Below the pieces are notes generated by a model that ran no database searches, had not been told where the DNA came from, and saw nothing but the letters and a program-made list of their open reading frames with translations. Source: Pseudomonas laurentiana (lineage in GTDB: Bacteria; Pseudomonadota; Gammaproteobacteria; Pseudomonadales; Pseudomonadaceae). Taken from it: 64,000 nt of DNA. Each line of letters opens with the position of its first letter. The stretch's first letter is position 1. Both the position numbers and the translations under genes were made by a program. Positions 1 to 64,000 of this stretch are shown here, in pieces. The stretch covers positions 124,001-188,000 of the forward strand of contig NZ_BMQU01000003.1 of NCBI RefSeq assembly GCF_014648275.1. Reading direction: 5' to 3'.

Positions 1-675
1 CTTTTCGAAGTCGATAAACCTGCAGGTCGATTCGTACATGGCCTGTTGGCGCTGTGCGCATTTGTCCGGGTCGCCCAAGGCGGCGAAGAAACCTTGCGGA
101 TTGCCGATGGCCTCGGGCGGGAAATTTTCTTCGACGATGGCGTGCAACACCGGCGCACCGAACGAAAGCGCCCGCACTACCGTGTTCTGCCGGTAGCCGA
201 AGATCGATTGCAGTGGATAGGCATTCGGTCCGTGGCCGTCGCGCCAGGTGTCGTGCCAGTGCTCGTAGCTCAATCGGTGCGGCTTGTGCAGTAACGCCAC
301 CTGATTCATGCCGGGCGTGCGCTGGCCGACCGGCACCCGGTATTGGGCTGCGCGGACCTCGCGCTCCTCGGGGTAGGGCTCGGACTCCACCACCAGGTAA
401 GCCTCCAGGCGGCTGGTCAACGGTGCCACGAGCGCCTTGATGGAGGGCCATTGCGAGGCACTGTCCAGCCACAACGAAAGCAACCCATCCAGGGGCACGG
501 CGCTGTTGGTGATGCGCTGTGCGTGCGCGGCGGCCACCGCCGCATCGACCACCATGACGCGGATGTGTTTAGCACCGGCGCCAATCAGTTCGTCGCGCAG
601 GCCGAGCAAGTCCGCTCGCCATTGCTCGGCGTCGGGTTGCGTCGGCTTCCACAAGGTCAACATGATTTTTTCCAT
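1..675 (-). CDS. EthD-domain protein, 3' end beyond window edge
   Basis: Reading leftward from an ATG at 675, the frame stays open for 225 codons and runs off the left edge, so the C-terminus is missing. The protein starts MEKIMLTLWKPTQPDAEQW, the usual opening of EthD-type dimeric alpha-beta barrel proteins. A second similar segment (VALLHKPHRLSYEHWHDTW, then DGHG) repeats the fold in the second half, so this is a tandem-EthD protein. EthD proteins accompany degradation or tailoring enzymes and usually lack a proven reaction. It lies 18 bp after the sulfotransferase stop and is probably co-transcribed with it. The family call is good; the role is unknown. Confidence 0.7.
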   Translation of the reverse strand, partial: MEKIMLTLWKPTQPDAEQWRADLLGLRDELIGAGAKHIRVMVVDAAVAAAHAQRITNSAVPLDGLLSLWLDSASQWPSIKALVAPLTSRLEAYLVVESEPYPEEREVRAAQYRVPVGQRTPGMNQVALLHKPHRLSYEHWHDTWRDGHGPNAYPLQSIFGYRQNTVVRALSFGAPVLHAIVEENFPPEAIGNPQGFFAALGDPDKCAQRQQAMYESTCRFIDFEK

Positions 676-693
676 GATTGCTTCACTCCGTGT

Positions 694-1881
694 TCAGTGC
701 GTGACGCTCAGGTGACGGGCGCGATATTCGCTGTAGTCCTGGACCATCTGCGCCTCGCTCAGACCGAAGCGCTCCAGGCTGTAGTCGTGGCTGGCGCGCT
801 TTTCCCGGCTGTTTTGCGACAGCCAGACTTGCGCGTCGGCGCGGGCCTTTTCGGTAAACGGCAGATGGGCAAAGGCGTAGACCTTCTCCAGCACGTGCAG
901 CGGCTGAGTCACGGTGTCGGCGAAGTGGATATCAAGGAAACGCTCGGGCGCGTGCTGTTCGCGGACCTGCATGGTGTGACGGATACCTCGCGCCATGCGG
1001 TTGTTCCACTGCTCGCCGGCGGCTTTCGGGTCTGGGTTGTCGCTGTACATCTGCCACAGGGTATGGGCCATGCTGGCCATCGACGGGATGGTCTGAGCCG
1101 GCTCGCGATGGGTCAAAATGACCTGCGCGTCAGGGAAAACATCCAGCAAGATATCCAGGGTGTGCAGGTGTTGCGGGGCCTTGAGCAGCCAGCGTTGACC
1201 GGCTGGCTCGCCGCGCTGGATTTTCTGCCATTGCAGGAACTGCAGCATTTTCTTCAGTTGGGTGTAGACCGGCCGCTGATCTTGCCGGTCCAGCCAGCGG
1301 GTGTAGCTGGGTACGTTGACGTAGGCGTCCATGGCGCACATGAACGAGTGCTCCATCAGCATGAACTCTTCGTCGCAGAGCATGGCATCCAGCGGGTGGA
1401 TGGCCAGGATCTGCGGAATGACCTGGGCCATCAGCTCGACTTCGGCCTTGGCCTGGGCGATGCGCTTGGCCGGTAAGGCCAGGGTTTCGTCTGCCAGTGG
1501 TGCCGGGAAACGGGTCTCCCACCAGGCCGCTGAATAGAAGCGGGGATCAACCGCCAGTGTGCGTTGCAGCATGGTGGTGCCGGTGCGCGGCAGGCCGACG
1601 ATGACCAGCGGATCGTCGATCGGTATTTGGGTGATTTGCGGATAGCGGCTCAGGTAATCCTCGATTACCAAACGGTTGACCAGTTGTCCCACCAGCCTTT
1701 CCTGGAGCAAATACTGGCCGCTCTGAGACAGCTTGGCTTCGCTGGCCAGGGCATCGAGCAGCGAGTGCAACGACTCGCGATAGTTGTCCTCGCCAAAATT
1801 GCTCAGGCCATTGGTGCGGGCGATTGCGCTGGTCAGCAGGTTGTCGACGCTCAGCTCTTCAATCAGGGAATGCGCATTCAT
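694..1881 (-). CDS. PAPS-dependent sulfotransferase
   Basis: A 395-residue cytoplasmic sulfotransferase. The 5'-phosphosulfate loop is visible as VIVGLPRTGTTMLQRTL near residues 92-108. The 3'-phosphate region is visible as VILTHREPAQTIPSM in the middle. It should transfer sulfuryl from PAPS to a hydroxyl or amine acceptor and release PAP. I chose the ATG at 1881 (MNAHSLIEEL) because it overlaps the stop of the upstream DUF1214 gene as ATGA, implying translational coupling; an upstream in-frame extension is poor sequence. CysNC, CysD (PAPS supply) and CysQ (PAP removal) lie just upstream, which strongly suggests a dedicated sulfation pathway. The acceptor cannot be told from sequence. Confidence 0.85.
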   Translation of the reverse strand: MNAHSLIEELSVDNLLTSAIARTNGLSNFGEDNYRESLHSLLDALASEAKLSQSGQYLLQERLVGQLVNRLVIEDYLSRYPQITQIPIDDPLVIVGLPRTGTTMLQRTLAVDPRFYSAAWWETRFPAPLADETLALPAKRIAQAKAEVELMAQVIPQILAIHPLDAMLCDEEFMLMEHSFMCAMDAYVNVPSYTRWLDRQDQRPVYTQLKKMLQFLQWQKIQRGEPAGQRWLLKAPQHLHTLDILLDVFPDAQVILTHREPAQTIPSMASMAHTLWQMYSDNPDPKAAGEQWNNRMARGIRHTMQVREQHAPERFLDIHFADTVTQPLHVLEKVYAFAHLPFTEKARADAQVWLSQNSREKRASHDYSLERFGLSEAQMVQDYSEYRARHLSVTH

Positions 1882-2993
1882 AGGATGGCCTCCGCGACGG
1901 CAGATACGTTGATGACTCGAGTGGTTGGGTGGCATTGCTCCTTGGCACCGACCCAGCGCAGGCACATGGTGCCCTGGCGGATGCCGGCAGTTTGCAGCCA
2001 GTTGTTCACGCCCGGGTTCCGCTCGCTGAGGACCAGGGTCACGCCGCCGTTGTCATCGTAGTGCGCCTGATGCTTGTTGAGGCAGATTTGGTGGTAGCGG
2101 TAATCCAGCGACTCCATCCAGTAGTTGTTGATCTGCACGTTCCAGAACTCGCACGCTGGGACCTTGTCGATGTGAATGACCAGCGCCTCGTCTTCAGCCA
2201 GCGCCCAGTGCGAGTGGTAATAGAAAATGTTCGGGTCACCGCCCACTGACTGACAGAGTGCCTGGTCGGCTGGTGGCAACTGGTTGCTGTGCGGCAGGTA
2301 ACTTTGGCTCCAGTCGGCGAACAATCTGGCGGTGTTCTCGACGAAACTCGACACCCGCGCCAAGCCTTGCTGGAAGGTCGCCGGGTCAAGGGCCTGCGGC
2401 TTGGAATCGGTGCCGATGCGCTCGATGCTCAGCTTGGCCGGTACTTCGTTGCGACGGTCGAGAAAGGTCTGGCGCACGATCAGGGCGTTGGTCGCGTCTT
2501 CCATCTTCAGCCAGTTGCTGGGTTGCGGCTTGCTGCTGAGGATGATTTCGAAATTGCCTTTGGCATCGACCTGCAGCTGGCTGTCGTCGATGAAGCCGGT
2601 CTGGATCAGGGTGCCGTCGGTTTCATAACCGCCTTTCTGAGTGCCGAAACTGAGGTAGGCGACACTGCCGCGCTGACCCTTGATGCGGTATTCCAGCGTG
2701 CCATCCAGACGTGAGTATTCGTAGAGGTTGTCCGGGTTGTCGGCACCGATCTTCGCGGTTTCGTGGGAGGTCTTGAAGAAGCTGGGAAATGCCGGATCGG
2801 CAAACTCGATGTGCATTTCCAAACCGATGCGCAGCAGGCGCGTCAGGTAGCGGAACCCTTCGGCACGGGTGGTTGCATCGGCTGGCGCTTCGGGTCGCAG
2901 AATCTGCTCGCCGCAGCGCTTGAGGTGATCGCAAAATGTGGCCCAGGTCTGGCCACTTAACAGCGTTTGTTCGTCAATAGAGCTTATTGTCAT
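1878..2993 (-). CDS. DUF1214 domain protein
   Basis: A 371-residue protein whose C-terminal third (YYHSHWALAEDEALVIHI, then FWNVQINNYWMESLDY, then NPGVNNWLQT) is the DUF1214 signature. No signal peptide or membrane segment is seen, so it is probably cytoplasmic. DUF1214 proteins occur beside xenobiotic and steroid-type catabolic genes without an established reaction. Here it is translationally coupled (4-bp overlap) to the sulfotransferase, so it may prepare or sense the sulfate acceptor; that is inference. A 132-bp gap with an inverted repeat separates it from cysNC. Confidence 0.75.
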   Translation of the reverse strand: MTISSIDEQTLLSGQTWATFCDHLKRCGEQILRPEAPADATTRAEGFRYLTRLLRIGLEMHIEFADPAFPSFFKTSHETAKIGADNPDNLYEYSRLDGTLEYRIKGQRGSVAYLSFGTQKGGYETDGTLIQTGFIDDSQLQVDAKGNFEIILSSKPQPSNWLKMEDATNALIVRQTFLDRRNEVPAKLSIERIGTDSKPQALDPATFQQGLARVSSFVENTARLFADWSQSYLPHSNQLPPADQALCQSVGGDPNIFYYHSHWALAEDEALVIHIDKVPACEFWNVQINNYWMESLDYRYHQICLNKHQAHYDDNGGVTLVLSERNPGVNNWLQTAGIRQGTMCLRWVGAKEQCHPTTRVINVSAVAEAIL

Positions 2994-3012
2994 TGTTAGA
3001 CTCTCTTGATCA

Positions 3013-3064
3013 GGTGAAGCCGGACCGTGAGCGCCCCCGTAGAGGCGTTCGCGCCGGACTCACC
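3013..3064. promoter_or_regulatory. Inverted repeat between cysNC and DUF1214 gene
   Basis: GGTGAAGCCGG (3013-3023) faces CCGGACTCACC (3054-3064), an 11-base arm with two mismatches enclosing about 30 bases. It sits in the only sizeable gap of the minus-strand sulfation cluster. It could fold in the mRNA or bind a regulator; there is no T-run for a classical terminator. Confidence 0.3.
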
Positions 3065-3125
3065 TGCCCACAATGGGTGCACGGTTATAGTTGTTGTTAA
3101 ACGGCCGGCGAACCGGGCGCTGGGG

Positions 3126-5036
3126 CTATTCCTTATCGATGATGCCGCGCTCGATCAGTACCGTGATGATGCGATCCACTGCCTTCTCCGGCGTCAGCTT
3201 GCTGGTCTCGATATGGATGTCCGGCTTAATTGGCACTTCGTAGGGTGAGTCGATGCCTGTGAAGTTCTTCAGTTCGCCACGACGGACTTTTTTGTACAGG
3301 CCCTTGGGGTCTCGTTCCTCGGCCACAGACAGCGGCGTATCGACGAAAATCTCGATGAACTCGCCTTCCTGCAGCAACCCGCGCGCCATCTCGCGCTCGG
3401 AGCGGAACGGCGAGATGAACGCCGTCAACACAATCATCCCGGCATCCACGAACAGCTTGGACACCTCGGCCACCCGGCGGATGTTCTCCACGCGGTCGGT
3501 ATCGGTGAAGCCCAGGTCGCGGTTCAGGCCGTGGCGCACGTTGTCGCCGTCGAGCAAGTAGGTGTGCCGGCCGCGGGCGTAGAGTCGGGTCTCCAGCAGG
3601 TTGGCGATGGCCGACTTGCCCGCTCCCGACAACCCGGTGAACCACAGCAGCACGGGCTGTTGGCCCATCTGTTCGGCGCGCGCTTTCTTGTTCACATCCA
3701 CGTGCTGCATGTGGATGTTCTGTGAGCGACGCAGGGCGAACTCGATCAGGCCCGCGCCGACGGTGGCGTTGGTCAGGCGGTCGATGAGGATAAAACTGCC
3801 GGTTTCGCGGTTGTCCTTGTAGGCATCGAAGGCGATCGGCTGACTGGCGTAGAGGTTGCACACGCCGATCTCGTTCAGCGCCAGCTCTTTGGCCGCCAAG
3901 TGCTCCATGGTGTTGACGTTGACCTTGTACTTGGGCGCCGACAAGGTCACGGACAGGGTTTTTCCGCCGACTTTCATCAGGTAAGGACGACCGGCGAGCA
4001 TGGCCTGCTCGTGCATCCATATCAGACTGACCAGGAACTGGTCGGCCACGCTGGTCGGGTCTTCTGCGGTGGACAGCACATCGCCGCGACTGCAATCGAC
4101 TTCGTCGCTCAGGGTCAGGGTAATGGACTGTCCGGCCACGGCTTGTTGCAAGTCACCGTCGAGGGTGACGATGCGTGAGATATGGCTCTCTTGTCCACCC
4201 GGCAAGACACGCACGCGGTCACCGGGACGAATCACGCCGCTGGCGATGGTGCCGGTGAAGCCACGGAAATCCAGGTTGGGGCGGTTGACCCACTGCACGG
4301 GCATGCGGAACGACAGTTTCTGCTGGCGCGCCTCGTCAATCTCGACGGTTTCCAAGTAACCCATCAGCGTGGTGCCGCGGTACCACGGCATGTGCTCGCT
4401 TTGCTCGGTGATGTTTTCTCCGCGTAGCGCGGACATCGGTATGGCGGTGACGTCGTCAAGATTGATCTGCTTGGCGAAGGCGCGGTAGTCATCGACGATG
4501 GTCTTGAAGACTTTCTCCGAGTAGTCCATCAAGTCCATCTTGTTGACGGCCAGAACCACCTTGCGAATGCCGATCAGCGACGCCAGATAGCTGTGACGCT
4601 TTGACTGAGTCAGCACGCCGCGTCGTGCATCGATCATCACCACGGCCACGTCGGCTGTGGAAGCGCCAGTCACCATGTTGCGGGTGTACTGCTCATGGCC
4701 GGGCGTGTCGGCAACGATGAACTTGCGTCGGTCAGTGGAGAAAAAACGGTAGGCCACGTCGATGGTGATGCCTTGTTCGCGCTCAGCGGCCAGGCCATCG
4801 ACCAACAGGGCGAAATCCAGCTCGCCGCCCTGGGTGCCGTCTTTTTTCGAGTCGACTTCCAGCGCTTCCATCTGGTCCTCGAAGAGCATTTTCGAATCGT
4901 AGAGCAGGCGCCCAATCAGCGTGCTCTTGCCATCGTCGACGCTGCCGCAGGTAATAAAACGCAGCAGGCTCTTGTGCTCGTGGGCCTTGAGATATTGCTC
5001 GATATCCTCGGCAATCAGGTCAGATACGTGTGCCAT
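3126..5036 (-). CDS. cysNC: Bifunctional sulfate adenylyltransferase large subunit / APS kinase (CysNC, NodQ-like)
   Basis: A 636-residue fusion. The N-terminal GTPase half has G1 GSVDDGKST (residues 31-39), G3 DTPGHEQYT and G4 NKMD, and with CysD makes APS from ATP and sulfate. The C-terminal APS-kinase half begins near residue 457 with P-loop GLSGAGKS (468-475) and the conserved FISPFRSER and DPKGLYKK segments, making PAPS. I chose the ATG at 5036 because it shares one base with the cysD stop (TAATG) and gives the family N-terminus [16 protein letters not shown]. Having the kinase domain means this operon can deliver PAPS directly to the nearby sulfotransferase. Confidence 0.95.
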
Positions 5037-5935
5037 TAGAAATATCCCTCTTGCTTTTTCTTCTCCATCGATGCGGCCGAGTCGTGGTCGATCATTCGCC
5101 CCCGACGCTCGGATGTGCGGGTCAGCAGCATTTCCTGAATGATCTTGGGCAGGGTGTCGGCATCGGACTCGACGGCGCCGGTTAGCGGGTAGCAACCGAG
5201 GGTGCGGAAGCGCACGTTGCGAATCATCGGCACTTCACCCGGATTGAGCGGCATGCGTTCGTCATCGACCATGATCAGCATCCCGTCGCGTTCGACCACC
5301 GGACGCGGCGCGGCAAAGTACAGCGGTACGATTGGGATATTTTCCAGGTGGATGTACTGCCAGATGTCCAGTTCGGTCCAGTTGGACAGGGGGAACACGC
5401 GGATCGACTCACCCTTGTGTTTACGGGTGTTGTAGAGGTGCCACAGCTCCGGCCGCTGGTTCTTCGGGTCCCAGCGGTGCTGCTCGGAACGGAAGGAGAA
5501 AATCCGCTCCTTGGCGCGCGATTTCTCCTCGTCGCGGCGTGCGCCGCCGAAGGCTGCATCGAAACCGTAGTGATCCAGCGCCTGCTTCAACCCCTCGGTC
5601 TTCATGATGTCCGTATGGATTTGCGAGCCGTGCTTGAACGGGCTGATGCCCATTTCAATGCCTTCGGGGTTGGTGTGGGTCAGCAGGTCCAGATTCAGTT
5701 TGGCCACCATCTGATCCCGGAAGCGGTACATCTCCTTGAACTTCCATGTCGTGTCGACATGCAGTAAGGGGAAGGGCGGCTTGGCCGGGTAGAAGGCCTT
5801 CATCGCCAGGTGCAGCATGACCGCGCTGTCCTTGCCAATCGAGTAGAGCATGACCGGGTTTTCGGATTCGGCGACAACCTCGCGCATTGCCTGGATGCTT
5901 TCGGCTTCCAGTCGTTGTAGGTGGGTAAGCGTCAT
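5036..5935 (-). CDS. cysD: Sulfate adenylyltransferase small subunit CysD (internal start of a longer frame)
   Basis: A 299-residue protein reading [20 protein letters not shown], with the PP-loop-type [12 protein letters not shown], the [16 protein letters not shown] segment and the conserved end GSMEKKK-like EGYF. With CysNC it forms ATP sulfurylase. The ATG at 5935 is preceded by GAGAGG at a usable spacing, so CysD of normal length can be made alone. The same frame, however, is open far upstream without a stop (see 5036-6952). It overlaps cysNC by one base. A loop between DDER and [13 protein letters not shown] is shorter than in the usual Pseudomonas CysD I recall, fitting a paralogue distinct from the housekeeping copy. 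Confidence 0.93.
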
Positions 5936-6952
5936 GGATTTGCCTCTCGCTTTTTGTTGTTCTCGTTTCCCAACGTACAACTGCTGCGATTCGGACTTAT
6001 GCGCGACTTGATGTTTTAACATCAGGCGCAACATCAGCAACATGGGGTCTCGCGGCCGGCTGGTCGCAACTGCAGCGGGCGCGTTGTCGCGCTCATCGGC
6101 ATCGCTGGCGCGGGCGACTTGCCGATTGATGAGGGTCGCCAGCTCGCGGGCGCCGTTGAGCATGTCGTTGGCTTCGGGCAGGTGGAACAGATGCAGTCGG
6201 TCGGTGCGTTCGCCGGCCCAGGTGATGAAGGTTGCGGCGCGCTGCCAGTGCATGCCCGAGAGTAGGGCGAATACTTTGCGTTCGGTGCAGCGATAGAGGC
6301 GTTCGAAGAACGCTTCCAGATGCGGTGCGCGCAACCCGTCTTCGTAAGGCATCCAGAGCACCTTGCCGCGATTGCTGACCGCTCGCAGCAAGCCGTAACT
6401 GAGCTTGCCCTGATCGTTGGGTGCGCCGTAATCATCGATCCAATAGATTTCGCCGTTCTGTGCGCGAGCCTGGTCCAGGATGTCCCCGTAGGTGCTGCGG
6501 TACCAGCGCTGAACGGCCGGCTGAGCCTTGGCGACACGTTTGGCCGGGCGCTCGGCGTTGAGCTGCCAGCGTTGTAAATAGTGGGCGGCGGTGCGCTCTG
6601 GCAAATCGACATCGTGCAGACGTTTGGCCAGTGCCTGCATGGCCTCTAACTGCCAGAGCTGGAACGGTAACTGGTGTCGTTCCGGCAGTGTACTGACCAG
6701 CAGTTGGTAGATGTTTTGTTCCTGCGGAGCAGAAAGGCTACGGCCTTCGCCTTGCTTGCGCCCGCGTTCGCGTACGGGTACCGCATCCCATCCCCCGGCT
6801 TGCCAGGCCTTGTAGGCAGCGATGATCGTCGGGGGCGAGAGGCCGGTGTCGTGACTGATGGCTTTGAGCGTGCTACCGGCGATGCGCAACTGCACGGCGC
6901 GCAGACGGAGGCTGTTGATCTGAGGCACGGATAACTGATTGCCGTGGGACAC
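5036..6952 (-). CDS. Uninterrupted frame: helix-turn-helix/IS630-transposase-like region joined to CysD
   Basis: From a GTG at 6952, with AGGAG five bases upstream, 638 codons run without a stop into CysD. Residues 1-80 read as a helix-turn-helix ([18 protein letters not shown], then [10 protein letters not shown]) and residues 100-290 resemble an IS630-type transposase. A DDE-like start WIDDYG is at 171-176, but the usual second aspartate block is replaced by LSGMHWQRA (231-239) and the SPELNPIE-type block by LPEANDM (258-264), so catalysis is unlikely. No terminal repeats or target duplication are visible. The last 40 codons before Met340 ([12 protein letters not shown]) use AT-rich, rare codons and look like a leader. 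Either a fusion or a regulator overlapping cysD's leader is possible. Confidence 0.6.
6009..6024. promoter_or_regulatory. Palindrome upstream of the internal cysD start
   Basis: TGATGTTTTAACATCA has perfect 7-base arms around TT and lies about 75-90 bases before the cysD ATG, inside the long open frame. Its AT-rich surroundings differ from the coding sequence on either side. It could be an operator or part of an internal promoter serving cysD-cysNC. Confidence 0.4.
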
Positions 6953-6964
6953 AGGAACTCCTGT
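6951..6964. promoter_or_regulatory. Palindrome covering RBS and start of the HTH-CysD frame
   Basis: ACAGGAACTCCTGT has perfect 6-base arms and covers the AGGAG ribosome-binding site and first base of the GTG start at 6952. A second palindrome, CCGGATCCGG (7013-7022), lies between this gene and divergent cysQ. The helix-turn-helix protein could bind one of them and control both directions. Confidence 0.35.
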
Positions 6965-7078
6965 TAAACATCCATTTGCTGATTGGCGGTGTTGTGGATG
7001 TCAGTACTGTTCCCGGATCCGGAAAACGGCGCATAGGCCGAATGGACCATACGAAGAACAAAAACAGGAGAACCCCCC

Positions 7079-7843
7079 ATGAACGAGTCAATGGCTGTTC
7101 TGCTCGACGATGTCATCGGTATTGCTCGCGCTGCGGGCGAGCTGGTGATGGAGGTATATCGCACGGATTTCAACGTGCGCGGGAAGGTCGATACCTCGCC
7201 GGTCACCGAGGCTGACGAGCGTGCCGAAGGCTTGATTCTGCAGGCCCTGGCGGCGCGCACACCGCAGATCCCGGTAATTTCCGAAGAGGCCGCCGCGGCC
7301 GGCCACGTGCCGGAAGTGGGCCAGCGATTCTGGCTGGTGGATCCTTTGGACGGAACTAAGGAATTCATCAATCGCAACGGCGAGTTCACCGTCAATATCG
7401 CCCTGATTGAAAACGGTGAACCGGTGCTGGGGGTGGTGCTGGCGCCCGCGCTGGAGCGACTGTTCGCTGGTGCGCGTGGGTGTGGTGCCTTTATCGAACA
7501 GGCTGGAAAACGTCAGACCATTCACTGCCGAGCAGTGTCGGAAGAGGGGCTGGACGTGGTTGCCAGCCGCTCCCATGGCGATGCCGAGGCGTTGGACGAA
7601 TTCCTCGGTGGGCGCAAGGTGCGCTCACTGAAAAGCGCAGGATCTTCGCTGAAAATTTGTCTGGTTGCTGCGGGTGAGGCGGACCTCTATCCACGGCTGG
7701 GACGTACCATGGAGTGGGATATTGCTGCGGGGCATGCGGTACTGCTCGCAGCCGGTGGACAGATCTTCACCCTGGCCGGTGATGTGCTGGGTTACGGCAA
7801 GGCCGGTCTGGACAACCCGCATTTCTACGCCCGCGGGCTGTAG
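7079..7843 (+). CDS. cysQ: 3'(2'),5'-bisphosphate nucleotidase CysQ
   Basis: A 254-residue inositol-monophosphatase-fold phosphatase. Metal-site motifs are present in order: SEEAAAAG around residue 67, WLVDPLDGTKEFI around residue 83, and WDIAAGHAVLLAAGG near residue 210. It hydrolyses PAP, the inhibitory product of sulfotransferases and PAPS reductase, to AMP. AGGAG lies about 10 bases before the ATG at 7079. It is divergent from the CysD frame across 126 bp, so the two directions probably share control. It completes PAPS synthesis, use and by-product clearance within 7 kb. Confidence 0.95.
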   Translation: MNESMAVLLDDVIGIARAAGELVMEVYRTDFNVRGKVDTSPVTEADERAEGLILQALAARTPQIPVISEEAAAAGHVPEVGQRFWLVDPLDGTKEFINRNGEFTVNIALIENGEPVLGVVLAPALERLFAGARGCGAFIEQAGKRQTIHCRAVSEEGLDVVASRSHGDAEALDEFLGGRKVRSLKSAGSSLKICLVAAGEADLYPRLGRTMEWDIAAGHAVLLAAGGQIFTLAGDVLGYGKAGLDNPHFYARGL

Positions 7844-8129
7844 CCCTATAGCCCCGTTGTCGGGCCGACCTTTCTGTTTTTTTGTGGTGGATCATTAATT
7901 GGGTTTCGTCACTGCTTTGACTCCAAGGGAGAAAAAGCAGTGGCCTTCGACGTTGTAGTGGAGGCTTCCCAAATCCGTACGGGTGTAGTGCGTCAGTGAA
8001 TCCCGGTGTGGGCTTTGCTGCATTCTCGCCGCGTTCTCAAATGCTGGCTAGTGGCCGATTTCTGTCTACCATGACCTGCTGAAGCCGACCCAAGGCTGAC
8101 GCAGGCAACGAGCAGAAATTGGCCAGCGG
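7844..8129. other. Intergenic region with weak terminator-like and inverted sequences
   Basis: No gene is seen in these 286 bases. Just after cysQ, GCCCCGTTGTCGGGC followed by a pyrimidine tract with seven Ts could terminate cysQ. Further on, a 17-base imperfect inverted pair (around 8050-8066, GTGGCCGATTTCTG, and 8112-8129, CAGAAATTGGCCAGC) flanks about 45 bases and may be a remnant of a small mobile repeat. Both are low-confidence readings. Confidence 0.3.
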
Positions 8130-9074
8130 CTAAGGTTCAGCATGTTTCACCGGCACCATTCGGTGGCGCTTTGTCGCCCAGACCACTCCACTCACTAACA
8201 GCACGATTGAGATCACTTCCATCAAACCAGGCACACGCTGGCTGAACAGAAAACCGTATACACAGGCAAACAGCGTTTCGAACACGATCATCTGACCACT
8301 CAACGATGTGGCCATTCGACGCGAGCAGGCGTTCCACAGCCCATTGGCAACCCACGAACCACAGAGCGCAAGGAACAGGCAGACCCACAGCAGAGCCATC
8401 CAGCGGCTTTTTTCAATCTGAGCGGGTACCAGGTTCGGGAATAATATCAAGGCAGCAATGCCGAACACGACCGCCACGATGCCGGTCACAATGCCCAACA
8501 GCGTCGACCATTCGCTACTGTTGAAATGGCTTTGTTTGAGATAACGGGCATTGTGGGTGGCGTACCATGACCAGCAGACTACGCCGCTGAACCCGCAGGC
8601 CAGGCCTAGCAACTGGGATGATAGTGAGCTACTTGCCGCCCGCACGCCTGAATGTTCCAGACTGACCGATACGATGCCCAGGAATACCAGCACCAGGGGA
8701 AGCTTGAGCTTTGTCAGGGGTATGGATCCTGCATCGCCACGCCCTAGAAAGGTGATGGCAACCGGCATCATGCCGTTGATAAGGGCGGCCGCAGTCACCC
8801 CGCTCAGTTGTACGGATGCGCCCAACAGCGCATAGTTCAGGACATTTCCGGTCAATGATAGACGCAGCAGCAGGAATGCATCACTGCGTGTCAATCGTGA
8901 TAGCAGGCGGGGTGCAATCGGTAATGCCACGAGAAGCGAGAGCAGCCCGTACATTGCAAACCGCACACTGCTGATCAGCACGGCATTGAATTCCGGCAGT
9001 AGCGAAGGGGCGATAATCACTCCTCCCCAGATGGCACCCGCCAATATCGCAAATACAATCCCGCTGTTCATCAT
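8130..9074 (-). CDS. EamA/DMT-family inner-membrane transporter
   Basis: A 314-residue protein with about ten hydrophobic segments in two EamA repeats; the first opens IVFAILAGAIWGGVIIAPSLLP and the second near GLACGFSGVVCWSWYATHNARY. These are drug/metabolite exporters of the inner membrane, usually for amino acids or small metabolites; the substrate cannot be told. It is divergent from a LysR regulator 91 bp away, which is the likely controller. Met1 and Met2 are adjacent; the start is ambiguous by one codon. Confidence 0.85.
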   Translation of the reverse strand: MMNSGIVFAILAGAIWGGVIIAPSLLPEFNAVLISSVRFAMYGLLSLLVALPIAPRLLSRLTRSDAFLLLRLSLTGNVLNYALLGASVQLSGVTAAALINGMMPVAITFLGRGDAGSIPLTKLKLPLVLVFLGIVSVSLEHSGVRAASSSLSSQLLGLACGFSGVVCWSWYATHNARYLKQSHFNSSEWSTLLGIVTGIVAVVFGIAALILFPNLVPAQIEKSRWMALLWVCLFLALCGSWVANGLWNACSRRMATSLSGQMIVFETLFACVYGFLFSQRVPGLMEVISIVLLVSGVVWATKRHRMVPVKHAEP

Positions 9075-9165
9075 CTCGGCTCTGACACGCTATTTGGCGG
9101 CATTCTAGCCATGGTATATAAGCAGCCACCTGCGATAAAAAGTTGGTCACCCATTCCAGAACGGA

Positions 9166-10101
9166 ATGTCGTGCCACAGTTACCAGTTCAGGAGAGCCCA
9201 CATCAACCGCTACTTGCGTACCTTGCCCCCATTGGAGACCCTGATCACGTTTGAGGCCGTGGGACGACATGCCAGCTTCACGGGTGCGGCTGGCGAGCTG
9301 TTTCTTACCCAGAGTGCCGTGAGCAAACAGATGCGCCAGCTCGAAGATAGTATGCGTGTTCCGCTTTTCGAGCGTAAACCACGGGGTATCAAGCTGACCG
9401 CCGCAGGAGATGAGCTGCTGATGACGGTCAATGTGCTGCTCGCCACGATGTACCAAAGCGTCACGCGAATTCGCAATGTCCATCAGTCCAACGCCGTCTC
9501 GGTGCTGGCGACCCATGCCCTGGCCCAGTTCTGGCTGTTCCCGAAGCTGATCGAATTCAACAAGGCGTACCCCGACATTGCTGTGCATGTTCACGCGATC
9601 AACGAGTTCGATGAGACTAGCCTCAATGATTTCGACGTGGGCATCCTCTATGGTTCTGGGGAATGGCCCTCGCTGGACAGCGATTTCCTGATGCCGGAAA
9701 TCGTCTATGCGGTGGCTCATCCTTCACTGGATGTCTCGGGGATAAAGACGCTGGAACAACTGGCGCAGGCCAATCTGGTGCAGATCGACACTTGCGCCTG
9801 GCAGTGTTTGGACTGGCATCAATGGTTCGGCCACTTTGGCATCAACTACATGCCGCAGGACAAAGCCCCGGTCTTTAATCAATTGACGTTGGCGTATCGT
9901 GCCGTGCAGCAAGGTATGGGCATCGGTCTGGCGTGGACGTTCATGGCTGATGAGGCGCTGGCCAAGGGAGAGTTGCAGCGGGTTACGTCTTTCGAATGTG
10001 TGACAGGCAATGGCGAGTTCCTTGTATCGCTGAAACATCGCAAGCGTTCTGCCTCTGCCGAGATTTTTCAGCAGTGGCTCCTGGGGTCGATGGGCAACTG
10101 A
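9166..10101 (+). CDS. LysR-family regulator (GcvA-like)
   Basis: A 311-residue protein with the N-terminal LysR helix-turn-helix LPPLETLITFEAVGRHASFTG and LFLTQSAVSKQMRQLE at about residues 20-60, and a C-terminal substrate-binding fold (AYRAVQQGMGIGLAW). The LPPL...FEAV opening is typical of the GcvA subgroup. Divergence from the EamA transporter suggests it regulates that gene. The first codons (MSCHSYQF) are not typical and the true start could be slightly downstream, but no better ATG/GTG with a ribosome site is evident. Confidence 0.85.
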   Translation: MSCHSYQFRRAHINRYLRTLPPLETLITFEAVGRHASFTGAAGELFLTQSAVSKQMRQLEDSMRVPLFERKPRGIKLTAAGDELLMTVNVLLATMYQSVTRIRNVHQSNAVSVLATHALAQFWLFPKLIEFNKAYPDIAVHVHAINEFDETSLNDFDVGILYGSGEWPSLDSDFLMPEIVYAVAHPSLDVSGIKTLEQLAQANLVQIDTCAWQCLDWHQWFGHFGINYMPQDKAPVFNQLTLAYRAVQQGMGIGLAWTFMADEALAKGELQRVTSFECVTGNGEFLVSLKHRKRSASAEIFQQWLLGSMGN

Positions 10102-10160
10102 CGATCCAAAGCGATTCGTCGAGCGTGAAGCCGGGAATCCATACCAAGGCTAGAGCGCCT

Positions 10161-11081
10161 TCAGATGCCATGTTTGTCATCCTCAGGGACGTGGGGCGGT
10201 CCATCGCAGAGCGGGTCGCGCAACGTCTCGGCAACATGTGCGTACAACGCATCGACAGCACGTGAGCCTGTTGAATCTCGGCTTCTGCTCAACACGACTT
10301 CAGCCACCGGCAGTTCCGGCAGGCCATGCCGTGCATCCAACACCTTGAAATGCGCCGGTAGACTGCAGCGGGTTACCACCGCCACCGCCAGGCCACTTTC
10401 CATCGCTGCCAGCTGGCCGCTGACATTGGGGCTGTTGTACACCACCCGATACTCGCGTCCCAACCCCGAGATAGCGTCAAGTATTGCTGTGCGCAGGCGC
10501 TCGCTGAGTCCGTGCACGGCAATTGGCAGCGGGCTGCGCTTCCAGGCTTCATGTTGCTCAGCACCGCCCCATACCAACGCTTCCCTGAGTAGTAGCTCGC
10601 CCCGCGAGGGGCCGTCGCGGGTGACCAGAGCAAGATCTATCTGACCACGATCGACCTTTGCCCAGAGGCTTGCAGAGTCTTCACAGACCAACGTGACCTC
10701 GACCTCGCCGAAGCGGGTCAAGAAACTGCGCAGGGCCGGCATCAGGTAGGTCACTGCGTAGTCATCCGGGACTCCCAGGGTAACGCGTCCGGAGACCGAG
10801 CCCCCGTGCATCGCATCAACCATCGTCGAGTGGGCTTCAAGCAGCTTGCGGGCATGGGCGAGCAGGTCATATCCCGAAGGGGTCAACATCAGTTGTCTCG
10901 GTTCGCGCTTGAACAGTGGCCGACCGAGGCTGCCCTCCAGCTTCTTCAACTGCATGCTTACCGCAGACTGGGAGCGGGCGACCTGGCGCGCCGCTGCGGT
11001 CATGGAACCCGTATCGACCACGGCCAAAAACGTGCGCAACCAATCGATCTGCATATCTTTGGAATGCATTGTCGTATTCAT
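10161..11081 (-). CDS. LysR-family regulator
   Basis: A 306-residue LysR protein (DWLRTFLAVVDTGSMTAAA, then ARSQSAVSMQLKKLE) with a co-inducer domain containing GVPDDYAVTYLMPALRSF. Possible starts are ATGs at 11081 (MNTTMHSKD), 11069 and 11054 (MQIDWLRTF); the last gives the shortest family-like N-terminus. A 17-base palindrome lies just upstream at 11083-11099. It is divergent from azlCD, so it probably controls that branched-chain amino acid exporter. Confidence 0.85.
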   Translation of the reverse strand: MNTTMHSKDMQIDWLRTFLAVVDTGSMTAAARQVARSQSAVSMQLKKLEGSLGRPLFKREPRQLMLTPSGYDLLAHARKLLEAHSTMVDAMHGGSVSGRVTLGVPDDYAVTYLMPALRSFLTRFGEVEVTLVCEDSASLWAKVDRGQIDLALVTRDGPSRGELLLREALVWGGAEQHEAWKRSPLPIAVHGLSERLRTAILDAISGLGREYRVVYNSPNVSGQLAAMESGLAVAVVTRCSLPAHFKVLDARHGLPELPVAEVVLSRSRDSTGSRAVDALYAHVAETLRDPLCDGPPHVPEDDKHGI

Positions 11082-11082
11082 C

Positions 11083-11099
11083 CATTCGAAAATCGAATG
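11083..11099. promoter_or_regulatory. Palindromic operator in the lysR-azlC gap
   Basis: CATTCGA-AAA-TCGAATG has perfect 7-base arms around three bases, lying between the divergent lysR and azlC genes. Position and symmetry suit a LysR-type or autoregulatory binding site. Confidence 0.5.
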
Positions 11100-11193
11100 C
11101 CTTGTATAACAGATATTCGCTTTTCTGGACGAACCCTTGGTATCCACAATTACCGCCACCCGACAGCAATAACGATGCAGTGAGTAGCCGCCA

Positions 11194-11904
11194 ATGACCC
11201 ATACACACACCAGAAGCGAGATTCTGCGAGGGGCGAAGGACGCTCTTCCGATCATGTTCGCGGTCGCCCCGTATGCCATGGTCCTTGGCGCGCAAGCCTC
11301 TCAGGTCGGCCTGTCGCTGGTTGAAGTGGGGGTCATGACCGGCCTCAACTTCGCCGGCGGATCGGAATTTGCCGCTATCAAACTGTGGGCTGCAGTGCCA
11401 CCAATGCTCACGATTGTGCTCATCACTCTGTTGATAAACAGCCGCCATATCGTCATGGGTGCAGCGCTGGCGCCTTATCTTCAGCACTTGCCTAAACGTA
11501 AGGTGATCCCCGCTTTGTTTTTCATGGCGGACGAGGGCTGGGCAATCAGCTATGCCGACACGGCGCGGCGATCTCTGGCGCAGCAGCAACCCGCCTTCAG
11601 TTGGCCGTACTACTGGGGCGTCTGTTTGCCCTTTTACCCCGTTTGGGTCGGCTTTGCCTTGGTCGGCGCGGCGATCGGACCAGCGCTCGGCAACATTGAA
11701 GCCTATGGGTTTGCTATGGCATTCCCGGCAGTCTTTATCGTGCTGCTCAGGAGCATGTGGAAAGGGCCGCAACTGGCCTGTTCGTGGCTGGTCAGCCTGC
11801 TGGTAGCGATCCTGGTTTATCTTACGGTGCCAGGGGCCTGGTTCGTGTTTGCCGGTGTCATCGCCGGGATGCTGTTCACGTATCTACGGGCGGTGGCGCA
11901 ATGA
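11194..11904 (+). CDS. azlC: AzlC-family amino acid exporter large subunit
   Basis: A 236-residue membrane protein of the AzlC family, with the characteristic NSRHIVMGAALAPYL and FFMADEGWAISYA segments. With AzlD it forms a branched-chain amino acid (and azaleucine) exporter of the inner membrane. The 3' end overlaps azlD by four bases (ATGA), so the two subunits are coupled. The likely regulator is the divergent LysR gene. Confidence 0.88.
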   Translation: MTHTHTRSEILRGAKDALPIMFAVAPYAMVLGAQASQVGLSLVEVGVMTGLNFAGGSEFAAIKLWAAVPPMLTIVLITLLINSRHIVMGAALAPYLQHLPKRKVIPALFFMADEGWAISYADTARRSLAQQQPAFSWPYYWGVCLPFYPVWVGFALVGAAIGPALGNIEAYGFAMAFPAVFIVLLRSMWKGPQLACSWLVSLLVAILVYLTVPGAWFVFAGVIAGMLFTYLRAVAQ

Positions 11905-12197
11905 TCAGCATGGCGGCTTTAGTGACGATAGTGGGCATGGCATCTGCCACCTATACGACACGTCTGGCGGGTTACCTGCTACTGCGTAAACGCAAGCTCG
12001 GGCCGCGTGCACGCGCGGTCATGGAAGCAGCACCCGGGTGCGTGCTGATCTCGGTGATCGCTCCGCACTTCGTCTCGCCTCATCCTGAGGAGTTGATCGC
12101 GTTGGGCATCACATTGGTTGCCGCCTGGCGCTTACCGATGCTGTTCACCGTCGCTCTTGGCGTAGCGTCGTTGGCGGTGCTCCGATTGATCCTGTAG
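11901..12197 (+). CDS. azlD: AzlD-family small subunit of amino acid exporter
   Basis: A 98-residue, very hydrophobic protein starting MISMAALVTIVGMASATYTTRLAGY, the AzlD pattern. I chose the ATG at 11901 because it overlaps the azlC stop and gives the family length. It acts with AzlC in the inner membrane. Confidence 0.88.
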   Translation: MISMAALVTIVGMASATYTTRLAGYLLLRKRKLGPRARAVMEAAPGCVLISVIAPHFVSPHPEELIALGITLVAAWRLPMLFTVALGVASLAVLRLIL

Positions 12198-12270
12198 GAA
12201 ATGAGTAACTTGAATCATTTCGCACCCTGGCTTTCTGTAACATTCGCTTTTTTTCTATGAGGCTAAAACC

Positions 12271-12912
12271 ATGGACCCGAATACTGTACTGGGTTTTACC
12301 CTGGTAGCCGCAGTTGCCATTGCCAGCCCAGGGCCTGCGACATTGATGGCCATCAACAACAGCCTTGCCCATGGCCAACGCAGCGCCATTTGGTCCTCGT
12401 TGGGCAATGCCAGTGGCCTGTTCTGCCTGTCGGCAGCGGCGATGCTGGGGTTGGGGGCCTTGCTTGCCAGCTCCGAATGGTTGTTTAGCATGGTCAAGAT
12501 CCTCGGTGCCGGATATCTGTTCTATCTCGGGGTGAGGCAGTTGCTTAGCAAGACTCCACTGCTGGCTGATAGCATTCACGAGGGACTGAACACGCATCGG
12601 CCCACGCGCCTAAAACTGTACAAGTCGGCGTTTTTTACCGCATTGTCCAACCCAAAGGCGACCCTGTTTTTTACGGCCCTTTTCCCACAGTTCATCGATC
12701 AAGGTGCAGCCCTGTTACCGCAGTTTCTGATCCTGACGGCGATTTTCATGGCGCTCTCGGTGTCGTCTTTGAGCCTGTATGCTGCGCTTGCCTCGCGCGC
12801 CAAAGGCATACTGAAACGGCCCGAACTGTCCTGCTGGGTGAGTCGGGTGGTGGGTGTAACCTTCATTGGATTCGGTGCTGCGATTCTCGCTATGCGCAGA
12901 CAGACCGCCTAG
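12271..12912 (+). CDS. LysE/RhtB-family amino acid exporter
   Basis: A 213-residue protein with the LysE opening (GFTLVAAVAIASPGPATLMAINNSL) and about six membrane segments, including GAGYLFYLGVRQLL and FFTALSNPKATLFFTALFPQF. It belongs to the homoserine/threonine/lysine efflux group. It follows azlCD by 73 bp on the same strand and may be co-transcribed as a small amino acid efflux group. Confidence 0.88.
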   Translation: MDPNTVLGFTLVAAVAIASPGPATLMAINNSLAHGQRSAIWSSLGNASGLFCLSAAAMLGLGALLASSEWLFSMVKILGAGYLFYLGVRQLLSKTPLLADSIHEGLNTHRPTRLKLYKSAFFTALSNPKATLFFTALFPQFIDQGAALLPQFLILTAIFMALSVSSLSLYAALASRAKGILKRPELSCWVSRVVGVTFIGFGAAILAMRRQTA

Positions 12913-13174
12913 GTTCAACATACCGTTAATTGACTGTCTGCAAGACGGGACTGCCCTCATCTCCGGGATGATGGCCCTGCTCGTTCGTGATTGCCTGGCC
13001 CGTAGCCTTCGGATTTTCCCTGATAGTGTCGCCGGTACCGGCCTGTAGCCGACAGGTGTTCACACCGCGAACCGTTAAGGAACATGTGGCGGTATTTCTG
13101 ACGTAGTATGGCTACAGATGATCAGCATCCGATTTTATCGGAAATCGCGGTTGGGCCACTGAAAGGGATAACAT
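12913..13174. other. Gene-free stretch
   Basis: These 262 bases contain a 60-codon open frame that shows no family features, and no strong repeat or terminator. They presumably carry the promoter of the DUF2867 gene. Confidence 0.3.
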
Positions 13175-13657
13175 TTGGCTACCCCATCACCTGCTCACAC
13201 GCTGCGTGCACTGTCCGATCTTGATTACTATGACATCAAGTCGGTTCTGCTCCCTGTTGAAATGACCGCTCTTGACGCTTGGCACATCATGACGGCCAAA
13301 TCAGGACTGCTCATGCGGTTGGCTTTTCGAGCGAGGGACGCGATTTCCTCGTTGTTCGGTGTGAGACGGATCGGCGGGTTCTCCGGCGCGAGGCGAGAAA
13401 CAGTACACGCTGGCGAAAAGTTGGATTTCTTTCTGGTGGAGCACTGTGCCCCTGACATGCTGGTTCTGACCGAGCGTGACCTGCACCTGGACGTCATGAT
13501 CTGCCTTTCGATAACAGATCGTGTGTTCACGATCACATCATCTGTCGTAACGCATAATGCCTACGGACGTATCTACATGGTGCCGGTAGGTCTAGCCCAT
13601 AAGCTGATCGTCAATCGTCATATCAGGCGACTGAAACGAACGTTTGGAGGGCAGTAG
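13175..13657 (+). CDS. DUF2867 domain protein
   Basis: A 160-residue protein of unknown function. The pattern DYYDIKSVLLP, then ALDAWHIMTAK and VHAGEKLDFFLVEH, then VMICLSITDRVFTITSSVVTHNAYGRIYMVPVGLAHKLIV, matches the DUF2867 family. The start is a TTG at 13175 with AAAGGG about nine bases before it. There is no signal peptide or membrane segment. It is convergent with the isocitrate-lyase-like gene. Confidence 0.7.
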   Translation: MATPSPAHTLRALSDLDYYDIKSVLLPVEMTALDAWHIMTAKSGLLMRLAFRARDAISSLFGVRRIGGFSGARRETVHAGEKLDFFLVEHCAPDMLVLTERDLHLDVMICLSITDRVFTITSSVVTHNAYGRIYMVPVGLAHKLIVNRHIRRLKRTFGGQ

Positions 13658-13701
13658 ATGTGGGTCGTTTGCGCTTGCTTACAGCGCCCGCTACTGGCCA
13701 G

Positions 13702-14541
13702 CTAGTCAGATTTCCTACCGGGGGCCATGAGTGAATTGGCCTCGCGGAAGCTGATGGCGTTGCTGGCGAAATTGAACGTCCCCATGGCTTTTACCTCTTC
13801 TGCCGCGCGAATGAACTCGCCCAGTGCGGCCCTGGCCAATGAGCTACCCAGGCTGATTCTTCGGACGCCAACCCCTGCGAGGTCATCCACTGTGAACGTA
13901 GAGCCTGCCAAGCCCATTACCACGTTCACTGGTTTCTGTAACGCCTCACAAACCCGCTGGATAGCCTTCAAGTCGGGCAGGCCGGGAGCGAAGAGAACGT
14001 CGGCTCCAGCCTGCTCAAATGCTATGAGTCGGCGGATTGTGTCGTCCAGATCATGCACGCCGGCACTGAAGTTCTCCGCACGCGCCACAAATACAAAAGG
14101 CAGTGGCAGACTGCGTGCAGCCTCAACTCCAGCAATAACGCGCTCTAGCGCATGGTTGAATTCGTAGATCGGCGCTTGCGGGTTACCCGTAGCGTCTTCG
14201 ATTGAGCCGCCAACGAGACCAATGTCAGCAGCCATATGGATCGTTTTGGAAACCTCCTCAGGTGAGTCTCCAAATCCGTTTTCAAGGTCGGCGCTGACCG
14301 GTAAATGAGTGGCCTCGACGATGCTTTGGGCATTAGCCAGTATCTCTGCCCGCGACAGAGCGCCCTCTGCATCTCGACGACCCAGGCTGAACGCTAGACC
14401 GGCACTGGTCGTTGCCAAGGCCTCAAACCCCATGGATGTCAGAATTCTAGCGCTACCAGCGTCCCACGGGTTTGGCAGGATGAGGGGGTGTCTGCGCGAG
14501 TGAAGCGCTTGAAACGCCAACGCTTTATCCAGACTGTTCAT
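13702..14541 (-). CDS. Isocitrate lyase/PEP-mutase superfamily enzyme
   Basis: A 279-residue alpha/beta-barrel enzyme (LILPNPWDAGSARIL, then TTSAGLAFSLG, then VSADLENGFGD, and GGSIEDATG). The NPWDA opening and SADLENGFG metal region are those of the carboxyphosphonoenolpyruvate mutase/isocitrate-lyase-like subgroup, whose members cleave or decarboxylate small keto acids. The exact reaction is not predictable. No neighbour gives a pathway. Confidence 0.8.
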   Translation of the reverse strand: MNSLDKALAFQALHSRRHPLILPNPWDAGSARILTSMGFEALATTSAGLAFSLGRRDAEGALSRAEILANAQSIVEATHLPVSADLENGFGDSPEEVSKTIHMAADIGLVGGSIEDATGNPQAPIYEFNHALERVIAGVEAARSLPLPFVFVARAENFSAGVHDLDDTIRRLIAFEQAGADVLFAPGLPDLKAIQRVCEALQKPVNVVMGLAGSTFTVDDLAGVGVRRISLGSSLARAALGEFIRAAEEVKAMGTFNFASNAISFREANSLMAPGRKSD

Positions 14542-14613
14542 TTAGGCTCCAGTAGTTGGTTTGAGTAACAGCCAGGTTAGCCATCCTGAACGGAGCTGCC
14601 AGGGGAGTGTTTC

Positions 14614-14643
14614 GCTCAGCCAGGCGTAAGCACCTGGCTGAGC
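14614..14643. terminator. Strong inverted repeat between minus-strand genes
   Basis: GCTCAGCCAGG and CCTGGCTGAGC form a perfect 11-bp stem with an 8-base loop, directly after the stop of the exported-protein gene at 14654. A T-run is missing, so it may be a Rho-assisted terminator or an mRNA-stabilising hairpin. Confidence 0.5.
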
Positions 14644-14653
14644 CGAGCGTCAA

Positions 14654-15001
14654 TCAGGTGCAGTTGCGCAGGGCCTGGAAGTCGAAATCTTTCATCTTTG
14701 CCCAGCCAAACACTTTACCTGCGTCGCGCTCCGGGTCCGCGGCATCGTAATCAGGAACGGTCAGGAGTTGCACGAAGCCGTTTGCTTCTGCGCCAATAGT
14801 GAACGCGCTGAACGTCTTCAGGACAGAATTGCCAGCCTGAGCATTAGGTTCGCTGAAAATCACAACCTGTTGCTTGAACGTGAGGCTTCCATCTTTGGCA
14901 ACGGTCGTTTTAGGGTAAACGCACTGGCCAACATTGCTGGATGCAAAGGCCATGGCGGGTCCAAACGCTGCCAGTGCCGCAACCAGAATAAGCTTTTTCA
15001 T
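14654..15001 (-). CDS. Small exported protein of unknown function
   Basis: A 115-residue protein with a clear signal peptide (MKKLILVAALAAFGPAMAFA, cleavage probably after residue 20), so it is periplasmic or secreted. Two cysteines remain in the mature part (GQCVYP near the start and LRNCT at the end) and could form a disulfide. An SH3-like beta-rich pattern is possible. I do not recognise a family. Confidence 0.65.
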   Translation of the reverse strand: MKKLILVAALAAFGPAMAFASSNVGQCVYPKTTVAKDGSLTFKQQVVIFSEPNAQAGNSVLKTFSAFTIGAEANGFVQLLTVPDYDAADPERDAGKVFGWAKMKDFDFQALRNCT

Positions 15002-15236
15002 TCTCGATCCTTGACGCTTGAAAGTGGAGTCGCCAAGGCTATCACGGTGATGTCTATTTGATATCCCTGTTGGGGATAATTGAAGTGATGATCGTTCGGC
15101 AGGACGCCGGAGAGGGCTGAAATTCAGGCATCAAGCGCCATTGCGGAACAGTCCTCTGCCGCTCACCCGGGTAGTAATTTGAAGGTGGATGGGGTATTAC
15201 GGGTAACCGGCATTGGGCCGGGTCAAGGAGGTTGTT

Positions 15237-15437
15237 GTGAGCCTGAATCAAGCGCAAGTCGATGCGGTAGAACACCTTCTGATGGCTTTTCTGAAACACT
15301 CCGAGAATGCCCAGATTGTTGCGAAGGTGTACGAGGATGCATATTCCTCCATCATGGGTAGCGATGGCCCGGCGGGCACAGCGGAAAAGATGGCCTCCCT
15401 TGAACACTTGAACAACCTTCGGTTGCAGCTCAAGTAG
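15237..15437 (+). CDS. Small protein, unknown function
   Basis: A 66-residue acidic-to-neutral helical protein (SLNQAQVDAVEHLLMAFLKH, then VAKVYEDAYSSIMGS). I chose the GTG at 15237 because AAGGAGG, a perfect ribosome site, lies seven bases upstream; an ATG at 15213 has none. No family is recognised. It lies alone between a minus-strand exported protein and a convergent phzF-like gene. Confidence 0.55.
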   Translation: MSLNQAQVDAVEHLLMAFLKHSENAQIVAKVYEDAYSSIMGSDGPAGTAEKMASLEHLNNLRLQLK

Positions 15438-15489
15438 TCTGCGTTTCTGGCAGATCCTCAGCACTTCGTGTTTGCACAGATGCCCACGC

Positions 15490-15532
15490 TTCCGCGCCAC
15501 AATTGGCGATACTGTTGTTTTGTGGCGCGGAA
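15490..15532. terminator. 13-bp perfect inverted repeat between convergent genes
   Basis: TTCCGCGCCACAA (15490-15502) and TTGTGGCGCGGAA (15520-15532) form a perfect 13-bp stem with a 17-base loop, between the small gene ending at 15437 and the convergent phzF-like gene ending at 15573. A short T-run follows on the plus strand. It is probably a bidirectional transcription stop, or else a large operator. Confidence 0.5.
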
Positions 15533-15572
15533 CGGCTGCTTTTCGGCAATCGCAGTGCTTTTACCAGCCTGT

Positions 15573-16364
15573 TTACAGGCTGATTACCCCTTCCAGATAT
15601 TGCACGGCATGCCCCGATACAAACACCCGGCCTTCCTCAACACGGCAGTCCAATACACCGCGACGACGTGAGGCCTGCAATGCTGACAATCGCGTTTTTT
15701 TCAAACGATCGGCCCAAAATGGCGCCAACCCCGCATGAATGGACCCGGTGACCGGATCCTCGTCACCGCCGTTGGCGGGCCAGAAATAGCGCGAGACAAA
15801 GTCGTATTGCTCACCCGGTGCAGTGACCACCACATCACGCGGGCCCAATTCGATCAATTTGTCGAGCTGCGGTACTACGGTCTCGACCTGCTGTTGATCG
15901 GCATAGATGGCAAAGTAGGCTTGGCGGTTGACCCAGTATTCGCTGGGTATGATCGAAAGGCCTTCCCGCAACTGGGCGGGCACATCAACCAGCGGACGCG
16001 GAGCGAGCTCAGGAAAATTCAACTCGATCTCACCGCTTGGTAACTGCGTCACCGGGATCTCTCCCACCGCCTTGGCCCAGAAGGTGATGGACTTGGAAGC
16101 ACCTGGTAGGTTGAACAGCACAAAAGCGCTGGCCAAGGTTGCGTGGCCGCAGAAGTCGATCTCGGTGAGTGGTGAGAACCAGCGAATCTCATACTGCCCG
16201 TGTGCGTTAAGAACAAAGAACGCAGTCTCCGGAAGCGAGTTTTCAATGGCAATGGATTGCATCACCTCTACGGGAAGCCAAGACTCAAGGGGCACTACGG
16301 CTGCCGGACTGCCGGAGAAGACTTCAGAGGTAAACGCGTCGACTTGGTAGAGTTTGAGGCGCAT
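15573..16364 (-). CDS. PhzF-family isomerase/epimerase-like protein
   Basis: A 263-residue protein (MRLKLYQVDAFTSEVFSGSPAAVVPL, then NSLPETAFFV, EIDFCGHATLASAFVL, and DPVTGSIHAGLAPFWA) with the paired PhzF beta-barrel motifs. The catalytic glutamate corresponds to E in SLPETAF and the GHAT and TGS motifs are present. PhzF relatives catalyse proton shifts or epimerisations; no phenazine genes are near, so the substrate is unknown. I chose the ATG at 16364 because it gives the standard family opening. Confidence 0.85.
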   Translation of the reverse strand: MRLKLYQVDAFTSEVFSGSPAAVVPLESWLPVEVMQSIAIENSLPETAFFVLNAHGQYEIRWFSPLTEIDFCGHATLASAFVLFNLPGASKSITFWAKAVGEIPVTQLPSGEIELNFPELAPRPLVDVPAQLREGLSIIPSEYWVNRQAYFAIYADQQQVETVVPQLDKLIELGPRDVVVTAPGEQYDFVSRYFWPANGGDEDPVTGSIHAGLAPFWADRLKKTRLSALQASRRRGVLDCRVEEGRVFVSGHAVQYLEGVISL

Positions 16365-16651
16365 GGGGAGTCCATTCAAAACAGTGGAACGGTACGTTAG
16401 CAAGAGAGCCCGGTGCCCAGTAGTGACAGACCTGTGTTTTTTGGGGCATACAGCCATCAATCAGGCGGCGGGTTGACAGTGTGTTCTGTGGCTGCTGAGG
16501 CGGGCCAAGGTTGTGTCTCTCAACGTTGATCCCGTACCTGTGCAAGTGGATCGTGGCGCTCGCGCGCCACTGGATTGCAGGAGCAGCATTGGAATCACGT
16601 CAGGGCTTTTGGGCCTACAGTCTTAAATGTCTGCCACTGGAAGGAATTCAA
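16365..16651. other. Divergent promoter region
   Basis: This stretch of 287 bases separates divergent phzF-like and DUF3429 genes. No conserved gene or strong repeat is seen; it should hold both promoters. Confidence 0.3.
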
Positions 16652-17116
16652 ATGAACGTATTGTCGCTGACCTCGCCGCCAAGGCATGTCGCTTTACTGG
16701 GGTATGGCGGCTTGCTGCCGTTTATTGGTCTGGCACTGCTGATCCTGGGCTTTTCTGAGCATCGGCTCTTGTGGGCGACGGCGTTGGTCACGTATGGCGC
16801 GGTCATCCTGAGTTTTGTGGGTGCTTTGCATTGGGGGTTTGCCATGACCGCGCAAGGCATGAGTATCGAGCAGCGCCGTGATCGGTTCATCTGGAGCATC
16901 ATTCCGGCCCTCATCGCTTGGGCTGCCACGTTGCTGCCACTGTCATGGGGGTGTTTGTTGTTGGTCGTCGGGTTTGTCGTCCACTTCTGGCAGGACCGGC
17001 ACCTGCTGCAGGTTGTGAGTTTGCCTGCCTGGTACCTGCCGATGCGATTGCGGCTAACCAGCGTCGCGAGCGTCTGTCTCCTGCTTGGCGCGGTTGTCAT
17101 GGCGATCAACTCGTGA
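16652..17116 (+). CDS. DUF3429 inner-membrane protein
   Basis: A 154-residue protein with about five membrane segments. The pattern GYGGLLPFIGLALLIL, TYGAVILSFVGALHWG, and WSIIPALIAWAATLLPL is the DUF3429 signature. AAGGAA lies seven bases before the ATG at 16652. Its end overlaps the COQ8-like kinase start as GTGA, so the two are translated together and may work together in the membrane. Confidence 0.75.
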   Translation: MNVLSLTSPPRHVALLGYGGLLPFIGLALLILGFSEHRLLWATALVTYGAVILSFVGALHWGFAMTAQGMSIEQRRDRFIWSIIPALIAWAATLLPLSWGCLLLVVGFVVHFWQDRHLLQVVSLPAWYLPMRLRLTSVASVCLLLGAVVMAINS

Positions 17117-18432
17117 AACCGCGGGAGCCCGGCTCGTCTCCTGTGCCGGGCAGTCGCTTGTCGCGGCTGATGCGTTTTGGCAGTTTGGCCTCGGGTGTCG
17201 CGAGCGGTATGTTGGCTGAAGGTGCTCGGCAGTTGGCGCAAGGCAAACGTCCGGCGTTCAGTGATCTGCTGTTGACGCCAGGCAATGTGCGGCGGGTGGT
17301 CGAGCAGTTGTCGCAACTGCGTGGCGCAGCCATGAAGGTCGGGCAGTTGTTATCGATGGATGCAGGTGATTTGCTGCCGCGTGAGCTCAGCGAAATCCTT
17401 TCTCGTTTACGCTCCGACGCGCATCCGATGCCCATGAGCCAGTTGGTGGCAGTGCTCAACGAAAGCTGGGGCAAGGGGTGGGAAGGGCGTTTCGAACGTT
17501 TTTCCTTCACCCCTCTGGCGGCGGCGTCCATCGGCCAGGTTCATGCTGCGCAAAGCAAAGATGGCCAACGCCTGGCGATCAAGGTGCAGTATCCAGGTGT
17601 GCGTGAGAGTATTGCCAGCGATGTCGATAACGTCGCCACGTTGCTGAGTATCTCCGGGTTGCTACCTAAAGGCAGTGACGTTGCACCTCTGCTCGAAGAG
17701 GCCAAGCGTCAGCTACAGGATGAAGCGGATTACCTCAAGGAGGCCGAGCATTTACGGCACTTTCATCAGTTGCTGGCCGACAGCCCTGAGTTTCTGGTTC
17801 CTTGCGCGTATGCCGAGTTCAGCTCGTCAACCATTCTGGTGATGTCCTTCATCGACGGGGTCGCGGTGGAGTCACTTGAACACGCGCCTCAGGCCGAGCG
17901 TGACCGGGTCATCACGTTGTTGTTTGGCCTGCTGCTGCGCGAGGTGTTCGAGTTCCAGTGCGTGCAGACCGATCCTAACTTTGCCAACTACCGTTATCAG
18001 CGAGACACCCGCCAGATGGTGTTGCTCGACTTCGGCGCTACACGCCGTTATGTCCGCAGCAGCACTGAGGCTTATCGCCGCTTGCTGATTGCAGGCTTGC
18101 GTGAGGACCGCGCCGCCATTGGCGAGGCCGCGCTGGACGTCGGTTACTTTCGACCTGAAACCCTGCCCAAACACAGAGTGTTGCTGACGGACCTGATCGC
18201 CCAAGCCTGCGAGCCACTGCGGCATCAAGGTGTCTATGACTTTGCGACCTCTGACCTCGCCTTGCGTTTGCGTGATGCGGGGTGGCAACTGGGTACTGAC
18301 CGCGACTTCTGGGGCGCCCCCCCAGTGGATGTACTGTTTCTGCATCGCAAGGTGGGAGGGTTGTATCTGTTGGCCGCGAAGCTGAAGGCACGTGTGGATG
18401 TGCGACGTCTGTTCGAGCCTTACTTGATTTGA
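17113..18432 (+). CDS. ABC1/COQ8-like atypical kinase
   Basis: A 439-residue protein of the UbiB/COQ8 family. Visible motifs are the KxGQ helix (AAMKVGQLLSMD), the alanine-rich loop (AAASIGQVHAA), LAIKVQYPGVRESI, catalytic QTDPNFANY and DFG (VLLDFGATRRY). The QTDPN form is that of the COQ8/ADCK branch rather than Escherichia coli UbiB. These proteins support ubiquinone and lipid metabolism through ATPase activity. I chose the GTG at 17113 because it overlaps the DUF3429 stop. No strong C-terminal membrane helices are seen, unlike UbiB. Confidence 0.85.
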   Translation: MKPREPGSSPVPGSRLSRLMRFGSLASGVASGMLAEGARQLAQGKRPAFSDLLLTPGNVRRVVEQLSQLRGAAMKVGQLLSMDAGDLLPRELSEILSRLRSDAHPMPMSQLVAVLNESWGKGWEGRFERFSFTPLAAASIGQVHAAQSKDGQRLAIKVQYPGVRESIASDVDNVATLLSISGLLPKGSDVAPLLEEAKRQLQDEADYLKEAEHLRHFHQLLADSPEFLVPCAYAEFSSSTILVMSFIDGVAVESLEHAPQAERDRVITLLFGLLLREVFEFQCVQTDPNFANYRYQRDTRQMVLLDFGATRRYVRSSTEAYRRLLIAGLREDRAAIGEAALDVGYFRPETLPKHRVLLTDLIAQACEPLRHQGVYDFATSDLALRLRDAGWQLGTDRDFWGAPPVDVLFLHRKVGGLYLLAAKLKARVDVRRLFEPYLI

Positions 18433-18497
18433 GCGTTTTGCGTGCAACAATACCCCTGACAGGCCTGATGCCTCTATTACGTTCAAGGATGATTACC

Positions 18498-19124
18498 GTG
18501 TTTCCACTCGATACCTGGCTTGCCTATACCGCTGCCTGCTTGCTGTTAGTGGCATCCCCCGGCCCGGATAACCTGCTGGCCATTGGCCGCGGGCTCAGCC
18601 AAGGCCGTATGGCTGCCATCGTTTCGGGTCTGGCTTCTGGTGCGGGGATTCTGTTCCACGTGACCGCCGCCTCGTTGGGGTTGACCCTGCTTATGCAGAC
18701 CTCGGAGGTCGCGTTCTGGTTCATCAAGCTCCTAGGCGCAGGTTACTTGCTCTGGCTCGGTATCAAGGTATTGCGTTCTCGCAGCCTGATCAGTTTTCGA
18801 CCGGCCGCCCGGCAATCGCTGCCGAGCATTTTCCTCACAGGTTTTCTCTCTGCTGCACTCAATCCCAAACCGGGTTTGTTCGTGCTGGCATTCATCCCGC
18901 AGTTCGTCGATCCGCAACGTGGTTCAGTGACCGTACAGATGTTGGTGTACGGCATATGGTTCGCTGCGCTGACGGCGGTGGGTTTTGCGCTCATGGGGGT
19001 GTTTGCCACTACGCTATCCCAGTGTCTGCGTCAGCGACCACGACTCGTCAATGGGCTGAACGTGGGGGCGGGTTTGACCTTTGTGGCGTCAGGCGTGTCG
19101 ATTGCGGCGCTCAGCCAGAAGTAG
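18498..19124 (+). CDS. LysE-family amino acid exporter
   Basis: A 208-residue transporter with the family opening FPLDTWLAYTAACLLLVASPGPDNLLAI and about six membrane segments, including FLSAALNPKPGLFVLAFIPQF. I chose the GTG at 18498, with AAGGA nine bases before it; an ATG at 18489 would add three residues. It is probably an inner-membrane amino acid or homoserine-lactone-type exporter; the substrate is unknown. Confidence 0.88.
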   Translation: MFPLDTWLAYTAACLLLVASPGPDNLLAIGRGLSQGRMAAIVSGLASGAGILFHVTAASLGLTLLMQTSEVAFWFIKLLGAGYLLWLGIKVLRSRSLISFRPAARQSLPSIFLTGFLSAALNPKPGLFVLAFIPQFVDPQRGSVTVQMLVYGIWFAALTAVGFALMGVFATTLSQCLRQRPRLVNGLNVGAGLTFVASGVSIAALSQK

Positions 19125-19348
19125 CGTTCGATAGGCCGGGCAGGCTGGGTGGGCTATCCGGTCTACGGGTGGTCAATGCCCGTGCGTTTCAATAGACGGA
19201 TGGTGCATGTGTACGGGTCCAAGTGGCAGGCATGAAAACCCGCCACAAAGTAGGGCTTAACTTTATAATCGCGGGCTATGTCCAACGATGGCTATTGTGG
19301 GGTTGCCTCCTATGGCGTCCGTTGTCTGGTTATTTCTTGAGGCATGCC

Positions 19349-20293
19349 ATGAATGATTTTGAGAGTGTGTCGATAAGAGCACTGGCCTTTTTACGCCGAA
19401 TACTTGGCTTCCAGCTGTGCATGGTGACCCGAACCGAGGGTAACGATTGGACGGTCTTACACAGTGACGATCAAGGTTATGGCGTCGTTCCTGGCGATGT
19501 ATTCAATTGGGACGACTCCTTCTGCAGTGAAATGGTCAAAGGGTTTGGGCCGAATGTTGCTTCGGACTCACGTCAGATACCCGCGTATGCGGCGGCTGAA
19601 ATTGGTCGAAAAATACCAATCGGTGCCTACATCGGCGTGCCACTCCTGCTGTCCGATGGACGCCTGTTTGGGACCTTGTGTGGCATCGACCCTGAGTCCA
19701 AGCCGGATAGCATTTCCGAACATCAGGAGCTGATTGAGTTGGTGGGCGAGATGCTCAGCACCATTCTGCAGATGGAACTGAGGGTCGACGAGGAAGAGCG
19801 ACGGGCTGAGCGGTATCAGGCTCAAGCGCTTACCGATGCATTGACGGGGGTCTACAACCGCGCGGGATGGGTCCAGCTTCTTGCCAAGGAAGAGGCGCGT
19901 TACCAGCGTTACCGCCAGTCCTCCGTTGTGATAGTCGTCGATCTGGACGAACTGAAGGCTGTTAACGATAGCCATGGCCATGCAGCCGGCGATGCGCTGA
20001 TCAAGCGTGCAGCTTCTGCCCTGCAAAAGGCGTCCAGGGCTGACGACATCGTTGCCCGACTGGGCGGTGATGAGTTCGGCATCATTGGCGTCAATTGCGA
20101 CTTGTCTGGCGGTCAAGCGCTGTGCGAGAGAATTAAAGAAGCGCTTGAGGAGGAGGGGATCAAGGCTTCCTGTGGGCTTGCTGTTACCAACAAGGCAGTC
20201 CGTATCTCCGAGGCCCTGACTATTGCAGACCGGGCAATGTATGAGCAAAAGCGCCAGAGGAAATCCGGTGAAGTCGAAGGCGCTGCGTCGTAG
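19349..20293 (+). CDS. GAF-GGDEF diguanylate cyclase
   Basis: A 314-residue soluble protein. Residues 1-150 form a GAF domain (VTRTEGNDWTVLHSDDQ, then SFCSEMV, then YIGVPLLLSDGRLFGTLCGID). A C-terminal GGDEF domain follows, with DALTGVYNRAGW, DLDELKAVNDSHGHAAGD and an intact LGGDEF. The inhibitory RxxD site (RADD) sits five residues before GGDEF, so product feedback is expected. It should make cyclic-di-GMP in response to a small ligand. I chose the ATG at 19349 with GAGG upstream. Confidence 0.9.
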   Translation: MNDFESVSIRALAFLRRILGFQLCMVTRTEGNDWTVLHSDDQGYGVVPGDVFNWDDSFCSEMVKGFGPNVASDSRQIPAYAAAEIGRKIPIGAYIGVPLLLSDGRLFGTLCGIDPESKPDSISEHQELIELVGEMLSTILQMELRVDEEERRAERYQAQALTDALTGVYNRAGWVQLLAKEEARYQRYRQSSVVIVVDLDELKAVNDSHGHAAGDALIKRAASALQKASRADDIVARLGGDEFGIIGVNCDLSGGQALCERIKEALEEEGIKASCGLAVTNKAVRISEALTIADRAMYEQKRQRKSGEVEGAAS

Positions 20294-20358
20294 TCGTTGA
20301 TCCTCGCGCCCAAGAAAAAGCCCGCTAACCACACTGCACGGGTTCTTTGGTCAAGAAC

Positions 20359-20384
20359 AATGCACATGCAACGGCCTGTGCATT
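20359..20384. repeat. Inverted repeat upstream of REP
   Basis: AATGCACA and TGTGCATT form a perfect 8-bp stem with a 10-base loop immediately before a REP element. There is no T-run. It may be part of a REP-associated structure downstream of the GGDEF gene. Confidence 0.35.
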
Positions 20385-20414
20385 TCCTGTGGGATGCAGG
20401 CTTGCCTGCGATGG
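20385..20414. repeat. Pseudomonas REP element
   Basis: The core TGTGGGATGCAGGCTTGCCT with GCGATGG after it matches the well-known Pseudomonas REP form (GTGGGA, palindromic GCAGG-CTTG-CCTGC, GCGATGG). Intergenic between the GGDEF and glycine-rich exported protein genes. Confidence 0.6.
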
Positions 20415-20485
20415 AATGCTCATGGAGCCAAAATCATCTGGAGCGTCTACATTCCTGAGGAACATCATTTTCTGAGAGTACGGAT

Positions 20486-20806
20486 ATGTTCAGATCTTGC
20501 TCGTTGATTGCAGTTGTTACCTGTGTTGCGCTGGTATCCGGTTCAGCGACTGCATTGGCCGATCCCGGTAACGGGAAGGGGCAAGGAGGTGGTAAGGGAA
20601 ATCCGCACAGCAGCCAGGACTATGACCATTCAGGTGGTCATGGAAACAAAGGGAAGAATTCAGGCGGCGACTGGGATAATGGTCCCCGCATCAATCGGCT
20701 GAGCATTGCAGTGTGCTGCTTGAGTTTCAGGCTTCAAGAGCCCCGCAGGCTAACGTCTGCGGGGCTTTTTCGTAGAGGGGCGGGTTTTTTCTTGTCTATG
20801 CGCTAG
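20486..20806 (+). CDS. Glycine-rich exported protein, probably 3'-truncated
   Basis: A signal peptide (MFRSCSLIAVVTCVALVSG, then SATALA) leads to a low-complexity glycine/asparagine segment (DPGNGKGQGGGKGNPHSSQD, then GGHGNKGKN). This resembles the N-terminal half of the CigR-type exported proteins common in Pseudomonas. The expected conserved C-terminal domain is absent: after NGPRIN the frame gives unrelated sequence and reads straight through a perfect terminator at 20739-20766. I infer a deletion or a frameshift; the real end may be near 20700. Confidence 0.45.
   Translation: MFRSCSLIAVVTCVALVSGSATALADPGNGKGQGGGKGNPHSSQDYDHSGGHGNKGKNSGGDWDNGPRINRLSIAVCCLSFRLQEPRRLTSAGLFRRGAGFFLSMR
20739..20771 (+). 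terminator. Intrinsic terminator
   Basis: AGCCCCGCAG and CTGCGGGGCT form a perfect 10-bp stem with an 8-base loop, followed by TTTTT. It is oriented for plus-strand transcripts and ends the exported-protein gene. Confidence 0.85.
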
Positions 20807-20882
20807 CACTGGGTGAGGGCGCGGTTTTCAGTCTGCGCGGATAAATTGAGGACAAGCGGGGCCGTTTGATCGCGCATGGGTA

Positions 20883-21905
20883 TCATGCACTTCCCTGTGA
20901 GGGATAGCCGTTGTCGAGGTACCACTGCAAGGTGTCACGCAGGGTGTGCGCTACGGGACGGAATTGGCAGCCGAGCTCGCGCTGGCTTTTCTCATGGCTG
21001 AAGTGGGTGCGGTCCTGTTCCTCGGCAATGAGTTTGACGGTGGAGCGACTGAGCAGTATCGGCTTCCCAGTCAAGCGGTAGTAACCTTCGTAGAGCAGTG
21101 CAATCAGGCGCAGCATGAACAGTGGCACCTTGCGCGTTGGTGCCTGGACGCCGCTGATGGCAGCCACCTCTTCGACGAGACGGGCCATTTCCATGTGCAC
21201 GCCAGCGGCCAGGTAACGTTCACCGCTGCGTCCGTGGGTGATCGCTGCGATTTGGTGTTCGGCGACGTCCCTTGCATCGACCACGGAGAAGCTGCCCGGA
21301 GGTGTGCCCGGCAGTTTCTGAGCGATGAAGTCGAGCAGGAACTGCCCTGACGAAGTCGGACCGATGTCGCCGGGACCGAACATCCAGCCGGGTAGGACCA
21401 TGGCGATGAACATGTCTGGATGACTGGCAAGAAACGTGCGCACGACTGCTTCGCTGAGGATCTTGCTGCGGTAGTAGTCGTCGGCTTCCTGCTCGGGGCG
21501 GGACATGCTCTCGTCGATCAGCTCACCCTTTTCGCCCTTGAGCACGGCAATTGATGAGACATGTACGGCACGGCGGATGCCCGCGTCATAAGCGGCTTGC
21601 AGCAGGCGTTCGGTGCCCAGGACGTTGGTGTCGTATAACCGCTGCCAGTGCTTTCCGCCTTTGTAGCTGTCGCGAAAATAGGCGGCGGTATGGAAGAGGG
21701 CGTCACAGCCCTGCAGATGCTGGCGAAACGTGTCGATGTTCAGCAGGTCGCCTTCGACCCATTCGACTGGCAAGTCGCCAAACTGCACCCGCGCTTTGGT
21801 TGCCGAGCGGACCAGGGCTTTTACGTTGATGTGGCGGTTTAGAAGGGCGCGAACAGTATTGTTGCCCAACAAGCCCGTTGCACCGGTGACAAATGCACAT
21901 TCCAT
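20883..21905 (-). CDS. NAD-dependent epimerase/dihydroflavonol-reductase-like SDR
   Basis: A 340-residue extended SDR. The N-terminal nucleotide motif is FVTGATGLLGNNTVRALL, with VHVSSIAVL and a catalytic-type YYRSK in mid-protein. It should reduce or epimerise a small carbonyl compound using NAD(P)H. I chose the ATG at 21905, with AGGACA before it and the normal family opening. It is divergent from a TetR gene with a palindromic operator between, so it is probably repressed by that TetR. Confidence 0.85.
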   Translation of the reverse strand: MECAFVTGATGLLGNNTVRALLNRHINVKALVRSATKARVQFGDLPVEWVEGDLLNIDTFRQHLQGCDALFHTAAYFRDSYKGGKHWQRLYDTNVLGTERLLQAAYDAGIRRAVHVSSIAVLKGEKGELIDESMSRPEQEADDYYRSKILSEAVVRTFLASHPDMFIAMVLPGWMFGPGDIGPTSSGQFLLDFIAQKLPGTPPGSFSVVDARDVAEHQIAAITHGRSGERYLAAGVHMEMARLVEEVAAISGVQAPTRKVPLFMLRLIALLYEGYYRLTGKPILLSRSTVKLIAEEQDRTHFSHEKSQRELGCQFRPVAHTLRDTLQWYLDNGYPSQGSA

Positions 21906-22009
21906 GGTGATGTCCTGCTTCCTGCATGTTCTGGATGATCCCGCCATGGTACTGGCCAGTGGACGGGAGCTAGGTCGTCGCCTGTGAAGGTGGTCGATGG
22001 TGGCTATTG

Positions 22010-22025
22010 GATACCAGTTGGTATC
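22010..22025. promoter_or_regulatory. TetR-type operator candidate
   Basis: GATACC-AGTT-GGTATC has perfect 6-base arms. It lies between the divergent SDR (start 21905) and tetR (start 22195) genes, as expected for a TetR repressor that controls its neighbour. Confidence 0.5.
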
Positions 22026-22194
22026 TGAATATCAATCGGTTTTTGTAACCCGCGGTTCCAGGGGCTGCACGACTGCGCTATTGATCAATGCGTTATCATG
22101 CGCGGCGAAAGGGCCGGTTCCACGCTATTGGGTGAGGTGCCGAGCGTTCCTGGCACATGTGCAGTGCCCCGGGGGTTGGGGCTGGAGTTCAAGC

Positions 22195-22791
22195 GTGATC
22201 AAAAAAAGGATGGGGCGGGAAGAGAAGCAGCACATCACGCGCGAGAAGCTTTTTGAGGCGGCTCTTGAATTGATGGTCAGCAAAGGCTTTCACGCTGCAA
22301 GTGTCAGCGATATTGCCGAAACAGCCGGCTTTTCCAAAGGTGCTTTTTTTTCGAACTTTTCCAGCAAGGCGGATTTGTTGCTGTGCCTGGCCCAGCGGTT
22401 CAAGGGGGCGGAAATCGAGCGTTTGAGCGCGACGGTCAATGCCAGCGAGAGCGCAGAAGCGCTTGAACATGGCCTGAGCCTGTATATAGACAGCCTCAAG
22501 CACAACAAAGCCTGCGTGATCATTGATGTCGAGCTGCAATTGCTCGCGGCCCGGGACACAACGTTCGCACCGCATTATCACGCGCTGCACAAGCAGCACA
22601 GCGAAGCGCTAGGTGTGCTGATCGAGCGTATCTTCAACCAGGCCGGCAAGCAGGTGCCATTGGAACGCAGCATGCTGGCCAGGGTATTCACCTCACTGGT
22701 CGAAGGACTGATTCTGCAGTGCCATGAGGACCCCGCTCAGGAGATCAAGTTGGTCTGGAGCGCCTTGATGCAGAGCGCTCCAGCGCTTTGA
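22195..22791 (+). CDS. TetR-family repressor
   Basis: A 198-residue regulator with an N-terminal TetR helix-turn-helix (REKLFEAALELMVSKGFHAA, SVSDIAETAGFSKGAFFSNF) and a helical ligand domain. I chose the GTG at 22195 because GGAG lies nine bases before it; an ATG at 22210 (MGREEK) is the alternative. Divergence from the SDR gene and the palindrome at 22010-22025 point to local repression. The ligand is unknown. Confidence 0.85.
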   Translation: MIKKRMGREEKQHITREKLFEAALELMVSKGFHAASVSDIAETAGFSKGAFFSNFSSKADLLLCLAQRFKGAEIERLSATVNASESAEALEHGLSLYIDSLKHNKACVIIDVELQLLAARDTTFAPHYHALHKQHSEALGVLIERIFNQAGKQVPLERSMLARVFTSLVEGLILQCHEDPAQEIKLVWSALMQSAPAL

Positions 22792-22809
22792 CAGCACTGC
22801 CGCAGCCGG

Positions 22810-23370
22810 TCACCCCTGGCGCTGAGCGGCCCAGTAGTCATGCAGGGCACAGGCAGCCGGTTCGATTGCCGCTACGAGCAGGCGGTGTTGAGCCACATCC
22901 AGGTCCACCGGTAGTTCAAAGTTGTCTTGTTCGGCACAGGTGCTGATTGCTTGGAACAGTGTGGCTTGAGGTGCTGGCAGCTCGGGCCAGTTGCCCACCG
23001 CTACCCCGCGCAGGTAACCAAAGCACCATTCTTCAGCCAGGGTGAGTGCCTCGCCCTGGTGTTCGGTCTGTTCAAAGCGTGCCTTGAAGGCCTGCACGTC
23101 GAGGGCCAATTGGGTGGCCAGCGTGTTCATGTGGCGTACGCTCAATTCAATGAACTGCCTGCATTCCTCAGGGCTTTCCCAGTCCGGGTTTTGCCCGCCC
23201 CAGATGGCTGGGAACCATTCGGCGATATCCACCTGCACAGGGCTGGAGACCAGCGCGGTGAAGTAACCGTCGAGCTCGGAGGGGTTGAGCACCGAGTGAT
23301 CGTCGCCGTACTTCAGCAAGGTGTCTTCGATAAACGTGAAGTCAGCGGCATCGAGGGGTTGGGTGTGCAT
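22810..23370 (-). CDS. UPF0149 (YecA/YgfB) family protein
   Basis: A 186-residue protein reading DYGDDHSVL-like near the start, then ELDGYFTALVSSP, EWFPAIWGG and AEEWCFGYLRGV, the UPF0149 pattern. No C-terminal zinc SEC-C tail is seen. Cytoplasmic, function unknown. It is convergent with tetR, 18 bp apart. Confidence 0.75.
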   Translation of the reverse strand: MHTQPLDAADFTFIEDTLLKYGDDHSVLNPSELDGYFTALVSSPVQVDIAEWFPAIWGGQNPDWESPEECRQFIELSVRHMNTLATQLALDVQAFKARFEQTEHQGEALTLAEEWCFGYLRGVAVGNWPELPAPQATLFQAISTCAEQDNFELPVDLDVAQHRLLVAAIEPAACALHDYWAAQRQG

Positions 23371-23509
23371 GGGGCTGTTCCTTGGTATACGCGCGTAACG
23401 CGAGGGCGGCGCTTGAAAAGGCGTGGAGGATGGCGCTTCTTGCGGTTTTTATCCAGCCCGGCTTGTTCAGGCTTCGCTGGCCTGCAGCGTGCCCCGCCCG
23501 CTTGAAGCA

Positions 23510-23534
23510 ACCACCGCTCGATGGACGCGGTGGT
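23510..23534. terminator. Hairpin after the porin gene
   Basis: ACCACCGC and GCGGTGGT form a perfect 8-bp stem with a 9-base loop, just past the minus-strand porin stop. There is only a weak T content after it, so termination is likely but not certain. Confidence 0.45.
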
Positions 23535-23550
23535 CATGTGATGTGGGCCG

Positions 23551-24879
23551 TTAGAACGGAACGGCCACGGTGAGCTGGCTGTAGACGTTGGTGCCGTTGC
23601 CGCCCACCTGGTTGCCGCCGTTGGTCTCATCCTTCTTGGGTTGGTAGAGGCCAACCAGAGGGCTGATGACCAGGTGTTCGTTGACTGCCCATTCGACGTA
23701 CAGGTCCAGCTCGCGTGCGTCCAGGTTCAGGGCGTTGCGTGTGTGCAGGGTGTTGAAGTCGAAGTACAGTGCGCCGACGGTGACGTTCTCCAGCGGGTTG
23801 GCCTTCAGGCCCACGTGGTGCACGTCGGTGTTGCTGTTGAACGGGCCGGAGTAGTTGGCGGCCACTTCACCCTGGAACCACGTGCCGTAGCCGGTGCTCA
23901 GGCCGTTGAACAGTGGGTCCCAACCTTCGGAGTAACGGCTGTAGCGGTAGGTCAACTTCGGTGCCCAGGCGACATCGGCAAAGGTGTAGCCGGCTTCGGC
24001 GTACCAGGCTTTTTCGGCGCCTGCGTCCTTGTCCTCCCAGGCGTATTCAAACGCGAAGCTGGCGTTTTCGATACCTGCGTTGCCTTCGCCCCGCAGGCTG
24101 TAGACATCCATGCCATCACGCTGCTTCTGGAAGTCGCTGGCCCATTGATCAGTGACACCCAGGCCATGAATCCAGGTCAGGCCCAGGGTGCCGACGTCAG
24201 CGGTGTAGTCCAGGGTGCCGGCGGCCAGTTCGGTCTCGGCTTGTGCGCGGTTGTTGGACTTGAGCCAGAGCATGCTGCCATGCAGGCCGTCCTTGCCACC
24301 CAGGCGCAGTACGGCGGTGCGGTCAAAGGCATGGCGGGCGGCGAGGTAGTAGGCTCCGCCACGGTTCAGCGCGCCGTCAGCCGGGCCGTTGCCCAGGTTC
24401 GGGCCGTCGTCGTTAATCAAGAAGCCGCTGCCGATCTTGACCACCTGGCGGCCAGCGGAGACATCGACGCCGTCCTTGCCCAGCACAGGGAACAGATCGG
24501 CCGAACGCCAGCCCAGGTACGCGTCTTCAATCTTGGTGGTGCGTTCGGAGCCGTCGGTGTTGCCGGCCGCGTCGCCGTCACCCCACGTGCCAGAGCTGAC
24601 CCAGTTGAGTGCGCCGTAGGCCGTACCGTTGCCGCCCAGCCCTTGATCGCCGCTGACGCCGTACTTGATGAAGCCTTCACGCCAGGTGGAGCCACCCGAT
24701 GTGCCGTCGTAGTTCTTTCGGCTGTTGAACAGGCCATAGACCGCGAGAAAGTCGGCGTTCAGGTGCGTGTCGTCGTCGGCATACAGTGCGTAAGCCGTGG
24801 CGGTCTGGCTGGCGGCGAGTGTGGCGACGCCTAGGCCGATGGCCTGTATTAACGGCAACAGGTGAACTTTTCTTCCCAT
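23551..24879 (-). CDS. Outer-membrane beta-barrel channel
   Basis: A 442-residue protein with a long signal peptide (cleavage around TATAYA, residue 28-31), alternating amphipathic strands, and a C-terminal phenylalanine (TVAVPF), the standard barrel-insertion signal. GGGAGAGTCTC lies before the ATG at 24879. I cannot assign it to OprD or OprB with confidence. It is the last gene of a minus-strand run with two SDRs and MoaF, so it probably admits the aromatic or amine substrate of that pathway. Confidence 0.75.
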   Translation of the reverse strand: MGRKVHLLPLIQAIGLGVATLAASQTATAYALYADDDTHLNADFLAVYGLFNSRKNYDGTSGGSTWREGFIKYGVSGDQGLGGNGTAYGALNWVSSGTWGDGDAAGNTDGSERTTKIEDAYLGWRSADLFPVLGKDGVDVSAGRQVVKIGSGFLINDDGPNLGNGPADGALNRGGAYYLAARHAFDRTAVLRLGGKDGLHGSMLWLKSNNRAQAETELAAGTLDYTADVGTLGLTWIHGLGVTDQWASDFQKQRDGMDVYSLRGEGNAGIENASFAFEYAWEDKDAGAEKAWYAEAGYTFADVAWAPKLTYRYSRYSEGWDPLFNGLSTGYGTWFQGEVAANYSGPFNSNTDVHHVGLKANPLENVTVGALYFDFNTLHTRNALNLDARELDLYVEWAVNEHLVISPLVGLYQPKKDETNGGNQVGGNGTNVYSQLTVAVPF

Positions 24880-25028
24880 GAGACTCTCCCTCGTTTTTTC
24901 TTCGTAGCACGGACGGCTGCGTTTTTTGTTCAGACAAGATCGTCGTCGCTTGCTGGCTGGCGACGGGCTATTAGCGCGTTGTTGTGGGGGGCAAGTCTTG
25001 TTCGTGGCTGCCAGTGCCCTTGATCCCG

Positions 25029-25069
25029 GCGGCCAGTGCCGGCAGTTGTTCGTCTGCCGACATGGCCGC
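25029..25069. promoter_or_regulatory. Intercistronic hairpin between SDR and porin genes
   Basis: GCGGCCA pairs with TGGCCGC, and inside it CGGCAG pairs with CTGCCG, forming a strong two-part stem immediately after the SDR stop at 25077. It could adjust porin expression relative to the enzymes by partial termination or by protecting the mRNA end. Confidence 0.4.
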
Positions 25070-25076
25070 GCGTCGC

Positions 25077-25856
25077 TCAGGGTTGTTGTGGGGCGGTGGC
25101 CTGGGTTTCAGGCAGCGTTGCACCGCCGTCGACGATCAGGGTTTGCCCGGTGATGTAGCCGGCGCGCTCCGAGGCCAGAAACAACATGGCATTGGCGATG
25201 TCCTGCGGTTCGCCCAGGCGGCCCAGGGGAACACCTTGGGCAATGCGCGCATTGAGGGATTCGTCGCCCAGGTTGGTCATAGCGGGTGTACGCACCATGC
25301 CCGGCTCGACCCCGTTGACTCGCACGTTGAAGGTGGCCAGCTCCAATGCCGCGCTGCGAATGAAACCGTTGACCCCAGCCTTGGACGCAGCGTAGTGGCT
25401 CAACCCTGGAAAGGCGACCCGTGGGCCGGTGACCGATGAGGTCACCAGGACCGTGCCGGCGCCTTGGCGCTGGAACAGCGGCAGGGCGCCCTGGGTCAGC
25501 CAGAACAATGCCGAGAGGTTCACCGCCAGTGTGCGCTGGAGAACCTCTGGGGTGATCTGGTTGAACGGTGTCAGCGGAAAGTAGCCCGCGTTATGCACCA
25601 GCACATCCAGCCGCTCAAGGCCCGCGAGCAGGCTGAAGATTGCGTCAGGGTTTGCCAGGTCGATGCCGATTGCGTCGACCATTCGGCCTTCGGCCTGCAA
25701 TGAAGCCGCCAGGGCTTGTGCCTGAACCAGGTTGAGATCAGCGATCACCACCTTGGCACCACTGGCGGCGAAGCCCTCGACGATGCTGCGGCCAATGCCT
25801 TGGGCGCCACCGGTGACCAGCACGGTTTGCCCCTTGAAGTCGAAGTGAGTGCTCAT
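25077..25856 (-). CDS. Short-chain dehydrogenase/reductase
   Basis: A 259-residue classical SDR. It has the Rossmann motif LVTGGAQGIGRSI, the NAG motif (LVHNAGYFPL), active-site serine (VTSSVTG) and YAASK. The C-terminal GYITGQTLIVDGG is typical. Its start shares one base with the stop of the next SDR (TGATG), so the two are coupled. With MoaF upstream, the likely substrates are hydroxylated aromatic amines, alcohols or derived diols; this is inference. Confidence 0.88.
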   Translation of the reverse strand: MSTHFDFKGQTVLVTGGAQGIGRSIVEGFAASGAKVVIADLNLVQAQALAASLQAEGRMVDAIGIDLANPDAIFSLLAGLERLDVLVHNAGYFPLTPFNQITPEVLQRTLAVNLSALFWLTQGALPLFQRQGAGTVLVTSSVTGPRVAFPGLSHYAASKAGVNGFIRSAALELATFNVRVNGVEPGMVRTPAMTNLGDESLNARIAQGVPLGRLGEPQDIANAMLFLASERAGYITGQTLIVDGGATLPETQATAPQQP

Positions 25857-26644
25857 CAGGCGCCCTCCAGATGGGTGTAGGCCAGCGTCGGCACATCGAC
25901 GATGCTTGAGCCGCCGTCTGCAGGGATAACCGCCCCAGTGATGATCGAGGCTTGCTCGCTGATCAGAAACTGGCAGAGGCTGGCGATTTCGTCGGCACTG
26001 GCCGGGCGTCGCAGCGGCACATCGGCGGTCACCCGGCGGTAGGCAGCTTCCAGGTCTTCGCGGTAGTGCTGCATCAGGGGCTGCATTTCTTCATCGGCCA
26101 TGGGGGTGCGCACCCAGCCAGGGCAGATGCAATTGACTCGCACGCCCAGCGGGCCGTAGTCACGCGCCAGTGACCGGTTGAGGCCGATAAGCGCGTGCTT
26201 GCTGGTGGTGTAGCCGCACACCTGCGGGCCGGCCGAGAGGGCCGCAATCGATCCCATCAGGACGATGCTGCCGCGTCGCTCGATCAACAGCGGCAGGCAG
26301 GCGCGAGCGCTGTGGAAGGCACTGTCGAGGTTGCTGCGCAGTGCTGCATGCCAGGCGTCATCGTGGGTGTCCAGGGCCGCGCCGAGGCCGTGCCCACCGG
26401 CGCAGGCGATCAGTGCGTCGAGGCCACCGAAGCGCTTGCGGATCTGTTCGATGAAACCGACCCACGCCTGGCTGCTGGCAGCATCGCCGACCAGTACCTG
26501 TGCGCCGGTTGCGGCCGCGACCTGTTCCAGCGCTTCCCGGCGACGGCCGACCAGCACCAGATTGGCGCCCTGGTCGGCCAGGCGTCGGGCGCAGGCAGCA
26601 CCGATCCCGGTTCCACCACCGGTAATCAGGATCGTCTTAGTCAT
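25856..26644 (-). CDS. Short-chain dehydrogenase/reductase
   Basis: A 262-residue SDR with ILITGGGTGIGAACARRLA, LIACAGGHG in place of the usual NNAG, MGSIAALSAGPQVCGYTTSK (catalytic S, Y, K), and a C-terminal ITGAVIPADGG. It overlaps the MoaF gene by 8 bp upstream and the next SDR by 1 bp downstream, so MoaF and both SDRs are one translational unit. Two adjacent SDRs suggest consecutive oxidation or stereospecific alternatives. Confidence 0.88.
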   Translation of the reverse strand: MTKTILITGGGTGIGAACARRLADQGANLVLVGRRREALEQVAAATGAQVLVGDAASSQAWVGFIEQIRKRFGGLDALIACAGGHGLGAALDTHDDAWHAALRSNLDSAFHSARACLPLLIERRGSIVLMGSIAALSAGPQVCGYTTSKHALIGLNRSLARDYGPLGVRVNCICPGWVRTPMADEEMQPLMQHYREDLEAAYRRVTADVPLRRPASADEIASLCQFLISEQASIITGAVIPADGGSSIVDVPTLAYTHLEGA

Positions 26645-27461
26645 GCGCGTGAACCGTGATGTTGATCAGGTTGCAGTAGGAGGACACCGGAAAGTTCGAC
26701 AGTTCGTCGAAACTGCCACCTGCATAGCCAAAGATCTTGCCGTCGCTGCGGTGGTTTTTCAGGTCGATCATCACCAGCCCCAGTGTTGGCACGATCTTCT
26801 CGCGCCAGACGAACAGGTAGAGTTCATCGGCGATCTTGTAGTAGTGAGCGCGGTCGGTGTCGCACAGACCCTGCTCGACACCTTCAAGGCACTGCCAAGC
26901 GTAGTAGTGCTCATTCAGATAGATGTGTTCGTAGACTTCGGTCGGGCTATAGCGGTAGCGGTTGCGGATACCGACCAGCTCTTGTGTCGGGGCATGCGGG
27001 CAGCCGCCATCGCGCCACGGCGTGTCCAGGCTGCCGTGGAAAAACTGTGCGTCCACGCGGGTCAGGCTCTTGCCGGCCAGGGCCAGGTGGTAAAGGCCCT
27101 CATGGGTTTCCGATTCGCGGGGCAGGCGACCGATAACGGCGGTGAAGGAGTGTGTCAGGGTGTCCAGTACCAGTGAGATCGACCTGTCCTGGCCGTGCTC
27201 ATGTTTCAGGAAATCCACCAGGTAGATCCCCGGGCGTATGGAGGTCGCGCGGTAGTTGGCACTGCCACTGGAGTGGCCGTCGGCGGCGCTCCAGTGCACC
27301 TGTTCGGCATCGAAACGGTGGGTGATTTCCCAGCCATTGGCGAAGAACAGGTTGAATTGCTTGCCGGCCAGTTCGGCGAGCTGCGGCAGGATAAATGCTT
27401 CGGGGGCAAAACCCTCGGCCAGGGCGCCTACGGTGATCCATTCGGCGTGTGGAGTAGTCAT
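26637..27461 (-). CDS. moaF: MoaF family protein
   Basis: A 274-residue protein with two lipocalin-like halves. The C-terminal region (YYAWQCLEGVEQGLCDTDRA, then HYYKIADELYLFVWREKIVP, then VMIDLKNHRSDGKIFGY) is the MoaF C-terminal domain. As I recall, the name derives from the monoamine (moa) regulon of Klebsiella; databases often label it as molybdenum cofactor biosynthesis, which nothing here supports. There is no signal peptide. It is translationally coupled to two SDRs, and nearby amine oxidases and a phenylacetaldehyde dehydrogenase fit a monoamine role. Confidence 0.8.
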   Translation of the reverse strand: MTTPHAEWITVGALAEGFAPEAFILPQLAELAGKQFNLFFANGWEITHRFDAEQVHWSAADGHSSGSANYRATSIRPGIYLVDFLKHEHGQDRSISLVLDTLTHSFTAVIGRLPRESETHEGLYHLALAGKSLTRVDAQFFHGSLDTPWRDGGCPHAPTQELVGIRNRYRYSPTEVYEHIYLNEHYYAWQCLEGVEQGLCDTDRAHYYKIADELYLFVWREKIVPTLGLVMIDLKNHRSDGKIFGYAGGSFDELSNFPVSSYCNLINITVHAHD

Positions 27462-27483
27462 GGCGGTTGCTCGTGCGATGGAA

Positions 27484-27502
27484 GATGCAGTGATGGTGCA
27501 TC
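27484..27502. promoter_or_regulatory. Inverted repeat before moaF
   Basis: GATGCA-gtgatgg-TGCATC has perfect 6-base arms in the 60-bp gap upstream of moaF and after the LuxR gene. It is a candidate operator for the SDR-MoaF-porin unit. Confidence 0.3.
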
Positions 27503-27521
27503 CCGCTGGCGCACGGCGGTA

Positions 27522-28214
27522 TCAACCAGAGGGTTGAGTCCTGGCGTTTTCTGGGAGGAACAGTGCCCCGACCAGCTCGGTACGGTTTTTCACGCCGACC
27601 TTGCGGAACAGGTTGATCAGGTGGGTTTTCACCGTTGGCAGGCCAAGGTCGAGGTGGCGTGCCAGTTGTTTGTTGCTCACGCCTTCCCGCAACAGCACGG
27701 CGATCTCGCGTTCGCGTGGGGTCAACCGTTGCAGGCGATCATCCCTTGGTGCGCTGGGCAGCTGATGCGCCGCCAGTTGCATCAGGCCGTGCAGCGGCAA
27801 CAGGCTTTGCAGCTCGTGCGCCTGAAACAGCCCCAGGCCGCTACAGCGCAACAGCGACAGGCCGGCGGCGGGGCGTCCTTCGACGTGGGCAATCACCTCG
27901 ACCACATCCACCACCTGATGCTGGTTTAGGAAACGTTGGTACAGGCGACCGCTGGCCTCACTGTGGTGAGCCAGGCCCTGGCGCAGCGACACCACCGGCA
28001 GGCCGATGGCCAGGCAGTTGCTGGGTTGCAGTGGGTCGAGGTGACGGTAGTGTTCCAGGTAGGTGTGGTGCATGGGCGCTTGCATGCCCAGCAACTGGAA
28101 GTCACAGGCCTGCAGCTGCGCGTCGATGCGATAGAACGCACCCAGTGACGCCGGGACCTGCTGGCTGAAGGCGTGCAGGCAGTGTTGGCCGAGTGCTTTG
28201 GTGCAGGCAGGCAT
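27522..28214 (-). CDS. LuxR-type transcriptional regulator
   Basis: A 230-residue regulator. The C-terminal HTH reads LTPREREIAVLLREGVSNKQ, LARHLDLGLPTVKTHLINLF, KVGVKNRTELV. The N-terminal 160 residues show no receiver aspartate or recognised domain and may sense a ligand. I chose the ATG at 28214 (MPACTKAL); a TTG at 28232 is possible. It is placed between the FAD oxidoreductase and moaF genes and probably controls this amine-catabolic group. Confidence 0.82.
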   Translation of the reverse strand: MPACTKALGQHCLHAFSQQVPASLGAFYRIDAQLQACDFQLLGMQAPMHHTYLEHYRHLDPLQPSNCLAIGLPVVSLRQGLAHHSEASGRLYQRFLNQHQVVDVVEVIAHVEGRPAAGLSLLRCSGLGLFQAHELQSLLPLHGLMQLAAHQLPSAPRDDRLQRLTPREREIAVLLREGVSNKQLARHLDLGLPTVKTHLINLFRKVGVKNRTELVGALFLPENARTQPSG

Positions 28215-28240
28215 GGTGCGGTTATCGTCCAAGGCGGGGG

Positions 28241-29539
28241 TTAACGGCGGCCAGACCAGAAGCCTGACAGTTGGTGCCAGCTCTTACCGGCACTGAGCAG
28301 CAGCGGCCGAAAATGATCCTTGCCGTACACCTGAGTGCGTTTGACCGAGCTGATCAAATCGTAGCGCGCCGAGCCTTCGCTCATGCCCTCGGCCAACACC
28401 TTGCAGATGATGTGGCTGGGGGTGACGCCGAAGCCTGAGTAGCCTTGTACGAAGAACGCATTGGCACGGCCGGGCAGGGTGCCGATTTGCGGGAACAGGT
28501 TCGGGCTGCACGCCATTGGGCCGCCCCAGGCCAGGTCGATGTTGACGTCCTTCAAGTACGGAAAGATCTTGAGCATCAGCCTGCGGTTCCAGGCTTTCAG
28601 GTCAAGCGGGATGTGCTCGATGAACGGTGTGGCCGAACCGAACAGCAGGCGGTTTTCGCGGGTTACGCGGTAGTAGTCGATGATCGGCCGAATGTCGCTG
28701 TAGGCACCACGGATGGGGCTGATACGCTGGATCAGTGCGTCTGGCAGCGGCTCGGTCATCATCTGGAACGCATAGGTGTTGATCGTGCTCTTGTGCAGCT
28801 CCGGTTCCAGTTTGTTGAGAAAGCTGTCGCAGGCCCAGAGCAGTTTGCTTGCCCTGACCGACCCCTTGGCGGTGCGCACGGTGATCCGTTCGCCGTATGA
28901 CACCTCCAGGGCCGGGCTGTATTCGAAGATCTTTACGCCATGACTGGCCAGCGCCTGGGCTTCACCCAGCAACAGGTTCAAGGAGTGCACGTGGCCACCG
29001 CCCATGTGCAGCAGGGCGCTGCTGTAGGCCTTCGAACCGATGATCTGCTGGACATCGGAACCGTCCAGAAAGCGGATTTCGTGTTTTGAACCGAGGGATT
29101 TGAACGCCGTTTCCCAGCTGCGCAGGGTGGCGGCCTGACGGCGGTTGAAACCCATGTAACCGTAGCCGTGGCAGAAGTCTGCATCGATGCCGTACTTGGC
29201 AATACGCGCCTTGATGATGTCGGCACCGAGGTCGCTGATTTCGAAAATCGAGCGCAGGCCCGCTTCGCCGACATCCTGCTTGATCTTCTCCAGGTCGTGA
29301 CCAATGCCCGCCATGATCTGCCCGCCGTTGCGACCGGTGCCGCCAAAGCCCAGGTAGCGCGCTTCCAGCACGACGGTGTTGGTGATGCCTTTTTCGGCCA
29401 GCTCCAACGCCGTGTTGATACCGGAAAAGCCACCGCCGATGACCACGACATCCGCTTCCAGGTCGGCTTGCAGGTCGGGGAAGTGCAGGTCGTACTTCTT
29501 GGTCGCCGTGTAGTAGGTTGGCGTTTCGATGTTGATCAT
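28241..29539 (-). CDS. FAD-dependent amine oxidase-like oxidoreductase (PuuB type), copy 1
   Basis: A 432-residue DAO-fold flavoenzyme. The FAD-binding motif is DVVVIGGGFSGINTALELAE (residues 35-54), followed by LEARYLGFGGTGRNGGQIM, the pattern of gamma-glutamylputrescine oxidase relatives. The C-terminal GYSGFGVTPSHIICKVLAEG is the second FAD contact. It should oxidise a primary amine to an aldehyde with release of ammonia and peroxide. I chose the ATG at 29539 because the paralogue at 40871-42169 starts identically and has the same length. The likely substrate here is an aromatic amine, given FeaR, phenylacetaldehyde dehydrogenase and the hpa genes. Confidence 0.85.
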   Translation of the reverse strand: MINIETPTYYTATKKYDLHFPDLQADLEADVVVIGGGFSGINTALELAEKGITNTVVLEARYLGFGGTGRNGGQIMAGIGHDLEKIKQDVGEAGLRSIFEISDLGADIIKARIAKYGIDADFCHGYGYMGFNRRQAATLRSWETAFKSLGSKHEIRFLDGSDVQQIIGSKAYSSALLHMGGGHVHSLNLLLGEAQALASHGVKIFEYSPALEVSYGERITVRTAKGSVRASKLLWACDSFLNKLEPELHKSTINTYAFQMMTEPLPDALIQRISPIRGAYSDIRPIIDYYRVTRENRLLFGSATPFIEHIPLDLKAWNRRLMLKIFPYLKDVNIDLAWGGPMACSPNLFPQIGTLPGRANAFFVQGYSGFGVTPSHIICKVLAEGMSEGSARYDLISSVKRTQVYGKDHFRPLLLSAGKSWHQLSGFWSGRR

Positions 29540-29649
29540 GGCTGCCACCTGGAACAAAGGGTGTGAGGCAAGACAGGATGCACCCCGCGAAGCGACCGTG
29601 CTGGCCTTGGCCATCAAGCGGACTACAAGGGGAACCGTCGACGTTCAGT

Positions 29650-30090
29650 CTAGTGGCCGAGCAGCGTGCGGACACGTTCGACGGCGGCTTCGGCACAGCG
29701 GCCATCGACAGCCTCGGAGGCACCGGAGACGCCAATGGCGCCGATCACCAGCCCTTCATGCAGGAAAGGCGCGCCGCCACCAAACAGGGCCATGTTGCGT
29801 TGCAGCGGTAAGCCTTGGCGGACGCCTTCGGAGCATTTTTCCAGGCGGGCTTGCCAGCCCTGTGTGGCGATGCCGAAGCCCACGGCGGTCAGGGCTTTGT
29901 TCAGGGCAATGTCCTGCGATGGCCGGGGAGCCCTGTCCATGTGGGCGCAGTGAATCGGAAGACCGCTTGCGTCGACCACTACCAGGCTGACTCGCACCTG
30001 TTCTTCTTCGGCTTTTTCCAGGGCCGCTTGCAGTGCCTGCATGGCCATGCGCAGGGTGATGGTGGGTTGCTGGCGTAGAAGTTCGTTCAT
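29650..30090 (-). CDS. GlcG/HbpS-family protein (DUF336)
   Basis: A 146-residue protein (ITLRMAMQALQAALEKAEEE, then VSLVVVDASGLPIHCAHMD, then IALNKALTAVGFG, and LVIGAIGVSGASEAVDGRCA) with the GlcG/HbpS fold. Members bind haem or cobalamin or assist oxidation pathways; the role is not settled. I chose the ATG at 30090, which gives the family length. It follows the MFS gene by 49 bp and precedes the FAD oxidase on the same strand. Confidence 0.8.
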   Translation of the reverse strand: MNELLRQQPTITLRMAMQALQAALEKAEEEQVRVSLVVVDASGLPIHCAHMDRAPRPSQDIALNKALTAVGFGIATQGWQARLEKCSEGVRQGLPLQRNMALFGGGAPFLHEGLVIGAIGVSGASEAVDGRCAEAAVERVRTLLGH

Positions 30091-30139
30091 CTCGCGACCT
30101 TGTCTGTTCAGTGATCTGTTGAAGCGGCCTGATGTGCGT

Positions 30140-31405
30140 TCAATGCGTTTCGCTGCCCTGGGCCCGGGTCGCTTGTCGAGCGGTTCTGCGTTGCGCCAGC
30201 AGTTGCCAGGCGCAGTAGAGCAGGAGCAAGGCGCCGGCGACCTGCATGGCCCATGGGCCGCCAAAGCGCGCCGCAAGCAGGCCGGCGAGCAGGCCGCCGA
30301 TGGCGTCAAAGCCAAAGCGGGTCGAGGTGTAGAGCGATACCACCCGGCCACGCAGCACTTCAGGCGCCTGGCTCTGCAGCAGGATGTTGGTGCCGACGTT
30401 GTTGATCGTCACTCCGAAGCCCAGCACCGCCATTGCCGCCAACGACAGTGCCAACTGGGTGCTGGCCGCAAACACCAGCAAGGCGACAGCGCTGGCACCG
30501 GCCGTAGTGATGATCAAACGCTGCAGCTGTTCGGCGGATCGGTGGCCGGCGAGCAACAGGGTCGAAAGCAGCGAACCAAACCCGGCCGCGCCCCAGAGCC
30601 AGCCCAGCGTCCTGGCATCACCGGCGAAGATATCCCGGGCGAACACCGGCAGCAGTACCGCGTAGCTGGAGGCGGTGATGTTGACGATCAGTACACCGAG
30701 GATCAGGCCGCGTACCGAGGGCGTTTGCAAGGCGTAGGTCAGGCCTTCGCGGAAGACGCTACCCATGCTGCCATTAGCCCGCACACCGACGCTCATTCGC
30801 ACCGCCAGCAGGCCGATGATCAGTGCGCCGTAGGACAGCGCGTTCAGGGCGAAGCACACCGCCTCGCCGGTCATGCCGAGCAGCAGTCCGGCCAGCGGCG
30901 GGCCGACGAAGCGTGAGCAGGTAAACAGTGAGGCGTTCAAGGCCAGGGCATTTGGCAAGTCGTCGACATCATCGACGAAACGGCTGAGCAGCGATTGGCG
31001 TAGCGGGGTGTCCACGGCATTCAGCACGCCCAGGACGAACGACATGAGCACGATCAGGTTGGCGCCAATGTGACCGCTGTAGGTCAGCAGTGCCAGTAAC
31101 AGAGCCTGCAGGCCCAGCAGGCTCTGGGTGAGCACCAGCAACCGGCGTTTGTCGTGGCGATCGATCCAGGCCCCGGCAATCGGCCCGACAAACAGTTGGG
31201 GCAACAGGCTGGCACAGGTTGTGATACCCAGCAGCGCAGCGGAATCAGTCAACCGGTAGACCAGCCAGGACAACGCCACCATCTGTACCCAAGTGCCCAG
31301 CGTGGAAATCGCGTGGCCGATGAAATACAGGCGAAAGTTACGGTGGCGCAGCGCCCGGATCGAGGAGGGCCAGCGAGACGACGTGGTAGGTTGGGGGTGA
31401 TTCAC
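30140..31405 (-). CDS. MFS transporter (EntS-like)
   Basis: A 421-residue protein with about 12 membrane segments, starting RALRHRNFRLYFIGHAISTLGTWVQMVALSWLVYRL, the opening of the EntS/MFS_3 subgroup. The conserved GPIAGAWIDRHDKRRLL loop lies between helices 2 and 3. It is probably an exporter of a small organic compound. It heads a run with GlcG and the FAD oxidase and may relieve build-up of a toxic aldehyde or amine; that is inference. Confidence 0.82.
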   Translation of the reverse strand: MNHPQPTTSSRWPSSIRALRHRNFRLYFIGHAISTLGTWVQMVALSWLVYRLTDSAALLGITTCASLLPQLFVGPIAGAWIDRHDKRRLLVLTQSLLGLQALLLALLTYSGHIGANLIVLMSFVLGVLNAVDTPLRQSLLSRFVDDVDDLPNALALNASLFTCSRFVGPPLAGLLLGMTGEAVCFALNALSYGALIIGLLAVRMSVGVRANGSMGSVFREGLTYALQTPSVRGLILGVLIVNITASSYAVLLPVFARDIFAGDARTLGWLWGAAGFGSLLSTLLLAGHRSAEQLQRLIITTAGASAVALLVFAASTQLALSLAAMAVLGFGVTINNVGTNILLQSQAPEVLRGRVVSLYTSTRFGFDAIGGLLAGLLAARFGGPWAMQVAGALLLLYCAWQLLAQRRTARQATRAQGSETH

Positions 31406-31504
31406 GACACAGAACCCGTCAGCGGCGAATAATGTTCACATCTTAACTTAATGTTTCGTCCTGTCGTGCGCCTGTGCCAACAGATTGTGCGTCTCGCACG
31501 GGGT

Positions 31505-32992
31505 TCAGTAGCGAATCATCACCGATTTCAGTTCAGTGAAGTCGTCGATGAAGGCCCCACCGAATTCACGGCCGATCCCCGAGCACTTGGTGCCGCCAAA
31601 GGGGACGGCGGGGTCGAGCAGGGTGTGCATGTTGACCCACACCGTACCGGCCTCGATCTCCGGCACCAGGCGGAGCGCTTTGGACAGGTCGTTGGTCCAC
31701 AGGCTGGCGCTCAGGCCGTAGGCGGTGTTGTTCATCAGCGCCAGCAGTTCGTCTTCGGTGTCGTAAGGGTAAAACGTCGCGACGGGGCCGAAGGTTTCCT
31801 CATTGAGCAGGGTGTCATTGACCGAATTGGCCAGAATGATCGTTGGCTCTACGTAGCAGCCTGGGCCTTCGCTGATCTGGCCGCCATGAATGATGGTGCT
31901 GTTTTCGGCGCGGGCGGTGGCGAAGAACCGGGCCAGCTTCTGCTGGTGTTGCTTGTTCGCGACCGGGCCAAACTGGGTGCTCTCGTCCAGCGGCGAGCCG
32001 ACTTTCAGGTGTGCCAGGCGCTTGGACAGCGCGTCCATCATCGGCTCGATCTGCGAGCGGTGGGCGAAGAAGCGTTCTGCCGCAGCGCAAATCTGCCCTG
32101 AATGCAGGAAACCGGCCTCGATCATGCCATCGACGGCTTTGTCTAGATGGACGTCAGGCAGGAAACCGACCGAGTTCTTGCCGCCCAGTTCCAGGGTGGC
32201 ACGGGTCAGTTTGGCGCCCATCGCGCCCTGGCCTACGGCAATGCCGGTGGGGACCGAGCCGGTGAAGGAGACCTTGTCGGTGCCTGGGTGTTCGATCAGC
32301 GCCTTGCCGACACTGCCGCTGCCGGTCAGCACGTTGAGCGCGCCGGCAGGCAGGCCCGCTTCAGTGGCCAGTTCGGCGATGCGCAGGATGGTCAGTGGGG
32401 TGAACTCGCTCGGCTTGATGATGATGCTGCAACCGGTGGTCAAGGCCGAGGCCAGTTTCCAGATGGCGATCATGGTGGAGAAGTTCCACGGCACAATACC
32501 GACCACTACGCCAATCGGCTCGCGCAGGGTGAAGGCGCTGTAGCGCTCGCCAGCAAAGGAGGGCAGTGACGGGGTGATTGTTTCACCGGTGATCTTGGTT
32601 GCCCAGCCGGCGTAGTAACGCAGAAAGTGGGCCGCCTGGTCGACTTCGAAGGCCCGTGAAATCTGGATGATCTTGCCCGACTGGCAGGTTTCGATCTGTG
32701 CCAGTTCCTCGCGATGGCGCTCCAGCAGGTCGGCGAGCTTGAACAGTACGCTGGCGCGTGCCGCCGGGCTGGTGCGTGACCAGACCTTGAAGCCACGATT
32801 GGCCGAATCGACGGCACGCTCGACATCGGCCTGGGTCGCATCGCTGACCTGCGCAATGGCCTCGCCAGTGGCCGGGTTCAGCACCGTGAGTGTGTTCTGT
32901 GAGCTGCTGGCGACATAGCCGCCATCGATGTACAGGCTATGGTCGCGCTCAAGGAAGGCGTTGACCGAGGGAAGCAGTGCGATATCGCTCAT
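31505..32992 (-). CDS. feaB: Phenylacetaldehyde dehydrogenase family (FeaB/StyD-like)
   Basis: A 495-residue NAD-linked aldehyde dehydrogenase. Key parts are GIVPWNFSTMIAIWKLASAL, the cofactor motif FTGSVPTG, the catalytic glutamate in LELGGKNS and the catalytic cysteine in HSGQICAAAERFF. The opening and the active-site segment match the phenylacetaldehyde dehydrogenases of Pseudomonas as I recall them. It would convert 4-hydroxyphenylacetaldehyde (from tyramine) or phenylacetaldehyde to the acid, feeding the divergent hydroxylase genes. Divergent from the hydroxylase across about 350 bp. Confidence 0.85.
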   Translation of the reverse strand: MSDIALLPSVNAFLERDHSLYIDGGYVASSSQNTLTVLNPATGEAIAQVSDATQADVERAVDSANRGFKVWSRTSPAARASVLFKLADLLERHREELAQIETCQSGKIIQISRAFEVDQAAHFLRYYAGWATKITGETITPSLPSFAGERYSAFTLREPIGVVVGIVPWNFSTMIAIWKLASALTTGCSIIIKPSEFTPLTILRIAELATEAGLPAGALNVLTGSGSVGKALIEHPGTDKVSFTGSVPTGIAVGQGAMGAKLTRATLELGGKNSVGFLPDVHLDKAVDGMIEAGFLHSGQICAAAERFFAHRSQIEPMMDALSKRLAHLKVGSPLDESTQFGPVANKQHQQKLARFFATARAENSTIIHGGQISEGPGCYVEPTIILANSVNDTLLNEETFGPVATFYPYDTEDELLALMNNTAYGLSASLWTNDLSKALRLVPEIEAGTVWVNMHTLLDPAVPFGGTKCSGIGREFGGAFIDDFTELKSVMIRY

Positions 32993-33341
32993 GCTGGGCA
33001 GACTCCAGGCAAGGAAGCAGGCGGCGGTTTGCCGCGCTGAAATAGACGTATGGCACGAGCTTACCGGGCGCTGGCCGGGCGATCTTGACTCTGCCTGTCA
33101 ACGGCATGTCTGTGCCTGCCATCGGTCAGCCAACGCCAAGCTCCCAGGGAGAGAGGCGGGCATGGGGTGCGAACTATGAAAAGTACAATCTTCCATCTGG
33201 AACGTGCATTTTCCAGCGCAAGATGGCCTCGCATACTGGCCCGGCATTCGTAAGTGAGCCGCGCCTGGTCTAGTGCGTCCAGCGTTCAATGCCGCAGCCG
33301 AAAGGGCTTCGGCAGCGGCAGGTCACTTGGGTCCAATAATA
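32993..33341. promoter_or_regulatory. Divergent promoter region feaB / 4-HPA hydroxylase
   Basis: About 350 bases without a gene. A perfect short palindrome TTCCATCTGGAA is at 33191-33202, with a related TTTTCCAG shortly after. The area around 33170-33210 is more AT-rich than its flanks. It should contain both promoters and an activator site; FeaR or HpaA are candidates. Confidence 0.35.
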
Positions 33342-34523
33342 ATGAGCCAGACCATGAAAAAGCCAAACTCCTTGCTGGAAGATCTCAAATCCATTCTGCC
33401 AACCATCGCTGCTAACGCGGACGAGGCCGAGAAGGCGCGTACCGTGCCTGCCGAAAACATTGCGCTGCTCAAAGGCACCGGCCTGCACCGCGCATTTCTG
33501 CCCAAGAAGTTCGGTGGCCTGGAAATTTCCCTGCCTGAATTTGCCGAGTGCATCGCACTGGTGGCTGGCTCCTGTGCCAGCACCGCCTGGGCCATGAGCC
33601 TGCTGTGCACCCACAGCCATCAGTTGGCGATGTTCCCGGCCAAGCTGCAGGAGGAAATCTGGGGCAGCAACCCTGATGCCACCGCCAGCAGCAGTATTGC
33701 CCCGTTCGGGCGTACCGAAGAGGTTGAAGGCGGTGTCACCTTCAGCGGTGAAATGGGGTGGAGCAGTGGTTGCGATCACGCCGAGTGGGCGATTGTCGGC
33801 TTTCGCCGTAAAAACGCCGAGGGCACTCAGGACTACTGCTTTGCCGTGCTGCCGCGCAGTGACTACCAGATCCGTGACGACTGGTACGCTGTCGGCATGC
33901 GCGCCAGTGGCAGCCGCACCTTGATCATCGACAACGCCTTCGTGCCTGAGCACCGGATCCAGAAGGCCAAGGACATGATGGAAGGCAAGTCCGCCGGCTT
34001 TGGTCTGTACCCGGACAGCAAGATTTTCTACGCGCCTTACCGTCCGTATTTCGCCAGTGGTTTCTCCACGGTGAGCCTGGGCATTGCCGAACGCATGCTT
34101 GAGGTGTTCCGTGAGAAAACCCGCAATCGCGTGCGTGCCTATACCGGTGCTGCCGTGGGGGCCGCCACCCCGGCGCTGATGCGTCTTGCCGAGTCCACTC
34201 ACCAGGTCGCCGCCGCCCGCGCCTTGCTGGAAAAAAGCTGGCAGGACATCGCCGAGCACAGCGAGCGCCACGAATACCCAAGCCGCGGCACCCTGGCGTT
34301 CTGGCGGACCAATCAGGGCTATGCTGTGAAGATGTGCATTCAAGCCGTTGATCGCTTGATGGAAGCGTCTGGCGGCGGCGCGTGGTTCGAGAGCAATGAA
34401 AGTCAGCGCCTGTTCCGTGACGCGCACCTGACCGGTGCTCACGCCTACACCGACTACGATGTCTGCGCGCAGATCCTCGGCCGTGAACTGATGGGCCTTG
34501 AGCCTGATCCTTCGATGGTCTGA
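33342..34523 (+). CDS. 4-hydroxyphenylacetate 3-hydroxylase, oxygenase component (C2 type)
   Basis: A 393-residue acyl-CoA-dehydrogenase-fold monooxygenase. Segments TASSSIAPFG, GWSSGCDHAEWAIVGF, KDMMEGKSAGFGLYPDSKIF and the end DYDVCAQILGRELMGLEPDP match closely the reduced-FMN-using C2 oxygenase of Acinetobacter baumannii as I recall it. It hydroxylates 4-hydroxyphenylacetate to homoprotocatechuate. I chose the ATG at 33342 (MSQTMKKPN); an ATG at 33354 is an alternative. The reductase follows 75 bp later. This differs from the FAD-type HpaB of enteric bacteria. Confidence 0.92.
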   Translation: MSQTMKKPNSLLEDLKSILPTIAANADEAEKARTVPAENIALLKGTGLHRAFLPKKFGGLEISLPEFAECIALVAGSCASTAWAMSLLCTHSHQLAMFPAKLQEEIWGSNPDATASSSIAPFGRTEEVEGGVTFSGEMGWSSGCDHAEWAIVGFRRKNAEGTQDYCFAVLPRSDYQIRDDWYAVGMRASGSRTLIIDNAFVPEHRIQKAKDMMEGKSAGFGLYPDSKIFYAPYRPYFASGFSTVSLGIAERMLEVFREKTRNRVRAYTGAAVGAATPALMRLAESTHQVAAARALLEKSWQDIAEHSERHEYPSRGTLAFWRTNQGYAVKMCIQAVDRLMEASGGGAWFESNESQRLFRDAHLTGAHAYTDYDVCAQILGRELMGLEPDPSMV

Positions 34524-34598
34524 TTCAGCGGTTCTTCTCGTCACGCGTATCGAATAACAACAAACGAGGCTGTCGTCGCGACAGCCCGGGAGCCTTGC

Positions 34599-35537
34599 AT
34601 GTCCACCCTTACTGAAACCACCTTCGACGCACGGGCCTTCCGCCGGGCGCTGGGCAACTTTGCCACGGGCGTCACCGTGGTGACGGCTGCCGATGCCAGC
34701 GGCCGCAAAGTTGGCGTGACCGCCAACAGCTTCAACTCGGTTTCCCTGGACCCGCCACTCATTCTGTGGAGCATCGACAAGCGCTCCAGTAGCCTTGAGG
34801 TGTTCGAGGAAGCCAGCCACTTTGCGGTCAACATTCTGGCGGCTGACCAGATCGACGTCTCCAACAACTTTGCCCGGCCCAAGGATGATCGCTTCGCCGG
34901 GATCCTGTACGAGGCGGGAGAAGGTGGCGCGCCGTTGCTCGCCGATTGCTCGGCGCGTTTCAGTTGCGAGAAATACCAGCAACTGGATGGCGGTGACCAT
35001 TGGATTCTGGTCGGCAAGGTCGTGGCGTTCGATGATTGCGGGCGTTCGCCACTGCTGTATCACCAAGGTGCCTACTCCATGGTGTTGCCGCACACGCGCA
35101 TGACCAAGCGTGAGGAAGGGCAGCCGCCGAGCAGCAACTTCCAGGGCCGTCTGAGCCATAACCTGTACTACCTGATGACTCAGGCCTTGCGTGCCTACCA
35201 GACCAGCTATCAGCCTCGGCAACTCTCCACCGGCTTGCGCACCAGCGAGGCGCGCATGCTGATGGTATTGGAGAACGATGCGGGCCTGGGCCTTGGCGAC
35301 CTGCTGCGTGAAGTGGCGATGCCCGAGCGCGAGATCGTCGAGGCTGTTGCCAACCTCAAGCGCAAAGGGCTGGTGTCCGATGACAATGAGCGGGTGGTGT
35401 TGACCGGTAAAGGCATCGAAGAAACCGAAGCCCTGTGGGCGATTGCCCGTGAACAGCAGGACAAGGTGTTCGGTCAGTTCAGCGAAGAGCAGATCGAAAC
35501 CTTCAAGACGGTGCTCAAGGCGGTGATCAAGAGCTGA
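34599..35537 (+). CDS. 4-hydroxyphenylacetate 3-hydroxylase, FMN reductase component (C1 type)
   Basis: A 312-residue two-part protein. Residues 10-170 are the flavin-reductase domain (FRRALGNFATGVTVVTA, GVTANSFNSVSLDPPLILWS, GDHWILVGKVV, GRSPLLYHQGAYS). The remaining C-terminal part is a MarR-like winged helix (TSEARMLMVLENDAGLGLGD, then EIVEAVANLKRKGLVSDDNE). In the Acinetobacter C1 enzyme this tail is an autoinhibitory domain released by 4-hydroxyphenylacetate, so the same control is expected here. It supplies reduced FMN to the C2 oxygenase encoded just upstream. Confidence 0.92.
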   Translation: MSTLTETTFDARAFRRALGNFATGVTVVTAADASGRKVGVTANSFNSVSLDPPLILWSIDKRSSSLEVFEEASHFAVNILAADQIDVSNNFARPKDDRFAGILYEAGEGGAPLLADCSARFSCEKYQQLDGGDHWILVGKVVAFDDCGRSPLLYHQGAYSMVLPHTRMTKREEGQPPSSNFQGRLSHNLYYLMTQALRAYQTSYQPRQLSTGLRTSEARMLMVLENDAGLGLGDLLREVAMPEREIVEAVANLKRKGLVSDDNERVVLTGKGIEETEALWAIAREQQDKVFGQFSEEQIETFKTVLKAVIKS

Positions 35538-35644
35538 TGCCCTGGCAGGGGCGAGCAATTACCTTGGCAAGGCGGCACAAGACGGCAATTTGCAAATAGG
35601 TTCAACTCACACTCCCCCCGACTGGATAGCCAAACGGTGCGCTG

Positions 35645-36619
35645 ATGTTTTTCAAACGCAATCATTGGGTAGGTGAGTTGACCGAGGTCTTGCAGCACAT
35701 AAATGCCGGCCAGCCCGGTGCGGCGTATCAGGCGCCGCTGCTGGCCAGCCATCCGCAGTTGCGGGCGCCGCTGGAAGCCCTCATCGTTGAGCGCCAGCAC
35801 GTCGACCAGCAGTTGGCGCAGGCGCAAGCCATGGCGGCAGAGCTGGCAACCCGGCTCGATCATGACCAACGCGATCTTCAGAGCGCACAGGCGCAGCAGG
35901 CGCTTCTTCAACAGCGTTGCGAGGCGCTGCAGGTCGCGTTACTGGATCAGCAGCACGAGACCCAGGCGCTTGTTCAACAGGCGCAGATCTGGGAGTTGTT
36001 GCAGTCGACCCTCACCGAAGGCACCTGGGACATCTCGGTTGCCCATGGCGATGTACGCCATCCCTCCAGTTCAATGCGAATTTCGAACCCGTTCCGCGCG
36101 CTGATGGGCTACCTGCCACAGGAGCTGCCCGATGGTTGGGATGCGCAGGTCAGCATCACGCACCCGGATGACCTGGCAGACATCATGGCGGTTTTCGACC
36201 GGGAGATTCTCAAGCCCGGCGGTAGCGGCGAGTATGTGTTTGAGTACCGGATGCAGCACAAGACCCGTGGTTTTATCTGGTGCCGCGAGCGTGGTCGTGC
36301 GGTACGTAATGAACAGGGCGTGCTGACCCGTGTGTTGGGCGCGGTGCGAGACATCAGTGATGAGCGCAGTGTGCAGGCCAGTCACGAACAGATGCTGAGC
36401 CAGAATCAGGCGACCTACGGGCAGATCGCGACTGTCGTCGGGGTCATCAAGAGCATCGCTGAGCAGACCAACCTACTGGCCTTGAATGCCGCGATCGAGG
36501 CGGCACGTGCCGGTGAGGTGGGGCGCGGCTTCTCGGTGGTCGCCGATGAAGTGAAGAAGCTTGCCGAAAGCACGCGTCAGGCCACCCAGCAGATCCAGGC
36601 CATGTTGCACCGGCAGTAA
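35645..36619 (+). CDS. Soluble PAS-containing chemoreceptor, short form
   Basis: A 324-residue protein without membrane segments. Residues 40-125 are predicted coiled coil ([20 protein letters not shown], rich in Q and A). A PAS domain with PAC motif follows ([14 protein letters not shown], then [18 protein letters not shown] and [12 protein letters not shown]). The end is only the tip of a methyl-accepting signalling hairpin ([28 protein letters not shown]). The long methylation helices are missing. It may steer cells in response to redox or metabolism of the nearby aromatic pathway. It lies 107 bp after the hydroxylase reductase. Confidence 0.78.
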
Positions 36620-36751
36620 AGGCGACGAGGTCGTTTGCAGGCATGCGCTCGGCCTCTACATGTGGCAGGCTGCAACAAAGACGACGGCAGCCACGGGCAA
36701 GACGATGACTGGAGGCGGAGCGCACAGTGGACGTACACGGTGACAACCAGT

Positions 36752-36773
36752 ACCTGCAAGGGGCGTTGCAGGT
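36752..36773. promoter_or_regulatory. Palindrome upstream of the APC permease
   Basis: ACCTGCAA-GGGGCG-TTGCAGGT has perfect 8-base arms within the 207-bp gap before the permease gene. It is a candidate operator or an mRNA leader hairpin. Confidence 0.4.
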
Positions 36774-36826
36774 TGAAGGGTTTGTCGCCATCTATGTCAC
36801 ACACTGAAGTCAGGGGCATTATCCAG

Positions 36827-38326
36827 ATGTCAATCAATAAAAAGCTCACCGAGCATCTGAATCGCGGCACCGTCGGATTTCCCACGGCACTGGCCAGTAC
36901 GGTTGGTCTGATCATGGCCAGCCCGGTCATCCTGACCGCGACCATGGGCTTCGGGATTGGTGGCAGTGCCTTCGCTGTGGCCATGGTGATTGCCGCCGTC
37001 ATGATGCTGGCCCAGTCGACGACGTTCGCCGAAGCGGCCTCGATCCTGCCGACCACTGGCTCGGTCTACGACTACATCAACTGCGGCATGGGACGCTTTT
37101 TCGCTATTACCGGTACGCTTTCGGCCTACCTGATCGTCCATGTGTTCGCCGGTACCGCCGAGACCATCCTTTCAGGGGTGATGGCCCTGGTGAATTTTGA
37201 ACACCTCAATACCCTGGCCGAGTCCGCCGGCGGCTCCTGGTTGCTGGGGGTGGCGTTCGTCATCGTGTTCGGCATTCTCAATGCCTTTGGCGTCAGTGCT
37301 TTCGGTCGTGCGGAGATCATCTTGACGTTCGGCATGTGGACCACCCTGATGGTGTTTGGCGTGCTTGGCCTGATTTCCGCGCCGGCGGTAGAGCTGGACG
37401 GCCTGTTCGGTGAGTCGTTGGTGGGCACCGACCTGATCACTATCCTGTCGCTGGTCGGCATGGCGATGTTCATGTTTGTCGGTTGCGAGTTCGTCACGCC
37501 GTTGGCCCCGGACCTGCGCAAGTCCGCCTCGGTGATGCCCAAGGCCATGGCCCTGGGGCTACTGGGTGTAGCCTCGTGCATGTTCATCTATGGTGCAGCG
37601 ATGAAGCGTCAGGTCGAGAACATCGTGCTTGATCCAGCCACCGGGCTGCACCTGCTGGATACACCAATGGCAATTCCGAAGTTTGCTGCTCAGGTGATGG
37701 GTGACATGGGTCCGCTGTGGCTGGGTATCGGCTTTCTGTTCGCCGGCGCTGCAACCATCAACACCTTGATGGCCGGTGTGCCGCGGATTCTCTATGGCAT
37801 GGCGGTGGACGGTGCATTGCCCAAGGTATTCACCTACCTGCATCCGCGCTTCAAGACACCGTTGCTGTGCATCCTTGTCGCGGTACTGATTCCTTGCCTG
37901 CACGCCTGGTACCTGGGCGGTAATGCAGACAACATCCTGCACCTGGTGCTGGCTGCGGTCTGCGCCTGGAGCACGGCCTACCTGCTGGTGACCCTGTCGG
38001 TCGTCATGCTGCGCATTCGCCGGCCTGACCTGCCACGCGCTTATCGCTCACCGTTCTTCCCGTTGCCACAGATCCTCTCCAGTGTCGGTATCTTGCTGGG
38101 GATGTGGTTCATTACCCCGCCGGGCATGAACCCCGCTGACATCTACGTTCCATTCGGCATCATGCTGGCGGCCACCGCAGCCTATGCGCTGTTCTGGACC
38201 CTGTGTGTGCAGAAGGTCAATCCGTTTACCCCGGCACGGGTCGAAGACGTCCTGGCGGTGGAATTCGCCAACGAGCCTGGCATTCACGTTAGCGGTCATG
38301 TTCATCATGCTAGCAAAGCTGTTTGA
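36827..38326 (+). CDS. APC-superfamily amine/amino acid permease
   Basis: A 499-residue inner-membrane transporter with about 12 hydrophobic segments (FPTALASTVGLIMASPVILT, then TTFAEAASILPTTGSVYDYI, the APC glycine-rich start). I chose the ATG at 36827 with AGGGG upstream; an ATG at 36794 would add 11 residues. Placement beside FeaR and the amine oxidases suggests uptake of an aromatic amine such as tyramine or of an amino acid. It overlaps the DUF3156 gene downstream. Confidence 0.85.
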   Translation: MSINKKLTEHLNRGTVGFPTALASTVGLIMASPVILTATMGFGIGGSAFAVAMVIAAVMMLAQSTTFAEAASILPTTGSVYDYINCGMGRFFAITGTLSAYLIVHVFAGTAETILSGVMALVNFEHLNTLAESAGGSWLLGVAFVIVFGILNAFGVSAFGRAEIILTFGMWTTLMVFGVLGLISAPAVELDGLFGESLVGTDLITILSLVGMAMFMFVGCEFVTPLAPDLRKSASVMPKAMALGLLGVASCMFIYGAAMKRQVENIVLDPATGLHLLDTPMAIPKFAAQVMGDMGPLWLGIGFLFAGAATINTLMAGVPRILYGMAVDGALPKVFTYLHPRFKTPLLCILVAVLIPCLHAWYLGGNADNILHLVLAAVCAWSTAYLLVTLSVVMLRIRRPDLPRAYRSPFFPLPQILSSVGILLGMWFITPPGMNPADIYVPFGIMLAATAAYALFWTLCVQKVNPFTPARVEDVLAVEFANEPGIHVSGHVHHASKAV

Positions 38327-38891
38327 CCTGTTCAGCGCCCAGCGTGCCCCGGCCGGTTACCGGCCAGGGGTCACCCTGGAGTTGCTGCGACGTAACCTGG
38401 GGATGGACAGCTTTCACCTGCTGGAGGCGGGCCATGCCGAGTTCGATCTGGGCGCGGCCGGGCTGCGGGTGCAGGTCAGCGAGCGTACTCAAGCGCAGTT
38501 GCTGATGCATGTGGTCATGACCGAGTTCCGCCTCCAGGTGCCTGCCTCTGAACAGGGCGAGGTCCGCTTTGATCTGCACCATACTGGCTCGCTCAAGCGT
38601 ACGGGTATTCGCTGCCGCTACCGCAGTGGCGACAAGGCACTGTTCGAGGTCGTGTCGAAGCGGCTGCTGGGCGACGCCAGGCTCAATGCTGCGCTGATGC
38701 CACTGGATTTCAAGCATTTGAGCATCGAATGCGGGCACAACGGCTGGACAGTTACCCTGGAGCACATGGGCGGCAGTGAAGTGGTCAACCGTATGCCTGC
38801 CTTTCGTCGCTATATAAAACTCAGCGGTGAACAAAAAGCGCTGCTTGAAAACACGTTGATGGCTCTGCAGCGCGTATTGCTGGCTGGTTAG
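38307..38891 (+). CDS. DUF3156 family protein
   Basis: A 194-residue protein (LFDLFSAQRAPAGYRPGVTL, then LHHTGSLKRTGIRCRYRSGD, then RMPAFRRYIKLS) that I recognise as DUF3156, unknown function. It starts inside the permease gene (20-bp overlap; an ATG at 38298 is also possible), so the two are co-translated. No signal peptide. It may assist the permease or its substrate's first oxidation. Confidence 0.7.
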   Translation: MLAKLFDLFSAQRAPAGYRPGVTLELLRRNLGMDSFHLLEAGHAEFDLGAAGLRVQVSERTQAQLLMHVVMTEFRLQVPASEQGEVRFDLHHTGSLKRTGIRCRYRSGDKALFEVVSKRLLGDARLNAALMPLDFKHLSIECGHNGWTVTLEHMGGSEVVNRMPAFRRYIKLSGEQKALLENTLMALQRVLLAG

Positions 38892-38951
38892 TCAAAGGGT
38901 GGCATGAATACTGCTCCACGTTACGTGATGGATTATGGTTGTGCGCTCATT

Positions 38952-38967
38952 GATAACATGTTAACAA
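38952..38967. promoter_or_regulatory. TTAA-ATG-TAA operator-like site before feaR
   Basis: GATAACATGTTAACAA, with the perfect 10-base palindrome TAACATGTTA, lies 38 bases before the FeaR start. It shares the TTAA-Y-ATG-Y-TAA form with sites before hpaG1, the Bcr-type exporter and hpaR. Confidence 0.5.
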
Positions 38968-39004
38968 TTGAGTCATAAAAATAAGTTCGCGTGTGGAGGT
39001 ATTC

Positions 39005-39970
39005 ATGAGCATCCCCCAGCTTGATTGCAACAGACTGGAGCGTTGGACCGCAGCCATGCAACGTGTTTGCGGTCGTTTCGAGACTGAGTTGGCCTTTAAC
39101 CGGTCGCTGTTCATCGGTGAAATATCGACCAGCCTGCGTGCTGGTCTGCAGTTGTCCAACCTGCGAACCAATGCGGGCAACATCAAGCGCTTTGGTGACA
39201 ACCCTGACCGTGACGATGACCAGCATTGCTTCCTGGTCAGCCAGCGTACCGGTTATTCGCAGATCACTCAGGGGGGCGTCAAAATCCAGCTTGCGCCGGG
39301 TGAGATGCTGTTGATGGACTCCGTCGGTCCCTGTGAAATCACCCCGTTCGGTTTGATCGAACACACTTCGTTGTCATTATCGCGGGCCGAGGTGCGCAAG
39401 CACTTGAAAGGCCAGGGTGAGACCTTTGGCAAGATTTCGTCCAGCAACGCCTGTGGTCGCATGCTGCACCTGTTGATGGATGAATTGTGCAAGGACACCG
39501 ATGAGCAGTCCTCTGCCGATGCGCAAGGTGATGCACTGCAGAGCGCATTCATTTCCTTGCTCAGCCCAGGCTTCGAGCGCGCCGATGCCAGCAGCAGCGC
39601 CGCGCTGACCGTCAATGGCGTCAACCTGCGCAGCTACGTGCAGAAGGTGATTGATGAGTCACTGACCCAGCCAGGCTTGAGCCCGGCGAGCCTGGCCAGT
39701 CGCCTGAATATATCGGTACGCCACCTGTACCGTCTGTTTGAGGAGGAGGGCGACAGCGTTTGCCGCTACATTCAGCGTGCCCGCCTCAAGCGCAGCGCCG
39801 ACGACCTTTCCAACCCGTTCCTGAAGACCGAATCGATTACCGCCATTGCTTACAAATGGGGCTTTACCGACTCGGCGCACTTCAGTCGCTCGTTCAAGAA
39901 ACAGTTCGAACAATCGCCGAAAGATTTCCGTGCCCACGTACTCAACGCCGCCACGGCTGGCGCGGCGTAG
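39005..39970 (+). CDS. feaR: FeaR-type AraC-family activator
   Basis: A 321-residue regulator with a cupin-like N-terminal ligand domain (GEMLLMDSVGPCEITPFG) and a C-terminal AraC double helix-turn-helix (SPASLASRLNISVRHLYRLF, then AIAYKWGFTDSAHFSRSFKK). Domain layout and the LLMDSVGPC segment fit FeaR, the activator of tyramine oxidase and phenylacetaldehyde dehydrogenase genes in enteric bacteria. I chose the ATG at 39005 with GGAGG five to six bases before it. It is likely to activate permease, FAD oxidases and the aldehyde dehydrogenase. Confidence 0.85.
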   Translation: MSIPQLDCNRLERWTAAMQRVCGRFETELAFNRSLFIGEISTSLRAGLQLSNLRTNAGNIKRFGDNPDRDDDQHCFLVSQRTGYSQITQGGVKIQLAPGEMLLMDSVGPCEITPFGLIEHTSLSLSRAEVRKHLKGQGETFGKISSSNACGRMLHLLMDELCKDTDEQSSADAQGDALQSAFISLLSPGFERADASSSAALTVNGVNLRSYVQKVIDESLTQPGLSPASLASRLNISVRHLYRLFEEEGDSVCRYIQRARLKRSADDLSNPFLKTESITAIAYKWGFTDSAHFSRSFKKQFEQSPKDFRAHVLNAATAGAA

Positions 39971-40109
39971 CCGATAACCTGATCACTCGATAACCCGTTT
40001 TGCCCAGGACGTCCGTATGTCGTCGGCAAGCTCGGTGCTCACTACCTACCTTTCGGTCGGTAGTGTTATCGAGGTGAGCCGGTGGGGCAGTCATTGCGCG
40101 GTGCCTGCA

Positions 40110-40133
40110 TCGTTGGCAAGCCAACTCCCACAG
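40110..40133. repeat. REP-like palindrome
   Basis: The segment TCGTTGGCAAGCCAACTCCC followed by ACAG contains the palindrome GTTGGC-AA-GCCAAC and has the Pseudomonas REP form (GGCAAGCC, CTCCCACA), read on the opposite strand to the copy at 20385. Confidence 0.55.
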
Positions 40134-40420
40134 ACCATGCTTCAGTCTGTGAAAGCCAGTACAGTGCATGGGGTGGCAGGCGTTTGCGAGTGCCCTGCTT
40201 GTCAGTACGCGGAATGTCAGGCGCCGCAGGACGTCCCTTCAGTAGGCTGAGTGGAGTCATCGCGTAGTGGGGGGCTAGGCAGGGATATGTTCACGAGGTG
40301 AGTGCCAATAGCCACAAACATGCGTCGCCCCTGATGACGGCAGGCATATCCGTTCGCGATGTCGGGCCTGATAGCCCGTTCCGCCATTACGGTGTGTCAC
40401 TTTCCTTTAAGTGAACAACA

Positions 40421-40445
40421 CCCCCGCTGAAAAGCGGGGGTTTGT
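40421..40445. terminator. Terminator after the cupin gene
   Basis: CCCCCGCT and AGCGGGGG form a perfect 8-bp stem with a 4-base loop (GAAA), flanked by TTTGT on one side and TGTTGTT on the other strand. It should stop minus-strand transcripts of the cupin/FAD oxidase unit. Confidence 0.65.
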
Positions 40446-40473
40446 GGGTGAAGGGAAAACGGTGAAGTGGGGA

Positions 40474-40839
40474 TCAGACGACCGCGAAGTAGTGTTTCAC
40501 AAAACTCTCGCTGACGATTTCCCAGAGCACCGGGGTGCCCTTGGTCACGAACCAGCTGTCGCCAGCTTTGTAACGTGTGCTCTGGCCGGTGGACTCATCG
40601 GTGAGTACCACTTCGCCAGTCACGACTACGGCCTGTTCGTTGAATGGGTAAACCATGCGGAACTTGCCTTGGGTGGTGCCGAAGTAAGCGCTGCTGACCG
40701 GATCGGTCGGTGCACCGAAGGTCATTTTGCCGAAGGCTTTCACTTCGCCTTCGAGGATCTCGGAACCCAGGTCGGCAACGGTGCCCCAGGCGTCGAGTTC
40801 GGACAGCGCGATGTTGTTTTGTACGGTTGTAAGGGTCAT
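40474..40839 (-). CDS. Cupin-domain protein (Cupin_3 type)
   Basis: A 121-residue single-cupin protein (GKFRMVYPFNEQAVVVTGEV, LTDESTGQSTRYKAGDSWFV, KGTPVLWEIVSESFVKHYF). Such small cupins often lie beside PuuB-like oxidases in Pseudomonas; their reaction is unknown. It follows copy 2 of the FAD oxidase by 31 bp on the same strand, so the two form one unit. Confidence 0.8.
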   Translation of the reverse strand: MTLTTVQNNIALSELDAWGTVADLGSEILEGEVKAFGKMTFGAPTDPVSSAYFGTTQGKFRMVYPFNEQAVVVTGEVVLTDESTGQSTRYKAGDSWFVTKGTPVLWEIVSESFVKHYFAVV

Positions 40840-40870
40840 GGCAATGCTCCAGTGAGTGAACAGTAGGGTT

Positions 40871-42169
40871 TCAACGACGGCCGTTGAAGTAGCCGGACAA
40901 CTGATGCAGGCTCTTGCCGGCGGTCAGCAGCAGGGGACGAATGTGGTCTTTGCCGAGGATCTGGGCGTGTTTGACCGAGCTGATGAGGTCGTAACGGGTT
41001 GAGCCTTCGCTCATGCCTTCGGCGAGGATTTTGCAAATGATGTGGCTCGGGGTGACGCCGAAGCCGGAATAGCCCTGTACATAGAACGCATTCGGGCGGC
41101 CGCTGAGCGTGCCGATCTGCGGGAACAGGTTGGCGCCGGTCGCCATTGGGCCGCCCCAGGCCAGGTCGATCTGCACGTCCTTCAGGTACGGGAAGATCTT
41201 CAGCATCAGGTTGCGGTTCCAGGCCTTCAGGTCCTTGGGGATGTGTTCGATGAAGGGTGTGGCCGCACCGAACAGCAGGCGGTTTTCGTTGGTGACCCGG
41301 TAGTAATCGATGACCGGGCGAATATCGCTGTAGGCGCCGCGGATCGGGCTGATACGCCGGATCAGCTCGTCGGACAGCGGCTCGGTCATCAGTTGGAACG
41401 CGTAGGTGTTGATGGTGCGCGCGTGCAGTTCTGGCTCCAGCTTGTTGAGGAAGCTGTCGCAGGCCCACAGCAGCTTGCGCGCTTTCACCGAGCCACGCCC
41501 GGTACGCACGGTGATTTGCTCGCCGTAGCTCACTTCCAGGGCCGGGCTATGCTCGAAAATCCGTGCGCCCAGGCCGGCCAGCGCCTTGGCTTCGCCGAGC
41601 AGCAGGTTCAGCGAGTGCACATGGCCGCCGCCCATGTGCAGCAGGGCGCTGCTGTAGGCGTCCGAGCCGATGATCTGCTTGACTTCGGAGCCGCCCAGGA
41701 AGCGAATCTCGTCTTTGCTGTTGATCGATTTGAAGTCTTTTTCCCAGGCCCGCAGGGTTTTTTCCTGGCGCGCGTTGAAGCCCATGTAGCCGTAGCCGTG
41801 GCAGAAATCCGCATCAATCGCGTACTTGGCGATACGGTCCTTGATGATGCCGGCGCCCAATTCGCTGATCTCGAAGATTTCCCGCAGGCCTTGCTCGCCG
41901 ACACTGCTCTTGATCTTCTCCAGGTCGTGCCCGATACCGGCCATGATCTGTCCGCCATTGCGGCCTGTACCGCCAAAGCCCAGGTAGCGCGCTTCCAGCA
42001 CCACGACGTTGGTGATGCCTTTTTCGGCCAGTTCCAGCGCAGTGTTGATGCCGGAAAAACCGCCGCCAATCACGACGACGTCCGCTTCAATGTCACTTTC
42101 CAGCGTCGGGAAGCTGAGGTTGTATTTCTTGGTAGCCGAGTAGTACGTAGGCGTTTCGATAGTGATCAT
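40871..42169 (-). CDS. FAD-dependent amine oxidase-like oxidoreductase (PuuB type), copy 2
   Basis: A 432-residue paralogue of the protein at 28241-29539. The two align without gaps, by eye about four-fifths identical, including VVVIGGGFSGINTALELAEK, FGGTGRNGGQIMAGIGHDLE and the end PLLLTAGKSLHQLSGYF. Divergence is spread evenly, which points to an old duplication rather than a recent copy or gene conversion. The likely reaction is oxidation of a primary amine to an aldehyde. Having two suggests different substrates (for example tyramine and a beta-hydroxylated or methoxylated amine) or different regulation. Confidence 0.85.
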   Translation of the reverse strand: MITIETPTYYSATKKYNLSFPTLESDIEADVVVIGGGFSGINTALELAEKGITNVVVLEARYLGFGGTGRNGGQIMAGIGHDLEKIKSSVGEQGLREIFEISELGAGIIKDRIAKYAIDADFCHGYGYMGFNARQEKTLRAWEKDFKSINSKDEIRFLGGSEVKQIIGSDAYSSALLHMGGGHVHSLNLLLGEAKALAGLGARIFEHSPALEVSYGEQITVRTGRGSVKARKLLWACDSFLNKLEPELHARTINTYAFQLMTEPLSDELIRRISPIRGAYSDIRPVIDYYRVTNENRLLFGAATPFIEHIPKDLKAWNRNLMLKIFPYLKDVQIDLAWGGPMATGANLFPQIGTLSGRPNAFYVQGYSGFGVTPSHIICKILAEGMSEGSTRYDLISSVKHAQILGKDHIRPLLLTAGKSLHQLSGYFNGRR

Positions 42170-42362
42170 GGCGCAGCCTGAACGGTTGAATTGGCACGAC
42201 GGCAGGGCTTTTCACAAGCGCTGTCCCCTGTGGCCTATTAAGTTCCTAACGAGCGGTAGGTGTCTTGACTCTGCGTGCCGACAGCTTTGACCCGGCCTGC
42301 CAGCGCAGGGGTTTTGCGCCGGGCAGCTTGACGGCAGCCCCGGCATTTCGGAAGATCGGTTC

Positions 42363-42419
42363 ATGAATACATTAATGACTTGTCGCAGCGACTATTACGG
42401 CTACCCGCTCATCCCATGA
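42363..42419 (+). CDS. Tyrosine-rich leader peptide before tyrS
   Basis: Eighteen codons read MNTLMTCRSDYYGYPLIP, then TGA. GGAAG lies eight bases before the ATG at 42363. Three tyrosine codons fall within four codons (Tyr-Tyr-Gly-Tyr) in a peptide placed 87 bases before a tyrosyl-tRNA synthetase start. After the stop, AGGCGG (42419-42424) can pair with CCGCCT (42446-42451). That pairing competes with a hairpin CCGAT-CCGCC/GGCG-ATCGG (42441-42463). This is the layout of amino acid attenuation. The peptide itself is presumably without other function. Confidence 0.6.
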   Translation: MNTLMTCRSDYYGYPLIP

Positions 42420-42463
42420 GGCGGTAGTTGCTGCGTGCACCCGATCCGCCTGAGGCGAATCGG
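42419..42463 (+). promoter_or_regulatory. Mutually exclusive stem-loops of the tyrS leader
   Basis: Stem A pairs AGGCGG (42419-42424) with CCGCCT (42446-42451). Stem B pairs CCGAT and CGCC (42441-42450) with GGCG and ATCGG (42454-42463), with one mismatch and a 3-base loop. They share bases 42446-42450, so only one can form. The tract after stem B is pyrimidine-rich but lacks a run of Ts, so control could be by Rho or translation rather than intrinsic termination. Confidence 0.45.
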
Positions 42464-42505
42464 ATAGCGCTCCCTTCTCCTCGGGCTTTACCCCTGGAGA
42501 CAGCA

Positions 42506-43741
42506 ATGAACGACACCCAAGACCGTTTGATCGACCACCTGCAGGCGCGGGGCTTTATTCACCAGAGCACCGACCTGGAAGCCTTGCGCACGCACCTGGC
42601 GACAGGCTCAAGAACGATCTACCTCGGCTTTGACGCCACCGCCGACAGCCTGCACGTTGGCCACCTGCAAGGCCTGATGCTGATGCGCTGGTTACAGAAG
42701 GCTGGCCACCGGCCGATCCTGTTGATCGGAGGCGCCACGACCCGTATCGGCGACCCGAGCTTTCGTGACGAGAGCCGGCCGATCCTCAGCGAAGCGCAGA
42801 TTCAGGCCAATATCGCCGGCATTACCCGCACGTTTGGCCGTTACCTGAACCTGGGTGAAGGTGCTGGCTTGGTCGTCGATAACGCCCAATGGCTCGATGG
42901 CATTGGCTACCTGCAGTTTCTGGATCAGGTGGGGCGCTACTTCTCCATCAACCGTTTGCTGACCTTCGACGCGGTTCGCCAGCGCCTGGACCGCGAGCAT
43001 TCATTGTCGTTTCTTGAGTTCGGCTACACCCTGTTGCAGGCCCACGACTTTACCGAGCTGGCGCGCCAGTACGATTGCACCGTGCAACTGGGCGGTGCTG
43101 ACCAGTGGGCCAATATCATCAATGGCGTGGAGTTGGGGCGCCGTCGCGACAATCGCCAGCTGTTTGGCCTGACCATGCCGCTGTTGACCAGCAGTGATGG
43201 CAAGAAAATGGGCAAATCGGTCAGTGGCGCTGTGTGGTTGGACGGCAGCCGCCTGGCACCGTTCGACTTCTGGCAGTTCTGGCGCAACTGTGATGACCGC
43301 GATGTCGGGCGCTTCCTGGCGCTGTTCACCGAGCTGTCGCTGGAAGAGATTCAGGCGCTCACGGCGCAGGGCGGTGCCGCGTTGAATCAGGCGAAGTGCG
43401 TACTGGCCGACCACGCCACGGCGTTGGCCCATGGCGAGGCGGCGGCGAAGCAGGCCCATGCGGCGGCGATTGCCGTGTTTGCCCATGGCGAGGCGGCAGA
43501 GCTGACCACGCTGACTATTCCTCGTGCCCAGGTGCAGGCGGGTATCACCCTGGCCGAGCTACTGGTCGAGACAGGCTTGCAAGCATCACGCTCGGCGGCA
43601 CGTCGTCTGGCCGAGGGGCGTGGGCTGCGGCTGGATGGGGCGCTGGTTGAGTCGGCTGAACTGGAAATGGACCGGCAGGCCAGCCAGTGGCGGGTGAGCC
43701 TGGGCAAGAAGCGTCATTTCGACATCAAGGTGGTGGGCTGA
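42506..43741 (+). CDS. tyrS: Tyrosyl-tRNA synthetase (second, accessory type)
   Basis: A 411-residue class I synthetase charging tRNA-Tyr. It has [16 protein letters not shown] (HIGH motif as HVGH, about residues 46-52), [15 protein letters not shown], and [13 protein letters not shown] (KMSKS motif as KMGKS). A C-terminal S4 RNA-binding domain follows ([33 protein letters not shown]). The sequence differs from the housekeeping Pseudomonas enzyme I recall (KMSKS, LHLGH), so it is the second type; Pseudomonas aeruginosa is known to carry two. GGAG lies seven bases before the ATG at 42506. Its neighbours are tyramine/4-HPA catabolic genes. Confidence 0.92.
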
Positions 43742-43766
43742 ATCGAGCGGATGTTTAGGTGAAACA

Positions 43767-43810
43767 CGGCCTGCTGAGCCGATGCGTCGACTCGGCAGAC
43801 CGCATTTTTT
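43767..43810 (+). terminator. Intrinsic terminator after tyrS
   Basis: CGG-C-CTGC pairs with GCAG-A-CCG around an inner CGA/TCG loop, followed by CA and six Ts, right after tyrS. It is oriented for plus-strand transcripts, and the convergent dehydrogenase gene ends at 43825. Confidence 0.65.
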
Positions 43811-43824
43811 AACGCACCTGACCG

Positions 43825-45285
43825 TTACTTGATACCCAGGCACATGTACTTCTGCTCGATGTAGTCATCAATGCCGTACTTGGAGCCTTCGCGGCCCAGG
43901 CCGGACTGCTTGATGCCGCCGAAGGGGGCAACCTCGGTAGAGATCAGCCCTTCGTTGACGCCGACCATGCCATATTCCAGTGCCTCGCTGACGCGCCAGG
44001 CACGGCCGAGGTCGCGGGTGTAGAGGTAGGAGGCCAGGCCGAACTCGGTGTCGTTGGCCATGGCGATGGCTTCTGCCTCAGTGTCGAAGCGGAAGATCGG
44101 TGCCAGCGGCCCGAAGGTCTCGTCACGGGCCACCAGCATCTGCGGGGTTACATCGCCCAGGACCGTCGGCTCGAAGAAGTTGCCGCCCAATGCATGGGGT
44201 TTGCCGCCAGCGAGCAGCGTTGCACCTTTGCCCAGCGCATCGTTGATGTGTTCTTCGACCTTGGTCACTGCCTTGGCGTTGATCAATGGGCCTTGCTGGA
44301 CACCGTCGGTATCGGCACTGCCAACCTTGAGCGCCTTGACGGCGGTGGCGAGGCGTTCGCTGAAAGCCTCGTAGATGCTGTGCTGGACCAGGATACGGTT
44401 GGTGCAGACGCAGGTTTGCCCGGTGTTGCGGAATTTGGAGCCGATCACGCCCTCGACAGCCGCATCCAGGTCGGCATCTTCAAAGACGATAAAGGGGGCA
44501 TTGCCGCCCAGTTCCAGGCTGACTTTCTTGATGGTTTCGGCGCATTGCGCCATCAGCAGCTTGCCGATGCCGGTCGAACCGGTGAACGAGAGCTTCTGTA
44601 CCCTCGGGTTACCGGTCAGCTCCGCACCGATCTCGCGCGAGCGGGTGCCAGGGACAATGTTCAGCACGCCCGCAGGAATGCCGGCGCGCTCACCCAGCTC
44701 GGCCAGCGCCAGTGCCGACAACGGGGTCTCCGAGGCCGGTTTGACGATAACGGTGCAACCTGCCGCCAAGGCCGGACCGACCTTGCGGGTGATCATGGCA
44801 TTGGGGAAGTTCCACGGGGTAATCGCAGCGACCACGCCAATCGGCTGTTTGATAACCAGCAGCCGACGGCCGGGTTTGTCGTGAGGAATCACGTCGCCGT
44901 AGACACGTTTGGCTTCTTCAGCGAACCACTCGATAAAGCTGGCGCCATAGGCGATCTCGCCACGGCTTTCGGCCAGCGGTTTACCCTGTTCCCAGCTCAG
45001 CAGGCGCGCCAGGTCTTCCTGGTTGGCCATGATCAGCTCGAACCATTTACGCAGAATCGCGCTGCGCTCCTTGGCGGTTTTGTCTCGCCAGGCAGGCAGG
45101 GCCGCATGAGCCGCGTCGATGGCGCGGGCGGTTTCGGCCTGGCCAAGGGAACTGACGGTGGCAATGATTTCGCCGTTGGCCGGGTTGCTCACGTTGAAGC
45201 GGGCATGGTCGTCTGCTTCAAGCCATTGGCCGTTAACGTAGGCGTGCTCGCGTAGCAGTTTCAGGTCGTTGAGTTTCATGGTCAT
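43825..45285 (-). CDS. gabD: Succinate-semialdehyde dehydrogenase (GabD-like) of the hpa operon
   Basis: A 486-residue NAD(P)-linked dehydrogenase with ITPWNFPNAMITRKVGPALA, the cofactor motif FTGSTGIGKLL, catalytic glutamate in LELGGNAPF and cysteine in NTGQTCVCTNRI, the GabD pattern. It lies 9 bp after hpaI on the same strand and is the last gene of the hpa operon. HpaI releases succinic semialdehyde, so this enzyme would complete the path to succinate. Confidence 0.9.
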   Translation of the reverse strand: MTMKLNDLKLLREHAYVNGQWLEADDHARFNVSNPANGEIIATVSSLGQAETARAIDAAHAALPAWRDKTAKERSAILRKWFELIMANQEDLARLLSWEQGKPLAESRGEIAYGASFIEWFAEEAKRVYGDVIPHDKPGRRLLVIKQPIGVVAAITPWNFPNAMITRKVGPALAAGCTVIVKPASETPLSALALAELGERAGIPAGVLNIVPGTRSREIGAELTGNPRVQKLSFTGSTGIGKLLMAQCAETIKKVSLELGGNAPFIVFEDADLDAAVEGVIGSKFRNTGQTCVCTNRILVQHSIYEAFSERLATAVKALKVGSADTDGVQQGPLINAKAVTKVEEHINDALGKGATLLAGGKPHALGGNFFEPTVLGDVTPQMLVARDETFGPLAPIFRFDTEAEAIAMANDTEFGLASYLYTRDLGRAWRVSEALEYGMVGVNEGLISTEVAPFGGIKQSGLGREGSKYGIDDYIEQKYMCLGIK

Positions 45286-45294
45286 GCTCAGTAG

Positions 45295-46098
45295 TTAGTA
45301 GACGCTGCCGCCAGCGCTGGTGGGCGCTGTACCGCCTTTGAATTTGCCGGCCAGGGTCTGCAGGCCGCGCATCAGCACGGTGGTGTCTACGCCGACGGCG
45401 ACGAAGGCTGCGCCCAGTTCGATGTAGCGCCGGGCAAGCGCCTCGTCAGCGCTGAGAATGCCGGCTGCTTTGCCTGCCTTCTGAATCCGTACGATGGCGT
45501 CTTCGATGGCCGCCTGGACTTCGGGGTGGCCGGGGTTGCCACGATGGCCCAGTGAAGCACTGAGGTCGGCCGGGCCGATGAACACACCGTCGACGCCGTC
45601 GACCGCCGCGATGGCGTCCAGGTTGGCCAAGCCTTCACGGTTTTCGATCTGCACCAGCAGGCACATCTGCTGATCGGCGTGATCCAGGTAGCCGGGAATG
45701 CTGTTCCAGCGCGAGGCGCGGGCCAGGGCACTGCCGACACCGCGAATCCCCTGCGGCGGGTAGTGGATGGCACGGACCAGTTCGCGTGCCTGCTCGGCGC
45801 TTTCGACCATGGGTACCAGCAAGGTCTGGGCACCGATATCCAGCACCTGTTTGATCAAGGCGGTGTCGCCGATCACCGGGCGAATGATGGGTTGGCTCGG
45901 GTAGGGCGCGACGGCCTGCAACTGGCTGAGCATGCCGCGCAGGTCGTTCGGCGCGTGTTCACCGTCTATCAGCAACCAGTCGAAACCGGCATTGGCCGCC
46001 AGCTCCGCACAATAGGCATCGGCCAGGCCGAGCCACAGGCCGATTTGTGCCTGGCCACTTTTCAGGCGTTGCTTGAAGGTGTTGATGGGCATGTCCAT
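45295..46098 (-). CDS. hpaI: 4-hydroxy-2-oxoheptanedioate aldolase HpaI
   Basis: A 267-residue class II metal aldolase of the HpcH/HpaI family ([69 protein letters not shown]). It splits 4-hydroxy-2-oxoheptanedioate into pyruvate and succinic semialdehyde. I chose the ATG at 46098 because GAGGAG lies six bases before it. It follows hpaH by 10 bp. Confidence 0.95.
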
Positions 46099-46108
46099 GG
46101 GCAGCTCC

Positions 46109-46912
46109 TCAGACGAAACGGCAAGCGATGGAGCCGAGCATGTCGTAGTCGACATGGAAGGTATCGCCCGGGTTCGCGGCCACCGGACGGGTAAACGAAC
46201 CGCCGAGAATGATCTGACCGGCTTCCAGGGTGACGTCATATGGCGCCAGTTTGTTTGCCAGCCACGCAACGCCTTTGGCCGGGTGGTTGAGCACGGCAGC
46301 AGAAACCCCGGACTCTTCGATCACGCCATTGCGGTAGAGCACGGCGGGAACCTTGCGCAGGTCGATTTCGGTCGGGCGCACAGCACGACCGCCCATGACC
46401 ACGCCGGCGTTGGCGGCGTTATCGGAGATGGTGTCGAAGACTTTGCGGGTAGCCTTGGTTTGCGGGTCGATCTGTTGAATGCGTGCGTCGATGATTTCCA
46501 GCGCTGGGATCACCCATTCGGTGGCGTCGAGCACGTCGAACACACTGACGTTCGGGCCTTTGAGCGGCTTGCCAAGGATGAACGCCAGTTCCACCTCGAC
46601 CCGTGGGACGATGAAACGGTCGAAAGGAATGTCACTGCCTTCTTCGAACATCATGTCGTCGAGCAGCGCGCCGTAGTCCGGCTCGGTGATGTTCGAGGAG
46701 ACTTGCATGGCCCGAGAGGTCAGGCCGATCTTGTGCCCGACCAGCTTGCGACCGTCCTTGATCTTCTGCGCTACCCAGGCGCGCTGGATGGCATAGGCGT
46801 CTTCGATGGTGATGGCCGGGTGTTCGAGCGAGAACTGGCGGACTTGTTCGCGCGAGCGTTCAGCACGGTCGAGCTGGGCAGCGGCTTGCAGAATCAGGCT
46901 GTGGTCAAGCAT
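46109..46912 (-). CDS. hpaH: 2-oxo-hept-4-ene-1,7-dioate hydratase HpaH
   Basis: A 267-residue hydratase of the MhpD/HpaH family ([65 protein letters not shown]). It adds water to 2-oxohept-4-ene-1,7-dioate to give the HpaI substrate, using a divalent metal. I chose the ATG at 46912, which gives the family opening [14 protein letters not shown]. Confidence 0.95.
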
Positions 46913-46925
46913 GGAAAAGGCTCTC

Positions 46926-48230
46926 TTACTGTGGATTAACGATGGCAGCCCGGGTGCGCAGCACCAGGAAACCGCCCAGAGCGATGAACAACGCCAGTAC
47001 ATACAAGGCCAGGCTGGCGCTGTGCGTGGTGTCGCGCATCCAGCCGATCAGGTAAGGCGCAAGAAACGAGGCGATGCTGCCGAACGAGCTGATCAGGGCG
47101 ATGCCGGCCGCCTGGGTACTGTTGGAAAGAAATGCGGGTGGCAACTGCCAGAACATCGGCAAGGCGGCGCTGGCACCCATGCCGGCGACCACCAGGCCAC
47201 TGAGCACCATGACCGGATTGGTGGGGGCCAGGCCGGCGACTGCGATCCCCACTGCCGACATCAGCAGGGGTACGCACAGGTGCCAGCGGCGTTCGCGGTG
47301 ACGATCCGAAGAGCGTCCACAGGCGATCATGAACAGGCAGCCGAACAGGTAGGGCACCGCACTGAGCAGGCCGACTTTGCCGTCGCTACCAATGCCGGCA
47401 CCGTGAATCAGGGTGGGCATCCAGAACGCCAGCGTGTTGACCGCCAGCATCACTGCGAAGTACACGGCGACCAGTAACCAGACCTGCGAGTCCTTGAGGA
47501 TGCCGGAGAACGAGGTGATGGACTTGCGTTGCTCTTCATGGCTGAGCTGTTCGCGCAACTGACGTTTCTGCCCGTCGGACAGCCAGTTCACGGTCTCGAA
47601 ACTGTCAGGCAGGCACTTGAGGACCACAAGGCCCAGCAGTACCACGGGCGCGCCCTCGATCAGGAACATCCACTGCCAGCCGCGTAACCCGGCAAACTCA
47701 TGGAAGCGTTCGAGGATACCGCCCGACAGCGGGCCGCCAATCACCCCGGCCATCGGTACGGCAATGGCGAACAGCGCGGTGACCTGTGCGCGGCGACCGG
47801 CCGGGTACCACCGGTTGAGGAAGACCAGTATGCCGGGGAAGAAACCTGCTTCGGCCACCCCAAGCAGGAAGCGCAGTACGTAGAATCCGGCCGCGCTGTC
47901 GATCCACAGCATGCCGGTGGAAAGCATGCCCCAGACCACCATCAGGGTGGCGATCCAGCGACGCGGGCCAACGCGGTCCAGGGCCATGTTGCTGGGCACT
48001 CCGAACAGTGCATAGGCGACAAAGAACAGGCCGGCGCCAAAACCGTAGACGGTATCGCTGAAGTGCAGGTCGGTGCTCATCTGCATTTTGGCGAAGCCGA
48101 TGTTGATTCGGTCGAGGTGGGCAAACAGGTAGCAAATCAGTAGCAGGGGCATCAGTCGCCAGGTGACGATGCTGTGGGTCCGATCCTGGGTAGCGGCGGT
48201 GACGCCTTGAACGCTATGGGCTGTGTTCAT
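46926..48230 (-). CDS. hpaX: 4-hydroxyphenylacetate MFS permease HpaX
   Basis: A 434-residue MFS protein of the anion:cation symporter group, with [18 protein letters not shown] and [20 protein letters not shown]. In hpa clusters this position is occupied by HpaX, which imports 4-hydroxyphenylacetate with protons. I chose the ATG at 48230; a TTG at 48272 would add 14 residues and looks less likely. It sits between hpaF and hpaH in the operon. Confidence 0.88.
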
Positions 48231-48277
48231 GATCTTGTGCTTTTTTATTAGAGAGATCAGGGGTAAAGGCAACGAGG

Positions 48278-48670
48278 TCAGTTGCCTTGTGACTTGAGGA
48301 ACGCGTGAACGTTGTTTTCCTTGAAGTTCAGGACTTCGTGCAGCTCGGTCATCTCGAACGACAAGGCCAGCAGACGTTCAGCCTGTAACGGCGCGAAGTG
48401 CGCCTTGATGACCTCGAACAGGGCTTCGGCGACGCGCTGGCGCGTCGCCAGGTCCCGGCCATGGCCGACTTTCAGGGTCATGTGCACGAAGGCATAGTCA
48501 TGCTTGCCGTCGGCCATGCGCCAGGTGTCCAGGCGAACCGCACGGCTGCGGATCCCGCCCAGTGGGAATACACCACTGTCGCCCAGGGTGGCATGGACCT
48601 TCTCGAACAGGCCGGGCAGGTCGGCTTGCTGTTCAAGGTTGTCGGTGTACTCGGCAATAAAATGCGGCAT
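48278..48670 (-). CDS. hpaF: 5-carboxymethyl-2-hydroxymuconate delta-isomerase HpaF
   Basis: A 130-residue tautomerase-fold enzyme beginning MPHFIAEYTDN, so the catalytic N-terminal proline is exposed after Met removal. It shifts the double bond of 5-carboxymethyl-2-hydroxymuconate before decarboxylation by HpaG. AGGAGCTCCC precedes the ATG at 48670. Confidence 0.93.
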   Translation of the reverse strand: MPHFIAEYTDNLEQQADLPGLFEKVHATLGDSGVFPLGGIRSRAVRLDTWRMADGKHDYAFVHMTLKVGHGRDLATRQRVAEALFEVIKAHFAPLQAERLLALSFEMTELHEVLNFKENNVHAFLKSQGN

Positions 48671-48725
48671 GGGAGCTCCTCTGCGCCGGGTAGCCTTGAG
48701 CGTGGCGCCCAAGGCTTGCGCTGCG

Positions 48726-49583
48726 TTAAACCGGGAAGATGGCGTTGATCTGGCCAGTGCCAGAACTGCCGAACGGCTCGGTGAGCACCTCGACAGGCTT
48801 GTTGTAGTCGGCACCACCGAGCAGGCCCAGGAGCATCGCGGTGTCATGCATGCCGCCTTCGCCAAAGCAGTGTGCGGCGTAGTCCGGGAGCATGGCGCAG
48901 AACTCCTTGAAGCGGCCTTGCTTCCACAGCTCGACCACGCGCATGTCCATCTGCTTGTCGAATTCGCGGGTCCAGTTGTGAATGTTCGCTTCAGCGTTGC
49001 GATCGTCCGAGAAACGGTGCGACAACGAGCCGGAGGCCAGGACCAGGACCTTGCGGTCGCTCTTCTCGATGGCGCGGCGTACAGCGGCGCCGAATGTGAA
49101 GCTGTCTTCCAGGCGATGCCAGGCACACCAGGCTGCAACCGAGACGACGTTGAATTTCTGTTCGTCCGGAACGTCCATGTGCATGTAGCGCATAGGGACC
49201 AGGGTGCCGTATTCCAGCTCCAGGCTCGGGATGTTGTGGGCCAGGGTGCGTACGTCGGAGGCATTCGCCTCGGCAGCGATCAGTTCACCCAGCTCCGGGC
49301 AGCCGGGGTACTCAAAGTGCATGTCCTTGATGAAGTGCGGCAGCTCGTTGCTGGTATAGATTCCCTTGAAGTGTTCGCCACAGTTGACGTGGTAGGCACT
49401 GTTGACCAGCCAGTGCACGTCGAACACAACGGCGGTATCAGCGCCCAACTCGCGTGCGCGGCGGCCAATCTCCTTGTGACCGGCGATAGCGGCTTCACGG
49501 CAGCCATGGTGTTTGCCCGGCAGTTCGGAAAGGTACATCGAGGGTACGTGACAGACTTTGGCTGCCAGGACGACTTCGCCCAT
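48726..49583 (-). CDS. hpaD: 3,4-dihydroxyphenylacetate 2,3-dioxygenase HpaD
   Basis: A 285-residue class III (LigB-fold) extradiol dioxygenase. Recognisable parts are KVCHVPSMYLSELPGKHHGC, VVFDVHWLVNSAYHVNC and LASGSLSHRF, which include the histidine iron ligands. It opens the homoprotocatechuate ring to 5-carboxymethyl-2-hydroxymuconate semialdehyde. It is separated from hpaE by a REP-pair insertion of about 120 bp. Confidence 0.95.
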   Translation of the reverse strand: MGEVVLAAKVCHVPSMYLSELPGKHHGCREAAIAGHKEIGRRARELGADTAVVFDVHWLVNSAYHVNCGEHFKGIYTSNELPHFIKDMHFEYPGCPELGELIAAEANASDVRTLAHNIPSLELEYGTLVPMRYMHMDVPDEQKFNVVSVAAWCAWHRLEDSFTFGAAVRRAIEKSDRKVLVLASGSLSHRFSDDRNAEANIHNWTREFDKQMDMRVVELWKQGRFKEFCAMLPDYAAHCFGEGGMHDTAMLLGLLGGADYNKPVEVLTEPFGSSGTGQINAIFPV

Positions 49584-49617
49584 GATGGAACTCCTGAAAA
49601 TTGTTCTTGTTGTGCGT

Positions 49618-49696
49618 TGTAGGAGCCGGTCTTGCCGACGATGTGCTCACCCTATACAGGGTGTTGCAGCTATCGCCAACCACAGCGGCTCCTGTA
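49618..49696. repeat. Inverted REP pair (REPIN-like) inside the hpa operon
   Basis: AGGAGCCG (49621-49628), followed by GTCTTGCCGACGATG in REP style, faces CGGCTCCT (49686-49693). A central palindrome CACCCT-ATAC-AGGGTG is at 49648-49663. This is the Pseudomonas REP doublet arrangement, placed between hpaE and hpaD. Confidence 0.6.
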
Positions 49697-49702
49697 CGGG
49701 TA

Positions 49703-51172
49703 TCAGACGCCCCAGCGTGGAATGTGGTGGCTGCCCATGGAAATGCACACGTTCTTGATCTCGGCGAACACTTCGAAGCTGTACTGACCGCCTTCGCGAC
49801 CGGTACCGGAGCCCTTCACGCCGCCGAACGGCTGGCGCAGGTCACGCACGTTCTGGCTGTTGATGAAGACCATGCCGGCCTCGATGCCACGCGCCAGGCG
49901 GTGGGCCTTGCCGATGTCCTGGGTCCAGATGTAGGAGGCCAGGCCGTATTCGGTGTCGTTGGCCAACTGCAGTGCTTCGGCCTCGTCCTTGAACGGGATC
50001 AGGCAGACCACAGGACCGAAGATTTCTTCCTGGGCAATGCGCATCTTGTTGTTCACGTCAGCGAATACAGTCGGCTGGATGAACTGGCCACGGCTCAGGT
50101 GCGCTGGCAGGTTGGCCGGACGCTCCAGGCCACCGGCGAGCAGGGTGGCGCCTTCTTCGATACCGATCTTGATGTAGCCGGTGACCTTGTCGTAGTGGGC
50201 TTGAGTGATCATCGAGCCTACTTGGGTTTTCGGGTCTTGCGGGTCGCCGACGATCAGGCGCTTGGCGCGGGCAGCAAACTCGGCAACGAATTGCGGGTAC
50301 ACGCTTTCCTGGATGAAGATCCGGCTGCCAGCGGTGCAGCGCTCGCCGTTCAACGAGAAGATGGTGAACAACGCAGCATCCAGTGCGCGCTCGAGGTCGG
50401 CATCTTCAAAGATCAGTACCGGCGACTTGCCGCCCAACTCCATGGAGTACTTCTTCAACCCGGCGGTCTGCATGATTTTCTTGCCGGTGGCGGTGCCGCC
50501 AGTGAAGGAGATGGCGCGTACATCCGGGTGACGAACCAGTGCATCGCCGGCGGTGGCACCGTAGCCCTGGATCACGTTCAGCACACCGTTGGGGATGCCG
50601 GCTTCAACGGCCAGGCGACCCAGTTCGTTGGCGGTCAGTGGCGACAGCTCGCTCATTTTCAGCACCGCGGTGTTGCCCAGTGCCAGGCATGGCGCCGTTT
50701 TCCAGGTGGCGGTCATGAACGGTACGTTCCACGGCGACACCAGGCCGCATACACCCACCGGCTGGTACAGGGTGTAGTTGAGCATCTGGTCGTCGACCGG
50801 GTAGGTGTGACCGTCCATGCGGGTGCAGACTTCGGCGAAGAAATCGAAGTTGTGCGAGGCGCGCGGGATCAGCACGTTCTTGGTCTGGTGGATCGGCAGA
50901 CCGGTGTCCAGGGTTTCCAGTTCGGCCAGGTGTGGCACGTTCTGCTCGATCAGCTCACCGAGTTTGCGCATCAACCGCGCACGTTCCTTGGCCGGGGTGT
51001 TGGCCCATTTCGGGAACGCTTCCTTGGCAGCGGCAACGGCCTGTGCGACTTCTTCAGCACCACCACTGGCGACTTCACCGATGGCCTCGCCCGTGGCCGG
51101 GTTGTAGTTGACGAAGGTGTCTTTGCTTTCGACCTCGCGGCCGTTGATCCAGTGTTTGATCATGGGGTTCAA
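49703..51172 (-). CDS. hpaE: 5-carboxymethyl-2-hydroxymuconate semialdehyde dehydrogenase HpaE
   Basis: A 489-residue aldehyde dehydrogenase with SPWNVPFMTATWKTAPCLAL, FTGGTATGKKI, MELGGKSPVLIFEDADLERA and catalytic cysteine in NGERCTAGSRIF, the HpaE pattern. It oxidises the ring-cleavage semialdehyde with NAD. The start at 51172 overlaps the hpaG2 stop by four bases. Confidence 0.95.
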   Translation of the reverse strand: MNPMIKHWINGREVESKDTFVNYNPATGEAIGEVASGGAEEVAQAVAAAKEAFPKWANTPAKERARLMRKLGELIEQNVPHLAELETLDTGLPIHQTKNVLIPRASHNFDFFAEVCTRMDGHTYPVDDQMLNYTLYQPVGVCGLVSPWNVPFMTATWKTAPCLALGNTAVLKMSELSPLTANELGRLAVEAGIPNGVLNVIQGYGATAGDALVRHPDVRAISFTGGTATGKKIMQTAGLKKYSMELGGKSPVLIFEDADLERALDAALFTIFSLNGERCTAGSRIFIQESVYPQFVAEFAARAKRLIVGDPQDPKTQVGSMITQAHYDKVTGYIKIGIEEGATLLAGGLERPANLPAHLSRGQFIQPTVFADVNNKMRIAQEEIFGPVVCLIPFKDEAEALQLANDTEYGLASYIWTQDIGKAHRLARGIEAGMVFINSQNVRDLRQPFGGVKGSGTGREGGQYSFEVFAEIKNVCISMGSHHIPRWGV

Positions 51173-51936
51173 GCCTTTTTGTTCTTGAAGAAGTCAGCTT
51201 CACTGACAATACGGTTGACCAGGCGACCGACGCCCTCGACTTCAACCACCACCTCATCGCCTGGCACGACATCGGCCAGGCCTTCCGGTGTGCCTGTGGC
51301 GATCATGTCGCCCGGCTGCAGGGTCATGAAACTCGAGAAGTATTCGATCAGGTAGGGGATGTCGAAAATCATGTCGCGAGTGCTGCCTTCCTGTTTCAAC
51401 TCGCCGTTGATCCAGGTGCGCAGGGTCAGGTTGCTTGGGTCCGGTACGTCCGCCACATCGACGATCCACGGGCCGACCGGGGTGGTGGCGTCGCGGTTCT
51501 TCACCCGCAGGTTGGGGCGGTAGTAGTTCTCGAGGTAGTCGCGGATCGCGTAGTCGTTGCACACGGTGTAGCCGGCCAGATACGCCAGGGCGTCTTCGCG
51601 CTTGACGTTGCGTGCCGGCTTGCCGATCACGGCCACCAGTTCGCACTCGTAGTGCATGTAGGCGACGTTGTCCGGGCGCCAGGTGACGCTGTTGTGGCCC
51701 GTGTAGGTACCGGGCGACTTGATGAAAGCCAGTGGCTCGGTCGGTGGCGCGAAGGCCAGTTCGGCGGCGTGGTCGGCATAGTTCAGGCCCAGGGCGAACA
51801 TGCTGCCGTTGGCCGGTGGCAGCCACTCGACCTGGTCTTCGTTGAGACGGCGACCATCGGCCAGGTGCAAGACGTTGTTGTCGTCGACCGTGGCGAGGTG
51901 AACCTCGCCTTCAAAGCGGATACGGGCGTGTTTCAT
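51169..51936 (-). CDS. hpaG2: HpaG2 subunit (FAH family), isomerase/decarboxylase
   Basis: A 255-residue FAH-fold protein (NYADHAAELAF, FIKSPGTYTGHNSVTW, YECELVAVIGKPARNV, MIATGTPEGLADVVPGDEVV). It corresponds to the C-terminal half of the HpaG of Escherichia coli and has metal-binding acidic residues. With HpaG1 it decarboxylates and isomerises the pathway intermediate to 2-oxohept-4-ene-dioate. It is 11 bp after hpaG1 and overlaps hpaE. Confidence 0.93.
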   Translation of the reverse strand: MKHARIRFEGEVHLATVDDNNVLHLADGRRLNEDQVEWLPPANGSMFALGLNYADHAAELAFAPPTEPLAFIKSPGTYTGHNSVTWRPDNVAYMHYECELVAVIGKPARNVKREDALAYLAGYTVCNDYAIRDYLENYYRPNLRVKNRDATTPVGPWIVDVADVPDPSNLTLRTWINGELKQEGSTRDMIFDIPYLIEYFSSFMTLQPGDMIATGTPEGLADVVPGDEVVVEVEGVGRLVNRIVSEADFFKNKKA

Positions 51937-51947
51937 GGGGGCTCCTC

Positions 51948-52607
51948 TTACTCGGCCACGATGTGGTTAACGAGGCGGCCCAGGCCGCTGATTTCAACTT
52001 CGACGCGGTCGCCAGGTTGCACATCGACACGGCCTTCCGGGGTGCCGGTGATTAACAGGTCACCTTCATGCAGGGTCATGAACTCGCTGAGTTCGGCAAT
52101 CAGTTGCGCCACCGAGCGGACACAGTTGGCCGTGCTGTTGGACTGGCGCAACTCGCCGTTGACCCAGAGCTTGATGTCGAGCGCCTGTGGGTTGGCGACC
52201 TGGGAGGGCGGAACCAGCTCCGGACCGAACGAGCAGAAACCGTCTCGGCATTTGGCTTTGACGGCAGGGCGGTAGTAGCTGTCTTCCGGCAGGCTGAATT
52301 CGTTGACGATGGTGTAGCCGGCCACGTACTCCAGTGCCTGTTCGACGCTGACGCGGCTGGCGTCCTTGCCGATCACGACGCCCAGCGCAGGGCCGGGCTG
52401 CAGGTGTTCGATGCCCTGGGGGTATACCACCGCACCATCATGCTGGTTTCGGGTGTTGGGGGTCTTTACGAACAACACCGGCTTGACCGGGGGTTGCTTG
52501 TAAGGCGGCTCGTTGAAGGCGGCGAGGTGCTGATTCAGCAGCCCCTGGTAGTTCAGGGCAACGCCGAACAAGGTGCCGGTCGCAACGTCATGCAGGGCAC
52601 GGCTCAT
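51948..52607 (-). CDS. hpaG1: HpaG1 subunit (FAH family), isomerase/decarboxylase
   Basis: A 219-residue FAH-fold protein (FGVALNYQGLLNQHLAAF, LFVKTPNTRN, ALGVVIGKDASRV, LITGTPEGRVDVQPGD), matching the N-terminal half of enteric HpaG. I chose the ATG at 52607 (MSRALHDVAT), with AGGAGAAAAGC before it. It is the first gene of the hpa operon, with two TTAA-ATG-TAA operator sites directly upstream. Confidence 0.93.
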   Translation of the reverse strand: MSRALHDVATGTLFGVALNYQGLLNQHLAAFNEPPYKQPPVKPVLFVKTPNTRNQHDGAVVYPQGIEHLQPGPALGVVIGKDASRVSVEQALEYVAGYTIVNEFSLPEDSYYRPAVKAKCRDGFCSFGPELVPPSQVANPQALDIKLWVNGELRQSNSTANCVRSVAQLIAELSEFMTLHEGDLLITGTPEGRVDVQPGDRVEVEISGLGRLVNHIVAE

Positions 52608-52654
52608 GCTTTTCTCCTGGCAGTGGCAGGACACTGTGTGCCCTGCGTCTATTT

Positions 52655-52690
52655 CGTTAATGTGTTAGCGTTATAATTAATATGTTAACG
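52655..52690. promoter_or_regulatory. Two tandem HpaR-operator candidates before hpaG1
   Basis: CGTTAATGTGTTAGCG (52655-52670) and AATTAATATGTTAACG (52675-52690) share 12 of 16 bases with a 20-bp period (about two helical turns). They lie between divergent hpaG1 and hpaA, where the operon promoter must be, and resemble the sites at 53842 and 55161. Confidence 0.6.
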
Positions 52691-52809
52691 ATCGTCAAGG
52701 TATTTGCCATCGTGCCGACCTGTGCCGCGGCGGTGGTACGATGGGCAAACGCTGCGTGGCTTGGGAACAGGACCAGGGTGGCGGCCAAGACCAGCATGAG
52801 TAGCCCGCG

Positions 52810-53712
52810 ATGAAAGATCGCCATCCGATTCCGAACATCAACATTGGCAAGGTGTACGACCAGCGTTACAGCGACAGCGAAGTGCATTACGACAAGCTGG
52901 GCAATCTCGCCGGCTTTTTCGGTCGCAACATGCCGGTGCATCGGCACGACCGCTTTGTTCAGGTGCACTACGTCAAAAGCGGTACGGTCCGGGTCTACCT
53001 GGATGACCAGCAGTACGTGGAGTCGGGGCCGATGTTCTTCCTTACGCCGCCGACCATCCCGCACTCGTTTGTCACCGAAGCCGATGCCGACGGTCACGTC
53101 CTCACCGTGCGCCAGCAACTGGTCTGGCAACTGATGGAGGCTGAACCCGGTTTGATCCCAGGGCCGCGTCTGCCGGCTGCTTGCGTTGCCCTCGGTCGAC
53201 TGTCGGGGCAGTATCAGGAAGAGGCACGTCGCCTGGAGTTTCTGTTCGAGACGCTGCGCGAAGAAACCAGCCTGCCGTTGCCCGGCCACGCGTCGGCGTT
53301 GTCGAGCCTGACGCGTTTGATCATGATCAGCCTGCTGCGACTGTGTGCCAATTCGCTTGAGGCGACACCAGCCCGTCACGAAGACTTGCAGATCTTTCAC
53401 CGTTTCAATGAGCTGATCGAGCGTCACTATCTTGAGCACTGGACGTTGTCGGCCTATGCCTCTGCCATCGGCGTGACCGAGGCGCGACTGAATGATGTCT
53501 GTCGACGCATCGCCGACTTGCCCTCCAAGCGCCTGGTGCTGGAGCGTGTCATGCAGGAAGCGAAGCGTTTGTTGTTGTTTACCGGCGGCTCGGCGAACGA
53601 AATCTGTTATCAGCTGGGGTTCAAGGACCCGGCGTATTTCAGCCGGTTTTTCCAGCGTTATGCGCAGATGACGCCGGGCGAGTACCGTCAACGTCAGGTC
53701 GGTTTGCGATAG
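52810..53712 (+). CDS. hpaA: AraC-family activator HpaA
   Basis: A 300-residue regulator with a cupin N-terminus (MPVHRHDRFVQVHYVKSGTV, FFLTPPTIPHSFVTE) and a C-terminal AraC domain (WTLSAYASAIGVTEARLNDV, EICYQLGFKDPAYFSRFFQR). The opening KDRHPIPNINIGKVYDQRY matches HpaA, the 4-hydroxyphenylacetate-responsive activator of the hydroxylase genes in enteric bacteria. It is divergent from the hpaG1 operon. Confidence 0.9.
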   Translation: MKDRHPIPNINIGKVYDQRYSDSEVHYDKLGNLAGFFGRNMPVHRHDRFVQVHYVKSGTVRVYLDDQQYVESGPMFFLTPPTIPHSFVTEADADGHVLTVRQQLVWQLMEAEPGLIPGPRLPAACVALGRLSGQYQEEARRLEFLFETLREETSLPLPGHASALSSLTRLIMISLLRLCANSLEATPARHEDLQIFHRFNELIERHYLEHWTLSAYASAIGVTEARLNDVCRRIADLPSKRLVLERVMQEAKRLLLFTGGSANEICYQLGFKDPAYFSRFFQRYAQMTPGEYRQRQVGLR

Positions 53713-53841
53713 AGCGTGCATGGCGCCACTGCCTTTTTTACTGACGGATAGTGGTGCCTGCCGGGCAGGGCGGAAATGGCTTTTCCGGGTGATGTATTGC
53801 ACTTTTCATGGACGGTAGGCGGCAGGTCTCTTCATTTGCAT

Positions 53842-53857
53842 AGTTAATATGCTAACG
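53842..53857. promoter_or_regulatory. HpaR-operator candidate before the Bcr/CflA exporter
   Basis: AGTTAATATGCTAACG matches the second hpaG1 site at 14 of 16 bases and lies 34 bases before the exporter start. This suggests the exporter belongs to the hpa regulon. Confidence 0.5.
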
Positions 53858-53890
53858 TTCTCTTCCCTGTTCGCCGATACTTGCCTACCC

Positions 53891-55132
53891 ATGTCTACTA
53901 TTGCCCGCCCTGACCGCTTGCTTGTGTTGCTGGCTGCGCTTGTTGCCTTTGCCCCGTTGTCGATCGATACCTACCTGCCCAGCTTGCCGGAAATTGCCAA
54001 CAACCTCGCGGCCAGTCAGCCTCAGGTGCAAATGACCATTGGCGTTTTTCTCCTTGGCCTGTGCGTCGGCATGTTGTTTTACGGGCCGCTTTCCGACCGC
54101 TTTGGTCGCCGCCCGATTCTTCTGGCCGGCCTGGCGCTGTACCTGGTGGCCAGTGTCGGCTGCATGGCTGCATCCAGTGTTGAGCAGTTGATCGTCTGGC
54201 GTTTTTTTCAGGCGTTGGGCGGTGCCGCAGCGTCGGTGCTGGCCAGGGCCATTGTCAGGGACCTGTACCCATTGAATGAAGCCGCGCGGGCGCTGTCCCT
54301 GATGCACCTGGTGACGATGATTGCGACCTTGGCGGCGCCACTGGCGGGCAGTGCGCTGCTGAGTCTGAGTGGCTGGCGCAGTATCTTCGCAGCATTACTG
54401 CTGTTCTCGGTGCTGTGCCTGTTGGCGTCGTTGCGCTGGATTCCAGAAACCCACCCGGCCAGCCGCCGCGGCCGTTCGGTAGGGGCGGCGTTTGCTGCCT
54501 ATTGGCACATCGGCACGCAACGCCGGGCCTTGGGCTGCATTCTGTGCATGGGGTTCTCCTTTGGCGGCATGTTTGCCTTTATTACCGCCTCGCCCTTCGT
54601 CTATGTGGAGTATTTTGGCGTTTCGCCAAGCGACTATGCCTGGCTGTTCGGCATGAACATCGCCGGGATCATTGTCATGACCTTCGTCAACGCACGGCTG
54701 GTCACTCGGGTGGGGACGCTGCCAATGTTGGCGGTGGGTGCTGTGTTGGCGGCACTGTCGGGGGCGGCGCTGGCCGTGGTTGGCCTTACCGAAATGGCAA
54801 GCCTGGCGGCGATGGCGACCTGCATCATTGTGTATGTCAGCGTGACCGGGCTGCTGGGGGCCAACAGTGTGGCGCGCCTGTTGACCTTGTACCCACAGCA
54901 GGCAGGCGCCGCCGCTGGTTTGGCGGTGTCCGGGCAGTTTGCCTGCGGTGCCGGGTTTAGTGCGTTGGTCAGCTACTTCGCCAATGGCACGCCATTGCCG
55001 ATGTGCCTGGCGATGGCCGCTGCCGGTGTTGGCAGCCTTGGCGCATTTCTGTTGATCTATCAGGGGCGTGGCGAGGCGTCCTCCGGGGCGGCAGGGCAGT
55101 TCCAGGCGGGAAGAGCGCCAGGAGGTCGCTAA
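53891..55132 (+). CDS. Bcr/CflA-family MFS exporter
   Basis: A 413-residue MFS protein with 12 membrane segments and the Bcr opening (FAPLSIDTYLPSLPEIANNL, then GMLFYGPLSDRFGRRPILLA, the motif-A loop). Relatives export bicyclomycin, chloramphenicol or other small molecules. Here it lies between hpaA and hpaR behind an hpa-type operator, so it may export aromatic intermediates. I chose the ATG at 53891; one at 53849 overlaps the operator. Confidence 0.85.
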   Translation: MSTIARPDRLLVLLAALVAFAPLSIDTYLPSLPEIANNLAASQPQVQMTIGVFLLGLCVGMLFYGPLSDRFGRRPILLAGLALYLVASVGCMAASSVEQLIVWRFFQALGGAAASVLARAIVRDLYPLNEAARALSLMHLVTMIATLAAPLAGSALLSLSGWRSIFAALLLFSVLCLLASLRWIPETHPASRRGRSVGAAFAAYWHIGTQRRALGCILCMGFSFGGMFAFITASPFVYVEYFGVSPSDYAWLFGMNIAGIIVMTFVNARLVTRVGTLPMLAVGAVLAALSGAALAVVGLTEMASLAAMATCIIVYVSVTGLLGANSVARLLTLYPQQAGAAAGLAVSGQFACGAGFSALVSYFANGTPLPMCLAMAAAGVGSLGAFLLIYQGRGEASSGAAGQFQAGRAPGGR

Positions 55133-55160
55133 CGTCCTGACGCGTCACAATTCGAAATTT

Positions 55161-55176
55161 GTTAACATGTTTATTT
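55161..55176. promoter_or_regulatory. HpaR-operator candidate before hpaR
   Basis: GTTAACATGTTTATTT with the core TTAACATG lies 70 bases upstream of hpaR. It matches the family motif less exactly (10 of 16 to the exporter site, shifted by one base). This fits autoregulation. Confidence 0.4.
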
Positions 55177-55245
55177 TGTGGGGCGCCCTTGCTGCGACGT
55201 TGAGGCGCCCTTAAACTGCCACCTCATTCACTGTTTAACTCAATC

Positions 55246-55668
55246 ATGGCTATTCCCAGACCTTCCCTGACCCTCACGTTGCTTCAAGCGCGTGAAGCGA
55301 CCATGTCCTTCTTCCGCCCGGCGTTGAACGCCCAAGACCTGACCGAGCAGCAGTGGCGGGTCATCCGCATCCTGCGTCAGCAGGGCGAACTGGAAAGCCA
55401 TCAACTCGCTCACCTGGCATGCATCCTCAAGCCAAGCATGAGCGGTGTGCTCAAGCGCCTGGAGCGTGACGGCCTGGTTTCACGGCGCAAGTCCACCGAA
55501 GATCAGCGGCGTATCTTCATCAGCCTGACTGTACAGGGCCATCAGTGCTTTCTGGAAATGAGCGAGCAGATGGAGCGTAACTACCAGGAGATCCAGCGTC
55601 AGTTCGGTGAAGAGAAACTCGACCAACTGATGGGCCTGCTGAACGAATTGAAGAAGATCAAACCCTGA
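55246..55668 (+). CDS. hpaR: MarR-family repressor HpaR
   Basis: A 140-residue MarR protein (PSLTLTLLQAREATMSFFRP, LTEQQWRVIRILRQQGELES, LKPSMSGVLKRLERDGLVSR, DQRRIFISLT), the HpaR pattern. HpaR represses the hpa meta-cleavage operon and is released by homoprotocatechuate-pathway compounds. In this cluster it should bind the TTAA-Y-ATG-Y-TAA sites. Confidence 0.92.
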   Translation: MAIPRPSLTLTLLQAREATMSFFRPALNAQDLTEQQWRVIRILRQQGELESHQLAHLACILKPSMSGVLKRLERDGLVSRRKSTEDQRRIFISLTVQGHQCFLEMSEQMERNYQEIQRQFGEEKLDQLMGLLNELKKIKP

Positions 55669-55716
55669 GGGCGTGGGTTCCTGAATGGATGTATTGGCTC
55701 AACGCAGGAACTCTTT

Positions 55717-55917
55717 ATGAACGACGAGATTGATATTCACGAACCCGAGCACGATCACCTGCTCGATCATGAGTTCGATGAAGACTTCGACGCGGTAGAG
55801 GCTGAAGCCAACCCGCTGTTCGACCACGCCGATGACGAAGACAACGAAGACGACGACTCCGAGTGGGATGAGTTTGATCGCGAAGATCAGGACAGTTGGG
55901 AGCGTAGTCTCGACTGA
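55717..55917 (+). CDS. Small, strongly acidic protein of unknown function
   Basis: A 66-residue protein made largely of Asp and Glu (for example DDEDNEDDDSEWDEFDREDQ near the C-terminus), with His-rich spots near the N-terminus (EPEHDHLLDHEF). AGGAA lies seven bases before the ATG at 55717. Such a composition fits a metal or nucleic-acid-mimic or chaperone-like role, but no family is recognised. It follows hpaR by 48 bp. Confidence 0.5.
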   Translation: MNDEIDIHEPEHDHLLDHEFDEDFDAVEAEANPLFDHADDEDNEDDDSEWDEFDREDQDSWERSLD

Positions 55918-56204
55918 TCGCTGGTCATGATGCCTGCCTGCAACGGTCACTATTTCATACCCGCACGACGAGCCAGATCGCCCTAAAGTATCGTTTCAGC
56001 ACGGGCAAAGTGTTTTATCCCGATTTTGCCCGTCATTTCCCGACATTTTTTGTCACATTTCCCCGCTATCAAAATTTCTTCCTGCTCTTCATGTTATTAC
56101 CGTTTACGTAAAGGTAATCTTCGTCTAGTGTTTGCGTTTACGTAAAGGGAAGAACACCCGCAGCGCCATAACCAATAAAAATAATCAAGGTTAGAGGGCT
56201 ACAC
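55918..56204. other. Promoter region of the ABC operon
   Basis: This 287-base gap holds no gene. It is AT-rich around 56020-56110 and contains the two operator repeats listed separately. Confidence 0.4.
56101..56148. promoter_or_regulatory. Tandem CGTTTACGTAAAGG operator
   Basis: The 14-base CGTTTACGTAAAGG occurs at 56101-56114 and exactly again at 56135-56148, 34 bp apart. Each contains the perfect palindrome TTTACGTAAA. They lie 57 bp before the first ABC gene and are the likely site of the operon's regulator. A half-site, TGTTTACGTC, recurs at 57721. Confidence 0.65.
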
Positions 56205-56981
56205 ATGTCACCAGAGTTCGTGTTGGAAACACGTGGCTTGACCAAGGAATTTCGCGGTTTCACCGCGGTCGACTCGGTAGATCTACGTGTGCAGAAGGGA
56301 CACATCCACGCGCTGATCGGGCCTAACGGGGCCGGTAAAACCACCGTATTCAACCTCCTCACCAAGTTCCTCACGCCCACCCGTGGAGAGATCCACTACC
56401 TCGGCAAGCCGATTACCGGCATGCAACCCAACGAAATCGCCCGTCTCGGTCTGGTGCGTTCCTTCCAGATATCGGCCGTTTTTGGCCACATGAGTGTGGT
56501 GGAGAACGTGCGGGTAGCGCTGCAGCGCAAGTTGCGCAACTCGTTTCATTTCTGGAAGTCCGAACGCAGCCTCGATGCCCTCAATGAGCGCGCGTTGCAG
56601 ATGCTGGATGATGTCGACCTGCTGTCCTATGCCGATACATTGACCATCGAGTTGCCCTACGGGCGCAAGCGCGCCCTGGAGTTGGCAACCACGCTGGCGC
56701 TGGACCCGACGGTGCTGTTGCTCGACGAGCCGACCCAGGGTATGGGGCACGAGGACGTAGAGATGGTCATTGGCCTGGTGCGCCGCGCTGCAGTAGGGCG
56801 CACGGTGCTGATGGTGGAGCACAACCTCAATGTGGTCAGCCAGTTGTGCGACCGCATCACGGTACTGGCCCGTGGCTCTATCCTCGCTGAAGGTGACTAT
56901 GCCAGCGTTTCGGCTAACCCACAGGTGCGTGAAGCCTACCTGGGCAGTGAAGCGGTCAGCCTCGAGGAGGCCCACGCATGA
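56205..56981 (+). CDS. Branched-chain-type ABC transporter ATPase (LivG-like)
   Basis: A 258-residue ATPase with Walker A GPNGAGKTT (about residues 40-48), a signature region ELPYGRKRALE and Walker B TVLLLDEPTQGMG. It powers HAAT-type uptake with LivF, LivH and LivM. Its end overlaps the next ATPase by four bases. The substrate is more likely an aromatic acid than a branched-chain amino acid in this setting; that is inference. Confidence 0.9.
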   Translation: MSPEFVLETRGLTKEFRGFTAVDSVDLRVQKGHIHALIGPNGAGKTTVFNLLTKFLTPTRGEIHYLGKPITGMQPNEIARLGLVRSFQISAVFGHMSVVENVRVALQRKLRNSFHFWKSERSLDALNERALQMLDDVDLLSYADTLTIELPYGRKRALELATTLALDPTVLLLDEPTQGMGHEDVEMVIGLVRRAAVGRTVLMVEHNLNVVSQLCDRITVLARGSILAEGDYASVSANPQVREAYLGSEAVSLEEAHA

Positions 56982-57700
56982 GCAGCCTGAATGTTCCGGA
57001 CTTCGAGCAACTGCGGGTCAGTGATCTGCATGCCTTCTATGGCGAATCGCACATCCTGCACGGCATCGACCTGCAGGTACGGCGTGGCGAACTGGTCACC
57101 TTGCTAGGGCGTAACGGCGCGGGGCGCTCGACGACCTTGCGCGCGATCATGAATCTGGTGGGCCGCCGCACCGGTTCGATCATGGTCAATGGCAACGAGA
57201 CCATCGGCATCGCCGCTCACCTGATCCCGCGTCTGGGGGTCGGATACTGCCCTGAAGAGCGCGGTATCTTTGCCAGCCTCAACGTCGAGGAAAACCTGCT
57301 GTTGCCGCCGATGGTGCGCAGCGATGGCATGAGCCTGGACGACATCTACGCGATGTTCCCCAACCTCTATGAGCGCCGTTTCAGCCAGGGCACACGTTTG
57401 TCCGGTGGCGAGCAGCAGATGCTGGCGATGGCGCGCATCCTGCGTACCGGGGCCAACCTGCTGCTGCTCGATGAGATCACCGAGGGCCTGGCGCCGGTCA
57501 TCGTGCAGAAACTGGCCGAGGTGCTGATCAAACTCAAGCAGAAGGGGCTGACCATCGTCCTGGTGGAACAGAACTTTCGTTTTGCGGCGCCGCTGGCCGA
57601 CCGTCATTACCTGATGGATCACGGGCAGATTGTCGAGGAAATCAGCGCTGCCGAACTGGGCGCAAAACAGGATCTGCTCAACCGCTGTCTCGGCGTCTGA
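56978..57700 (+). CDS. Branched-chain-type ABC transporter ATPase (LivF-like)
   Basis: A 240-residue ATPase with Walker A written GRNGAGRSTTL, in which the usual lysine is arginine, then signature LSGGEQQMLAMAR and Walker B LLLLDEITEGLAPVI. The sequence CGC at the codon is clear. Arg in this position is seen in some LivF-type proteins, so activity is still possible, perhaps through the LivG partner. It overlaps the LivG-like gene by four bases. Confidence 0.88.
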   Translation: MSSLNVPDFEQLRVSDLHAFYGESHILHGIDLQVRRGELVTLLGRNGAGRSTTLRAIMNLVGRRTGSIMVNGNETIGIAAHLIPRLGVGYCPEERGIFASLNVEENLLLPPMVRSDGMSLDDIYAMFPNLYERRFSQGTRLSGGEQQMLAMARILRTGANLLLLDEITEGLAPVIVQKLAEVLIKLKQKGLTIVLVEQNFRFAAPLADRHYLMDHGQIVEEISAAELGAKQDLLNRCLGV

Positions 57701-57729
57701 ACGCCGTTTAACCCCTGTGCTGTTTACGT

Positions 57730-57751
57730 CGGCGTGGTTTCAGTCACGCCG
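57730..57751. promoter_or_regulatory. Hairpin before the binding-protein gene
   Basis: CGGCGTG and CACGCCG form a perfect 7-bp stem with an 8-base loop, between the LivF-like gene and the binding-protein gene, with a half operator at 57721. It probably stabilises the mRNA or splits expression of the abundant binding protein. Confidence 0.4.
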
Positions 57752-57808
57752 GGCGGGGGGCGCTTTGCCCTTTACAACAACAATAACTGTGGAACGTGGG
57801 TGAACTAC

Positions 57809-59023
57809 ATGAAGGTTTTCCAAAAGACTGCTTGCGCCATGCTCGCCTCCAGCCTTATTGCCGGTGCGGCCCAGGCCCAGATCAGCGACGATGAAATTCG
57901 CATTGGTTACCTGGCCGACATGTCCGGGACCTACCGTGACCTTTCCGGCCCGGGCGGCCTGGAAGCGCTGAAAATGGCCGTCGAAGATTTCGGCGGTCAG
58001 GTCAATGGCAAGAAAATCGTGGTCTTCAGCGCCGATGACCTGAACAAGCCGGATGTCGGTGCCAACACCGTGCGCCAGTGGGTCGATGAGCGCAATGTCG
58101 ACATGGTCACCGGGATGGTGGCGTCCTCGGTGGTACTGGCGGCAAGCAAGGTGGTGGAACAGTCCGGCAAGCTGGCGCTGATTTCTGGTGCGGCGGCGTC
58201 CAGCCTGACCAACGAATACTGCTCGCCCAACCATATCCACTGGACCTATGACTCTTACGCCCTGGCCAACGGTACGGCCAAGTCGGTACTCGCTTCCGGT
58301 GGCAAGAACTGGTTCATCCTGACGGCCGACTATGCCTTTGGCCATGCGATGGAGAAGGACATCACCAAGGTTGTCCAGAGTGACGGGGGCAAGGTGGTCG
58401 GTACGGTTCGTCATCCGTTCCCTAGCAGTGATTTCTCCTCCTACATCCTCCAGGCCCAGGGTTCTGGTGCTGACGTGATCGCCTTCGCCAACGCAGGTGC
58501 CGATACGGTCAACTCACTGATGACCGCAAGCCAGTTCGGTGTTGCCCAGTCCGGGCAGAAACTGGCGGGCATGGTGGTGTTCCTCAATGACATCCATGCC
58601 ATGGGTCTGGACGTCACTCAAGGGTTGATGCTGACCACCGGCTGGTACTGGGACATGAATGATGAAAGCCGTGCCTGGGCCCAGCGCTACTACAAACGCG
58701 TCGGCAAGATGCCGGGCATGGTTCCGGCGGGCATCTACTCGGCCACCACCAATTACCTGAATGCAATCAAGGCCACCGGCAGTGATGAAGCCCAGGCGGT
58801 GCGTACCCAGATGATGGCCACGCCGGTCAACGACATGTTTGCCAAGAACGGCAAGATCCGCGCTGACGGCCGCATGGTTCATGACATGTACCTGGCACAG
58901 GTGAAGACCCCGGCCGAGTCGAAAGGGGAGTGGGACCTGTACAAGATCGTCAGCACCATCCCCGGCGATGAGGCCTACCGGCCGCTGTCCGAAAGCGCCT
59001 GCAAACTGCTGCCGAAAGGCTGA
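57809..59023 (+). CDS. Periplasmic substrate-binding protein of HAAT ABC transporter
   Basis: A 404-residue periplasmic protein with signal peptide (MKVFQKTACAMLASSLIAGA, then AQAQ) and a Leu/Ile/Val-binding-type fold (IRIGYLADMSGTYRDLSGPG, ALKMAVEDFGGQVNGKKIVV). I chose the ATG at 57809 because it begins the signal peptide. Similar proteins in Pseudomonas and Rhodopseudomonas bind aromatic acids. A hairpin follows at 59045-59070. Confidence 0.88.
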   Translation: MKVFQKTACAMLASSLIAGAAQAQISDDEIRIGYLADMSGTYRDLSGPGGLEALKMAVEDFGGQVNGKKIVVFSADDLNKPDVGANTVRQWVDERNVDMVTGMVASSVVLAASKVVEQSGKLALISGAAASSLTNEYCSPNHIHWTYDSYALANGTAKSVLASGGKNWFILTADYAFGHAMEKDITKVVQSDGGKVVGTVRHPFPSSDFSSYILQAQGSGADVIAFANAGADTVNSLMTASQFGVAQSGQKLAGMVVFLNDIHAMGLDVTQGLMLTTGWYWDMNDESRAWAQRYYKRVGKMPGMVPAGIYSATTNYLNAIKATGSDEAQAVRTQMMATPVNDMFAKNGKIRADGRMVHDMYLAQVKTPAESKGEWDLYKIVSTIPGDEAYRPLSESACKLLPKG

Positions 59024-59044
59024 TCGGCACCTGAATCAGGCTAC

Positions 59045-59070
59045 ACGCCCGGTTGCTTGCAGCCGGGTGT
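59045..59070. promoter_or_regulatory. Hairpin after the binding-protein gene
   Basis: ACGCCCGG and CCGGGTGT form an 8-bp stem (one G-U) with a 10-base loop right after the binding-protein stop. It likely protects the upstream mRNA, a common device for keeping binding protein in excess over the membrane subunits. Confidence 0.45.
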
Positions 59071-59096
59071 CACGGACTTCCAGCGGATGGTAATTC

Positions 59097-59984
59097 ATGA
59101 CTATCGTATTCGGCATTCCCCTGAGCGTATTGCTCGGTCAACTGCTGCTCGGGCTGATCAACGGGACGTTCTATGCCTTGCTCAGCCTGGGCCTGGCGAT
59201 CATCTTCGGCCTGCTGCGGATTATCAACTTTGCCCATGGTGCCCAGTACATGCTCGGTGCGTTCGCCGCCGTGCTTGGGTTCAACTACCTGGGGGTGAAC
59301 TATTGGGTCGCCCTGGTACTGGCGCCGCTACTGGTGGGTGCGCTGGGCATGCTCATCGAGCGCGGCCTGTTGCGACGCATTGCCGGTGAAGACCACCTCT
59401 ATGGCCTGCTGCTGACCTTTGGTCTGGCGCTGATCGTCGAAGGCGCCTTCGTCAAATTGTTTGGTGTTTCCGGTTCTTCCTATCCCATGCCAGAGCAACT
59501 CAAGGGCGGCTTCAACCTGGGCTTCATGTTCCTGCCAACCTACCGCGCCTGGGTGGTGTTAGCGGCCTTGGTGGTGTGTCTGGCGACCTGGTTCATGATT
59601 GAGCGCACACGCCTGGGCTCCTATCTGCGTGCAGGCACCGAGAACCCGAAACTGATGCAGGCGTTCGGCATCAACATGCCGCTGCTGATTACCCTGACCT
59701 ATGGCTTCGGTGCTGCCTTGGCGGCCTTCGCCGGGGTACTGGCGGCGCCGATCTATTCGGTGACGCCGACCATGGGCGCCAACCTGCTGATTGTGGTGTT
59801 CGCCGTGGTCGTGATCGGGGGTATGGGTTCGATCATGGGCGCGATTGTCACCGGTCTGGCCATGGGCCTGATTGAGGGGCTGACCAAGGTGTTTTATCCA
59901 GAGGCGGCCAACACGGTGGTGTTCCTGGTGATGGTGCTCGTATTGCTGGTTCGTCCTGCGGGACTGTTCGGGAAAGAGGTGTGA
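59097..59984 (+). CDS. ABC transporter permease (LivH-like)
   Basis: A 295-residue membrane subunit of the LivH family (LLLGLINGTFYALLSLGLAI, IFGLLRIINFAHGAQYMLGA), with about eight membrane segments. It pairs with LivM in the inner membrane. Its end lies directly at the start of the next permease. Confidence 0.92.
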   Translation: MTIVFGIPLSVLLGQLLLGLINGTFYALLSLGLAIIFGLLRIINFAHGAQYMLGAFAAVLGFNYLGVNYWVALVLAPLLVGALGMLIERGLLRRIAGEDHLYGLLLTFGLALIVEGAFVKLFGVSGSSYPMPEQLKGGFNLGFMFLPTYRAWVVLAALVVCLATWFMIERTRLGSYLRAGTENPKLMQAFGINMPLLITLTYGFGAALAAFAGVLAAPIYSVTPTMGANLLIVVFAVVVIGGMGSIMGAIVTGLAMGLIEGLTKVFYPEAANTVVFLVMVLVLLVRPAGLFGKEV

Positions 59985-59986
59985 CG

Positions 59987-60991
59987 ATGACGAGTCTGGA
60001 GATCAAGCAGGGCGCAGGTGTCCTGCAACCGAATGCCGTACAGGAGCGTCGTCAGGCAGCGGCAAGGCGCAAGCGCTGGTTCTATCTGGTGCTGATGGGC
60101 GTCGCGTTGCTCGCACCGTTGGCGGTGTACCCGGTGTTCCTGATGAAACTGCTGTGCTTTGCGCTGTTTGCCTGCGCATTCAACCTGTTACTGGGGTATG
60201 CCGGGTTGCTGTCGTTTGGCCATGCGGCGTTTCTTGCCTCGGGCGGCTACGTCACAGGGTATTTGTTGAGTACGTACAGCGGCCTGGGAACCGAGCTTGG
60301 AATTCTTGCCGGAACCCTGGCCTCCACTGCGTTGGGCCTGGTATTTGGCCTGTTGGCGATCCGGCGCCAGGGTATCTACTTTGCGATGATCACCCTGGCC
60401 TTGGCGCAGCTGGTGTTCTTCATCTTTGTCCAGGCGCCGTTTACCGGTGGCGAGAACGGTCTGCAGGGCGTGCCCCGTGGGCATCTGTTCGGGGTCTTCG
60501 ACCTGAACAACAACCTGACCCTGTACTACGTCGTTCTGGCTGTGTTCGTGTTCGGCTTCGCAGTGATCCAGCGCACCATCCATTCGCCGTATGGCCAGGT
60601 CCTCAAGGCGATCCGCGAGAACGAACCACGGGCGATCTCCCTGGGCTACAACGTCGAGGCCCACAAACTGCTGGCCTTTGTGATTTCCGCAGCGTTGACG
60701 GGCCTGGCCGGCGCGACCAAGACCGTGGTGTTCCAACTGGCTTCATTGACCGACGCTCACTGGCACATGTCCGGCGAAGTGATCCTGATGACCCTGCTCG
60801 GTGGCGTTGGCACGGTGTTCGGCCCATTGGTCGGTGCCGGCATCGTGGTCACCCTGCAGAGTTATCTCTCCAACGGACCATTGGGGGAGTGGGTGCACGT
60901 CATCCTCGGGTTGATCTTCGTCATCTGCGTGTTGCTGTTCCGGGTCGGCATCGTCGGCTGGGTGCTGAAACTCGCACGGCGCAATTTCTAA
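59987..60991 (+). CDS. ABC transporter permease (LivM-like)
   Basis: A 334-residue permease of the LivM family (ACAFNLLLGYAGLLSFGHAA, AIRRQGIYFAMITLALAQLV, AIRENEPRAISLGYNV, LLGGVGTVFGPLVGAGIVV). I chose the ATG at 59987 with GAGG seven bases before it; a GTG at 59981 overlapping the LivH stop is too close to that site. It forms the second membrane subunit. Confidence 0.92.
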   Translation: MTSLEIKQGAGVLQPNAVQERRQAAARRKRWFYLVLMGVALLAPLAVYPVFLMKLLCFALFACAFNLLLGYAGLLSFGHAAFLASGGYVTGYLLSTYSGLGTELGILAGTLASTALGLVFGLLAIRRQGIYFAMITLALAQLVFFIFVQAPFTGGENGLQGVPRGHLFGVFDLNNNLTLYYVVLAVFVFGFAVIQRTIHSPYGQVLKAIRENEPRAISLGYNVEAHKLLAFVISAALTGLAGATKTVVFQLASLTDAHWHMSGEVILMTLLGGVGTVFGPLVGAGIVVTLQSYLSNGPLGEWVHVILGLIFVICVLLFRVGIVGWVLKLARRNF

Positions 60992-61085
60992 GGGCAGCGT
61001 TGCAGGCAACGCTGGGGGAATACCGCGCAGACGTTGATCTGGGCTGGCTACGAGTGCATCAGCACGCTAATAAGAAGAGAGACCT

Positions 61086-62354
61086 ATGAGCGCAATTCGT
61101 TCTACCCGCATTCTGTTGTTACCTGGCCTCGCTGGGGTCATGGGTGTTTGCTCACCGGCGTCCGCTGCGTTTCTGGAGGACAGTAAAGCCAGTGTGGAAA
61201 TGCGCAACTTCTACATGAACCGCGACTTCCGCCAGCATGCGGCGCCGCAGAACAAGGGCGAGGAGTGGGCGCAGGGCTTCATCATGCGCTATGAGTCCGG
61301 GTATACCGAGGGTACGGTTGGCTTTGGTGTCGACGCCTTGGGCCTGCTGGGGGTCAAGCTCGACTCAAGCCCCGACCGTGCCGGAGCAACCGGCCTGTTG
61401 CCACGAGGTGCCCAGTCCAAGCGGGCACCCGATAATTACAGCGAGCTGGGGGTGGCCGCCAAGGTGCGGGTGTCGAAATCCACCCTCAAGGTGGGCACCC
61501 TGATCCCCATGTTGCCGGTGTTGACGCCGAACAACACGCGCCTGTTGCCACAGACCTTCGAGGGTGGCTGGTTGAACTCCACGGACCTTAGCGGTCTGAC
61601 CTTCGATGCCGGGCGCCTGACTCAGGTGAACCAGCGCGACTCGACCAACCGTGAAGACATGACCCTGATGAAGGGGCCGCGGCGCAATATCGTCACCACC
61701 GGCAAGGCGACTTCGGACAAGTTCGATTTTGTCGGCGGTACCTACGCCTGGAGCAAGACGCTGAGCACGGGCTACCACTATGCGCAGTTGGAAGACCTGT
61801 ACAAGCAGCATTTCCTGACCCTGGTGCATGTCTTGCCTATCGGCGAAGGGCAATCCCTGAAGTCCGACCTGCGTTTTGCCGACGCCCGCGATGATGGCCG
61901 CAGCAACGTCGACAACACCTTGCTCAGTGGCATGTTCACCTACACCCTGGGTGCCCATGCCTTTGGCCTCAGCTATCAGAAAATGAACGGTGATACGGGC
62001 TTTGCCAACGTTCAAGGTACCGACCCGTACCTGGTCAACCTGGTGCAGATCAACGATTTCGCCAACCAGGACGAGCGCTCCATGCAGGCCCGTTACGATT
62101 ACAACTTTGCAGCGTGGGGTATTCCCGGCCTGACCTTCATGACCCGTTATGTCAAAGGTGACCAGATCGAGCTTGGCGCGGCAGGCGGCGAGGGCAAGGA
62201 ATGGGAACGTAATACCGATATCGGCTATGTCGTTCAAAGCGGTCCACTGAAAAACGTGGGTATCAAATGGCGAAATGCGACCTACCGCTCCAGCTTTGCC
62301 AGCGACATCGACGAAAACCGTCTGATCCTCAGCTACAGCTTGCCACTCTGGTAA
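61086..62354 (+). CDS. OprD-family outer-membrane porin
   Basis: A 422-residue barrel protein with signal peptide (LPGLAGVMGVCSPASA, cleavage near residue 27), the OprD opening ASVEMRNFYMNRDF, and LVNLVQINDFA. The conserved ends IKWRNATYR and LILSYSLPLW are those of OprD. It should admit the small organic acid taken up by the ABC transporter encoded just before. Its C-terminal LPLW ends in an aromatic residue, the barrel signal. Confidence 0.9.
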   Translation: MSAIRSTRILLLPGLAGVMGVCSPASAAFLEDSKASVEMRNFYMNRDFRQHAAPQNKGEEWAQGFIMRYESGYTEGTVGFGVDALGLLGVKLDSSPDRAGATGLLPRGAQSKRAPDNYSELGVAAKVRVSKSTLKVGTLIPMLPVLTPNNTRLLPQTFEGGWLNSTDLSGLTFDAGRLTQVNQRDSTNREDMTLMKGPRRNIVTTGKATSDKFDFVGGTYAWSKTLSTGYHYAQLEDLYKQHFLTLVHVLPIGEGQSLKSDLRFADARDDGRSNVDNTLLSGMFTYTLGAHAFGLSYQKMNGDTGFANVQGTDPYLVNLVQINDFANQDERSMQARYDYNFAAWGIPGLTFMTRYVKGDQIELGAAGGEGKEWERNTDIGYVVQSGPLKNVGIKWRNATYRSSFASDIDENRLILSYSLPLW

Positions 62355-62376
62355 ATACGGCAATGCGTTGAGTACG

Positions 62377-62406
62377 GGCCCGACTCGGCAACGATCGGGC
62401 CTTTTT
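62377..62406 (+). terminator. Intrinsic terminator after the porin gene
   Basis: GGCCCGA and TCGGGCC form a perfect 7-bp stem with an 11-base loop, followed by five Ts. It closes the ABC-porin operon. Confidence 0.85.
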
Positions 62407-62530
62407 CATGCGGGGTTATGAATGGCTGCGGCGATGACGTAAACAGACTATTGGGCGGCAGTTGCAGGTATGAAGGGCCAGTGCATAAGGCTATGCTGTT
62501 TCGACATATTACAAGGCGTGCGAGGGAAGG

Positions 62531-63424
62531 ATGCCAGTCAAGGATCTGCTGTTGGCGTTGGTGGTAATCATCGCCTGGGGTGTCAATTTCGTGGTGATCA
62601 AGGTCGGCCTCGACGGGCTGCCACCCATGCTGCTGGGTGGGTTGCGCTTCTTGCTGGTGGCGTTTCCGGCGATCCTGCTGATCAAGCGTCCTGCGCTTCC
62701 CTGGCGTTGGCTGATTGCCTATGGCGCGACCATTTCGCTGGGCCAGTTCGCGTTCCTGTTCGAAGCCATGGGTAACGGCATGCCGCCGGGGCTGGCCTCC
62801 TTGGTGCTGCAATCGCAGGCGTTCTTCACCTTGTTTTTCGCCGCGATGTTTCTGGGCGAACGTTTGCGCGTGGCCAGCGTGCTCGGGTTGATGGTGTCGG
62901 CCGGCGGGTTGGTGTTGATTGGCAGTGAAAACGGTACCAGTGTGCCGGTGTTCGCCTTGATCCTGACGTTGTGTGCTGCCGCCAGTTGGGCGATAGGCAA
63001 TATCATCACCCGGCACTTCGGCAATGTGAATCTGGTTGCCTTGGTCATCTGGGGGGCCTTGATTCCGCCGCTGCCGTTTTTTGCACTGTCCTGGTGGCTG
63101 GAAGGGCCGGCATTGATTGAAGCTTCGCTGCGGGGTATCGGCCTGAGTTCGATCCTGTCGCTGGCGTACCTGGCCATTGTCGCCACGATGCTCGGCTATG
63201 GCCTGTGGAGCCGATTGTTGTCGCGTTACCCGGCAGGCAAGGTGGCGCCATTTTCGTTGCTGGTACCTGTCGTGGGGCTCAGTTCCTCGGCACTGTTGCT
63301 GGACGAACGATTGAGCGATGTGCAGTGCTGGGGGGCCTTGCTGGTCATGGGCGGGTTGTTGATCAACGTATTTGGCCCACGTCTGCTGCAGCGTTTGCGT
63401 GCGACTCAAACGCAACTGTCCTGA
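62531..63424 (+). CDS. EamA/DMT-family transporter
   Basis: A 297-residue protein with ten membrane segments in two EamA repeats (ALVVIIAWGVNFVVIKVGLD, LPPMLLGGLRFLLVAFPAIL, then ITRHFGNVNLVALVIWGALI). It is probably an inner-membrane exporter of amino acids or metabolites. The ATG at 62531 has GGAAGG six bases before it. A convergent terminator follows. Confidence 0.88.
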   Translation: MPVKDLLLALVVIIAWGVNFVVIKVGLDGLPPMLLGGLRFLLVAFPAILLIKRPALPWRWLIAYGATISLGQFAFLFEAMGNGMPPGLASLVLQSQAFFTLFFAAMFLGERLRVASVLGLMVSAGGLVLIGSENGTSVPVFALILTLCAAASWAIGNIITRHFGNVNLVALVIWGALIPPLPFFALSWWLEGPALIEASLRGIGLSSILSLAYLAIVATMLGYGLWSRLLSRYPAGKVAPFSLLVPVVGLSSSALLLDERLSDVQCWGALLVMGGLLINVFGPRLLQRLRATQTQLS

Positions 63425-63448
63425 GGCACGGGTGGCCTGCGAAAACAA

Positions 63449-63474
63449 AACACCCTGCGAAGGCGCAGGGTGTT
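63449..63474 (-). terminator. Terminator for the minus-strand DUF934 gene
   Basis: AACACCCTGCG and CGCAGGGTGTT form a perfect 11-bp stem with a 4-base loop; read on the minus strand it is followed by TTTTGTTTTC. It probably ends transcripts of the DUF934 gene. Confidence 0.7.
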
Positions 63475-63492
63475 GAGTACTCATTCAGCATT

Positions 63493-63512
63493 GCCCGCAT
63501 CTGCGGGCTTTT
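63493..63512 (+). terminator. Terminator for the plus-strand EamA gene
   Basis: GCCCGCA and TGCGGGC form a perfect 7-bp stem with a 2-base TC loop followed by TTTT. It sits between the two convergent genes and probably ends the EamA gene transcript. Confidence 0.55.
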
Positions 63513-63516
63513 GCTG

Positions 63517-64000
63517 TCAGCGGCGGCGGAACAACGGCAGCGGCTGATCGGTGGCGGCCTGATAGGTCACCGAGAAGTCCTTGAGGCTTTCCAGCGCTTC
63601 GTACGGGTCCTTGTCGGCACGTACCGCGAAAGCGTCGAAACCACAGCGGGCCATGTAGAACAGCTGGTCACGCAGGACATCGCCGATGGCGCGCAGTTCG
63701 CCCTTGAACTGGTAACGGTCACGCAGCAAACGTGCGTTGGAGTAGCTGCGGCCATCGGTGAATGCCGGGAAGTTCAAGGCAATGACCTGGAACTGGGCCG
63801 CATCTTCACCGATTTCCTCGGCTTCTTCGTCGCTGTCCAGCCACACGCCCAGGCCGCCATCGCGGGCCTTGAGGGCATGAGCATGATCGCGCCACAACTG
63901 CAGCGGTACGATGTAGTCGTCGCAGTTGCTCAGTTCGTCCAGGGTGACGTCCTTGGGCAGCAGGTGCCAGGTTTCGTCGACGACCTGGTTGTTCTTAATG
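63517..64000 (-). CDS. DUF934 protein, sulfite-reduction partner, 5' end beyond window
   Basis: A frame open to the right edge, reading IKNNQVVDETWHLLPKDVTL first and ending in QPLPLFRRR. Features are DGGLGVWLDSDEEAEEIGED, ALNFPAFTDGRSYSNARLLR and RDQLFYMARCGFDAFAVR, the DUF934 pattern. In Pseudomonas this gene follows the sulfite reductase gene cysI and appears to assist sulfite reduction. By comparison with homologues I recall, only about three residues are missing at the start. Confidence 0.88.
   Translation of the reverse strand, partial: IKNNQVVDETWHLLPKDVTLDELSNCDDYIVPLQLWRDHAHALKARDGGLGVWLDSDEEAEEIGEDAAQFQVIALNFPAFTDGRSYSNARLLRDRYQFKGELRAIGDVLRDQLFYMARCGFDAFAVRADKDPYEALESLKDFSVTYQAATDQPLPLFRRR

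Follow-up and report, generated by a model that had tools for sequence, protein, structure and literature searches.

The accessory tyrosyl-tRNA synthetase gene tyrS of Pseudomonas laurentiana is likely to be controlled by a translational switch in which a ribosome, translating a leaderless and tyrosine-containing leader peptide, directs a relay of alternative RNA helices (1:2, 2:3, 3:3', 3':4 and 4:5) that ends at the gene's Shine-Dalgarno (SD) sequence. Judged by comparison among related loci, the leader and the RNA behind it very probably form an amino-acid-sensing switch, and the same comparison supports the view that the leader was built to turn tyrS on when charged Tyr-tRNA is short. The stretch of 64,000 nucleotides that was analyzed is called the window here; its coordinates are used throughout, and all the features located by them lie on the plus strand.

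The tyrS gene (42506-43741) encodes a protein of 411 residues that matches TIGR00234 with 342.3 bits (cut-off 113.8). A first-pass annotation of this DNA had called the synthetase "accessory," which is a fair label since the genome (223 contigs) encodes another TyrRS elsewhere, with 35% identity over residues 37-383. Few genomes of the genus have this type of tyrS, namely 12 of 399 including that of P. laurentiana (at E 1e-120); among the best 80 of 113 relatives the nearest named one is that of Pseudomonas defluvii (98%). The start at 42506 fits both the SD sequence and the relatives, unlike the TTG at 42428, an alternative start (437 residues) that a gene caller could select and that would hide the SD and the switch.

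The 18-codon frame that had been reported before tyrS is present: MNTLMTCRSDYYGYPLIP is encoded at 42363-42419, from the ATG at 42363 to the stop TGA at 42417-42419. Its Tyr codons are numbers 11, 12 and 14, so that the description of three Tyr codons in four stands (Tyr-Tyr-Gly-Tyr, TAT TAC GGC TAC, 42393-42404), but they had also been placed just before the stop, and there the codons for P L I P intervene. These putative sensor codons share bases with region 1, the 5' arm of the hairpin 1:2.

The first-pass annotation had staked its reading on the recurrence of the leader frame and its Tyr codons upstream of orthologous tyrS genes, and both are conserved. We compared 84 distinct relatives, taken from a search of the genus and from the best 80 of 113 relatives, with seven loci common to both. 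They comprise 46 with the gamma/beta leader, 13 with an alphaproteobacterial leader, 23 without a leader and two unclassed (L055, which has no upstream DNA, and L089, a partial match). The first 46 belong to Pseudomonas and its relatives, Massilia and other Oxalobacteraceae, Thauera, Pseudothauera, Caldimonas and Methyloversatilis. Together with the window they provide 47 leaders of 17-22 codons, each with two to four Tyr codons, and the pair YY is present in 45 of them. The 13 alphaproteobacterial relatives (ten Azospirillum, Telmatospirillum, Thalassospira and a Caulobacteraceae), of which seven were inspected closely, carry a different Tyr-Tyr leader of other sequence. Because the ORFs had first been chosen by their Tyr content, the count was repeated with a fixed rule: an ATG frame of 8-30 codons, containing YY or YxY, at most 320 nt upstream of tyrS. 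Such a frame was found in 44 of the 46 gamma/beta loci, in 13/13 of the alphaproteobacterial leader class and in none of the 23 leader-free relatives (0/4 Pseudomonas, 0/19 others); the corresponding rates in dinucleotide-shuffled upstream regions of these four groups were 0.010, 0.004, 0.019 and 0.028. The leader starts were set by eye, before the promoter described below was noticed, and the Tyr-containing frames of L075, L077, L086 and L091 were set aside as unclustered. Within the 47 leaders the variable sites at the three codon positions number 28, 36 and 48, a slight third-position excess. On this comparative evidence the Tyr leader is real and conserved.

The 23 relatives without the leader are four Pseudomonas and 19 Alphaproteobacteria genes (one labelled only Proteobacteria). 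The four, out of 50 Pseudomonas and betaproteobacterial relatives, form one clade nested within the leader-bearing clade (98% SH-aLRT), which would most simply reflect a single loss of the leader. Two single loci also deserve mention. In L089 (uncultured Robiginitomaculum) a frame MSARGQSYIYARRQSR with YIY lies upstream of the partial tyrS and satisfies the Tyr-cluster rule. In L033 (P. anguilliseptica MatS1) the tyrS reading frame runs into a TAG after 238 codons and its leader is intact; owing to this stop it was omitted from the protein tree, which has 46 of the 47 rows.

The leader has a promoter at a nearly fixed distance. The best sigma-70-like promoter ends 6-8 nt upstream of the leader ATG in 47/47 cases including the window (6, 7 and 8 nt in 10, 17 and 20 of them, with 0-23 nt scanned), and its score exceeds the 95th percentile of shuffled sequence in 44/47. 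The predicted promoter of the window (42328-42356) consists of TTGACG (42328-42333), a 17-nt spacer and GAAGAT (42351-42356), with 6 nt between its end and the ATG; the -10 element is a poor match, and a strict scan that required four of six positions in each hexamer found no promoter in the window. An SD word of four or more nucleotides stands ahead of the leader ATG in just 3/47 and ahead of the tyrS ATG in 47/47, the latter figure being partly a result of construction, as tyrS starts were picked with a preference for such a word. A promoter that ends so close to the ATG suggests that the leader is probably translated leaderless, from an mRNA beginning at or near its first codon. The "good ribosome site" with which the leader had been credited, GGAAG/GAAGAT at 42350-42356, is thus best read as a -10 box, and the start predicted from the promoter position, about 42363, agrees with the earlier expectation that transcription does not begin downstream of 42419. 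A leaderless start of this kind has been described for trpL of Sinorhizobium meliloti, whose attenuator RNA has the ATG of its leader at the 5' end (PMC7298713); unlike the switch proposed for tyrS, trpL acts by transcription attenuation of trpE(G) in response to tryptophan.

Behind and partly within the leader lie the strands of RNA that make up the alternative helices. Region 1 (42384-42405) is the 5' arm of 1:2, with a stem in the window at 42384-42394/42425-42435 and a family core at 42401-42405/42423-42427. Region 2 (42420-42435, GGCGGTAG...) may pair with region 1 or, if a stalled ribosome occupies the latter, with region 3; in many species GGCGGTAG includes the stop codon TAG of the leader. 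Region 3 (CCGCC, 42446-42450) has as alternative partners region 2 in the predicted on-state and region 3' in the off-state. In the off-state region 3' (TGAGGCGAATCGG, 42451-42463) would pair with region 3 and the flanking 42441-42444, and region 4 (TTCTCCTCG, 42475-42483), which contains the anti-SD (42475-42480), with the SD of tyrS; in the on-state regions 3' and 4 would pair with each other. This SD is region 5 (GGAGAC, 42496-42501). Regions 2 and 3 are joined by a linker (42432-42445 in the window), which contains a CGTGCACC-like motif in many of the tyrS leaders and of the ilvA leaders described below.

The predicted fold of the window contains 1:2 and 3:3' (42441-42463), with z -1.95 and 7/200 shuffles folding as well. 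Two hairpins that share bases had been proposed here; the exclusive competitor of 1:2 and 3:3' is 2:3. The range originally assigned to the element, 42363-42463, stops before the anti-SD, the SD and the 3':4 pairing. When RNAalifold was run unguided on the 47-sequence alignment (A1), it returned exactly two helices, 2:3 and 3':4, a pair that we take as the predicted on-state.

The alternative structures were then evaluated by their base changes. For the on-structure 95.7% of cells are paired (41-68% in slid controls), and it has 20 double-changed cells versus 4.9 +- 1.9 in shuffles (0/500); three of its pairs show a double change, which is not beyond the shuffles (2.1; 95/500), and slide +1 has four. 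Within it, 2:3 alone is paired in 100% of cells but is mostly invariant. The off-structure (1:2, 3:3' and anti-SD:SD) has 87.0% of cells paired, and 78.7% in the family core of 1:2 plus one pair; it shows 21 double-changed cells versus 8.6 +- 2.3 shuffled (0/500), and six pairs with a double change versus 4.0 (56/500), the latter again not beyond the shuffles. Slides of -1, +1, +2 and +3 give 6-9 such pairs and 8-27 cells. Since slide +3 (nine pairs, 27 cells) exceeds the true register, the off-state count is not decisive and a partner-swap test was therefore carried out.

In this test the strands of 25 of the 47 sequences, less than 80% identical, were paired with their own partner strands and with those of other species (5000 permutations; kinship is ignored, as it is in the shuffles). 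The own partner was preferred for 1:2 (z -4.0, 0/5000), 3:3' (z -2.7, p 0.0044), 3':4 (z -6.6, 0/5000) and 4:5 (z -4.9, 0/5000), and the control pairings 2:4, 1:3, 2:5, 3':5 and 1:4 gave no such preference (p 0.08 to 0.99). There was no coevolution signal for 2:3 (z +0.3, p 0.63) because both its strands are nearly invariant; a single pair of this helix shows double changes, in two sequences. Most telling, on inspection by eye, is the Massilia locus L036: the sequences of region 4 and of its two partner strands have all changed there, and they still match. Parsimony on the protein tree (46/47 rows) requires at least five changes of pair type at columns 117-159 and at least three at columns 118-158, which are central 3':4 pairs, with standard types counted. 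The compensatory changes anticipated by the first-pass annotation are therefore present in the stems. The helices 1:2, 3:3', 3':4 and 4:5 are supported by comparison, and the locus displays the mutually exclusive helices with covariation that characterize an attenuator, 2:3 itself being nearly invariant.

These strands suggest the following mechanism. Transcription would start at or beside the AUG of the 18-codon ORF, and this ORF would be translated leaderless. With Tyr-tRNA ample, the ribosome would reach the stop codon and cover region 2, and the 3:3' hairpin would form; region 4 would then be free to pair with the SD and tyrS would stay untranslated. Were the leader not translated at all, 1:2 would form and tyrS would likewise be off. 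Under a shortage of charged Tyr-tRNA the ribosome would halt on the Tyr codons, covering region 1 and leaving region 2 free to pair with region 3 once the latter has been transcribed. Region 3' would thereby be released and could capture region 4, the anti-SD, before the SD emerges, so that the SD would remain open and tyrS would be made. The Tyr leader, the helices 1:2, 3:3', 3':4 and 4:5, the geometry of ribosome positions and the promoter distance are based on comparison; we infer the role of the invariant 2:3, the leaderless start, the stalling, the order of folding and the response to tyrosine.

The edge of the ribosome is by convention taken as 12 nt past the first base of the A-site codon. 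On this basis a stall at the first Tyr codon leaves region 2 free in 47/47 leaders and a stall at the last in 45/47; in 47/47 region 1 lies at least partly under the stalled ribosome, and a ribosome at the leader stop covers region 2 in 47/47. In equilibrium folding the SD was shut in all four ribosome states (mean openness 0.03-0.04), and only 2/47 sequences opened it by more than 0.05 upon stalling. Simple equilibrium switching of the SD was rejected on this ground: as the SD is shut whatever the position of the ribosome, the on-state would have to be kinetic. In a partial transcript that reaches region 3, with the ribosome stalled, 2:3 formed in 45/47. When the transcript was cut after region 4, stalling raised the number of sequences with 3':4 above 0.5 from 20/47 (ribosome at the stop) to 27/47; 3':4 stayed at or below 0.5 in 20/47 including the window (from 0.13 to 0.29), and 2:3 exceeded 0.5 in only 3/47, with a mean of 0.09. 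L036 and L053 formed almost none of the named pairs in this partial-transcript folding. The weakest step of the relay model is thus that folding during transcription must keep 2:3 long enough.

This weakness invites a simpler wiring of the same SD trap, in which region 2 and helix 2:3 are uninvolved and the stalled ribosome or 3':4 decides. The lack of 2:3 coevolution in the swap test would be natural in such a scheme, as would the dissolution of most 2:3 once region 4 has been made and the formation of 3':4 without 2:3 in the 20/47 with the ribosome at the stop. But RNAalifold selects 2:3 along with 3':4, and in 47/47 region 2 sits where the position of the ribosome sets its freedom; we consider the simpler wiring fairly unlikely and retain the full relay through 2:3.

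The tyrS leader has sister leaders before other genes. A covariance model (R1) was built from it and, under strict filters in both genome searches, matched 87 of 199 Pseudomonas genomes and four of 398 genomes drawn from the phylum. Seven of the 87 have tyrS-type matches and the remainder belong to a weaker class, which is also represented by a second match in three of the seven, including P. laurentiana (G000:C2:52675-52844). In 15 of 16 weaker-class loci, taken from both searches and inspected by eye, an Ile-rich leader, for example MTFQALRRQPSIIITAIPHLAG, is followed by the start of a threonine ammonia-lyase gene. Loci with an Ile-rich ilvA leader include L098:1501-1661, which is the P. laurentiana locus just cited, L097, L099 and L105-L117; the gene of L098 is a threonine ammonia-lyase by TIGR01124, L099 being masked in that search. 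A filter parsed 48 of the 56 ilvA-type loci and left eight unparsed; a set of 22 ilvA representatives was drawn up without L141 and L099, and 18 of these with 20 of the 47 tyrS leaders make up set A2. In the parsed ilvA leaders the distance from the end of the best promoter to the ATG is 5-9 nt in 46/48, an SD word of four or more nucleotides precedes the leader ATG in 0/48, and the hairpin is followed by five or more T in eight nucleotides in 47/48 and by a run of four or more in 35/48.

The Rfam family RF00624, "Pseudomonas sRNA P9," whose function is to our knowledge listed as unknown, was matched by 4/4 ilvA leaders tested (L097, L098, L105 and L110) and, at E 0.1, by none of three gamma/beta tyrS leaders tested (L096, L094 and L036). 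The P9 locus, which was found by the tyrS-leader model, has a promoter layout, a leader peptide, a hairpin and an SD trap like those of the tyrS leader; it differs in its Ile codons and in the T-rich stretch after the hairpin. This shared design, together with the matches to RF00624, argues that P9 is most likely the attenuator RNA of ilvA, with an Ile leader. Other Ile-containing leaders of similar layout lie in L183 (genome G006, MNSRQNTSIIPTLDTRVG) and L175 (G869, MNTDLSLQHSRIILIIP), before what are, judged by eye, small P-loop ATP-binding proteins, and there is another in L184 (G003, MNSYRFLCANSIITTFT), before a short protein of another kind. Two weak model matches in P. laurentiana (L118 and L119) fall inside coding regions and were discounted as noise, as were four weak matches to model R2 (L185-L188).

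In the tyrS leaders T-runs are scarce: a run of four or more within 12 nt of the hairpin occurs in 2/47, and five or more T in eight nucleotides after it in 3/47. A terminator scan of the window found none at the hairpin; its one match, at 42538-42551, is within tyrS. The intrinsic terminator with a U-run, by which a transcription attenuator is recognized, is thus largely wanting in this group, and the SD sequestration by an upstream strand that typifies a translational attenuator is present, 4:5 being paired in 90.4% of cells over the 47 sequences in addition to its preference for the own partner. Scarce T-runs and an anti-SD:SD helix before tyrS together suggest that the output of the switch is most likely the translation of tyrS, through sequestration of its SD. 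No Rfam family, and hence no T-box, reached its gathering score in the window.

An unlikely alternative to this translational output is Rho-dependent attenuation, according to which shutting the SD leaves an untranslated C-rich RNA (42468-42492) on which Rho terminates transcription, making a switch of two layers. Such a C-rich stretch does precede tyrS in the window, and polarity is general in bacteria, but the stretch is not kept as sequence among the relatives; as a second effect it would be compatible with the relay. Classical transcription attenuation, with 3:3' as the intrinsic terminator and 2:3 as the antiterminator, had been the original proposal, and the leader peptide and the 1:2, 2:3, 3:3' layout are indeed those of trp-type attenuators, with the ilvA sister leaders being rich in T just behind this hairpin. 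It is very unlikely for tyrS, given how few of its leaders have T-runs, that the hairpin of the window is without a terminator, and that the coevolution of 3':4 and 4:5 would be superfluous. The 3:3' hairpin was accordingly rejected as a terminator for tyrS, with its few T-runs and no terminator at the hairpin of the window, and kept as one for ilvA. That the leader ORF senses nothing, and merely feeds ribosomes to tyrS by reinitiation or coupling or is there by chance, has hardly any probability in our opinion, for in spite of the weak codon-position signal its Tyr cluster is retained far beyond chance (44/46 versus about 1% of shuffles) and reappears in the 13 alphaproteobacterial leaders of other sequence, as an Ile cluster does in the same layout before ilvA.

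The distribution of tyrS copies was examined with the TIGR00234 cut-off, and in these counts kinship is ignored. Two TyrRS are present in 57/60 leader-bearing genomes (48/51 + 9/9), those without a second being PA7 (L026), P. oryzihabitans KNF2016 (L044) and L078, and a single one in 19/19 leader-free relatives outside Pseudomonas. The four leader-free Pseudomonas have two TyrRS each. This pattern fits a reserve enzyme that is turned on by failing charging of Tyr-tRNA. Three loci that have no Tyr leader, L007, L018 and L019, share a palindrome upstream of tyrS, ACCTATCGGTAGGT, which may be an operator for a DNA-binding repressor that replaced leader control; by eye, a short frame ends within the palindrome in L018 (MIAKTTYR) and L019 (MIAKATYR), but not in L007.

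In Proteobacteria the attenuators of the trp, his and pheST type have a leader peptide and are ribosome-mediated. The tyrS leader resembles them in having a peptide rich in the amino acid to be sensed and in that a stalled ribosome would select among exclusive helices; it differs in its near lack of a U-run terminator, its SD output, its relay strands and its presumed leaderless start. The resistance genes erm and cat have translational attenuators, in which the stalling of a ribosome on a leader ORF frees the SD of the next gene. The proposed tyrS switch would likewise open a sequestered SD by a stall on a leader ORF, but its trigger would be uncharged tRNA-Tyr and not a drug, its leader is without an SD, and the signal would pass through 3:3'. 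Attenuators have been described before the synthetase genes trpS and leuS of Streptomyces (trpS2 in S. avermitilis) (PMC1262725). These also place a leader peptide before an aminoacyl-tRNA synthetase gene, but in the accessible part of the source they are described as classical, and the amino acids and the phylum are others. In that part tyrS appears only in a reference title, and it is absent from the accessible parts of PMC2659441 and PMC4833913. Open-access full text contained no tyrS leader of this kind and nothing on "sRNA P9"; two subscription studies of proteobacterial attenuation, of 2004 and 2010, could contain such a leader. Relative to the known attenuators, the leaderless start, the relay to an SD trap, tyrosine as the signal and an accessory synthetase as the target would be new.

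We see about an even chance that all these leaders belong to one portable family of leaderless relay attenuators in Pseudomonas and its relatives, in which the promoter, the leader, the helices 1:2, 2:3, 3:3' and 3':4 and the SD trap constitute a single cassette of shared descent. The cassette would have been retuned by its leader codons (Tyr for tyrS, Ile for ilvA, that is "sRNA P9," and Ile-containing leaders before at least three other genes) and by its output, either translation only or a terminator plus the SD trap; the second synthetase would then be an emergency copy, expressed solely upon failure or inhibition of the housekeeping enzyme. Such a switch would be a compact amino acid sensor, in which a leaderless leader peptide is joined to an SD trap by a two-step relay, and it would provide for the control of a synthetase in Gram-negative bacteria, where T-boxes are not the rule. 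It may offer a function for the orphan "sRNA P9," as the Ile-leader attenuator of ilvA. It also suggests when the second TyrRS is made, and by this the use of duplicate synthetases would become directly testable.
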